A DNA stretch of 37,497 nt from Flavobacteriales bacterium. Its GTDB lineage: Bacteria; Bacteroidota; Bacteroidia; Flavobacteriales_E; Vicingaceae. The stretch covers positions 1-37,497 of the forward strand of contig PALM01000033.1 in NCBI GenBank assembly GCA_002706365.1. Reading direction: 5' to 3'. Under the pieces are notes generated by a model. The model was given only the letters and a program-made list of their open reading frames with translations. It did no database searches and was not told the origin of the DNA. Shown one piece after another: positions 1 to 37,497 of the stretch (position 1 is its first letter; each line of letters opens with the position of its first letter). The position numbers and the translations under genes are program-made.

Positions 1-197
1 AGCAAGCCAAGAAAGAAGGCAAGCCTGAGCAGATCATCGACAAGATCGCTGAAGGTAAACTTCATAAGTATTACAAAGAGAATACTTTGTTGAACCAACA
101 GTTCTTTGTAGATAATAAACTAGATGTGAAAGGCTATTTGAAGTCTGTGAACAGCGATTTGACTGTTACCGATTTCAAACGTAGCTCGCTGGTTTAA
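1..197 (+). CDS. tsf: Elongation factor Ts, C-terminal end (partial)
   Basis: The reading frame is open from the left edge (first full codon at base 3) to a TAA at 195-197 and gives the last 64 residues of EF-Ts. EF-Ts is the guanine-nucleotide exchange factor that recycles EF-Tu in the cytoplasm. Visible hallmarks are the family's C-terminal motif with KPE, then KIAEGKL, then TLLNQ, and the ending DLTVTDFKR that is typical of Bacteroidota EF-Ts. The 5' part, with the Tu-binding TDFV motif, lies outside the window. The order tsf, pyrH, frr matches the common bacterial rpsB-tsf-pyrH-frr cluster, but here a strong terminator separates tsf from pyrH. Confidence 0.95.
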   Translation, partial: QAKKEGKPEQIIDKIAEGKLHKYYKENTLLNQQFFVDNKLDVKGYLKSVNSDLTVTDFKRSSLV

Positions 198-210
198 TTA
201 GAATATTTAA

Positions 211-239
211 AGAGAGAAGTTTACTTCTCTCTTTTTTTT
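211..239 (+). terminator. Rho-independent terminator after tsf
   Basis: A perfect 10-bp inverted repeat (AGAGAGAAGT at 211-220 against ACTTCTCTCT at 223-232) is followed by an uninterrupted T-run to 239. It starts 14 bases after the tsf stop. This is a classic intrinsic terminator, so pyrH probably has its own promoter or depends on read-through. Confidence 0.9.
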
Positions 240-297
240 GTCCTTTCCTCAGATTCTCTTAAAGAGAATTGATTTATTTTGTAAAAAATATAGGCAG

Positions 298-1008
298 ATG
301 ACTTACAAACGTATCCTCCTAAAACTTAGTGGTGAAGCCCTAATGGGTGAGAAACAATTTGGAATCGATCACAGCAGATTGAATCAATATGCGAAAGAGA
401 TCAAAGAAATTGTCGACGAAGGTGTAGAGGTTGCGATTGTAATTGGTGGAGGAAACATCTTCCGCGGTATCCAAGCTGTAGATGGCGGAATTGAAAGAGT
501 GCAGGGCGACTATATGGGGATGCTCGCTACTGTGATCAATAGCATGGCACTACAATCGGCTCTTGAAGAGATCGATGTGTATACCCGTCTTCAAACTGCT
601 ATTAAAATGGAACAGATCGCTGAGCCTTATATCAGACGAAAAGCTGTTCGCCACCTCGAAAAAGGCCGAGTAGTGATCTTCGGTGCCGGAACAGGAAACC
701 CATACTTTACCACAGATACTGCAGCAAGCTTAAGAGCTATCGAGATCGAAGCGGATGTGATCCTCAAAGGAACTCGTGTGGATGGAATCTATAGCGCAGA
801 TCCAGAGAAAGATGCGGATGCAGTGAAATACGATAAGATCTCCTTCTCCGAAGTTTATGAGAAAGGGCTGAACGTGATGGACCTTACCGCCTTTACCCTC
901 TGCAATGAGAACAAGCTTCCTATTGTAGTCTTCGATATGAACAAAGCGGGCAATTTGAAAGAAGTTGTGCTCGGTTCCGAGCAAGTGGGTACCCTTGTTG
1001 AGTTTTAA
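298..1008 (+). CDS. pyrH: UMP kinase (uridylate kinase)
   Basis: This is the 236-residue bacterial UMP kinase of the amino-acid-kinase fold. It phosphorylates UMP to UDP with ATP in pyrimidine nucleotide synthesis, as a cytoplasmic hexamer. The N-terminal [12 protein letters not shown] motif, the glycine-rich GGGNIFRG loop and the segment [16 protein letters not shown] are all present. The ATG at 298 was chosen because it gives the family's usual start ([13 protein letters not shown]) and length. The frame extends upstream to a TTG at 238, but that extension overlaps the terminator T-run and has no family match. The leader carries a small hairpin (253-259 with 263-269) and a TTATTTTG stretch resembling the Bacteroidota -7 element. 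frr follows 48 bases downstream, probably in the same transcript. Confidence 0.97.
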
Positions 1009-1056
1009 GCGGGCATTTTCTAAGAATGCTTAATTTCATGCCGTTCAATTAATGCT

Positions 1057-1620
1057 ATGGAAGAGGAAATAGAAATCATTCTTGAGAGCGCTGACGAATC
1101 AATGAAAAGCGCCATTACCCACTTTGAAAAAGAGCTCACAAAAATTAGAGCGGGTAAAGCCAATCCAAATATGTTGGATTCTGTGTATGTGGAATACTAC
1201 GGTGCACAAACTCCACTAGGACAAGTTGCTAATGTAGGAACACTTGACGCCAGAACACTCACTATCGATCCCTGGGAAAAATCTACTCTTGAACCTATCG
1301 AAAGAGCCATCATCAACTCTAATCTGGGACTAAACCCTCAGAATAATGGAGAAATGATCATTATCAATATTCCTCAGCTTACTGAAGAGCGCAGAAAAGA
1401 CCTTGTTCGTCAGGCTAAAGCTGAAGCAGAAGATGCTAGAGTAAGTATCCGAAATGCGCGTAAAGATGCCAATGATGAAGTGAAAGGACTCGAAAAGGAA
1501 GGACTATCAGAAGATCAGGCGAAAGGTGTGGTAGAATCTATCCAAGACCTTACCGATAAGCACTCAGGAAGAGTGGATGCGATCCTTGCGGCGAAGGAAG
1601 AGGACATAATGAAGGTGTAG
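1057..1620 (+). CDS. frr: Ribosome recycling factor
   Basis: The 187-residue product matches ribosome recycling factor, which with EF-G splits post-termination ribosomes. Typical family segments are seen: the early helix containing KIRAGKANPNML, the DARTLTIDPWEKS stretch, then IIINIPQLTEERRKDLV, and the coiled helix with RNARKDANDEVKGLEKEG. The length equals the usual 185 or so. The ATG at 1057 leaves no extra N-terminal residues. The TAG stop at 1618-1620 is followed within two bases by degenerate and then perfect 7-bp CTAG repeat units, so the repeat array begins at the very end of this gene. Confidence 0.97.
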   Translation: MEEEIEIILESADESMKSAITHFEKELTKIRAGKANPNMLDSVYVEYYGAQTPLGQVANVGTLDARTLTIDPWEKSTLEPIERAIINSNLGLNPQNNGEMIIINIPQLTEERRKDLVRQAKAEAEDARVSIRNARKDANDEVKGLEKEGLSEDQAKGVVESIQDLTDKHSGRVDAILAAKEEDIMKV

Positions 1621-1621
1621 T

Positions 1622-1670
1622 TTAGAATCTGGAAACTAGAATCTAGAACCTAGAGCCTAGAATCTAGACT
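1622..1670 (+). repeat. CTAGAVY heptamer array, left copy (plus orientation)
   Basis: Five tandem 7-bp units fitting CTAG-A-[A/G/C]-[C/T] run from 1636 to 1670, preceded in register by two degenerate units (1622-1635). The last unit is CTAGACT, followed by G at 1671. The array starts just after the frr stop and supplies the stop codon (complement of 1664-1666) of the minus-strand four-helix-bundle gene. It points toward a matching minus-orientation array at 2090-2117. Confidence 0.9.
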
Positions 1671-2026
1671 GAACCTAGATTGCTTTTGAATCCTTTAATC
1701 ATTTTTTGAATCTTATCAATTTTCAACTTCAGATCACTGCAGTCTGACGCCTTTATATATTTCCTTCTTTCAGAGATAATCAATTGCGTTTCTAGCTCGT
1801 AAGATGATCCTAGAGAAATATCTAGAAAATGGGAGAATGATTTGTTTGATCTACTAGAACCTTCTGCAATATTTGTTGGTATTGAGGAAGAAGATCTACT
1901 CATTTGAGACTGCATTCCATATAGCTCAGAGTTTGGCATTTTTTCCAAAAGATCATAAACGTCATCTGCTATTTCAATTCCAACTTTCCAAATAGTTAGC
2001 TTCTTATAATTGTGTCGCTTTTCCAT
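1664..2026 (-). CDS. Four-helix-bundle protein (S23/IVP type)
   Basis: The 120-residue product belongs to the four-helix-bundle family first described as proteins encoded in 23S rRNA intervening sequences. These proteins occur widely in Bacteroidota as stand-alone genes of unproven function. Family marks are the start YKKLTIWK, the central ELYGMQSQMSRSSSSIPTNI, the NIAEG motif, and the GSSYELETQL segment before the last helix. There is no signal peptide or membrane segment. The gene has its own promoter-like sequence, and its V-stop end is formed by the last unit of the left CTAG array. It lies between convergent frr and the radical SAM gene and looks like an independent cassette rather than an operon member. 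Binding to structured RNA has been proposed for relatives, but nothing in this sequence proves a role. Confidence 0.88.
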   Translation of the reverse strand: MEKRHNYKKLTIWKVGIEIADDVYDLLEKMPNSELYGMQSQMSRSSSSIPTNIAEGSSRSNKSFSHFLDISLGSSYELETQLIISERRKYIKASDCSDLKLKIDKIQKMIKGFKSNLGSV

Positions 2027-2053
2027 AAGTTTTGATTTTAAACATCACTTATT

Positions 2054-2084
2054 AAAAGTTACAACATTCAATTTATAGCAGCAA
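2054..2084 (-). promoter_or_regulatory. Putative Bacteroidota promoter for the four-helix-bundle gene
   Basis: On the minus strand TTG (complement of 2082-2084) is followed after exactly 20 bases by TAACTTTT (complement of 2054-2061), one base off the TAnnTTTG -7 consensus. The start codon lies 27 bases further on. The whole promoter is inside the two inward-facing CTAG arrays, so the cassette carries its own promoter. Confidence 0.55.
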
Positions 2085-2089
2085 ATCGC

Positions 2090-2117
2090 AGTCTAGAGTC
2101 TAGGTTCTAGGTTCTAG
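2090..2117 (-). repeat. CTAGAVY heptamer array, right copy (minus orientation)
   Basis: Four tandem 7-bp units fit CTAGAVY when read on the minus strand, with a degenerate fifth at 2118-2124. Read in that direction the array again ends with CTAGACT followed by G (complement of 2089-2096), the same 8-bp end as the left array. The two arrays face each other across the four-helix-bundle gene. The outer edge is within about 10 bases of the radical SAM stop codon. Confidence 0.9.
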
Positions 2118-2123
2118 GCTCTT

Positions 2124-2145
2124 GTTTTCAGCTCCCGCTGAAAAC
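2124..2145. repeat. Inverted repeat across the radical SAM stop codon
   Basis: A perfect 9-bp inverted repeat, GTTTTCAGC (2124-2132) against GCTGAAAAC (2137-2145) with a 4-base loop, spans the last codons and TGA stop of the radical SAM gene. No T-run follows on the minus strand, so it is not a standard intrinsic terminator. It could still protect the mRNA 3' end or stall polymerase. It directly abuts the right CTAG array. Confidence 0.6.
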
Positions 2146-3156
2146 CCTCGTCCCTTCCGAACAATTCCTGCAGATCTCAATATTCTCCCTGCCTTTGAAT
2201 AGCTGTTTTCTGAATGCCCGATAGGCCTCTCCTTTCCAGATCGACTTAAAATCGGCTTCCGCCAATTCGCCCATGCTGTATTCCGCATCCTTATCGAAGC
2301 AGCAGGGAATCACTCTTCCATCCCAGGTGATCACACAGGAATGCCATAGCTTCCAGCAATGGTTATCAAGTGAGTTTTTGATGGAATAAGTACCATCCGA
2401 GTTCTTTTTATAGCGCGAATATTTATCTATGGAGGGCATTAGTGGATTGCCATGCTCATGCTCGTAAAGCTGAGCGGTCTTTAGTTTCACTTCATTCACG
2501 CCGTACTCTTTGGCAAGCTCATAGACTTCATCTATTTGATGCTCATTGGGCTTTACCACAAGGAATTGAAAGATCAAATGGGGAGTTTTCGACTTCAATT
2601 CCTTCTTCCATTTCACCACATTCTTGGTGCCTTCCAGAACCTTGCTTAGCTGTCCGCCTTTGCGATAATTCTCATAGGTCTCTTGTGTGGTGCCATCGAT
2701 GGATATGATCAAACGGTCCAAGCCACTTTCCACCGTCTTCTTGGCATTCTCATCATTCAAGAAATGTGCATTAGTAGATGTGGCTGTATAGATATTGGCC
2801 TGATTCGCATATTCCACCATATCAAGGAAATGCGGATTGATGTAGGGCTCACCCTGAAAATAAAAGGTGAGGTAAAAGCTTTCTTTAGACATCTGATCGA
2901 TCACCGATCTGTAGAAATCTGCTTTGAGGTTTCCTGTAGGCCTTGTGAAAGATCGCAAGCCACTTGGGCATTCCGGACAGCCCAAATTACACGCTGTGGT
3001 GGGTTCTATTGCGATGGCCAAAGGGGCGCCCCAATGCCAATTGATCATAAAAGTGCGAGAGATCGCAAAGCTGAACCAGATCTTAAATGCATTCAGCATC
3101 CTTGGCAAACTGCTTCGCTTGATCAATTGTAACTTATCCCAAAAGTGGAGCGTCAT
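2128..3156 (-). CDS. Radical SAM protein with SPASM-type C-terminal cysteines
   Basis: This 342-residue protein is a radical S-adenosylmethionine enzyme. The cluster motif is C56-x3-C60-x2-C63 (CNLGCPEC), followed by SAM-domain segments with YFQGEPYINP, the STNAHFL strand and the RLIISIDG strand. The C-terminal third has a SPASM-like set of cysteines (CWKLWHSC, then IPCCFD, then CRNCSEG) that would bind auxiliary Fe-S clusters. Such proteins modify peptides or act in cofactor and glycan pathways; the substrate here is unknown and no precursor peptide was seen nearby. The ATG at 3156 was chosen: a -7 element (TACTTTTA) lies four bases upstream, and the alternative TTG at 3177 would place that element inside the gene. 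The neighbouring DUF5686 gene is divergent, with no functional link evident. Confidence 0.88.
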   Translation of the reverse strand: MTLHFWDKLQLIKRSSLPRMLNAFKIWFSFAISRTFMINWHWGAPLAIAIEPTTACNLGCPECPSGLRSFTRPTGNLKADFYRSVIDQMSKESFYLTFYFQGEPYINPHFLDMVEYANQANIYTATSTNAHFLNDENAKKTVESGLDRLIISIDGTTQETYENYRKGGQLSKVLEGTKNVVKWKKELKSKTPHLIFQFLVVKPNEHQIDEVYELAKEYGVNEVKLKTAQLYEHEHGNPLMPSIDKYSRYKKNSDGTYSIKNSLDNHCWKLWHSCVITWDGRVIPCCFDKDAEYSMGELAEADFKSIWKGEAYRAFRKQLFKGRENIEICRNCSEGTRVFSGS

Positions 3157-3160
3157 ATTG

Positions 3161-3168
3161 TAAAAGTA
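3161..3168 (-). promoter_or_regulatory. Putative -7 element of the radical SAM gene
   Basis: TACTTTTA on the minus strand is one base off the Bacteroidota TAnnTTTG element and ends only four bases before the ATG at 3156. No TTG is found at the expected -33 distance. The short spacing would give a leaderless or nearly leaderless mRNA. Confidence 0.45.
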
Positions 3169-3200
3169 AGACGTCAATTACTCATAATGGAGATTTCTGA

Positions 3201-3208
3201 TATCTTTA
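3201..3208 (+). promoter_or_regulatory. Putative -7 element of the DUF5686 gene
   Basis: TATCTTTA matches TAnnTTTG except for the last base and ends eight bases before the ATG at 3217. It supports 3217 as the start, because the upstream ATG (3187) and GTG (3145) would lie before the transcription start. No TTG was found at about -33. Confidence 0.45.
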
Positions 3209-3216
3209 GGCGCTTT

Positions 3217-5643
3217 ATGCGCAATTCGTTACTAATCATACTATTACTGACCGTATTCGGACTGAATGCTCAATTCCAGTATTCGGGAACCATCGTAGAT
3301 AGCTTGTCGAAAGAACCTCTTGCCTTCGTGAATGTGGTTGATCCGGTGAATATGCGTGGGACAACTACAGATATTGACGGGAAGTTCAAATTGAATAGTC
3401 AGACAGCTGTTGAGACTTTGCGATTTTCCTATGTGGGATATAAGCCGAAATCCGTAAGAACCGCAAATCTCAAGAAAGGAGGAACCATCTTTTTGCAGTC
3501 TGCCAATGTGCAGATATCAGAAGTAGAGATCCTTCCGGGAGTGAATCCGGCCCATCGAATAATTGACTTAGCCATAGAGAATCGGGATAAGAACAATCCT
3601 GAGAAATCGACGGAATTCAAATATGAGTCGTACAACAAATTGGTCTTTACTGCCCAACTGGATAGCGCTATTCTCGCGAATCAAGACTCTCTGGAGTTGC
3701 TAGATACCAATCTGCAAGAGGCCTATAAATTCCTCAACAATCAGCACATCTTTATGATGGAGTCTATCACTGAGCGCAATCACATTCCGCCTGAATTATC
3801 CAAGGAGGTAGTAAAAGCTTCGCGAGTATCGGGCTTGAAGAATCCGATCTTTTCCTTGATAGGAACTCAGATGCAGTCATTTTCATTCTACACCAATTAC
3901 ATTAATCTCTTTGGGGGTAATTTCTTGAGTCCGATCAGTAAAGGAAGCACATCAAAATACCTCTTTATGCTTTCGGATACAATTTTAGAGGGCTCTGATA
4001 GCATTTTTGTGATCAAGTTCCAGCCTCGGAAGGGGAAGAATTTTGAGGGCTTAAAAGGGATTCTTCACATTAATACCAATGGCTTTGCCGTGCAGAATGT
4101 GGTAGCCGAACCATTTGAGGAAAGCTCGATGAATGTGCGCATTCAGCAACGCTATGAATTCATTGATGGAAAGCAGTGGTTTCCCGTGCAGCTCAATACT
4201 AATCTACTTATGAAAGAAGTGATCATTGAGGAGTATCCGGCGATTGGAATTGGCAGATCCTATATCAAGAATATCAAGCTAGAATCGGATCTGAACAAGA
4301 GAGAGATTGGGAATACGGTCTTGAGTCTGGATCCTGAGGCCGGAAAACAAACGGAGGAATATTGGAACAGCTATCGCAGCGATACTTTGAATGCCAAAGA
4401 GCAGAAGACCTATCATTGGATGGACAGCATAGGGGATGCCGAGAATCTTGATGAGAAGATCAAGATCTATAAAACCTTAATTACAGGGGCTGTTCCTTGG
4501 GGACCAATAGATCTGCCTATTCAGCATTGGTTTGATTTCAACGACTATGAAGGCTTTCGTTTGGGTTTAGGGGCAGAGACCAATGATAAGGTGATCAAGA
4601 ATTTCCGTCTGGGCGGATATGGAGCCTATGGGTTTAAGGATAAAGCATTCAAATACGGAGGCTACATGAAGTGGACACCGGAATCTAATCGCGGATTCAA
4701 TATGAAAGCCTCCTATTCCAACGATGTGGTTGAGAGTGGAGGAACTACCTTTTCAAATGATCGTCTGCAGACATTTTCCAATGAGGGTTTGAAAAAGCTG
4801 TATATCAGTAGAATGGATGGAGTGGAAAAATATCAAGTAGAGGCAGGTTTTCGAGCTTTGCGCGATTTTCAGTTCACCCTGATCGGAAATATGCAGGATA
4901 GAACTATCACTTCAGATTACACTTTTGTGGATGAGAATGCAGAGCTGGGGACTGCACCTATTGATGAGTTCAGGCTGTTTGAAACCGCTTTGGATATCCG
5001 ATATTCCTTTAGAGAGAAATATGCCGAGATGTTCGGAGTAAAGTTTCCGGTAGAAAGCAAGTATCCCGTTGTGCATTTGAGGTTCACACAGGGTTTAAAC
5101 GATTACCTTGAAGCTGATTATGAGTACCAAAGAATAGATCTAAAGATCGATCAGCATATACTTTGGAAAGGATTGGGAGTGACTTCATTGCGCATTGCCG
5201 GTGGATTCATTGAAGGAGAGATTCCGATCACAGCCAATTATCGTACTCAAGGTACGTTCTCAGAAGGCTTTTTGGTGGCTACAGAGTATAGTTTTGAGAC
5301 GGTAAAGCCAAATGAGTTCTATTCTGATAGATATGCCAGTTTCTTCTTCCGACATAACTTCAAAGATCTTTTATTTAGCACTGAAAAATTCAAGCCCAAT
5401 CTGGTTTTGATCTTCTCTTATGGATATGGCGATCTAGTGCAAACAGATGCAGAACAACATCAAAATTTCTCATTTTCAACTATGAAGAATGGATTAGCAG
5501 AAGGGGGTATTGCCATCAACAATCTCTTCAGTCTGAACTTTACCAGCTTCGGTGTCTCCGCTTTCTACCGCATGGGTCCTTATTCCTTTGAAGATTGGGA
5601 AGATAATGCGGTCTTTAAGCTATCGACCAGCTTTGCGTTTTGA
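3217..5643 (+). CDS. Carboxypeptidase-like regulatory domain / DUF5686 outer-membrane protein
   Basis: This predicted 808-residue exported protein begins with a signal peptide (a hydrophobic LLIILLL core ending near NAQ). An N-terminal beta-sandwich of the CarboxypepD_reg-like type follows, shown by GTIVDSLSKEPLAFVNV, then GTTTDIDGKFKL and RFSYVGYK, which is also the typical plug-side domain of Bacteroidota outer-membrane proteins. The remaining 600 or so residues match the DUF5686 family. They are rich in alternating aromatic strands and end in an aromatic residue (FAF), as expected for an outer-membrane beta-barrel. Function is unknown, and no TonB-dependent receptor plug was recognised. 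It is divergent from the radical SAM gene, and 59 bases separate it from the next gene. Confidence 0.82.
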   Translation: MRNSLLIILLLTVFGLNAQFQYSGTIVDSLSKEPLAFVNVVDPVNMRGTTTDIDGKFKLNSQTAVETLRFSYVGYKPKSVRTANLKKGGTIFLQSANVQISEVEILPGVNPAHRIIDLAIENRDKNNPEKSTEFKYESYNKLVFTAQLDSAILANQDSLELLDTNLQEAYKFLNNQHIFMMESITERNHIPPELSKEVVKASRVSGLKNPIFSLIGTQMQSFSFYTNYINLFGGNFLSPISKGSTSKYLFMLSDTILEGSDSIFVIKFQPRKGKNFEGLKGILHINTNGFAVQNVVAEPFEESSMNVRIQQRYEFIDGKQWFPVQLNTNLLMKEVIIEEYPAIGIGRSYIKNIKLESDLNKREIGNTVLSLDPEAGKQTEEYWNSYRSDTLNAKEQKTYHWMDSIGDAENLDEKIKIYKTLITGAVPWGPIDLPIQHWFDFNDYEGFRLGLGAETNDKVIKNFRLGGYGAYGFKDKAFKYGGYMKWTPESNRGFNMKASYSNDVVESGGTTFSNDRLQTFSNEGLKKLYISRMDGVEKYQVEAGFRALRDFQFTLIGNMQDRTITSDYTFVDENAELGTAPIDEFRLFETALDIRYSFREKYAEMFGVKFPVESKYPVVHLRFTQGLNDYLEADYEYQRIDLKIDQHILWKGLGVTSLRIAGGFIEGEIPITANYRTQGTFSEGFLVATEYSFETVKPNEFYSDRYASFFFRHNFKDLLFSTEKFKPNLVLIFSYGYGDLVQTDAEQHQNFSFSTMKNGLAEGGIAINNLFSLNFTSFGVSAFYRMGPYSFEDWEDNAVFKLSTSFAF

Positions 5644-5702
5644 TCTCATAAAGTAAACGACTAGGAATAAAAGAAAAAGGATATCTTATCGTTTTAAGAT
5701 TC

Positions 5703-7004
5703 ATGAAGCACTTTCATAGATACTTCGTTTTATTCAGCCTTTGCTTAATAGCTGCTTTTTCTGCTGAAATTAAGGCATGCAGCATGTATAAGCTCACCGT
5801 GGATGGAACTACTATGGTAGGTTGCAATCATGATGCATGGTATACTACGCCTAAAATATGGTTTGAAAATGCAAAGTTCCCAGGTGAATTTGGAGCCGGA
5901 TTTACCGGAGCTAGAGAAGTAGATAGCAAACGAACTTCTCCGCAATCGGGTATGAATACGGCCGGACTTACCTTTTCGAGACTCACTTCATATTATCCCA
6001 AACAAGAGCCATATAAAGGGAGGTTGAAAATTTTAGATGAAGCAGACTACCTGAGCTCAATTTTGCATAGGTGTGCTACTGTTGAGGATGTGATGAAATA
6101 CATTGAGCAATATGATCATAGCTTTTTTATTGATGATGTATTTATCTATATAGATAGTCTTGGGGAGTATCTAATTGTAGAACCTTATAATCTTATAAAA
6201 GGCAATGACCCTACTTATCTATTGGCCAATTTTTGTCCTTCGATAACTGAGTCCGGACAAGCCAGGAAAATGGATCGTTATAGAAATGGCGAAGAATTCA
6301 TCAATGCGCATCAATTAAACTCTTCACTTGCTTACTTAACTGCACTATCAGATACCATGCATGTTTCACGCAGCAGGAATGGAGATGGAACACTTATTAC
6401 TTCAATTTGGGATACCAAGAGCAAATCAGTCAATTTGTACTTCTATCATGCTTATGATTCTACAATACAGTATGTGTTAGCTGAAGAATTAGCAAAGGGA
6501 GATCATCTGATCAGTCTTCCTGCGGTGTTTCCTAAGAATGCAGATTTCGAACGACTGATCAATTACAAGACGCCATTTAATACTATTGAATTGAGATACT
6601 TACTGGTAGCAATAGCAGCATTTTTGCTCTTCCTAAGCATGCTCTTATTTCTTTCATTGTTTATTAAGGATAGATTGAGCTCAATTTCTACAAAAGGAGT
6701 CTTAATGTTTTCGGTTTTGAACTTGATATTGATCGCTTATTTAGCTGTTTTGGCTACTAATCAATACATCTATTATTTTGATGCTCCATATATCCATCAT
6801 AGCTCAGCTCTTGTAAGCGCATCATCATACACTCCTTTCCTGCTGCTCCTTATGATTGGGCCTTTGATCTTTTTTACTATTCAAAAATTAAAGTCGAAGC
6901 ACACCAAATCATGGGTCAAAACAATTTTGGTATCAAATAACATATTATTTCTCATGCTATGTGCAGGCTTTGCATATTGGGGACTATATAGTTTTTGGAA
7001 CTAA
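5703..7004 (+). CDS. Exported Ntn-hydrolase-like amidohydrolase with four C-terminal membrane helices
   Basis: The first 25 residues form a signal peptide ending in KA. The next residue, Cys26, begins the segment CSMYKLTVDGTTMVGCNHD, which fits the N-terminal nucleophile strand of linear-amide C-N hydrolases (choloylglycine hydrolase, penicillin V acylase and acyltransferase relatives). Cleavage there would expose the catalytic Cys as the mature N-terminus. The catalytic domain runs to about residue 285, with typical NTAGLTFSRLT and LIVEPYN strands. Four hydrophobic segments follow, at about 297-322, 330-352, 372-396 and 406-430. The likely activity is amide-bond hydrolysis outside the inner membrane; the substrate is unknown. 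A C-terminal four-helix membrane domain is not usual for this fold. It stands alone between genes in the same direction. Confidence 0.75.
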   Translation: MKHFHRYFVLFSLCLIAAFSAEIKACSMYKLTVDGTTMVGCNHDAWYTTPKIWFENAKFPGEFGAGFTGAREVDSKRTSPQSGMNTAGLTFSRLTSYYPKQEPYKGRLKILDEADYLSSILHRCATVEDVMKYIEQYDHSFFIDDVFIYIDSLGEYLIVEPYNLIKGNDPTYLLANFCPSITESGQARKMDRYRNGEEFINAHQLNSSLAYLTALSDTMHVSRSRNGDGTLITSIWDTKSKSVNLYFYHAYDSTIQYVLAEELAKGDHLISLPAVFPKNADFERLINYKTPFNTIELRYLLVAIAAFLLFLSMLLFLSLFIKDRLSSISTKGVLMFSVLNLILIAYLAVLATNQYIYYFDAPYIHHSSALVSASSYTPFLLLLMIGPLIFFTIQKLKSKHTKSWVKTILVSNNILFLMLCAGFAYWGLYSFWN

Positions 7005-7081
7005 TCATGGCAAAATAAGGCAGCTTAGGATAAGAGGTATAATATTTTATCTTGACTTAATTTTTTTGCGAAAGAACCATT

Positions 7082-7177
7082 TTGAAATTTAATCCACCAA
7101 TAGAATCAAGGTCAACTGAAGAGCTCGTTCTAATTGCCTATGCAACTGAAGAGGAATGGCAGCGAAAAACAATTTAG
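7082..7177 (+). pseudogene. Short reading frame, possibly a truncated membrane-protein N-terminus
   Basis: A 31-codon frame from a TTG at 7082 to a TAG at 7175-7177 encodes a protein-like sequence with FNPPIESRSTEELVLIA and EEEWQ. To my recollection this resembles the short N-terminal segment (TEEL then a W-Q motif) found ahead of membrane domains in unnamed Bacteroidota proteins. The stop comes where such proteins would continue, and the next gene starts 10 bases later. It may be a remnant or a very small gene. An in-frame stop at 7058-7060 limits any upstream start. The family match is from memory only. Confidence 0.3.
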
Positions 7178-7187
7178 ATAGACGGCT

Positions 7188-7382
7188 ATGAACAAACGAA
7201 CAAAAATTATTCTACTTGCAATTACATCTGGTCTTGTTAGTTTAGGAGTGAATGTTGGCATGGATTATTGGAATGAGAAAGAAGCTGATTATCCATGGTA
7301 CATCTTTAACTTCTTTCTTTGGTTAGCAATTGGAGCTTTATCAGCATATTTGGTCATAAAAGAGGCTGAGGAAGGATCTTGA
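7188..7382 (+). CDS. Small two-helix membrane protein, unknown function
   Basis: This 64-residue protein has two hydrophobic segments (about residues 6-24 and 38-58) separated by a charged loop (YWNEKEADYPWY), with a KRTK start and an acidic tail EAEEGS. The predicted location is the inner membrane. I do not recognise a family. The start ATG follows the upstream 31-codon frame by 10 bases, and the next membrane-protein gene begins 57 bases after the stop. The three may derive from one family of membrane proteins. Support rests on membrane-protein composition and colinearity only. Confidence 0.5.
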   Translation: MNKRTKIILLAITSGLVSLGVNVGMDYWNEKEADYPWYIFNFFLWLAIGALSAYLVIKEAEEGS

Positions 7383-7439
7383 TGTGGATCTACTCATGAG
7401 ATCAATTGCTCATAAAAGATTAAATTGATCGCTCAATAG

Positions 7440-8255
7440 ATGGAAACGCTAGAAGAATATCAGGAAGCTCCTAAGCCCGAGGGCAAGATCTATAAGTCCT
7501 CTGCTTTTTGGGTGGGAACTTTTATTGGCGGTCCACTTGCAGCGGGATATTTCTTCGCCAAGAACTTCAAAGCCTTTGGAGAAGATGAGAAGATCAAGCC
7601 CACTTGGATCATTGCCCTCCTAATTAGTGCCATTATCCTCTTGATCACTTTTCTAATTCCTGAGGATGTAGAAATTCCTAATCAACTTATCCCTTTAGCC
7701 TATACTGGAGCTGCCTTCGCACTATTCTATCATTTTCAGGAAACCAAAGCTAAGCTGCACTTAGATCAGGGAGGTGCTCACTATGCTTGGGGGAATGTGC
7801 TGGGGGTATCTATCATAAGCTTTATGATACTTGTCATTCCTATTGCGATTTATGTCTTTACTGCAGATGCTATTGATGAGGTCAATACTGTAACCAAGGT
7901 GTATGGGATTGAAGTGAAGCACGAAATCGACTACGACAAGACCAATATTAGTGAGAGTGAGATCGATATGCTTGCTGATGGATTCATCACGACGGGCTTT
8001 TTTGATAGGTCAGTGGAGAAGTATCTTTATATTGAAAAAGAAGAGAACACCAACACTTATATTGTCAAGATTCCTGTAATTGAAGGACTTGAAAACGATC
8101 CTGAAGGGATTCAATATTTTAAAGAACTAAGGGAACAAATAGATCTACTAAACCCAAGTCGTGATATTGTTTTCCTCTTGGTTTTCGAATATCTAGATAA
8201 TGTGGTTGTCGTTTTGAAAGCCGATAATAGCGAGATAGCCTTAATTAACAATTGA
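7440..8255 (+). CDS. Multi-pass membrane protein with soluble C-terminal domain, unknown function
   Basis: The 271-residue product starts with a hydrophilic segment containing KIYKSSAFW. About four membrane helices follow, near residues 22-44, 57-75, 83-98 and 120-143; the first is glycine-rich (GTFIGGPLAAGYFF). Residues 155-271 form a charged soluble domain with no motif I can name. The IYK then GTFIGGPLAAGY pattern recurs in unnamed Bacteroidota membrane proteins. The stop at 8253-8255 is one base from the GNAT start codon, so the two genes are almost certainly co-transcribed and may be translationally coupled. The role is unknown. Confidence 0.7.
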   Translation: METLEEYQEAPKPEGKIYKSSAFWVGTFIGGPLAAGYFFAKNFKAFGEDEKIKPTWIIALLISAIILLITFLIPEDVEIPNQLIPLAYTGAAFALFYHFQETKAKLHLDQGGAHYAWGNVLGVSIISFMILVIPIAIYVFTADAIDEVNTVTKVYGIEVKHEIDYDKTNISESEIDMLADGFITTGFFDRSVEKYLYIEKEENTNTYIVKIPVIEGLENDPEGIQYFKELREQIDLLNPSRDIVFLLVFEYLDNVVVVLKADNSEIALINN

Positions 8256-8256
8256 G

Positions 8257-8718
8257 ATGACAATTGAATCAACGAAAGATTTCAAACTCTTGGCTTCTTT
8301 GAATGAAGAGGTGCAAGATTGGCATCATAAGCATTATCCCGAGGTCTTCAAACAGTTCGATCAAACCGCAATTGAAGATGCATTTAAAGTGCTTATTAAG
8401 AAAGAGAATACTTTCGCCTTTGTAGCGGAGGAGAATGCTCATGCAGTTGGATACTTATTGGCATTTATTGAGCATAGAACTGAATCAGCTTTCCAGTACG
8501 AGAGGAAGATATTGAACATAGATCAAATACTAGTGCTTGAGCAACTTAGAAAATCGGGGATTGGACAAGCACTTATGGATCGAGCAATCCTTTTAGCCAA
8601 AGAGAAGGGAGTGGATGAGATCCAATTGGAACCTTGGGAAGAGAATCAGCTTGCCCTTGAATTTTTTGCAAAAAATGGCTTTGAGTACTTCAAACACAAA
8701 ATGACGAAATCAGTATAG
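8257..8718 (+). CDS. GNAT-family N-acetyltransferase
   Basis: The 153-residue protein has the GNAT fold: a central strand with AFVAEENAHAVGYLLAF, then the acetyl-CoA-binding loop LRKSGIGQALMDRAI (the Q/RxxGxG/A motif appears as RKSGIG), and the C-terminal ALEFFAKNGF helix-strand. It would transfer an acetyl group from acetyl-CoA to an amine of a small molecule or a protein N-terminus; the substrate is unknown. The cytoplasmic location fits the lack of a signal peptide. The ATG follows the upstream stop by one base, which indicates an operon with the membrane-protein gene. Confidence 0.85.
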   Translation: MTIESTKDFKLLASLNEEVQDWHHKHYPEVFKQFDQTAIEDAFKVLIKKENTFAFVAEENAHAVGYLLAFIEHRTESAFQYERKILNIDQILVLEQLRKSGIGQALMDRAILLAKEKGVDEIQLEPWEENQLALEFFAKNGFEYFKHKMTKSV

Positions 8719-8784
8719 CATGTAAGCTAGACTCAGGCTCTAAAGACATTCTTATATTCGCTCTTAATTTAATCGCAGGAAAAA

Positions 8785-10200
8785 TTGATCTTCAGTTCTC
8801 TCTATTTTCTATGCATTTTTCTGCCTCTCTTTCTGCTCATCTTTTACTTATCAAGAGGTGATCTAAGAAAATGGGTCATCGTACTTTTTAGTGCATTCTT
8901 CTATGCTTGGGGAGCGCCAGTCTTTATCTTCTTTCTTCTCGCTAGCTCGATCATTGATTTCTTCCTTGCAAAGCAATTTGAGCCTGGAGTAAACAATAGG
9001 AAAACCTTCCTTGGCCTTTCTATTGTCCTTAATGTAGGTCTCTTGGCTTACTTTAAATACGCTAACTTCTTCGTCGATAATTTCTCCATCTTATCTGATG
9101 CAGTAGGCTTTGGGACCTTCTCAATAGAAGAGGTCATTTTACCTATTGGGATCTCCTTCTTCACCTTTCAAAAGATCAGCTATGCCTTGGATGTTTACTA
9201 TGGTAGAAATAAGCCTTTGGATAGCTTTTTAGACTATCTGCTTTATATCATGATGTTCCCTCAGCTAATTGCCGGCCCAATTGTGCGATTCAATGATGTG
9301 AGTGAGCAAATCAGAAACTATAGAGAGAATAAGCTCAATGATAAAGTCGAAGGGGTTTATCGATTTATAATTGGTTTGGGTAAGAAGGTGCTCTTGGCTA
9401 ATACCTTTGCCGAAGTTGCTGAGACGATAAATCGTATTCCGATCGATAATTTGCCTTTGGCTGATTCTTGGCTTGGGATTTTGGCCTATACTTTCCAGAT
9501 CTATTACGATTTTGCAGGATACTCCGATATGGCTATTGGCTTAGGACTAATGTTGGGCATTCGATTCCCGGAGAACTTCAATTTCCCCTATCTGTCAAGA
9601 AGTATAACAGAATTTTGGCAAAGATGGCATATGACCTTAGGTGCTTGGATGCGCGACTATCTATACATACCACTGGGAGGAAATCGTGTGTCGAAGACAA
9701 GGGTCTATTTCAACTTATTGATCGTGTTTCTAATCTCCGGTTTTTGGCATGGTGCAGCATGGAATTTTGTGATCTGGGGACTTTTCCATGGATTCTTCCT
9801 CATGATAGAAAGGGCATGGCTGGGTAAACTACTCAAGAAGTTGCCTAGCATTATTCAAATCCTCTATACTTTCTTCGTGGTAGTGATCAGCTGGGTTTTC
9901 TTCTCTATGGAGTTCTCAGATGCCATTGCTTATTTGGGTAAAATGTTCTCATTTGGCAAGATTCCGCTCTATACCAAAGTCAGTAATAAGGTAGTCTTCA
10001 CTTTTGCTCTGGGTATTCTATTTGCCTTCTTGGCACCAAAACAAAAGCAGTTGAATTTCTTCAATTCAGCCATAGGAAGAATTAGTCTAAAGCCGAGTCT
10101 AAGCCTACTCACTTATCCTGTATTCATCTTGATACTCGTTCTCTCTTTTATGGTGCTAATGACAAGCGACTTCAATCCTTTTATTTATTATAGGTTCTGA
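8785..10200 (+). CDS. MBOAT-family membrane O-acyltransferase (AlgI-like)
   Basis: This 471-residue multi-pass protein is a membrane-bound O-acyltransferase of the AlgI/DltB group. Motifs seen are SFFTFQKISYALDVYYG, then AGPIVRFNDV, TEFWQRWHMTLGAWMRDYLY, IPLGGNR, and SGFWHGAAW with the candidate catalytic His322. It would carry acetyl groups across the inner membrane for O-acetylation of an exported polysaccharide or glycan. The TTG at 8785 was chosen as start because MIFSSLYFLCIFLPL is the normal beginning of the family, and an AGGAA sequence lies just upstream. Its stop overlaps the start of the next gene by one base (TGATG), so it is coupled to the AlgJ-like partner. Confidence 0.9.
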   Translation: MIFSSLYFLCIFLPLFLLIFYLSRGDLRKWVIVLFSAFFYAWGAPVFIFFLLASSIIDFFLAKQFEPGVNNRKTFLGLSIVLNVGLLAYFKYANFFVDNFSILSDAVGFGTFSIEEVILPIGISFFTFQKISYALDVYYGRNKPLDSFLDYLLYIMMFPQLIAGPIVRFNDVSEQIRNYRENKLNDKVEGVYRFIIGLGKKVLLANTFAEVAETINRIPIDNLPLADSWLGILAYTFQIYYDFAGYSDMAIGLGLMLGIRFPENFNFPYLSRSITEFWQRWHMTLGAWMRDYLYIPLGGNRVSKTRVYFNLLIVFLISGFWHGAAWNFVIWGLFHGFFLMIERAWLGKLLKKLPSIIQILYTFFVVVISWVFFSMEFSDAIAYLGKMFSFGKIPLYTKVSNKVVFTFALGILFAFLAPKQKQLNFFNSAIGRISLKPSLSLLTYPVFILILVLSFMVLMTSDFNPFIYYRF

Positions 10201-11345
10201 TGAGACAAAGCTTAGCGTACATACTTGTCTTCAGCTTTATCTTGCTGCTATCTGCACCTCTGGTCTTTGAGCTTTGGCTTGATAAGGGTGATATAAAACC
10301 CCTAAAGGGAACCTTCAGAAAGGCTAAACCCATGAAGCTCAATTGGGATAATTGGGTGAATAAGGAATGGCAGCAACGTCAAGAAGAGATCGTCAAGAAG
10401 AATCTAAAGATCAAACCCTCAGTTGTCAGACTGCAACATGAAATGGATTATCAATTGTTTGATGTATATCATATGGGTGATCTGCTTGTAGGTAAAGATG
10501 GATACTACTTTAGCTGGGGTTGGGCTGATAAGCGTTGTTGTGTGAATACACTTGATCAAGATTCTACCCGAATTTTTGTGAAGAAACTCAAGAAGCTGTC
10601 TAATCTTTATAGAAAGAAGGGCAAATACATGAGGGTTATAATTGTTCCATCTAAGGAAGAGATATTCAGTGATAAATTGCCTGATGAATATGCCTATGAT
10701 AATCCCGATAATGACTATAGAAGATACAAGAAGCTACTAGATGAGTATAAAGTAGAGTATTGGGATCTATTAGAGTTCTATAGAGGAATCATGGATACAG
10801 CTAGTCATCCTATTTATAGTCCAACAAGCGTGCATTGGACCAAATACGGCACTTCCTTTACCATATTCAAGCTCCTAGATGATATGGACGCATTCTTCGG
10901 AAACCGCATGAATCAGCTGACTGTTGAAGGAAGAAAGCTATCGCAATTTGTGCATAAGGATGGAGATACTGAAGCCACTCTGAATTTGCTTAGTAGAATA
11001 GATACCAGTTCAAACTTCATGTATCTCGATTATGGCGTGAAGAGGAAGGAGAATGCCTTTCGACCAAAGGTGATAACCATTGGAGATAGCTATTATGGAA
11101 ATATTCGAGAGTGTGAAATGCTGCCAGAGATCTATGCAGATCACTCAAAATTCCTCTACTACTACAGTAAAGTTCATCTGATTCATAACAACAAGACCAA
11201 AAGGGTAAAAGACCTAAATATTGAGAATGAATTTAAAAAAGCGGATGCCTTTATTCTCTTGAATAGCTCTCACAATCTCAAAAACTTTCCCTTTGGATTT
11301 CAATACGATATTGATAAGGTGATCAAGGCCTTGGAAAGCCAATAA
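10200..11345 (+). CDS. AlgJ/AlgX-like SGNH O-acetyltransferase partner
   Basis: This 381-residue protein has one N-terminal membrane anchor (about residues 6-26) and a periplasmic SGNH-type domain. The likely catalytic elements are the GDSYYG motif with Ser297 and the SVHWTKYGT motif with His212, arranged as in alginate O-acetyltransferases AlgJ and AlgX. With the preceding MBOAT protein it forms the standard two-protein O-acetylation module. The MBOAT delivers the acetyl group across the membrane, and this protein would transfer it to the glycan. Its ATG overlaps the MBOAT stop by one base. The glycan substrate cannot be told from the sequence, but nearby glycosyltransferase genes are candidates to make it. 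Confidence 0.85.
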   Translation: MRQSLAYILVFSFILLLSAPLVFELWLDKGDIKPLKGTFRKAKPMKLNWDNWVNKEWQQRQEEIVKKNLKIKPSVVRLQHEMDYQLFDVYHMGDLLVGKDGYYFSWGWADKRCCVNTLDQDSTRIFVKKLKKLSNLYRKKGKYMRVIIVPSKEEIFSDKLPDEYAYDNPDNDYRRYKKLLDEYKVEYWDLLEFYRGIMDTASHPIYSPTSVHWTKYGTSFTIFKLLDDMDAFFGNRMNQLTVEGRKLSQFVHKDGDTEATLNLLSRIDTSSNFMYLDYGVKRKENAFRPKVITIGDSYYGNIRECEMLPEIYADHSKFLYYYSKVHLIHNNKTKRVKDLNIENEFKKADAFILLNSSHNLKNFPFGFQYDIDKVIKALESQ

Positions 11346-11480
11346 GGCTAGCTTATGGGAGCCAAATAAGTCCATCTTTATAATAATCTCTGTCCTTAAG
11401 GCGTTTATTCACTGTCCTGAAAGGCTGGTTTTACTACCGCCAGAAATATTAACTTTTAGGACAATAACTAACCGAGAGTC

Positions 11481-12551
11481 ATGATGAAAAAATCCTTTTC
11501 AATCCTACTTTTTCTGCTGCCATTCGTATCGATCGGACAATACAATTACGGTTTTCTTCAAGAAGTATATTTTGGGCGACAAGCAAGTGCAAGGGCAGAA
11601 GCCTTGGGTAAAGCATATAGTTCAATTGACGGAGATCTAGCGACCATCTTTTTCAATCCCGCTGGAACCTCTACAATAGATGGCGTCGAACTTATTGGCA
11701 CATTAGCATCTCCATTCTACCTGCTTGAAAATGCCGAACATTCTAATTTAGCAGTTGGCTACAATGTGAACCAGTATTTAAGCATTGGATTCAGTAGAAA
11801 TCACTTTAGCTACGGTGAAGAATATACACTCATGGATTTGGGAGGACAGGTTTATAAGGAGTACACTCCCAAAACTTCGATCTATACATTGAATGTTTCT
11901 TCGCAGCCGGTAAAGAATTTCATGATAGGCTTAAACACGAATTATTTGATCTATGAGCCTCTTGATAATCAAGCAAATGCGATCTATGTCGACTTAGGAT
12001 TGATTAAGAAATTCGAGCTAGGTCAGAAATTGTTCTCAAATCATTCTATCAATCTTGGAGCGAGCATTTCTAACCTTAATTCTGCAAAAACGGAAATAGA
12101 AGATCTTGGCCAAAAATCTAAGGAAGCTTTGCCGGTAATCACAAGAATAGGGGTAAACTATCAACTTCAGTTCGATAAGAATTGGATATCCGACACCCTA
12201 AAAACCTTTGGTATCTTATTACAAGGAGAATACAAATTCCTTATGAATTCAGACTATCATAATGGGATCCATTCCGGATTGGAGTTTACTCTATTAGAAG
12301 TCTTAACTACACGAATTGGCTATTATCTAGAGAATCAATTCGACTATGATCAACCATCATTTAACAAAGATGAAATCAGTGCCATTACCTATGGTTTTGG
12401 AGTTCAATTACCATTTCATAAATTGACCAAGATCCCACTACGGCTGAATTTTGACTATGCTTCTATGCCACAGCCTTCTTATATAAAAGACGATACAGAT
12501 TGGGATAATTTCAATAGCTACACCCTAAGGTTGAATTGGATGCTCAATTGA
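11481..12551 (+). CDS. PorV/PorQ-family outer-membrane beta-barrel protein
   Basis: This exported 356-residue protein has a signal peptide (LLFLLPFVSIGQ). The family signature follows directly: a YFGRQASARAEALGKAY region, then LATIFFNPAG, as in PorV/PorQ and related FadL-type barrels of Bacteroidota. The rest is alternating strands, and the protein ends in RLNWMLN. PorV and PorQ work with the type IX secretion system or its cell-surface attachment step; many paralogs have no known role, so this one is not assigned. The start could be either of two adjacent Met codons. A TAACTTTT stretch at 11450-11457 resembles a -7 element, but no TTG is seen at the right distance. The gene stands alone, convergent with the TMTC-like gene. 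Confidence 0.8.
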   Translation: MMKKSFSILLFLLPFVSIGQYNYGFLQEVYFGRQASARAEALGKAYSSIDGDLATIFFNPAGTSTIDGVELIGTLASPFYLLENAEHSNLAVGYNVNQYLSIGFSRNHFSYGEEYTLMDLGGQVYKEYTPKTSIYTLNVSSQPVKNFMIGLNTNYLIYEPLDNQANAIYVDLGLIKKFELGQKLFSNHSINLGASISNLNSAKTEIEDLGQKSKEALPVITRIGVNYQLQFDKNWISDTLKTFGILLQGEYKFLMNSDYHNGIHSGLEFTLLEVLTTRIGYYLENQFDYDQPSFNKDEISAITYGFGVQLPFHKLTKIPLRLNFDYASMPQPSYIKDDTDWDNFNSYTLRLNWMLN

Positions 12552-12617
12552 GTCTTAGGCTGGTTTTGAATTCTTAATTACAAAATGAGGCGAGCAAAAA
12601 AGGCAATTAAGTTCATT

Positions 12618-12652
12618 CTCCTTACTTCTTACTCCAAGCTCCAAACTTCTTT
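12618..12652. repeat. CTYCWWR-type heptamer array at the TMTC-like gene's 3' end
   Basis: Five consecutive 7-bp units begin CTCC or CTTC; the first four fit CTYCWWR (two end in TTA, one in AAG, one in AAA) and the fifth ends in TTT. The array overlaps the stop codon of the minus-strand gene (complement of 12651-12653) by two bases and lies in the gap between two convergent genes. It has the same 7-bp period as the CTAG and CCGAT arrays in this window but a different core. Confidence 0.7.
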
Positions 12653-14813
12653 ATCCGCATACCTCCGCCTTCTTCTCAACCGCCTCTTTGATCTTTCGCT
12701 TCACGGCCTCATCTAGAAAACGACAGGCTTCTTCCTTATTTTCCTGTTCAAGATACAGCAAAGCCAATTCGTAGAAGAATGCTCCATTGGGAACTGATTC
12801 AATAACTGCCAATAGGTCGTCAATTGCATTTTGAGTTTCACCTAGGGCTTTGAATGCTTGAGCTCTTTGATAGAGACTCTTGTTGCGAATCTCCTTATCG
12901 CCAATAGCAATGGCATAATAGTCTAAGCTCTCTCTGTACAAGCTATCTCTATACAATTGATTCGCGATCTGCGCACTCTGATTCTGCTGTTCTGCAAAGG
13001 GCTTTAGAATAATCTCGGCTTTATCTGCCTCCTCCATTTCATAATAGGTCTTGGCCAATAAATAGGCATTGTAAAAGACATCCTTATCTTCATTATACAC
13101 CACCGCTAAATGAACTATGGCTGAATCGGGCTGCTTCTGATCTAAATAAAGCTTGCCCAAATTCATTCTTGCCTGAAGGAATTTGGGAGCCAGTTCAATG
13201 GCTTTTTCAAACGACTTCTCCGCATCTTCATAATCGCCTTTCATCGATTGCACAATGCCCATATTGTTGTACAACTCTGGATTCTCTGATTGATATTCCT
13301 CAGCCTTCTTTAGATCTTCAAGGGCATCTTCCAATCGCCCCATCTTACCCAATACCGTACTCCTTAGATTCAAAGCGATCACACTGCTATCTTCTATGCT
13401 CAGTAAGCGGTTGAGGTCTGTAAGTGCTTGCTCGTATTCTCCACTTTTCTCCTTGAGCATTGCGCGATTGTACAAGCCGCGTTTCAAATCGGGATACACC
13501 TCCAATGCCCTGTCAAAATCATCTGCTGCCAATTTGAATTGGGCATTCTTATAGGCTACTTGTCCGCGCTCATTATGCGCCATGGCTAAGCCAAAGCCTC
13601 TATCTGAATGCGCATCGATCACAGCCGTCCATACTGAACGTGAGTCGCTGTAAGTGTCGGCATACACATAAGTCATTCGCGACCAAAAAATTGTGATTAT
13701 TACCAATAGAGCATACTTGCTGATCTTTCCCACTTTGGGCAGATAATGCCCAATAGTCAGATAAATCCCAAAAAATGCCAAATAGGCATAGCGGTTAGAT
13801 ACAATATCATTTCCGGTAGGTATGATCTTTAGATTAGGGGCAATGCAGATCAGGTAGAATAGAAAGCCGAAGAGAATGAAAGGCCGACTCTTTCTAAACC
13901 TAAAGGCTAGATATGCCAATGCAAGCATAAATACTGCGCTTGCGTAATAGAACCATGGCAAGGCTGAATCAGCTTCAGGATAGAGATTCTTAGGAGCCAA
14001 TTCAAGGGGGATAAACAGCTTCCATAGGTAATAGAAGGCACTGTAAGCCACAAAGAATATTTGATCGATAATAGTGGTTTCTTCGGAGAGCTGACGGATA
14101 TATCCGTACTCACTTTGAGCCTGATAATTGAAATAGATCAATATAACTGCGGGGATCAAGAAGGGAATTTTGTTCAGCAACTGCTTCTTCCAACTCCCTT
14201 GATCATCCAACCAATCCAGAAGAATGAAGAGCAAAGGCAAGACTATTGCCGCAACTTTACTCATCATCGCCAAGAGCGCAAAGATCCAGGCTAGTATATA
14301 CTTTAACTTACTTCTGTCCTTCACAAATCCCTGATATGCATACAAACTCAAGAAGAAAAAGACTCCCAACATCAAGTCCTTACGAGATGCCAACCAGGCC
14401 ACATTCTCTACATGCATGGGATGTATGCCGAAGAAGAGAGCGGCGATCAGACCTATTTCTATCTTCTTTGAAATGGACTTCACCAAAAGGAAAACCAAAA
14501 GTGTATTGATCAAATGCAAGATCAAATTGCTCAGATGAAAACCAAAAGCATCTTGCCCCCAAAGTGAATAATCCAGCATCCAACTCAATGAAGTTATGGG
14601 ATGATAGAGGCCATCCTTAAAACTGCTGAAAACCAATTTTACATTATCCCAGCTGAAGTCTTTGTATTCCGGACTGTTCAAGATTAGACTGTCGTCGTCG
14701 AAGTTGAGCAGGAACCCAAAATCTAGGATCTGATAATAGATCAATCCCACCAAGATCAAGATAGGAAGAATGAGCCAATTGAGTAGTTTTGAAGTGGAAG
14801 GTTCTGGATTCAA
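12651..14813 (-). CDS. TMTC-like GT-C membrane glycosyltransferase with TPR domain
   Basis: The 720-residue protein has about ten membrane helices in its first 370 residues and TPR repeats from about 385 to the end. The first periplasmic loop carries the acidic triplet D39-D41 (FDDDSLILN), followed by the HPMHVENVAWLASRKDL segment. This layout (acidic motif in loop one, C-terminal TPRs) is that of TMTC-type and other GT-C glycosyltransferases that use polyprenyl-phosphate sugars. It probably transfers a sugar to a protein or glycan outside the inner membrane. The only start in reach is a TTG at 14813, which gives a short hydrophilic start before helix one. It is divergent from a six-gene operon that contains a probable polyprenyl-phosphate sugar synthase, a plausible donor source. 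Confidence 0.82.
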   Translation of the reverse strand: MNPEPSTSKLLNWLILPILILVGLIYYQILDFGFLLNFDDDSLILNSPEYKDFSWDNVKLVFSSFKDGLYHPITSLSWMLDYSLWGQDAFGFHLSNLILHLINTLLVFLLVKSISKKIEIGLIAALFFGIHPMHVENVAWLASRKDLMLGVFFFLSLYAYQGFVKDRSKLKYILAWIFALLAMMSKVAAIVLPLLFILLDWLDDQGSWKKQLLNKIPFLIPAVILIYFNYQAQSEYGYIRQLSEETTIIDQIFFVAYSAFYYLWKLFIPLELAPKNLYPEADSALPWFYYASAVFMLALAYLAFRFRKSRPFILFGFLFYLICIAPNLKIIPTGNDIVSNRYAYLAFFGIYLTIGHYLPKVGKISKYALLVIITIFWSRMTYVYADTYSDSRSVWTAVIDAHSDRGFGLAMAHNERGQVAYKNAQFKLAADDFDRALEVYPDLKRGLYNRAMLKEKSGEYEQALTDLNRLLSIEDSSVIALNLRSTVLGKMGRLEDALEDLKKAEEYQSENPELYNNMGIVQSMKGDYEDAEKSFEKAIELAPKFLQARMNLGKLYLDQKQPDSAIVHLAVVYNEDKDVFYNAYLLAKTYYEMEEADKAEIILKPFAEQQNQSAQIANQLYRDSLYRESLDYYAIAIGDKEIRNKSLYQRAQAFKALGETQNAIDDLLAVIESVPNGAFFYELALLYLEQENKEEACRFLDEAVKRKIKEAVEKKAEVCG

Positions 14814-14865
14814 ATGAGATGAACTTTTGGGATTGTCTTATATTCGACAAACAATTTTACGATTA

Positions 14866-14873
14866 TATCTTTA
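14866..14873 (+). promoter_or_regulatory. Putative -7 element for the six-gene redox/glycosyltransferase operon
   Basis: TATCTTTA, one base off TAnnTTTG, ends 15 bases before the ATG at 14889. The nearest TTG (14833-14835) is about 30 bases away, too far for the usual -33 position, so the match is partial. Confidence 0.4.
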
Positions 14874-14888
14874 TTTCGATAAATCTTA

Positions 14889-16181
14889 ATGAAAGAGGAG
14901 CGCATTATCATCATAGGAAACGGAGTGGCAGGCATCACAACTGCCCGTCACCTTCGCAAGCGCTCCAATTGCCGAATCACTGTAATCTCCTCCGAAAGCA
15001 AACATTTCTTCTCCAGAACTGCCCTCATGTATATCTATATGGGGCATATGAAGTATGAGCATACTAAACCTTATTCCGACGATTTCTGGGAGAAGAATCG
15101 CATAGAACTTTTGCAAGCCAGAGTGGATGAGATCCAGCCAAATGAGAAGCAGCTAAAGCTAGCAGATGGTGAAACACTCAGCTATGATAAATTGGTGATT
15201 GCCACAGGTTCCAAAACAGCCACCTATGGCTGGAAAGGATTGGAGCTGGAAGGGGTGCAAGGACTCTATTCTCTACACGACCTGCAACAGATGGAGATCA
15301 ACACCAAAGGCATTCAAAATGCTGTTGTTGTTGGTGGCGGACTCATTGGAGTTGAAATGGCAGAAATGCTGCATTCAAGAGGTATTCATGTGAAATTCTT
15401 GGTAAGAGAAGATCGTTTTTGGGGAAGTGTATTGCCCAAAGAAGAGGGTGAATTGATCGGCAATCATCTGATCAGTGAAGGAATAGAATTACGCTATCAA
15501 ACAGAGCTTGATGAGATCATAGGAGAAGGGAAAGTCCAAACAATAAAAACCAAGTCTGGTGAGACAATCAACTGCGACTTTGTTGGCATCTGTACCGGAG
15601 TTAAACCCAATGTAGATTTCTTGAGAAATTCCGCATTGGAGATCGATAAGGGAATTCTAGTGGATGAATATCTACAGACCAACCTTCCAGATATTTATGC
15701 AGCCGGCGACTGTGCTCAATTGAGAAATGCCAGAAAAGGCAGAAAAGCCATAGAAGCAGTCTGGTATGTGGGCAAAATGATGGGTGAGGTGCTAGGAGCC
15801 ACCTTGGCTGGAAGTCCAACAAAATACAATCCCGGACATTGGTTCAATTCTGCTAAATTCTTTCAGATCGAGTATCAGACTTACGGAGAAGTGCCTGCCA
15901 ATTTGAGTTCCGGACAAGCTTCTCTCTATTGGCAAGCTTCTCAAAAGGAGAAAGCATTGCGTGTAGTTTATGAATCTGAATCAAGGAAATTGATTGGAAT
16001 CCATGCCTTTGGTATACGATTGAGTCATCCTCAGTGCGACAGCTGGCTGAAGACAGGTATTCAGATGAGTGAATTGATCAATGAGCTGCCCAAAGCCAAT
16101 TTTGACCCAGAATTCTATGAGAACCCATTCCCTGAAGTTCAGCAGACATTTAGTCGGCAATTAAAAGAGCCTCAGCTATGA
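14889..16181 (+). CDS. FAD/NAD(P)-dependent pyridine-nucleotide-disulfide-type oxidoreductase
   Basis: This 430-residue flavoprotein has the two-dinucleotide fold of the rubredoxin reductase and NirB N-terminal group. The FAD-binding GNGVAG lies at residues 10-15, the middle ATGS motif (LVIATGSK) follows, the NAD(P)-binding GGGLIG is at 149-154, and the C-terminal FAD motif AAGDCA contains Asp274. There is no active-site CxxC redox pair and no signal peptide, so it should act in the cytoplasm, passing electrons from NAD(P)H to a protein acceptor. The likely acceptor is the next gene product, a membrane 4Fe-4S protein whose ATG overlaps this stop by four bases (ATGA). It is the first gene of a tightly packed six-gene unit. 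Confidence 0.85.
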   Translation: MKEERIIIIGNGVAGITTARHLRKRSNCRITVISSESKHFFSRTALMYIYMGHMKYEHTKPYSDDFWEKNRIELLQARVDEIQPNEKQLKLADGETLSYDKLVIATGSKTATYGWKGLELEGVQGLYSLHDLQQMEINTKGIQNAVVVGGGLIGVEMAEMLHSRGIHVKFLVREDRFWGSVLPKEEGELIGNHLISEGIELRYQTELDEIIGEGKVQTIKTKSGETINCDFVGICTGVKPNVDFLRNSALEIDKGILVDEYLQTNLPDIYAAGDCAQLRNARKGRKAIEAVWYVGKMMGEVLGATLAGSPTKYNPGHWFNSAKFFQIEYQTYGEVPANLSSGQASLYWQASQKEKALRVVYESESRKLIGIHAFGIRLSHPQCDSWLKTGIQMSELINELPKANFDPEFYENPFPEVQQTFSRQLKEPQL

Positions 16182-17755
16182 AAGTGAATTCCTCCATAGC
16201 AATAGCTAACGGTCCGCCCGTGAGCATGAACACCCTACAAAAGATCGGAGCGGCCATGGGCACTTTTGGATTATTGATAGTTCTCATCTCGGCCACCTCC
16301 TTCGATTTTCCGAATCCAGCTCTTTGGTTGACTATTGCACTTACTGCAATGGCAGGAGGCATAGTGATCTATTCTAAAGGACTATATGATCATAAGTCGG
16401 CCGGAATCCAAAATGATGGAGTCTGGTTAAAGAGCTCTTCCAATAGGGGCCTCATTGCTTGGATGAGTGGGATCGCCCTCACCGTATTTTACATTTTGCT
16501 CTATTTCTATCCTCAGACATTAGGCTTAAGAGAAGGCGACAATGTGGGCATCATCTCCCTTTTTGATCCATTAAGCAAGCTGTTGAGTGGTAATCCGGCT
16601 TCCCAGTGGTTTATCTACGGAGCGCTCTACACCTTATGCATCGCATTCTTTGGAGTGAAATTCTTCTGGAAGTATCGCCATAATCGCTATCAGAAATTGC
16701 GCACCATTAGCGTGGTCTTCTTTCAAACGGCCTTTGCCTTTTTGATTCCGGAATTCATGTCCAGATTGAATTCCGAGAGTTTTGCTTTGCCCTATTACGA
16801 CTTAAAGAACATTTGGCCGCTTAACTATTATAACTTCTATGGCTATAGAGTAGATGAGTTTATATCTGCAGGCAGTATAGGAACAGCTTTGCTCATCTTC
16901 GGTATCCTCTCTATTTTGGTGATCACTCCAATTCTTACCTACTTCTACGGCAAAAGATGGTATTGCTCCTGGGTTTGTGGTTGTGGTGGTTTGGCTGAGA
17001 CTGCAGGGGATCCTTACAGACATCTTTCCGATAAGTCGCTCTTTGCCTGGAAGGTCGAGCGTTGGGTAATACATCTGGTGCTGGTCTTTGTGGTTTTGAT
17101 GACTTCCGCTGTGATCTATTCTTTTCTTCATGATGATCCTTCCAAATATTGGCTGGGGCCCGATGCTTTTTTAATGGGCATGGTCGGTATTTTGATCCTG
17201 GTCTTTGGATTGGTCTGGTTCTTTCGCAGAGATGAATTGAAGAAGGATGTAAAGATCGCCGCTCCTGCTGCATTAATTGTGATTCTAGGTTTAGTAGGCA
17301 TTCACTATCTCTTCGATCAGCGACTCTTTCTCTTTGACCCTTATAAACTTCGAGAATGGTATGGCTTTTTGATCGGGGCGGTTTTTAGCGGGGTGATTGG
17401 TGTGGGCTTTTATCCGCTGCTAGGTTCAAGAGTTTGGTGTCGCTTTGGTTGTCCGATGGCCGCTATCCTAGGCATGCAACAACGCTTCTTTTCCAGATTC
17501 AGGATCACTACGAATGGCGGACAATGCATTTCTTGTGGCAATTGCTCTACCTATTGCGAGATGGGAATTGATGTGAAGGCCTATGCCCAAAAAGGACAAA
17601 ACATTGTGCGTTCCTCCTGTGTGGGATGCGGCATCTGCTCGGCTGTTTGTCCGAGAGGGGTCTTGAAATTGGAGAATAAAGAAGATACTGGAGCTTCTCG
17701 CTATGACTCAAATCCAATTACTTTTGGCAATGGAGAAGTCAAATTGAATCCTTGA
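16178..17755 (+). CDS. Polytopic membrane 4Fe-4S ferredoxin-type protein (NapH/CcoG-like)
   Basis: The 525-residue protein has about ten membrane helices with Fe-S motifs on the cytoplasmic side. Cys263, Cys267 and Cys269 (WYCSWVCGCGG) and Cys421 and Cys425 (VWCRFGCP) form the two CxxxCP-like pairs of the NapH/NosR/CcoG group. The C-terminus has two classic [4Fe-4S] ferredoxin sets: C450-x2-C453-x2-C456-x3-C460 and C481-x2-C484-x2-C487-x3-C491. Proteins of this group move electrons between the cytoplasm or quinone pool and a membrane or periplasmic partner. The start overlaps the flavoprotein stop (ATGA), and the TGA stop overlaps the next TTG start by four bases. Unlike NapH or CcoG operons, no nitrate, nitrous oxide or cytochrome oxidase gene is adjacent; glycosyltransferases follow. 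Confidence 0.85.
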   Translation: MKVNSSIAIANGPPVSMNTLQKIGAAMGTFGLLIVLISATSFDFPNPALWLTIALTAMAGGIVIYSKGLYDHKSAGIQNDGVWLKSSSNRGLIAWMSGIALTVFYILLYFYPQTLGLREGDNVGIISLFDPLSKLLSGNPASQWFIYGALYTLCIAFFGVKFFWKYRHNRYQKLRTISVVFFQTAFAFLIPEFMSRLNSESFALPYYDLKNIWPLNYYNFYGYRVDEFISAGSIGTALLIFGILSILVITPILTYFYGKRWYCSWVCGCGGLAETAGDPYRHLSDKSLFAWKVERWVIHLVLVFVVLMTSAVIYSFLHDDPSKYWLGPDAFLMGMVGILILVFGLVWFFRRDELKKDVKIAAPAALIVILGLVGIHYLFDQRLFLFDPYKLREWYGFLIGAVFSGVIGVGFYPLLGSRVWCRFGCPMAAILGMQQRFFSRFRITTNGGQCISCGNCSTYCEMGIDVKAYAQKGQNIVRSSCVGCGICSAVCPRGVLKLENKEDTGASRYDSNPITFGNGEVKLNP

Positions 17756-18438
17756 GCAAGATAAAAGTGATCATACCAGCATTCAATGAAGAGAATGCTG
17801 TGGGAAGAGTTGTTAGAGATATACCCAAAGAGTTGGTAGATGAGGTGATTGTGGTGAATAATAATTCCACCGACGAGACTTCAAGAGCTGCTGAAAGTGC
17901 CGGAGCTACTGTGCTTCTCGAGGAGACCAAAGGCTATGGAAGAGCGTGCTTGAAGGGGATCAATTACTTAGAAGGCAAGATGGATACTGAAGACATCGTG
18001 GTTTTCCTGGATGCAGATTATTCAGATCATCCAGAGCAAATGCAAAGTCTTGTAGATCCAATCAAAGAAGAGAAAGTTAAGATGGTGATAGGGTCCAGAA
18101 AATTGGGAAAGAGTGAAGCAGGATCAATGACCTTTCCTCAGCGATTTGGGAATTGGCTAGCTTGCGGACTTATCCGAATTATCTATGGAGTAAAATTCAC
18201 CGATCTAGGTCCCTTTAGGGCAATTGAATACGGAACTTTGGTGCAAATGCAGATGCAAGATCAGACATACGGATGGACGGTAGAGATGCAAGTGAAGGCA
18301 GCTAAGATGAAGATAGCTTCAGCTGAGGTTCCTGTCGATTATCGCAAACGCATCGGTTTTTCAAAGATCAGTGGAACTCTAAAGGGAACCTTTCTAGCAG
18401 GCTATAAGATCATCACTACAATTTTCAAATACGCCTAG
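17752..18438 (+). CDS. GT2 glycosyltransferase, polyprenyl-phosphate sugar synthase-like
   Basis: This 228-residue GT2 enzyme lacks membrane helices. It shows the nucleotide-sugar-binding start (VIIPAFNEENAVGRV), the VNNNSTDET loop and the metal-binding D87-A-D89 (VVFLDADYSD). It ends in a segment like that of dolichyl-phosphate mannose or glucose synthases. The likely reaction is transfer of a hexose from an NDP-sugar to a polyprenyl phosphate on the cytoplasmic face. The TTG at 17752 was chosen because it gives the expected family start and overlaps the upstream stop (TTGA). The stop is directly followed by the start of the CESA-like gene. A lipid-linked sugar made here could serve the GT-C enzymes nearby. 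Confidence 0.85.
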   Translation: MSKIKVIIPAFNEENAVGRVVRDIPKELVDEVIVVNNNSTDETSRAAESAGATVLLEETKGYGRACLKGINYLEGKMDTEDIVVFLDADYSDHPEQMQSLVDPIKEEKVKMVIGSRKLGKSEAGSMTFPQRFGNWLACGLIRIIYGVKFTDLGPFRAIEYGTLVQMQMQDQTYGWTVEMQVKAAKMKIASAEVPVDYRKRIGFSKISGTLKGTFLAGYKIITTIFKYA

Positions 18439-20010
18439 ATGTTGCATTGGATCATCATAGCGATATATGGATTAGCCTTGACTTTCATTCTGGCTTATAG
18501 TTTGGTGCAGCTTTATTTGGTATTTGCGTATAAAAGGAGCTTTAGTGCTAAATCAGAGATCAGTCCCTCAGCGGAGCTCGGGAACCAAGATCAGAAATCT
18601 GAAATGGTTTTGAAAAGTGAAATCAACGGGCTCGGCCATCGGCAATCGGCCCCAAGCCAAATTTTATTTTCTGAGAATAGCTTCCCATCCGTTACGGTGC
18701 AATTACCAGTCTACAATGAACTTTACGTAATCGAGCGCCTCCTAGAATCCGTCTCCAAAATCGACTACCCTCATGATAAACTTGAGATCCAAGTCCTCGA
18801 CGACAGCACCGATGAGAGCTATGGGATTGCCAAGGCTAAGGTGAAAGAGTTAAGTGATCAGGGGATCGATATCAAACACATCCATAGAACAGATAGAAGT
18901 GGATTCAAAGCAGGAGCATTGGCCAATGGTTTAAAGCAATGCAAAGGAGACTTCATCGCCATTTTTGATGCCGACTTTCTTCCCAATCCCGACTTTCTAA
19001 AACGATTGATACCCCATTTTCAAGATGAGAATTTAGGGATGGTGCAGTCGCGCTGGGGTCATATCAACCGCAATTATTCTTTACTCACCAATCTTCAAGC
19101 CTTTGGTTTGGATGCGCATTTTTCGGTGGAGCAGGGCGGTAGGAATGCCGCAAATCACTTTATCAACTTCAATGGGACCGCTGGAATTTGGCGTAAAGAG
19201 ACCATTATTGATGCAGGTGGCTGGTCGGCCGATACACTTACTGAAGATCTTGACTTAAGCTATCGAGCACAACTCAAAGGATGGAAATTCCTTTTTGTGG
19301 AAGAAGTAGAAGCTCCTGCAGAATTACCGGCGGAAATGAACGCATTGAAGAATCAACAGTATAGATGGAATAAGGGAGCGGCTGAATGTATGCGCAAGAA
19401 TTTACCAAAGGTGCTTGTATCAAAAGACTTGAGCTTATCTACAAAGCTGAACGCCATCTTTCATCTGATGAATTCGAGTATTTTCATTTGTGTGATACTA
19501 TTGAGTGTGCTGAGCATTCCATTGATGTGGATCAAATTCGAACATCCGGAATTGAGGCTGGTATTTCAAATTGCCTCGGGCTTTTTGATTGCATTGCCCA
19601 TTTTGGCTCTTTTTTATTGGACATCTGAGCAAAAAGTGGCAAAAAAGAGCAGTTTTTGGTCGTTTTTGGTCAAATTTCCAGCTTTTTTGTCTGTTTCTAT
19701 GGGATTAGCGCTCCATAATGCAATCGCAGTTTTTGAAGGATATTTGGGTAGAAAAACGCCTTTTGTGAGAACACCTAAGCTCAATTTGAAGGATAAAAAG
19801 AAGGGAGAATGGACAAAGAATATCTATCTCGACAAAAGGTTGAGTCCGCTCGTGATCGCTGAGATCGCAATGGCTTTTTATGCCCTTTCTGGAATTGTAT
19901 TGGCCTTTAAGTTGAACGACTATGGCCTTTTACCTTTCCATTTTTTCTTGCTCTTTGGATTTGGTTTCGTAGCCTTTACCTCCATTCGTCATTCATTGAA
20001 ATTCCAGTGA
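18439..20010 (+). CDS. CESA-like processive GT2 glycosyltransferase with unusual N-terminal loop insert
   Basis: The 523-residue membrane glycosyltransferase has one N-terminal helix (about residues 3-28), a cytoplasmic GT2 domain and four or so C-terminal helices. Catalytic motifs are complete: D121-D122 (VLDDSTDES), D177-A-D179 (FDADFLP), D270 in TEDLD, and Q306-x2-R309-W310. The protein resembles bacterial cellulose/glucomannan-synthase-like and ceramide glucosyltransferase-like enzymes; product unknown. Between the first helix and the conserved VTVQLPVYNE start of the catalytic domain there is a low-complexity stretch (about residues 35-76) encoded largely by 7-bp repeat-like DNA. It keeps the frame and would sit in a cytoplasmic loop, so the enzyme can remain active. 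The gene starts directly after the GT2 stop and overlaps the next gene by one base. Confidence 0.87.
   Translation: MLHWIIIAIYGLALTFILAYSLVQLYLVFAYKRSFSAKSEISPSAELGNQDQKSEMVLKSEINGLGHRQSAPSQILFSENSFPSVTVQLPVYNELYVIERLLESVSKIDYPHDKLEIQVLDDSTDESYGIAKAKVKELSDQGIDIKHIHRTDRSGFKAGALANGLKQCKGDFIAIFDADFLPNPDFLKRLIPHFQDENLGMVQSRWGHINRNYSLLTNLQAFGLDAHFSVEQGGRNAANHFINFNGTAGIWRKETIIDAGGWSADTLTEDLDLSYRAQLKGWKFLFVEEVEAPAELPAEMNALKNQQYRWNKGAAECMRKNLPKVLVSKDLSLSTKLNAIFHLMNSSIFICVILLSVLSIPLMWIKFEHPELRLVFQIASGFLIALPILALFYWTSEQKVAKKSSFWSFLVKFPAFLSVSMGLALHNAIAVFEGYLGRKTPFVRTPKLNLKDKKKGEWTKNIYLDKRLSPLVIAEIAMAFYALSGIVLAFKLNDYGLLPFHFFLLFGFGFVAFTSIRHSLKFQ
18550..18601 (+). repeat. AAATCWG/AGATCAG heptamer-like units inside the CESA-like gene
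   Basis: Two adjacent 7-bp units (18550-18563) and two more (18588-18601) share an A-rATC-wG pattern in the insert region of the glycosyltransferase gene. The units are short and only partly in register, so this is a weaker case than the neighbouring CCGAT units. Confidence 0.35.
18631..18651 (-). repeat. NNCCGAT heptamer units inside the CESA-like gene
   Basis: Three 7-bp units fit NNCCGAT (last base varying once) when read on the minus strand. The first two form a 14-base run (complement of 18638-18651) identical to the first 14 bases of the array after pth (37347-37360). They lie in-frame in the coding sequence, within an insert between the first membrane helix and the catalytic domain. 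Confidence 0.75.
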
Positions 20011-21374
20011 TGAGGTGGCTTTTTAAGCAAGCTAATCCAATACTCTTTCTGGCCATTATTCCGGCCATTTGCTTTCTATACCTCGGCTATTTCTTTGAGC
20101 GAACTCAATTCGATGAATTGATGCTCTTGATTCTGGCTTTGAGTTTTTCATACGGCTATGTCTTAATGAATCAATCTCGATTCAATTGGAGGTTGCTATT
20201 TTCATTGGGCTTGGCCTATAGACTGATTTTCCTATTTAGTATTCCGGCCTTATCAGATGACTTCTATCGTTTTATTTGGGATGGTTTATTGATTACACAG
20301 GGATCAGACCCTTTTGCAGTATTACCATCGGAATTAGTTCAGCCATCAGCCTTTCAATTAGAGCTGCTTCAAGGGATGAACAGTCCGGATTATTATAGTG
20401 TCTATCCTCCCTTTCTTCAGTACTTATTTGCCTTTGCAGCCTACTTAGGTGGGGAATCTATATTGATGAATGTTGTTTTCTTTAGATTGCCAATCATTCT
20501 AGCAGAAGTGGGAAGCTTCTTTCTGTTGAGGGCGATCTTGAGGAAACTTTCAATGAGTGATTTGCGTGCATTCATTTACTTTTTGAACCCTTTAGTGATA
20601 ATAGAACTATCGGGAAATCTTCATGCAGAAGCATTGTGGATATTCTTTTTCCTAATGACAGTTCGTATGCTTATGAAGAGCAGTTATTTTATGAGCGGGC
20701 TTTTGTTTTCTGCGGCTGTATTGATTAAAATGCTTCCATTGATCTTTGGTCCTCTACTATTATTTAAAATTAAGCCAAGATCATGGCACCTATTTTTCCT
20801 TGGGATATTCATCTTCACCTCATTGACCACCTTCACTCTAATAGATCCACAAACCATACATCATATGTCGACTTCGATAGACCTCTATTTTGAGAAATTC
20901 GAATTCAACGCCTCTTTGTACTATCTGTTTAGTTGGATGGGGAAGCTATACTATGGCTACAATCCAATTCAGACATTGGGGCCATTAATAGCAGTCATAA
21001 CAGGGCTATTGATATTAGCTATACAATTTTCAAAAAGAGAATTGAATTGGTATGATGTAATGAAGAAGTTCTTGCTCTCCATCACAGTATATTACCTCTT
21101 CGCATTAGTGGTACATCCTTGGTATTTGGCTCCATTGCTATTGCTTGCCTCTTTTCGATCATACATTTTCCCACTATTATGGAGTCTGTTGATCTTTTTG
21201 AGCTACCATCGATATGCTTTGGGAGTTATGGAAGAGTCTCCTTTCTACTTAGCACTGGAGTATTTCCCGGTCTATGCCCTACTTTTTGCTGAGCTTACTA
21301 GAGGGGAAAAGAGCCTTTTCATAGGCATAAAACAAAAAGTTTTTAATTTTCAATCTACAAAACCGAATCAATGA
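20010..21374 (+). CDS. GT-C membrane glycosyltransferase (DUF2029/GT87-like)
   Basis: The 454-residue protein has about 11 membrane helices. The acidic pair D83-D84 (LSDDFYRFIWDG) lies in the first large outer loop, with the YSVYPPFLQY segment after it, as in polyprenyl-phosphate-mannose-dependent GT-C enzymes. It would add a sugar from a lipid carrier to a glycolipid or glycan on the periplasmic side. The ATG at 20010 was chosen over a GTG one codon upstream; it overlaps the CESA-like stop by one base (TGATG). The next small gene overlaps its stop by four bases. Together with the polyprenyl-phosphate sugar synthase upstream it makes a plausible donor and user pair. Confidence 0.8.
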   Translation: MRWLFKQANPILFLAIIPAICFLYLGYFFERTQFDELMLLILALSFSYGYVLMNQSRFNWRLLFSLGLAYRLIFLFSIPALSDDFYRFIWDGLLITQGSDPFAVLPSELVQPSAFQLELLQGMNSPDYYSVYPPFLQYLFAFAAYLGGESILMNVVFFRLPIILAEVGSFFLLRAILRKLSMSDLRAFIYFLNPLVIIELSGNLHAEALWIFFFLMTVRMLMKSSYFMSGLLFSAAVLIKMLPLIFGPLLLFKIKPRSWHLFFLGIFIFTSLTTFTLIDPQTIHHMSTSIDLYFEKFEFNASLYYLFSWMGKLYYGYNPIQTLGPLIAVITGLLILAIQFSKRELNWYDVMKKFLLSITVYYLFALVVHPWYLAPLLLLASFRSYIFPLLWSLLIFLSYHRYALGVMEESPFYLALEYFPVYALLFAELTRGEKSLFIGIKQKVFNFQSTKPNQ

Positions 21375-21565
21375 GTTTAGCTAGAATACTTTTTGTGCTC
21401 GGGATCATATTGATGGTTTGGGCAGTGATCAGTGGAGTTTACTTCAGTTATAAGATGACCAATGGCGATGGAGTTTGGGACAGCGGTTATAATTTTAAGA
21501 TCGGACTGTTCTTAGTAGGACTATTGATGGCCTATATTGGCAGAAGGGCAAAAAAAGCTGAGTAG
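21371..21565 (+). CDS. Small two-helix membrane protein ending the glycosyltransferase operon
   Basis: This 64-residue protein has two membrane helices (about 6-27 and 43-58), a short outer loop with NGDGVWDSGYNFK, and a basic tail GRRAKKAE. Its ATG overlaps the stop of the GT-C gene (ATGA), so translation is probably coupled. The stop is only three bases from the stop of the convergent T9SS protein gene. No family is recognised. Its place in the operon suggests an accessory subunit of a glycosyltransferase or of the redox pair; this is inference. Confidence 0.65.
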   Translation: MSLARILFVLGIILMVWAVISGVYFSYKMTNGDGVWDSGYNFKIGLFLVGLLMAYIGRRAKKAE

Positions 21566-21568
21566 AAA

Positions 21569-24049
21569 TTACCTCCTAACAACAACTTTCTCTTGAACCC
21601 ACTGCTTGCCATCAAACACCCTCAACAAATAGATCCCATTATTCAGATTGGGGAGTTGAAGATTGACTGATGTTGACTGCGGAGCTTCATCTAGGACTTT
21701 CATACCACTCATAGCCCATAGTTCAATTCGCTCTATAGCGCTTGAATTGTCTATTCTCAATTGGCCTTCAGTGGGGTTTGGGTAGACTTTTAATGAGCTT
21801 TCATTTTCAACTTCTTCTTCAATAGAAGTAGCTAGTCCACAGTCATAGTACCAACTATATGCAAGGGTTCGGGGAAGTTTTCGGTTGAAGAATTGTTGAA
21901 CCAGATCAATGTGAGTTCTCAGTAATGGAAGGTATTCTGCCTGTCCAATCCTAAAAGTTCCTTGAGCTACAGTAAAGGCGAAATCTAAACTTTTCATTTC
22001 TCCGGGATTTAGGGAGAAAGCTTTAATTCCCATAGTACCTCTGCGGTCTCCTGGAATATTTCCAGAAGCAGTTGTAGGTGAAAGGTTAGATTCTGTCCAG
22101 CCAGTTCCTACATATGGGTCACCACTATATTGGAATTTGGTGTATCGTCTCCCAAATGGGTTTAAGAAACGACTTCCATCTCCATCCAAGCCATGTATCT
22201 GATTCCAAATAGTTTCATCTGGATTTGCTCCAATTCTTGTGAGAAAGAAAGTTCCAGACTCAAGCCTTTCGTTCAAAAGAGTAACACCTATAGCAGGAGG
22301 GTTTTGTAGATATCCTTGAATACCTAATAAGGTCTCATCATAGGTGTCTCCATTGTAGAAATAGATTGTATTTCTGATGCTATCACTACCGTTATAATCA
22401 TCGTTGGGATTGCCGAGGTCTGCATTCACTTGCAAGCCAAATTTGAGATAGTCGATCTTACTGGTATCCCTATTGATCACTCTTAGATTGAGGAATACTG
22501 TTCGATTTAAAAATGTGTCGATTGGATCATTGTAGGCATAAAGCATCCAATGGAATTCAAGTGGAGCGTTTTCAATTGGATGATTGATCCAGTAGATTGC
22601 TTGATCTCCTTCTATGGCAGGATAATCACCTAGCAATGGCTCGTAGCAGTTATTGTTATTCAGATCGATGAATGGTGCCAGATTTGTATTTGAAGTGAGC
22701 GTTGAATCTGAGATAGCAGGCCAATCCAAAATATCTTGTGAGGGAGTGTAATTCGGCTGATTGAAGTTTTGAATATGCTGATCAATTGTTTGCTTATCGA
22801 TCTTCTTCACATATTCATCTCCTAGCCTCCTATTAGTATTGTGGATAGGTCCAAGATCATAGTTCCTAGTAAAGATCTCCAAATTGAACATCTCAATTTC
22901 TGGATTCGCAGTATCGCGAATCATTCCATATTGGAAGTCCACATTTCTATATAGGTGTTTTCCCGAACCAATTGGAAATTCAAAGTCGGCCGTTAAAGAT
23001 TCAACATCTCCAAAAAGCGAACCCAGGGAATTCATTGCCGCCCCAATCTGATTTACATCTAATCGTTGTCTGATTTTTGGATCATCAGATCTTGTGGGTC
23101 CAATTAACAAGCCCCTATCAGTTGCAATTGCCAACTTATCTCCAAATTGACTCATATCGCCAATTCTGCACCCTGTCTCACTGAGGTATTGTGGATAGTA
23201 TACAGAGTCCTTTTTAATTGACTTATAGATTGAAGAGGCAGCTTGATAACCAATCCATCTACTATCGGCAAATTCATTGATGTATGAAGGAGTGATACTC
23301 AATGTAGTTCTGGTGTATATGTCTCTTCTCTTTATATCGAAAGGTGCGATAAGTTCTCCATAAAACTGCTTACCGCCTCCGGTAGGAAGAAGAAGGATCT
23401 TTCCTTCAGGAGTCTTATAGAATTGTGATCGATAGGTATCTGAAAACAAGCCCAAAGTGGGGATCACCCATTGCTGACCGTCAAACATTTCAATAGGGTC
23501 TAGTCCTACATTGGGAATATTAAAAATGAGGGTGTATTTGGTGATGAATACTCGATTACTATCGTCAACCTCAATTGATCTAGCTACTCTGCCGCTATCG
23601 TGCTGGAATTGCACTCCATCAAAATTGCTAACTCCCGCATTGCTGGCAATCCATAGGTTTTCATTGGTGTCAATGGCAATGTCGTTAATTCGATTGCTCA
23701 GCAAACCATTCGACTCATCGTAATTGGTAATTCCTCTGCCATCATAATTACTCAATCCACTATCGGTAAGAAGCCAGAGATCTCCTCTTGCCACTGCCAA
23801 TTCTAGAATATTATTGGAAGCTATGTTTGAATTATTAGTATTGAAAGTGAAGTTTGAATTGCCACTCTGGATGTATAATCCAGAATCTGTGGCTAAATAA
23901 TAACTCACGGAGTCTAGAAGGATAATATCATTCATCTTATTCGATGGTAGTCCATCTTCATAAGTGAATAATCTCCATGAGTCATTTTGAGCCTCAAGCC
24001 CCATGCTTAGGGCAGTTAAGAATAAAGCAAACAGTAGCCTTCTGATCAT
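21569..24049 (-). CDS. T9SS-secreted protein with propeller repeats (paralog A)
   Basis: The predicted 826-residue secreted protein has a signal peptide (RRLLFALFLTALSMGLEAQ). Next come two-component-regulator-type propeller repeats, with EDGLPSNKMNDI, then YLATDSGLY and NENLWIASNAGVSNF. A middle domain contains a D-x-N-x-N-type loop (FIDLNNNNCYEPLLGDYP, about residue 457), which could bind calcium, and a conserved ADLGNPNDDYNG segment. The C-terminal 75 residues form a type A T9SS sorting domain (VYPNPTEGQ, then GIYLLRV and VQEKVVV). Such propellers are normally sensor domains of membrane histidine kinases; here they are fused to a secretion signal instead. The ATG at 24049 was chosen for its signal peptide, though an ATG at 24073 is possible. 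It lies downstream of paralog B in the same orientation. Confidence 0.82.
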   Translation of the reverse strand: MIRRLLFALFLTALSMGLEAQNDSWRLFTYEDGLPSNKMNDIILLDSVSYYLATDSGLYIQSGNSNFTFNTNNSNIASNNILELAVARGDLWLLTDSGLSNYDGRGITNYDESNGLLSNRINDIAIDTNENLWIASNAGVSNFDGVQFQHDSGRVARSIEVDDSNRVFITKYTLIFNIPNVGLDPIEMFDGQQWVIPTLGLFSDTYRSQFYKTPEGKILLLPTGGGKQFYGELIAPFDIKRRDIYTRTTLSITPSYINEFADSRWIGYQAASSIYKSIKKDSVYYPQYLSETGCRIGDMSQFGDKLAIATDRGLLIGPTRSDDPKIRQRLDVNQIGAAMNSLGSLFGDVESLTADFEFPIGSGKHLYRNVDFQYGMIRDTANPEIEMFNLEIFTRNYDLGPIHNTNRRLGDEYVKKIDKQTIDQHIQNFNQPNYTPSQDILDWPAISDSTLTSNTNLAPFIDLNNNNCYEPLLGDYPAIEGDQAIYWINHPIENAPLEFHWMLYAYNDPIDTFLNRTVFLNLRVINRDTSKIDYLKFGLQVNADLGNPNDDYNGSDSIRNTIYFYNGDTYDETLLGIQGYLQNPPAIGVTLLNERLESGTFFLTRIGANPDETIWNQIHGLDGDGSRFLNPFGRRYTKFQYSGDPYVGTGWTESNLSPTTASGNIPGDRRGTMGIKAFSLNPGEMKSLDFAFTVAQGTFRIGQAEYLPLLRTHIDLVQQFFNRKLPRTLAYSWYYDCGLATSIEEEVENESSLKVYPNPTEGQLRIDNSSAIERIELWAMSGMKVLDEAPQSTSVNLQLPNLNNGIYLLRVFDGKQWVQEKVVVRR

Positions 24050-24138
24050 CTCAGTATCGTAGCATTTAGACATTAAACAGTGGACTGGCTAGTTGGGTTG
24101 TCTAAATTACTAAGAAAAGGGCTACTGTTTGCCTTGAA

Positions 24139-26622
24139 TCACTCCACGATCAACTTACGGCTTGTCCATTTCCCTTTTTCGTCTGAAATGCGCAGGATAT
24201 ATAGACCTTTTCTCATATCAGAGAGGTCGATCGTCAAACGCTGACTGTTCACTCTTAGATCTCTCACCAATGCGCCTGATGTAGAGTACAATTGAACTTC
24301 ATTCATCATTAGATCCGACTCGATGTTCAATAGCTCATTCGCCGGATTTGGATAGATCCTAAGTTGGGCATCGGCTACTTTTAAGTCGGCGAGACCAACT
24401 GCAGACGGACAATTATAATTGCTTCCATAAGTAAAGTTTTGAGTAGAAAGGGTATCCCAGAAACTTTCTATTCTATTTAATACCCGCACCATTTCCGGAA
24501 CATTTTCGTAGTGTGTATTTACAGAATCCTTTCTGCCATAACCAACTACTAGCTCAATGATTTTGCTTTCTCCTGGACGAAGCTTGAAATTATCTACAGC
24601 TGCAAGCAGTCTTCGATCACCCGGCGAACTAGCCGTCTCCCCTGGACCAGGATTTCTTTCCGTCCAGCCGGTTTGATTAAAGGGGTCGCCGGTAAACATA
24701 TAATTGGTAGGAATATTTGTAGTAGCCGGACTGTTCAGCCCATTCCCGCCATATAGTATCGGTCTTCCATCTTTCCAACGACTATTCATATAATTCCATC
24801 TATGAAGTGCAGTAAGAGGGTCACCATTTTGACCACCACCGATATTGTAATATACCATATTGGTCATGCTGTTCGACAAAAACTTTACCCCAACAGCAGG
24901 ACTATTTGCTCCATATCCTGGCTGTCCTTGAAAGGCATCATCGAAATTATCGCCATTGTAGAAATAGGCAATGTTATTTGCAGAATCGCAGCCAACATAA
25001 TCATCTGATGGATTGCCCAAATCACCGTCCATATAGAAGCCCACCTTAGCACTATCGTATGTGGCAGTGCCTCTATTCACAACTCTACATTCTAGGAATT
25101 GTGCCTGATTCAATTCAGGAAATTGAGAACTATTGAAAGCATAAAGCATAAAGTGATATTCTAACAATAAAGAACTATCAGGATTATGTCTTATCCAATA
25201 AATGGCTTCATCACCCTTCATCATGGGGTAATCACCATTTTGTGGATCATAACAACCATTTTGATTTACATCGATGAAAGGAGCTAGATCAGTATGAATT
25301 CCTAAAACTGAATCCGCTACCGCTGGCCAGTTTCTTATTGAGGCCGGCATTTGATAGCTAGTTTGATTGTAATTCGCTATATGATCTAGAACATCTTGCT
25401 TTTTGATCTTGACCATATAATTTCTGTTCAATCCCAAAACATTGCTAACCGGACCTGCACTCCACGATTGATATAAATAGGGCAGATCAGTGCTATTATA
25501 AGCCAATGTTGCACTGTCTCTTCCTACGAACATTACATCACCTACATAGATCGAATAGGTAGGATTGTTCTTAGGGAATCCAAATCCTTTGGCATCATAA
25601 AAGAGGTCAGTTGAAAAGGGAGGGCCATATTCAAATACACTACTGGTTACATTATTGGTCGCCAATGAATCAGTATAGATAGCTCTCTTGCTGGCTTTAT
25701 TGGAATAGATCAGACCTTGGTCGGTACAAAGCATGACCTTATCATCAGTTTGAGCAAGACGGTTTATGCTAGCTACATAATTGGCACTAAATTGGGTTAA
25801 TTTCAATATAGAATCTCTACTGATGAACAGCTGATTCATGGTTCCGGCAAAGAACAGTTGATTGTCCTTAATCAATTTATTTCCATAATTGGTAACACCT
25901 TGACCTTCCATTTCCAATCGATGAAAAATAGGAGGGTTAGGGAAGTCGACTTCAAAGATTCCAGGATCTCCAATAGAATTCTGTGATCCGATTAGATAGA
26001 TCACACCATTATCTTCAATAAAAGCTGTTCCATCGTAAATCGAACTAACATTGTTACCATAATCCACCCATTGATTATTATCGAAAACATAATTGAAGTT
26101 TGGGAAATTCAAGATTATATCGAAACGATAGGCATGTACTCGATCACTACCATCAACCAATACATATTCTGCAACTACTGAGTCATGGTGAACAAAGTTT
26201 TGTCCATCGTACATACTTACAGCACTATCTGTAGCTATCCAGAGATCACCATTAGAAGCAAAAGCCAAGTCATTTATTTCAAGTGTCTTGAACCCATCTG
26301 TCAAGCCGTAGTTCTGAAAATTTCCATCAAAACTGTACAAGCCATTAGTGGTGGCAATCCACAATTTTCCTTGAGTGAATTCCATATCGAATACTACTGC
26401 TGGATTCAGATTTGGGATAGGATAGTTATAAACTACGCCGTTCTGGATCAGTGAAACACCAAAGCTGGTTGACACCCACCATTTTGTTTGACTTTCTTCT
26501 ACAAAATGATATACTTCATTACCTATCAAGCCATCAGATTGGTCGATCTGTTCCCAGTAGTCCTGAGCAATTATAGAAGTTGAAAATAGGGTGAGTATTG
26601 CGCTAAGTAGAATTCGTAACAT
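24139..26622 (-). CDS. T9SS-secreted protein with propeller repeats (paralog B)
   Basis: This 827-residue paralog of the next gene has the same order: a signal peptide (ILLSAILTLFSTSIIAQ); propeller repeats with DGLIGNEVYHFVEES, then WWVSTSFGVS and DLWIATDSAVSMYDG; and a middle domain with FIDVNQNGCYDPQNGDYP (about residue 450). The DGDLGNPSDDYVGC and SPGDRRLL segments and a C-terminal type A sorting domain (IYPNPANELLNIE, then GLYILRI) complete it. The middle domain aligns closely with paralog A, so the pair arose by duplication. The protein should be exported by Sec, crossed through the outer membrane by T9SS and anchored or released at the surface. Function is unknown. It is probably transcribed before paralog A, with a gap of 65-89 bases depending on the start used there. 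Confidence 0.82.
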   Translation of the reverse strand: MLRILLSAILTLFSTSIIAQDYWEQIDQSDGLIGNEVYHFVEESQTKWWVSTSFGVSLIQNGVVYNYPIPNLNPAVVFDMEFTQGKLWIATTNGLYSFDGNFQNYGLTDGFKTLEINDLAFASNGDLWIATDSAVSMYDGQNFVHHDSVVAEYVLVDGSDRVHAYRFDIILNFPNFNYVFDNNQWVDYGNNVSSIYDGTAFIEDNGVIYLIGSQNSIGDPGIFEVDFPNPPIFHRLEMEGQGVTNYGNKLIKDNQLFFAGTMNQLFISRDSILKLTQFSANYVASINRLAQTDDKVMLCTDQGLIYSNKASKRAIYTDSLATNNVTSSVFEYGPPFSTDLFYDAKGFGFPKNNPTYSIYVGDVMFVGRDSATLAYNSTDLPYLYQSWSAGPVSNVLGLNRNYMVKIKKQDVLDHIANYNQTSYQMPASIRNWPAVADSVLGIHTDLAPFIDVNQNGCYDPQNGDYPMMKGDEAIYWIRHNPDSSLLLEYHFMLYAFNSSQFPELNQAQFLECRVVNRGTATYDSAKVGFYMDGDLGNPSDDYVGCDSANNIAYFYNGDNFDDAFQGQPGYGANSPAVGVKFLSNSMTNMVYYNIGGGQNGDPLTALHRWNYMNSRWKDGRPILYGGNGLNSPATTNIPTNYMFTGDPFNQTGWTERNPGPGETASSPGDRRLLAAVDNFKLRPGESKIIELVVGYGRKDSVNTHYENVPEMVRVLNRIESFWDTLSTQNFTYGSNYNCPSAVGLADLKVADAQLRIYPNPANELLNIESDLMMNEVQLYSTSGALVRDLRVNSQRLTIDLSDMRKGLYILRISDEKGKWTSRKLIVE

Positions 26623-26708
26623 AATAGCAGTTTTTAGTGAAACATTGTGCTATTAAGATGTTTCGAGAACTTATTGCGATGCCTGAAGGGGAGAAATTCT
26701 TCTACTGC

Positions 26709-27464
26709 CTAATCAATTATGGCCCTTAGGCGATCAGGATAATCAGTGATAATGCCATCTACACCCCAATCCACGAATTTCTTGAGAGAATCTCTTTCGT
26801 TAACCGTCCACACATTGACCTTCTTACCCATCTTATGCACCTTTCTTACCACTCTTGGATTCACATATCTGCGATTGATATTCACTTCTTGGGCAAAATC
26901 GTATCGTCTCAAACGCTTATAGGTGAATTTGCTTCCACCGTAAAATGGAGCAACGGGGATAAAAGCTGCAAAGAGCTTCTGTATATCGGTATGCAATTCA
27001 GGAAGCTTTCTAAAGTTGGTTAGTATTCGGTCGTTGAAGCTCTGTACAATACACCATTCATTTGCCGAGTATTCATTCACCAATTCAATAATTCGCTTTT
27101 CAATTCCCGGATGATAAGGACTGCCATCTTTTACTTCCAACAGCAGATTGGCTCTTCCATTTACCAGCTCCAATACTTCTCTAAAAGTTGGAACTCTCTC
27201 TGAGGAGAAGTCGGGATGAAACCAACTTCCCGCACTGTACCTTCTGAGTTTGGCTAGTGGTAACTTTCTCACAGATCCCCAGCCATTAGTAGTGCGCACT
27301 ATTGTTTTATCGTGAAGAACCACCACTTCTCCATCTAGAGTCTGACGAAGATCCATTTCAATTCGGTCGACACCAATCTCTAATGCTTTTTCAATTGCAG
27401 CTAGTGTATTTTCAGGTGCTAATCCGGATGCTCCTCTATGAGCGATTACCAGTGGGCGATTCAT
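26709..27464 (-). CDS. Glycerophosphodiester phosphodiesterase
   Basis: The 251-residue protein is a complete GDPD-type TIM-barrel enzyme. The catalytic set is visible: H9-R10 (AHRGASGLAPENT), E36 and D38 (IEMDLRQT), and H51 (VVVLHD), followed by LLEVKDG and IVQSFND strands and the final GVDGIITDYP. It hydrolyses glycerophosphodiesters to glycerol 3-phosphate and an alcohol. It has no signal peptide, so it should be cytoplasmic. The length is normal for the family. A TATATTTA element on the minus strand ends six bases before the ATG. It is divergent from the MORN-repeat gene. Confidence 0.92.
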   Translation of the reverse strand: MNRPLVIAHRGASGLAPENTLAAIEKALEIGVDRIEMDLRQTLDGEVVVLHDKTIVRTTNGWGSVRKLPLAKLRRYSAGSWFHPDFSSERVPTFREVLELVNGRANLLLEVKDGSPYHPGIEKRIIELVNEYSANEWCIVQSFNDRILTNFRKLPELHTDIQKLFAAFIPVAPFYGGSKFTYKRLRRYDFAQEVNINRRYVNPRVVRKVHKMGKKVNVWTVNERDSLKKFVDWGVDGIITDYPDRLRAIID

Positions 27465-27470
27465 TAGTGG

Positions 27471-27478
27471 TAAATATA
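27471..27478 (-). promoter_or_regulatory. Putative -7 element of the glycerophosphodiesterase gene
   Basis: TATATTTA on the minus strand is one base off TAnnTTTG and ends six bases before the ATG at 27464. No TTG is seen at the expected -33 spacing. The position would give an mRNA with an extremely short leader. Confidence 0.45.
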
Positions 27479-27538
27479 GTCCATTCTAAGAATACGCTAA
27501 CTTATTTAGACTGTTTATAAATCATGAGCATTGACTGC

Positions 27539-27545
27539 AGTCTAG
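27539..27545 (-). repeat. Single CTAGACT unit, possible remnant of a CTAGAVY array
   Basis: Read on the minus strand this is CTAGACT followed by G, the same 8-bp end seen at both arrays around the four-helix-bundle gene. An 11-base stretch (27537-27547, GCAGTCTAGAG) is identical to 2088-2098. Flanking units are not recognisable. It lies between the divergent promoters of the glycerophosphodiesterase and MORN genes. Confidence 0.4.
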
Positions 27546-27559
27546 AGCAAAGAGCCAAT

Positions 27560-27567
27560 TAAATTTG
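27560..27567 (+). promoter_or_regulatory. Consensus -7 element of the MORN-repeat gene
   Basis: TAAATTTG is a perfect match to the Bacteroidota TAnnTTTG element and ends four bases before the ATG at 27572. The nearest upstream TTG (27531-27533) is 26 bases away, longer than the usual 17-23. If used, transcription would start at or next to the ATG. Confidence 0.6.
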
Positions 27568-27571
27568 CGGT

Positions 27572-29293
27572 ATGAGAGCAAGCGCAATTATTCTATTAGG
27601 ACTTCTATTCACATCTTCCCTAAGTGCTCAGGTTGAGGCAGAATACAAGTGGGAGAATGGAAATACCAAAGCAAAAGGCACCTTGCTACAAGGTGGAATC
27701 GAAGATGGTAAATGGCTTTACTATGATATTAAGGGTAAGCTAGTTCAAGAGGTGACTTATCACTTCGGAACTATTCAAGGCCCATATAAACAGTACTATC
27801 AGAATGGTAAGGTGAGTGAGCAAGGTTCATTTACCAATGCGAAGAGAGATAGTTTATTCAAGACCTTTTATGAGGATGGGCAATTGGAATCCAAGGGTTA
27901 TTTTGATCTGGGTTATAAAGACAGCCTATGGTCTTTTTATCATCCCAATGGTCAGCTTGCTGAAGAGGGAATGTATGAGAACGATCTTAAAACGGGAAAA
28001 TGGAAGGCCTATTATCCTTCTGGAAAGATCAAACAAGAAAGCGAGCACGATTCTTTAGATTATCGAATAATCTCATTCTATTCTGAAGATGGGAAATTGC
28101 TCCTAAAAGATGGAGAAGGGGAGATAATCGATCTCTATCCAAGCGGTAAGACTAAGTTGAAAGCCCAGATGTCGGCCGGTAAAAAAGATGGCGAATGGCG
28201 TTATTTCTTCGAGAATGGAAAGCTCATGAAGCTAGAGAACTATAAGAATGGTCTGGCAGAAGGGAAGTGGGAGAAGTATTATATGGATGGGCAATTGCAA
28301 TGGTCGGGAGCTTATTCTGCGGATTTGAAATCGGGAAATTGGAAATATTACTTTCCCGATGGAAAGCTTCAAGAAGCTCAGGCTTTCAAGGATGGTTTGA
28401 AGGAAGGTCCTTATGAACTCTATTTTGAAAATGGGAAGCTAGTTGAAAAAGGAAATTATAAATCAGATAAAAAGAATGGAGCCTGGGAATGGTATAAGGA
28501 AGATGGCAGTATGGATATGAGCGGAAGCTTTGATGCTGGAATGCAATCTGGCCATTGGACCTATTATTATAGCGACACCAGCCAGGTGATCAGCGAAGGA
28601 GATTTTGCTAAAGACATGCGTGAAGGGGTTTGGAACTATTACTATCCCGGAGGTGAGAAGTTGAAAGTGGGTAGTTTCAAGAACGACCTTAAAGATGGTG
28701 AGTGGAAAAGCTGGCATGAGAATGGGCAGTTGCTTATTGAAGGGAAGTACGTAAAAGGTAAGGAGGAAGGAATGTGGACCTCTTATTTCTCAGATGGGAA
28801 TTTCCAGGATCAGGGCTATTATGATGCGGGTATGATGGATAGTCTGTGGACAGGTTGGTATCCAACTGGACAGGTGAGATACAGTGGGAGTTATGATGAT
28901 GGTGAGAAAGATGGTACATGGACTTTCTGGAATGAGAGAGGCGCTAAGGAGCTGGAAGAGAATTACGCAAATGGCATGCTCAATGGATTGAGAACCTCAT
29001 GGTATGAAAACGGCAAGCCAAGAGATATGGGGAATTATAAGGATGATCGCCAAGATGGACTTTGGTATTACTATTATGAAAGTGGAAGTCCTATGAGAGA
29101 AGTGAATTATAAAGAAGGAAGAGTGCATGGATCATATACTTCATGGCATGAAATAGGAACTCTTGAAAGCGAAAAGCATTATGTGGAAGGAGTACCTCAT
29201 GGAACCTTTAGATTTTACGGTAAAAAGGCCGGAGATCTATTAAAGGAGATCAAGTTTAAAATGGGCGAGCGCATAGAAGTGACTGAAAACTAA
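27572..29293 (+). CDS. Exported protein of about 22 MORN-type repeats
   Basis: The 573-residue protein has a signal peptide (AIILLGLLFTSSLSAQ). The rest is an almost uninterrupted string of about 22 units of 23-24 residues with the pattern W-x-x-Y-Y-x-x-G-K-L-x-x-x-G-x-Y-x-x-G-x-x-x-G. This is the MORN_2 type often annotated as YwqK-like antitoxin proteins, a label with little functional meaning. Units near residues 150-195 are the most irregular. Such repeats form extended beta-hairpin solenoids. The protein should be periplasmic or surface-exposed; no lipobox Cys or T9SS sorting domain is seen. A perfect -7 element lies four bases upstream of the start. The next gene, rimP, has its own promoter-like element. 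Confidence 0.82.
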   Translation: MRASAIILLGLLFTSSLSAQVEAEYKWENGNTKAKGTLLQGGIEDGKWLYYDIKGKLVQEVTYHFGTIQGPYKQYYQNGKVSEQGSFTNAKRDSLFKTFYEDGQLESKGYFDLGYKDSLWSFYHPNGQLAEEGMYENDLKTGKWKAYYPSGKIKQESEHDSLDYRIISFYSEDGKLLLKDGEGEIIDLYPSGKTKLKAQMSAGKKDGEWRYFFENGKLMKLENYKNGLAEGKWEKYYMDGQLQWSGAYSADLKSGNWKYYFPDGKLQEAQAFKDGLKEGPYELYFENGKLVEKGNYKSDKKNGAWEWYKEDGSMDMSGSFDAGMQSGHWTYYYSDTSQVISEGDFAKDMREGVWNYYYPGGEKLKVGSFKNDLKDGEWKSWHENGQLLIEGKYVKGKEEGMWTSYFSDGNFQDQGYYDAGMMDSLWTGWYPTGQVRYSGSYDDGEKDGTWTFWNERGAKELEENYANGMLNGLRTSWYENGKPRDMGNYKDDRQDGLWYYYYESGSPMREVNYKEGRVHGSYTSWHEIGTLESEKHYVEGVPHGTFRFYGKKAGDLLKEIKFKMGERIEVTEN

Positions 29294-29322
29294 GAGATGT
29301 GTGCCAATTTGGTAATTATTAT

Positions 29323-29330
29323 TACCTTTG
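29323..29330 (+). promoter_or_regulatory. Consensus -7 element of the rimP-nusA-infB operon
   Basis: TACCTTTG matches TAnnTTTG exactly. It lies 28 bases upstream of a strong hairpin and 76 bases upstream of the proposed rimP start. The only nearby TTG (29309-29311) is too close for a standard -33 element. Confidence 0.5.
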
Positions 29331-29358
29331 CGGCCTGAAATGAGTTAAGATATTGATT

Positions 29359-29378
29359 GAGGGGACGCGAGTCCCCTC
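29359..29378 (+). promoter_or_regulatory. GCGA-capped leader hairpin before rimP
   Basis: An 8-bp perfect stem (GAGGGGAC with GTCCCCTC) is closed by the GNRA-type tetraloop GCGA. A short T-rich stretch (CTCTTTTC) follows. It lies in the leader between the -7 element and the rimP start. It could be an attenuator or protein-binding site that controls the operon, or a weak terminator for the upstream MORN gene. The short T-run argues against full termination. Confidence 0.65.
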
Positions 29379-29406
29379 TTTTCATAAACATATAGAACGA
29401 TTAAGC

Positions 29407-29874
29407 TTGATTACTGAAGCCCAAATAAGAGAATTAGTTGAAGAGAAGATTGCAGGAATGGATTACTTCATTGTATCTATTACTGTAAGTGCTTCAAATA
29501 GTATTCGTGTAGAGATCGATGGTGATCACGGGGTGAAGATCAATGATTGCGTAGAGATCAGTCGCCATATTGAAGGAAGTCTCGACAGGGAGCAAGAAGA
29601 TTTTGAATTGGTGGTGAGTTCAGCCGGAATGGATCAGCCTTTTAGGATCCTTAGACAATACCAGCGTTATTACGGTAGAATGGTTGAGGTGAAAGTGAAA
29701 GGTGGAGAGAAAGTGAAGGGTAAATTGCTATCGGCCAATGAAGAGCAAGTTGAGCTTGAGGTGACTGAAAAGAAAAAAATAGAAGGTAAAAAGAAGAAAG
29801 AACTGGTAACTGAGGAGAGAGTGATCCCAATGGACCAGGTTAATGAAACTAAAGTTGTGATATCATTTAAATAA
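29407..29874 (+). CDS. rimP: Ribosome maturation factor RimP
   Basis: The 155-residue product matches RimP, which assists 30S subunit assembly. The N-terminal domain has RVEIDGDHGVKINDCVEISRH and LDREQEDFELVVSSAGMDQP, the latter being the family's signature, followed by a C-terminal Sm-like barrel. A lysine-rich segment (KKKIEGKKKKE) interrupts the second domain near residue 125, as is common in Bacteroidota. The TTG at 29407 was chosen because it gives the usual family start (ITEAQIRELVEEK). The frame opens further upstream to a TTG at 29353, but that would translate through the leader hairpin and has no family match. nusA follows five bases after the stop. Confidence 0.9.
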   Translation: MITEAQIRELVEEKIAGMDYFIVSITVSASNSIRVEIDGDHGVKINDCVEISRHIEGSLDREQEDFELVVSSAGMDQPFRILRQYQRYYGRMVEVKVKGGEKVKGKLLSANEEQVELEVTEKKKIEGKKKKELVTEERVIPMDQVNETKVVISFK

Positions 29875-29879
29875 TAGAA

Positions 29880-31121
29880 ATGGACAAAATAAATCTGACA
29901 GAGTCATTTTCGGAATTCAAGGAATTCAAAAATATAGACCGTCCCACTATGATGAACATTTTGGAAAGCGTTTTCCGTAACATGATCATCAAGAAGTATG
30001 GATCAGATGAGAACTTTGATATTATCCTCAACATCGACAAGGGTGACCTTGAAGTATGGAGAAACCGCGAGATTGTAGCTGATGGAGAAGTAGAGGATGA
30101 CAATAGTCAAATTGCACTTTCAGATGCCATCAAGATCGAACCTGATTTTGAGGTTGGAGAAGAAGCGTCAGAGGAAGTGAAGTTGAACGATTTCGGAAGA
30201 AGAGCTGTATTGGCTCTTCGTCAGAACTTGATCTCTAAAGTATTGGAGCTTGAGAAAGACAATATCTTCAAGAAGTACGAAGATAGAGTTGGCGATATTA
30301 TCGCAGGTGAAGTTTATCAGGTATGGAAGCGTGAGCTTTTGATCCTCGATGATGAAGGCAATGAATTGATCTTGCCAAAGACAGAGCAGATCCCTAACGA
30401 TTACTTCAAAAAAGGCGACAGCATTAGAGCGGTTGTAAAGCAAGTAGAAATGCGCAACAATAAGCCATTGATCACCTTGTCTAGAACTTCTCCTGTTTTC
30501 CTAGAAAGATTGTTCGAGCAGGAAGTTCCTGAGATCTTTGACGGATTGATCACGATCAAGAATATTGTGAGAGAGCCGGGTGAAAGAGCAAAAGTTGCTG
30601 TAGAATCTTACGATGATAGAATTGATCCGGTAGGTGCCTGTGTAGGTATGAAAGGATCTAGAATTCACGGTATTGTTCGTGAGTTGAGAAATGAGAACAT
30701 CGATGTGATCAACTACACCAACAACCTGCAATTGTATATTACCAGAGCATTGAGTCCAGCTAAAGTATCATCTATCAAAATAGATGAAGAGAGTGGCAAG
30801 GCTGAGGTATTCCTCGCTCCAGATCAGGTGTCATTGGCAATTGGTAAAGGAGGTCACAATATCAAATTAGCTGGAAAGCTAACCGGATATGAGATCGATG
30901 TGTATCGAGAAGATGCTCAAAATGATGTAGAAGACGATGTGGCATTGGATGAATTTGCCGATGAGATCGAAGACTGGATCATTGACGAATTGAAATCAAT
31001 CGGTTGCGATACTGCTAGAAATGTGTTGGAATTGAGTGCGGAAGAGCTGATCAAACGTACTGACCTTGAAGAAGAGACAGTAGAGGAAATCAGAAAGATC
31101 TTCCAGGCAGAATTTGAATAA
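29880..31121 (+). CDS. nusA: Transcription termination/antitermination factor NusA
   Basis: This 413-residue NusA has the expected domain order: an N-terminal RNA-polymerase-binding domain (residues 1-135), an S1 domain (about 136-205, with GEVYQVWKRELLILDDEGNE), KH1 (about 230-295, with DPVGACVGMKGSRI), KH2 (about 300-345, with LAIGKGGHNIKLA), and a C-terminal helix-hairpin-helix segment ending in EEIRKIFQAEFE. It lacks the pair of acidic repeats of E. coli NusA, which is normal outside proteobacteria. It modulates pausing, termination and antitermination and is co-transcribed with rimP and infB. Confidence 0.96.
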   Translation: MDKINLTESFSEFKEFKNIDRPTMMNILESVFRNMIIKKYGSDENFDIILNIDKGDLEVWRNREIVADGEVEDDNSQIALSDAIKIEPDFEVGEEASEEVKLNDFGRRAVLALRQNLISKVLELEKDNIFKKYEDRVGDIIAGEVYQVWKRELLILDDEGNELILPKTEQIPNDYFKKGDSIRAVVKQVEMRNNKPLITLSRTSPVFLERLFEQEVPEIFDGLITIKNIVREPGERAKVAVESYDDRIDPVGACVGMKGSRIHGIVRELRNENIDVINYTNNLQLYITRALSPAKVSSIKIDEESGKAEVFLAPDQVSLAIGKGGHNIKLAGKLTGYEIDVYREDAQNDVEDDVALDEFADEIEDWIIDELKSIGCDTARNVLELSAEELIKRTDLEEETVEEIRKIFQAEFE

Positions 31122-31174
31122 TGCTTATTTTGCTTCTGCCGAACGAAAAATAGAATAATAGAGTAAAAGAATAT

Positions 31175-33940
31175 ATGTCCGTAAAGAGATTAAGTAAAGT
31201 AGCCCGAGAGTTGAACGTTGGTATTAGCACCATAGTGGAATTTTTGGATTCCAAGGGTGTTGAAATTGAGGCTAAGCCAAATACCAAGATCGACCCAGAG
31301 GTATACTCTCTTTTGAGCCAAGAATTCCAATCGGATCAATCGGCTAAAGAGGAGTCTAAACACGTTAGCATGCCAAATACCGAGAGGGAAAGCGTGTCTA
31401 TCGAGAGTCCACCTGAGCCAAAGTCAAATTCTGATGATGATGACAATCTATTGATCAAGAACGTTCCGGCTGGTGCAGAAGCTGCAGAGTCTACTGAAGA
31501 GAAAGTTGAAGAAGAGAAGGTAGAGGAGAAGTCTGAAGATAAAGAAGACGTGTCCTCCGAAGCTTCAGCGAAGGAGGAGCCTGCCAAAGAGGAAGTTGAA
31601 GAAGCAAAAGAAGGCAAGCCAAGAGTTGTAGGAAAGATAGACCTCGACTCAATGAACTTGAAGAGTCGCCCGGATAAGAAATCCAAGGCTGCAAAAGAAG
31701 AGGAAGCTGCCAAAGCTGCTAAGAAAGAAGAACCTAAGGCAAAAGAGGAAGAGAAGAAGAAAGAGGAGCCTAAGAAGGAAGAACCAAAAGCTGCTGAAAA
31801 GGCTAAAGAGCCGGAAAAGAAAGGGCGTGAAGAACACAAAACCGATGTTGAGAAACTAGAAGGTGTAAAAGTTCTAGGAAAGATAGAACTTCCAGTAGAG
31901 AAGAAACCAAAACCGGTAGCTTCTTCATCTGAAGATAAAGAAACGCAAAGACCAAAGCGCAAGCGTAAGCGTATTGCTTCCGACAAGCCACAAAGAGGTA
32001 GAGGAGGTAGACAAAAGAAAGCAGATGATCCTGAACTTACAGATAAGCAGATCCAAGAGCAGATCAAAGAAACACTTGCTCGCTTAACCAGTGGTGGTGG
32101 AAAATCAAAAGGGGCAAAATATAGAAAGCAAAAGAGGGAAGCTGCCAGTGAGCAAGCTCAAAAAGAGCTCGAAGAGGCAGAAGCACAAAAGAGCATTCTT
32201 AAAGTAACTGAATTCGTAACGGCAAATGAATTGGCCGCTATGATGGATGTGAATGTGAATGAGGTTATCTCTGCATGTATGACATTAGGTTTATTTGTGT
32301 CGATCAACCAGAGATTAGATGCTGAAACCCTAACTATAGTTGCCGAAGAATTTGGATATGAGATCGAGTTCATTAAAGCTGATTCTCAGAACGAAGTAAT
32401 AGAGGAAGAAGATGATCCTGATACATTGGAGGATCGTTATCCAATTGTTACCGTAATGGGTCACGTTGACCACGGTAAGACCTCCCTACTTGACTACATC
32501 CGTGAAGCAAACGTAATTGCCGGTGAAGCCGGAGGTATTACACAGCACATTGGAGCTTATAATGTAGAAGGTAAAGACGGAAAACGCATTACTTTCTTGG
32601 ATACACCTGGTCACGAAGCCTTTACCGCTATGCGTGCTCGCGGTGCTCAAGTGACTGATGTGGTTATCGTAGTGATCGCCGCCGACGACAGCGTGATGCC
32701 TCAAACAAAAGAGGCCATCAATCACGCTCAGGCTGCAGGTGTACCAATCGTATTTGCCTTGAACAAGGTCGACCGTCCGAATGCCAATCCGGATAAGATT
32801 AAGGAAGAACTTTCTCAAATGGATATCCTGGTTGAAGATTGGGGTGGTAAATACCAATCCCAAGAAGTTTCTGCCAAGACCGGAGATGGTGTAGATGAGC
32901 TATTGGAGAAAGTATTGCTAGAGGCCGAATTGCTCGACCTAAAAGCGAATCCTAATAAGAATGCTGTAGGTACGGTAATCGAATCAGAGCTTGATAAAGG
33001 TAGAGGATACGTAACCACTCTATTGGTTCAGTCTGGTACCATTAAAATTGGAGATGTGATCCTCGCCGGACCGCATTCAGGTAGAATCAAAGCCATGTAT
33101 AATGAGCGTGGTAATGAGGTTAAAGAAGCCGGTCCTTCAATTCCAGTTTCAGTTCTAGGATTGAGCGGTGCACCTAGTGCAGGTGATCGTTTCAATGTGA
33201 TGGATGATGAGAGGGAAGCGAGAAATATTGCCACGAAGCGTTTACAACTTCAGAGAGAGCAAGGTGCAAGAACGAAGAAGCATATTACACTTGATGAGAT
33301 TGGAAGACGTATCGCCATTGGCGACTTCCAAGAGCTTAATGTAATTGTGAAAGGTGATGTGGATGGATCCATTGAAGCACTTTCAGATTCACTCTTGAAA
33401 CTATCTACTGAGCAAATTCAGGTGAATATCATTCACAAGTCGGTTGGACAGATCACAGAGTCAGATATTATGCTTGCAGCAGCTTCTGATGCGATCGTGA
33501 TTGGGTTCCAGGTTAGACCTTCAGTAAGTGCGAGAAAGATCGCAGAAAATGAAGAGATCGACATCAGACTATACTCTATCATCTACGATGCAATTGAAGA
33601 ATTGAAATCTGCGATGGAAGGTATGTTGAAGCCTAAGGTTGAAGAAGAAGTTACTGCATCTATAGAGATCAGAGAGACCTTCAAGATCTCTAAGGTTGGA
33701 ACCATTGCCGGTTGTATGGTATTGGAAGGAAAAGTGAACCGAAACGACAAAGTGAGAGTGATTCGCGATGGAGTTGTGGTATTCACAGGAGAGTTAGGAT
33801 CTCTGAAACGCTTCAAAGACGATGTGAAAGAAGTAGCGAAAGGTTACGAATGTGGATTGAACATCGAGAACTACAATGATATCAAAGTAGGCGATATCGT
33901 TGAGTCTTACAAAGAGGTTGAGGTAAAGCAGAAGCTGTAA
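31175..33940 (+). CDS. infB: Translation initiation factor IF-2
   Basis: The 921-residue GTPase delivers initiator fMet-tRNA to the ribosome. The N-terminus has the small IF2N domain ([20 protein letters not shown]). A very long lysine/glutamate-rich linker follows (about residues 60-300), then a second IF2N-type helix domain ([15 protein letters not shown]). The G domain has the G1 loop GHVDHGKT (429-436), G3 DTPGH, G4 NKVD and G5 SAK. Domains II, III and the fMet-tRNA-binding C-domain follow, ending in [17 protein letters not shown]. The order rimP-nusA-infB is conserved across bacteria. A strong terminator ends the unit 20 bases downstream. Confidence 0.97.
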
Positions 33941-33960
33941 CTCCCAGTATAGATAAATTG

Positions 33961-33989
33961 AAAAGGCGAGCATTGCTCGCCTTTTTTTT
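33961..33989 (+). terminator. Rho-independent terminator after infB
   Basis: GGCGAGC (33965-33971) pairs with GCTCGCC (33975-33981) around a three-base loop, with AAAA before and eight T after. It closes the rimP-nusA-infB operon. Confidence 0.95.
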
Positions 33990-34013
33990 GCTGCGAACCA
34001 TCCTTAGATCGAT

Positions 34014-34044
34014 TTGCAATCTGCCCAAATTTAGAATATGTTTA
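34014..34044 (+). promoter_or_regulatory. Putative promoter of the small barrel protein gene
   Basis: TTG at 34014-34016, a 20-base spacer and TATGTTTA at 34037-34044 fit the Bacteroidota promoter with one mismatch in the -7 element. The start codon is 36 bases downstream. Confidence 0.55.
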
Positions 34045-34080
34045 TCTTGAGATATTATTAACCATTAACTACTTCGTATT

Positions 34081-34635
34081 ATGAAAAAGGTACTCTCAAC
34101 TCTTTGTATAGCCTTACTGCTCATAAGTAACTTGAGTGCACAGGAAGAAGGTCAGCTCAATGTTAGTGCTGGTCTTGCCCTTGGAAGCGAATCCGGCATC
34201 AATGATGATGGAGAAAATGCTTTGGGATTTGGAGTAAATCTAGGCGCAGAATACTTCATTACAGAAATTATCAGCTTTGCTCCAAGCTATACTTACTTTT
34301 TTAAGGATAAGGTCGATGAGTCCGGTTTTTCGGCTAGCATCAGGCTATCTGCATTGAATTTCGATGGCCGTTATTATTTTTTTACAGAAGATGTTAGTAT
34401 ATACGGATTGCTCGGCGGTTCCCTCTTATTTGGAAAATTTGAATCGGAGATTGATCTGTTTGGCGTGCGACAAAGAGTAAAGGATACCGACTCTGAATTC
34501 GGTATCAATATTGGAGCAGGCTTGGTATTTCCTCTAGAGGATAGTTTCAGTCTGGGTGGTCAAGTGAAATATCAGACTGCCGGAGATGGGCAGCTGGTGT
34601 TCAATGCTTCCTTGATCTATAGGATCGATTATTAG
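34081..34635 (+). CDS. Small outer-membrane beta-barrel protein
   Basis: The 184-residue exported protein has a signal peptide (VLSTLCIALLLISNLSAQ). About eight amphipathic strands follow, ending with LIYRIDY, where the terminal aromatic residue is typical of outer-membrane barrels. It fits the OmpX/OmpA-barrel-like (PF13505-type) group common in Bacteroidota. No enzymatic or binding motif is visible, and no peptidoglycan-binding domain follows. It is monocistronic, with its own promoter after the infB terminator. Confidence 0.75.
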   Translation: MKKVLSTLCIALLLISNLSAQEEGQLNVSAGLALGSESGINDDGENALGFGVNLGAEYFITEIISFAPSYTYFFKDKVDESGFSASIRLSALNFDGRYYFFTEDVSIYGLLGGSLLFGKFESEIDLFGVRQRVKDTDSEFGINIGAGLVFPLEDSFSLGGQVKYQTAGDGQLVFNASLIYRIDY

Positions 34636-34706
34636 AAGCCAGCGCTTTAGATAGCTTTGGTCTCAATCAAGAAGAAGACGAGGACGGTTTTTTCTGCATG
34701 ATACAT

Positions 34707-34734
34707 AGTCTAGGCTCTAGGTTCTAGGCTCTAG
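34707..34734 (-). repeat. CTAGAVY heptamer array, third copy (minus orientation)
   Basis: Four tandem 7-bp units all fit CTAGAVY when read on the minus strand. The last is CTAGACT, as in the two arrays around the four-helix-bundle gene; the following base here is A, not G. The array lies 72 bases after the barrel gene's stop and 40 bases before a 100-bp palindromic region beside tRNA-Leu. No partner array or four-helix-bundle gene is present. Confidence 0.88.
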
Positions 34735-34773
34735 ACTCTTAAAAAAGCTCTCGCCGGTTTTGGTCGAGGTCAT

Positions 34774-34873
34774 AACAAAAACACGAAGCTGTCGCTTCTG
34801 TGCCACTCTTTCGTAAACAAAAATGAGCAAGCTCTTTTTGCTTACTCATTCGTGTCACTCTCGTGTTTTTGTT
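34774..34873. repeat. 100-bp region bounded by a 13-bp perfect inverted repeat, beside tRNA-Leu
   Basis: The 13-base arms AACAAAAACACGA (34774-34786) and TCGTGTTTTTGTT (34861-34873) are perfect complements. Inside lie a hairpin around 34782-34800 (GAAGC with GCTTC, loop TGTC) and the stem 34824-34848. The right arm ends six bases from the tRNA 3' end. The stretch 34636-34879 has no credible gene. Part of it works as the tRNA terminator; the outer repeat is unexplained. Confidence 0.7.
34818..34848 (-). terminator. Intrinsic terminator of tRNA-Leu
   Basis: On the minus strand TGAGTAAGC (complement of 34840-34848) pairs with GCTTGCTCA (complement of 34824-34832) with one mismatch. It is followed directly by TTTTTG. 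It lies about 30 bases after the tRNA 3' end, as expected for tRNA transcription termination. Confidence 0.75.
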
Positions 34874-34879
34874 TTCTAG

Positions 34880-34961
34880 TACCCAGGGCCGGAGTCGAAC
34901 CGGCACGCCCGAAGGCATTGGTGTTTGAGACCAACGCGTCTACCAATTCCGCCACCTGGGC
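34880..34961 (-). tRNA. tRNA-Leu (anticodon CAA)
   Basis: The minus strand folds into a class II tRNA. The acceptor stem begins GCCCAGG and pairs with CCTGGGT (one G-U at the end). The D-arm contains TTGGTAGA. The anticodon stem TTGGT/ACCAA has the loop CTCAAAC, giving anticodon CAA. The long variable arm has a TTCG loop, and the T-arm GCCGG/CCGGC holds TTCGACT. The discriminator is A. CCA is not encoded and must be added after transcription. It reads UUG leucine codons. Confidence 0.96.
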
Positions 34962-35057
34962 ATTAGGTTTTGTTGAAATTGGACAGCGAAATTATTCAAT
35001 ACTTTTGAATCTGGGAAGATATTCGCATTTTTTCCAACATTTAGTTGTGAATTTATC

Positions 35058-35088
35058 TTGTGATGCTTCTATTTAATTAATAAATTTG
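35058..35088 (+). promoter_or_regulatory. Strong Bacteroidota promoter of prs
   Basis: TTG at 35058-35060, a 20-base spacer and a perfect TAAATTTG at 35081-35088 match the consensus fully. The prs start codon lies 27 bases downstream, preceded by a purine-rich GAAGG. Confidence 0.75.
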
Positions 35089-35115
35089 CACCCCTTTTAA
35101 AAGAAGTTCCGAAGG

Positions 35116-36048
35116 ATGACCAACGAAGTCAAAATATTTTCCGGCTCAAGTAACACAGCTTTAGCTGAAAGTATTGCCAAACATTTTGGAATTCCATTAG
35201 GGAAGAGTTCTTTAAGTAGATTTTCAGATGGAGAGTTTCAACCTTCATTTGAAGAGTCAGTTCGAGGATGTGATGTATTCATCATTCAATCGACTTTCCC
35301 ACCTACCGATAACTTATTTGAGTTATTGTTGATGGTGGATGCAGCAAAGCGGGCTTCAGCCAAAAGAATTGTCGCTGTGCTTCCGTATTTCGGATTTGCG
35401 CGTCAAGATCGTAAAGATCAACCAAGGGTGCCAATTGGATCAAAATTGGTTGCCAATATGCTCACAGCTGCGGGTGTTAGTCGTGTAATGACAATGGATC
35501 TTCACGCAGATCAGATTCAAGGTTTCTTCGAAGTGCCTGTTGATCACCTTTATGGTTCAGCGGTATTTTCTGAAGCGATCAGAGAATTGAATTTGCCAAA
35601 CTTGATCATGGCATCGCCAGATATGGGTGGTTCGAAAAGAGCCTATGCATATGCCAAGCACTTAGAAACAGATGTAGTTGTCTGTTATAAGCAGAGAAAG
35701 AAAGCCAATAAGGTAGACAAGATGTTCCTAATTGGTGATGTAGAAGGGAAAGATGTGCTTTTGGTTGATGATATGATCGATACGGCTGGAACGCTTACCA
35801 AAGCTGCTGATATTATGGCAGAAAAAGGTGCAAGTTCTGTAAGAGCGATCTGTACACATCCAATTCTATCTGGGGAAGCCTATGAGAGAATTGAAAACTC
35901 AAAACTGACTGAACTATTGGTTACCGATACAATTCCTCTAAAGAGGCAATCGGATAAGATCAGAGTCGTTTCAGTGGCGGAATTATTCGCCAAAGTGATC
36001 TATAAGGTTCACAATTACGAGTCGATCAGTTCCTACTTTATTTTTTAG
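35116..36048 (+). CDS. prs: Ribose-phosphate pyrophosphokinase (PRPP synthetase)
   Basis: The 310-residue enzyme makes phosphoribosyl pyrophosphate from ribose 5-phosphate and ATP, the precursor of purines, pyrimidines, histidine and NAD. Class I family motifs are present: FSDGEFQPSFEESVRG, the FGFARQDRKDQPR flexible loop with its ATP-binding residues, TMDLHADQIQGFF, and the PRPP-binding loop V-D218-D219-M-I-D222-T-A-G-T. It ends with ISSYFIF, as usual. It is cytoplasmic. It heads an operon with rplY (40 bases on) and pth, a widespread gene order. Confidence 0.97.
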   Translation: MTNEVKIFSGSSNTALAESIAKHFGIPLGKSSLSRFSDGEFQPSFEESVRGCDVFIIQSTFPPTDNLFELLLMVDAAKRASAKRIVAVLPYFGFARQDRKDQPRVPIGSKLVANMLTAAGVSRVMTMDLHADQIQGFFEVPVDHLYGSAVFSEAIRELNLPNLIMASPDMGGSKRAYAYAKHLETDVVVCYKQRKKANKVDKMFLIGDVEGKDVLLVDDMIDTAGTLTKAADIMAEKGASSVRAICTHPILSGEAYERIENSKLTELLVTDTIPLKRQSDKIRVVSVAELFAKVIYKVHNYESISSYFIF

Positions 36049-36088
36049 AATAGAAAAACGAAAACGCAAACAATTAATATAACAAGCA

Positions 36089-36760
36089 ATGAAGTCTGTT
36101 GAAATCAAAGCTTCTTTAAGAGAAGATGCCGGGAGTAAGAGTCAGCTGAATGCCCTTCGCAAGGAAGGTCAGATCCCAGCTGTGATCTACGGTGGGAAGG
36201 AAAATGTGAATTTCAGTGTAGATGAAGGTGAATTTACTAAGATCATCAACACCCCAGATATTCACCTTGTGGATCTGAACTTTGGCAAGAGTTCTACCAA
36301 AGCTGTAATCCGTGAGGTTCAATTTCATCCTGTAACCGATGATCCTATCCATATCGATTTTATGGAAGTATTCGATGACAAGCCAATCATCATTGGTGTA
36401 CCTGTGAAATTCGTAGGTAAGTCTATCGGTGTATTGAACGGTGGTAAGCGTAGAGAGAAGCTTCGTAAGCTTGTGATCAAAGCACTTCCCAAAGATGTTC
36501 CTTCAGAGATCGAAGTGGATATTTCGAACTTGAGAATCGGACACGGAATCAAAGTGGAAGAAATTGAACTTGAGAACGCTGAGTTCATGGATCACCCTAA
36601 AGCAGTAGTTGTAGCAGTTAAAACGGCTAGAGCAGCTATTGAAGAGATCATCGATGAAGATGAAGAAGGTGAAGAAGGAGAAGAGGGTGCTGAAGGCGAA
36701 GGCGGAGAAGCTACTGCTGAAGGTGCTACTGAGGAGAAGACCGAAGCTGCAGCAGAATAA
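36089..36760 (+). CDS. rplY: 50S ribosomal protein L25/CTC family (bL25)
   Basis: The 223-residue product is the long CTC-type bL25, which binds 5S rRNA. The L25 beta-barrel spans about residues 1-95 (ASLREDAGSKS, then RKEGQIPAVIYGG and FHPVTDDPIHIDFMEV). The second CTC beta domain extends to about 185 (GVPVKFVGKSIGVLNGGK, then VEEIELENAEFMDHP). The tail is strongly acidic with Glu, Gly and Ala (EEGEEGEEGAEGEGG), as seen in Bacteroidota homologs. It sits between prs and pth with gaps of 40 and 27 bases, indicating one transcript. Confidence 0.96.
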   Translation: MKSVEIKASLREDAGSKSQLNALRKEGQIPAVIYGGKENVNFSVDEGEFTKIINTPDIHLVDLNFGKSSTKAVIREVQFHPVTDDPIHIDFMEVFDDKPIIIGVPVKFVGKSIGVLNGGKRREKLRKLVIKALPKDVPSEIEVDISNLRIGHGIKVEEIELENAEFMDHPKAVVVAVKTARAAIEEIIDEDEEGEEGEEGAEGEGGEATAEGATEEKTEAAAE

Positions 36761-36787
36761 TTTCACTGAATTTCAGAGCCTGATCGT

Positions 36788-37345
36788 ATGAAGTACCTTA
36801 TCGCCGGACTAGGCAATATCGGAAGTGATTACGAGAACACCAGGCACAATATAGGTTTTGATACACTGGATGAGTTAGCTAATTCATCCAGTGTTTCTTT
36901 TTCTAGTGGTAGGTACGCAGATCAATGCGACCTTAAATTCAAAGGCAGAACACTTGTCCTTATAAAACCTACCACCTACATGAACTTAAGCGGCAAGGCC
37001 GTGCATTATTGGTTGCAAAAAGAGAAGATCCCCCTCGATCGACTCCTTGTGATCACCGATGATTTGGCCCTGCCCTTTGGAACATTAAGACTAAAAGCCA
37101 AAGGCTCCGACGGCGGACATAATGGCTTAAAACACATCCAACAAATTCTAGGCACTACAAATTACGCTCGTCTGCGTTTTGGTATCGGTAGCGACTATCC
37201 TAAAGGTCATCAGGTCGACTATGTACTATCTAAATGGTCTGAAGCTGAAGCTGAAGAATTACCTACCTTGATCAAAAGATCTACCGAGATCGTGAAGTCA
37301 TTTGTAAGCATTGGAGCAGCAAGGACGATGAATGAATTTAATTAA
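36788..37345 (+). CDS. pth: Peptidyl-tRNA hydrolase
   Basis: The 185-residue enzyme frees tRNA from prematurely dropped peptidyl-tRNA. Catalytic residues are in place: Asn10 (LGNIGSDYENT), His20 (RHNIGF), Asn66 (TYMNLSG) and Asp91 (VITDDLALPFG), followed by the GGHNGLKHI motif. Length is normal for the family. It is the last gene of the prs-rplY-pth unit seen here. A 7-bp CCGAT tandem array starts one base after the TAA stop. Confidence 0.97.
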   Translation: MKYLIAGLGNIGSDYENTRHNIGFDTLDELANSSSVSFSSGRYADQCDLKFKGRTLVLIKPTTYMNLSGKAVHYWLQKEKIPLDRLLVITDDLALPFGTLRLKAKGSDGGHNGLKHIQQILGTTNYARLRFGIGSDYPKGHQVDYVLSKWSEAEAEELPTLIKRSTEIVKSFVSIGAARTMNEFN

Positions 37346-37346
37346 T

Positions 37347-37381
37347 GGCCGATTGCCGATAACCGATAACCGATAGCCGGA
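37347..37381 (+). repeat. NNCCGAT heptamer array after pth
   Basis: Four perfect NNCCGAT units and a degenerate fifth run in tandem from one base after the pth stop. The first two units (37347-37360) are identical to a 14-base stretch on the minus strand inside the CESA-like glycosyltransferase gene (18638-18651). There is no strong hairpin or T-run, so it is not a normal terminator. Confidence 0.85.
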
Positions 37382-37497
37382 TTAGGATAATGCTATCGTT
37401 GTGTATTCTAAGACTTTGACATTTGCAAATTAATGTTGAAGATTCACATATGGACTTTGTCTTTTTATTGTTGCGAAGGCTCTGTATACTAGTTTAC
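37382..37497. other. Window edge: possible start of another gene
   Basis: An ATG at 37450 opens a frame that runs to the window end (16 codons, hydrophobic start with FVFLLLRR). This could be an exported or membrane protein, but is too short to judge. Another ATG at 37433 reaches a stop after 19 codons. Nothing else is recognised in this stretch. Confidence 0.2.

Follow-up and report, generated by a model that had tools for sequence, protein, structure and literature searches.

The intervening sequence (IVS) in the 23S rRNA of Coxiella burnetii contains an S23 ORF, has complementary ends and carries GACAGAT heptamers upstream of the ORF (PMC4990558). In the same article, XCC0516 (2gsc) is given as a homopentamer. 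Repeats of 7 bp have been described from cyanobacteria, where the function of the STRRs was given as unknown (PMC2670836), and from Xanthomonas, where one strain contains 186 GGGAATC-type arrays, mostly of four units and many in convergent pairs (PMC4692102). S23 or four-helix terms are not mentioned in the latter article, and no paper linking heptamer arrays or IVSs to four-helix-bundle (fhb) genes was found in the library searched, which lacks most subscription journals. Here, an fhb gene enclosed by heptamer arrays in a Flavobacteriales genome, referred to as the host genome, is compared with these systems.

The cassette between frr and the radical SAM gene

The window, namely the whole stretch of 37,497 nucleotides that was analysed, includes an fhb/S23 gene (1664–2026, minus strand; 120 aa) enclosed by a pair of arrays, each with five 7-bp units and reading inward. 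The left array (1622–1671, plus strand) consists of five CTAGANY units (1636–1670), reading CTAGAAT CTAGAAC CTAGAGC CTAGAAT CTAGACTG over 1636–1671, preceded by two degenerate units, TTAGAAT CTGGAAA (1622–1635), that reach back to the frr stop. The right array (2124–2089, minus strand) is inverted relative to the left and reads CAAGAGC CTAGAAC CTAGAAC CTAGACT CTAGACTG, which is one variant and four CTAGANY units with five AGA cores. The inner ends of both arrays are alike, and the stop codon of the fhb gene is the TAG within the innermost unit of the left array. The flanks of the insertion site are the convergent frr (1057–1620, plus strand) and Radical SAM/SPASM (2128–3177, minus strand) genes, with the cassette between their stops at 1620 and 2128 rather than in 23S rRNA. 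The oppositely oriented arrays, their shared inner ends, the stop codon supplied by the left array and the position between the two convergent stops had been described in the initial annotation and were confirmed. An Rfam scan of positions 1000–3200 and a comparison with a defence library both gave no match.

Between the fhb start codon and the right array is a promoter-like sequence, TTTG-N20-TAACTTTT (2054–2085, minus strand), which we take to be of the Bacteroidota type, and the block around it is found again upstream of fhb genes in the same genus. The shared upstream motif TTGTAMC was rejected as common to all fhb loci, being present in only 10 of the 118 surveyed (see below), and is read as a genus promoter because nine of these 10 are in the genus of the host.

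The arrays are far more frequent than chance predicts: near matches to a two-unit pattern number 23 in the window, compared with 5.7 ± 2.7 in shuffles, and a three-CTAG pattern with at most one mismatch has 281 and 292 matches genome-wide, compared with 7 and 10 for the reversed control. A gene-less solo array of the CTAG family, AAGAGT CTAGAGC CTAGAAC CTAGAGC CTAGAC, is at 34708–34740 (minus strand). At the right end of the window (37345–37379), an array from a different family (GCCGATA) also has period 7. The initial annotation had considered the cluster striking on account of the rarity of CTAG. However, the tetranucleotide is only mildly depleted in the window (100 seen, 125 expected), and its general rarity therefore adds little.

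The encoded protein, the sole product of the cassette, passes the curated cut-offs of PF05635 (114.6 bits against 33.8) and TIGR02436 (107.1 against 24). The predicted monomer is a four-helix bundle (pLDDT 95), and its best match in the PDB is 2gsc, from Xanthomonas campestris (TM about 0.9), with 2rld at 0.8 and Avd at about 0.78; a PHROG search also returned Avd. As the solved relatives 2gsc and 2rld each contain five chains, the window protein should likewise assemble into a five-membered ring. In some cassettes the fhb gene is broken, which counts against the reading proposed below.

Inverted arrays around fhb genes

The host genome contains 12 PF05635 genes and, in the printed flanks, paired short arrays surround each of them. 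The array words differ among these loci and include CTAGANY, AAATCAG, GAGTCCG and GAGGAC. An explanation confined to a single locus and to CTAG was therefore dropped. The arrangement recurs widely. Among 118 fhb loci from the host genome, 60 relatives and GTDB genomes, 96 are flanked by inverted short-period (mostly 7-bp) arrays at z≥3 and 22 fail this test. The same test was passed by 13 of 300 control ORFs, all taken from the host genome, though some of the 13 are truly array-flanked and one is an fhb gene. Neighbouring genes in the same loci, a lineage-matched control, pass in 8 of 33 cases. Runs of at least four units at period 7 are found in 98 of the 236 flanks, compared with 4 when shuffled, and period 7 alone stands out among the periods tested (4–11). 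On the inward-reading strand, runs of AG were found at 98 of 107 loci and runs of CT at 2 of 107. The array word is lineage-dependent across the loci.

A MAG labelled Nitrotoga (G060) was rejected as a route to another phylum. As this draw looks like Bacteroidota (298/395 fhb-bearing genomes), it was treated as no more than a second Bacteroidota sample, in which 18 of 30 fhb genes are array-flanked. On plasmids from three other phyla, represented by Cyanobacteria, Gemmatirosa and Azospirillum, the inverted arms match at z≥5 in 12 of 16 fhb loci, and a few loci have period 8. On cyanobacterial plasmids, fhb genes were also seen inside CRISPR-cas operons, as cas6-fhb-cas4 twice and as cas10-fhb-cmr3 (L285, L287, L292).

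Exactly five AGA cores are present in 38 of 52 CTAG arrays in the host genome, with none having six and one having seven, and period-7 arrays of all host families peak at five units. Because a five-unit model was used to fit the array logo, the logo cannot prove the unit number; the run-length count is independent of it. As unit number varies outside the host genome, with up to 14 units in cyanobacterial arms, the match between a five-unit array and a five-subunit ring may be lineage-specific.

These properties make it very improbable that the arrays are ordinary slippage microsatellites alongside which fhb genes merely insert, because, despite units in tandem and very long arrays at some loci (L268), the five-unit peak is sharp, the inward polarity is fixed on both sides, the words of the two arms match, and both arms change together with the gene.

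Gain, loss and exchange, and solo arrays

The initial annotation had proposed a small mobile cassette, for which an empty site should exist downstream of frr in relatives. Such a site was found in G015, where frr and the radical SAM gene are a few bases apart, and they are also close in G048 and G040. In G001, from the same genus, this junction is occupied by an fhb cassette whose arms both have another word. G003 has an array-like inverted pair without a gene in the same gap (L169, 2061–2500). About 11 genomes have a cassette or a remnant of one between hmgA and hppD; in others this site is cleanly empty. Three further sites have flanks of about 0.76–0.94 identity, between which the gene (identity 0.64–0.67) and both arms differ; in one example of block exchange, the flanks are 0.90–0.94 identical, the gene is 0.64 identical and the arms are changed. 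On these sequence comparisons, array, gene and array are gained, lost and exchanged as one block. The compact block, the clean empty sites and the block differences thus bear out the cassette, from which we infer movement. No clear target-site duplication was seen by eye when the frr site was compared with the empty site in G015.

Dependence on a reverse transcriptase or a Y1 transposase was rejected, as no PF00078 match was found in the host genome (G000; 95.7 % complete) and no Y1 transposase in G001, G012, G026 and G045, each of which has 5–12 fhb genes. A RAYT (Y1) transposase-like gene with a palindrome-like repeat, ACCGCGCGACTGCGTCGCGTGG, close by was seen at L152 4515–4938.

Arrays without such genes elsewhere in the genome had been named as evidence against a cassette, and most arrays in the host genome do have no gene adjoining. 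However, they do not refute it, because the host's own arms of the abundant families match solo arrays while foreign arms do not. In the 427 kb of host sequence sampled, with the fhb loci masked, the CTAG arms (two loci) have 39–50 matches and the AAATCAG arms (two loci) 22–27, compared with a mean of 0.34 for arms from other genomes, array densities being biased upwards because the sampled contigs were partly chosen as known to hold CTAG arrays. The remaining eight of the 12 have 0–4 solo matches each. For the CTAG and AAATCAG families, singlets and inverted doublets that are cognate to a resident gene were found dispersed in the host genome. For other families in the host sample, such as ATTTCAC and AATTACG (L145–L164), no obvious fhb gene is among the 12. 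Protein similarity is correlated with arm similarity (Mantel r 0.70, 0/1000 permutations), for which shared descent may be the cause. Of the earlier proposal that the protein may recognise the repeat ends, the tie between protein and repeat stands, and the protein may bind the arrays.

The covariation of the protein with the word also speaks for a rival reading, in which the protein is a domesticated sequence-specific regulator or a nucleoid or RNA-binding factor, with the arrays as its operators or binding sites, those at its own gene autoregulatory and movement incidental. The arrays are also mostly intergenic (104/121 in the host genome), and host dnaJ is flanked by inverted CTAG arrays (L147, 6278 and 7504), one of them just upstream. 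We nevertheless regard a regulator as unlikely, because arrays between codirectional genes are 32 sense and 32 antisense and only 8 of 97 are between divergent genes, unlike operators, orthologous junctions within the genus have different arrays or none, and the cassette at a fixed site is missing from some genomes and exchanged in others.

An IVS-like RNA element is distinctly improbable. Here, the inverted arms would form a transcript stem cut by RNase III, so that operons or rRNA would tolerate the insertion, and the fhb protein would be secondary. Sense-oriented cassettes are indeed found inside operons (hmgA-hppD, cas6-cas4 and cas10-cmr3), RNase III cuts the Coxiella IVS, in which heptamers precede the S23 ORF, and arms match in register at 0.89, compared with 0.61 when shifted by 7, although choosing the best register biased the former value. 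However, a stem needs neither a 7-bp period nor an AG core, and solo arrays are unable to form one. Mismatches between arms show no excess of G.U (115 G.U, 144 A.C), and selection for an RNA stem, the other possibility raised in the initial annotation, was rejected for this reason.

Interpretation and comparison with known systems

Sequence comparison establishes the cassette structure, its gain, loss and exchange, the word shared within a genome for the abundant families and the covariation of protein with word. Together, these point to a mobile cassette whose fhb pentamer probably reads the cognate array. The small array-gene-array cassette occupies gaps between genes and encodes an S23/Avd-fold protein that would form a five-membered ring. 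Each subunit would contact one AG-cored heptamer, a one-to-one relationship that we infer, and one pentamer would therefore read one five-unit array. The inverted pair would mark the cassette ends. As there is no recognisable recombinase in the cassette, host functions must be used, our guess being replication or repair with the inverted arrays as substrate, and the fhb protein would supply recognition or protection.

More tentatively, S23/fhb pentamers and heptamer arrays could constitute one widespread mobile repeat system, built on a non-catalytic ring with one heptamer per subunit, of which 23S rRNA IVSs, cyanobacterial STRRs and Xanthomonas GGGAATC arrays would be members or by-products. 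The cognate link would connect two open questions, the function of heptamer arrays in cyanobacteria and Xanthomonas and that of S23/four-helix-bundle proteins, so that a single binding assay could test both, and the 23S rRNA IVSs would gain a parent family. The cassette may also account for scattered seven-letter repeats of long-unexplained purpose.

The Coxiella IVS looks like a special case of the cassette. Like the window cassette, 23S rRNA IVSs have an S23/PF05635-type ORF between complementary termini, and the Coxiella example shares tandem heptamers with an AGA core and a sporadic presence. However, IVSs are in the 23S rRNA gene, whereas the cassettes described here are in ordinary intergenic sites and operons and are accompanied by scattered arrays of the same word. 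The STRRs and the Xanthomonas arrays are likewise intergenic 7-bp arrays, often in inverted pairs or hairpins, and STRR-type heptamer arrays flank fhb genes on cyanobacterial plasmids. The REP/REPIN-RAYT system also consists of short intergenic repeats, found genome-wide as singlets and inverted doublets, that are akin to those on either side of a resident gene (PMC3116915). However, RAYT is a tyrosine transposase, whereas the fhb protein has a different fold without a known catalytic domain, and REP units are palindromes rather than heptamer arrays. Avd of the diversity-generating retroelements (4dwl, 8ub7) has the same fold and, like the solved fhb relatives, five-chain structures, although those elements differ in that the host genome yielded no reverse transcriptase. 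TRAP (trp RNA-binding attenuation protein) has an unrelated fold, is an 11-mer and recognises triplets with 2–3 nt spacers. The possible analogy is that of a ring protein in which each subunit reads one AG-containing repeat of a regularly spaced series, as would apply to the fhb pentamer.
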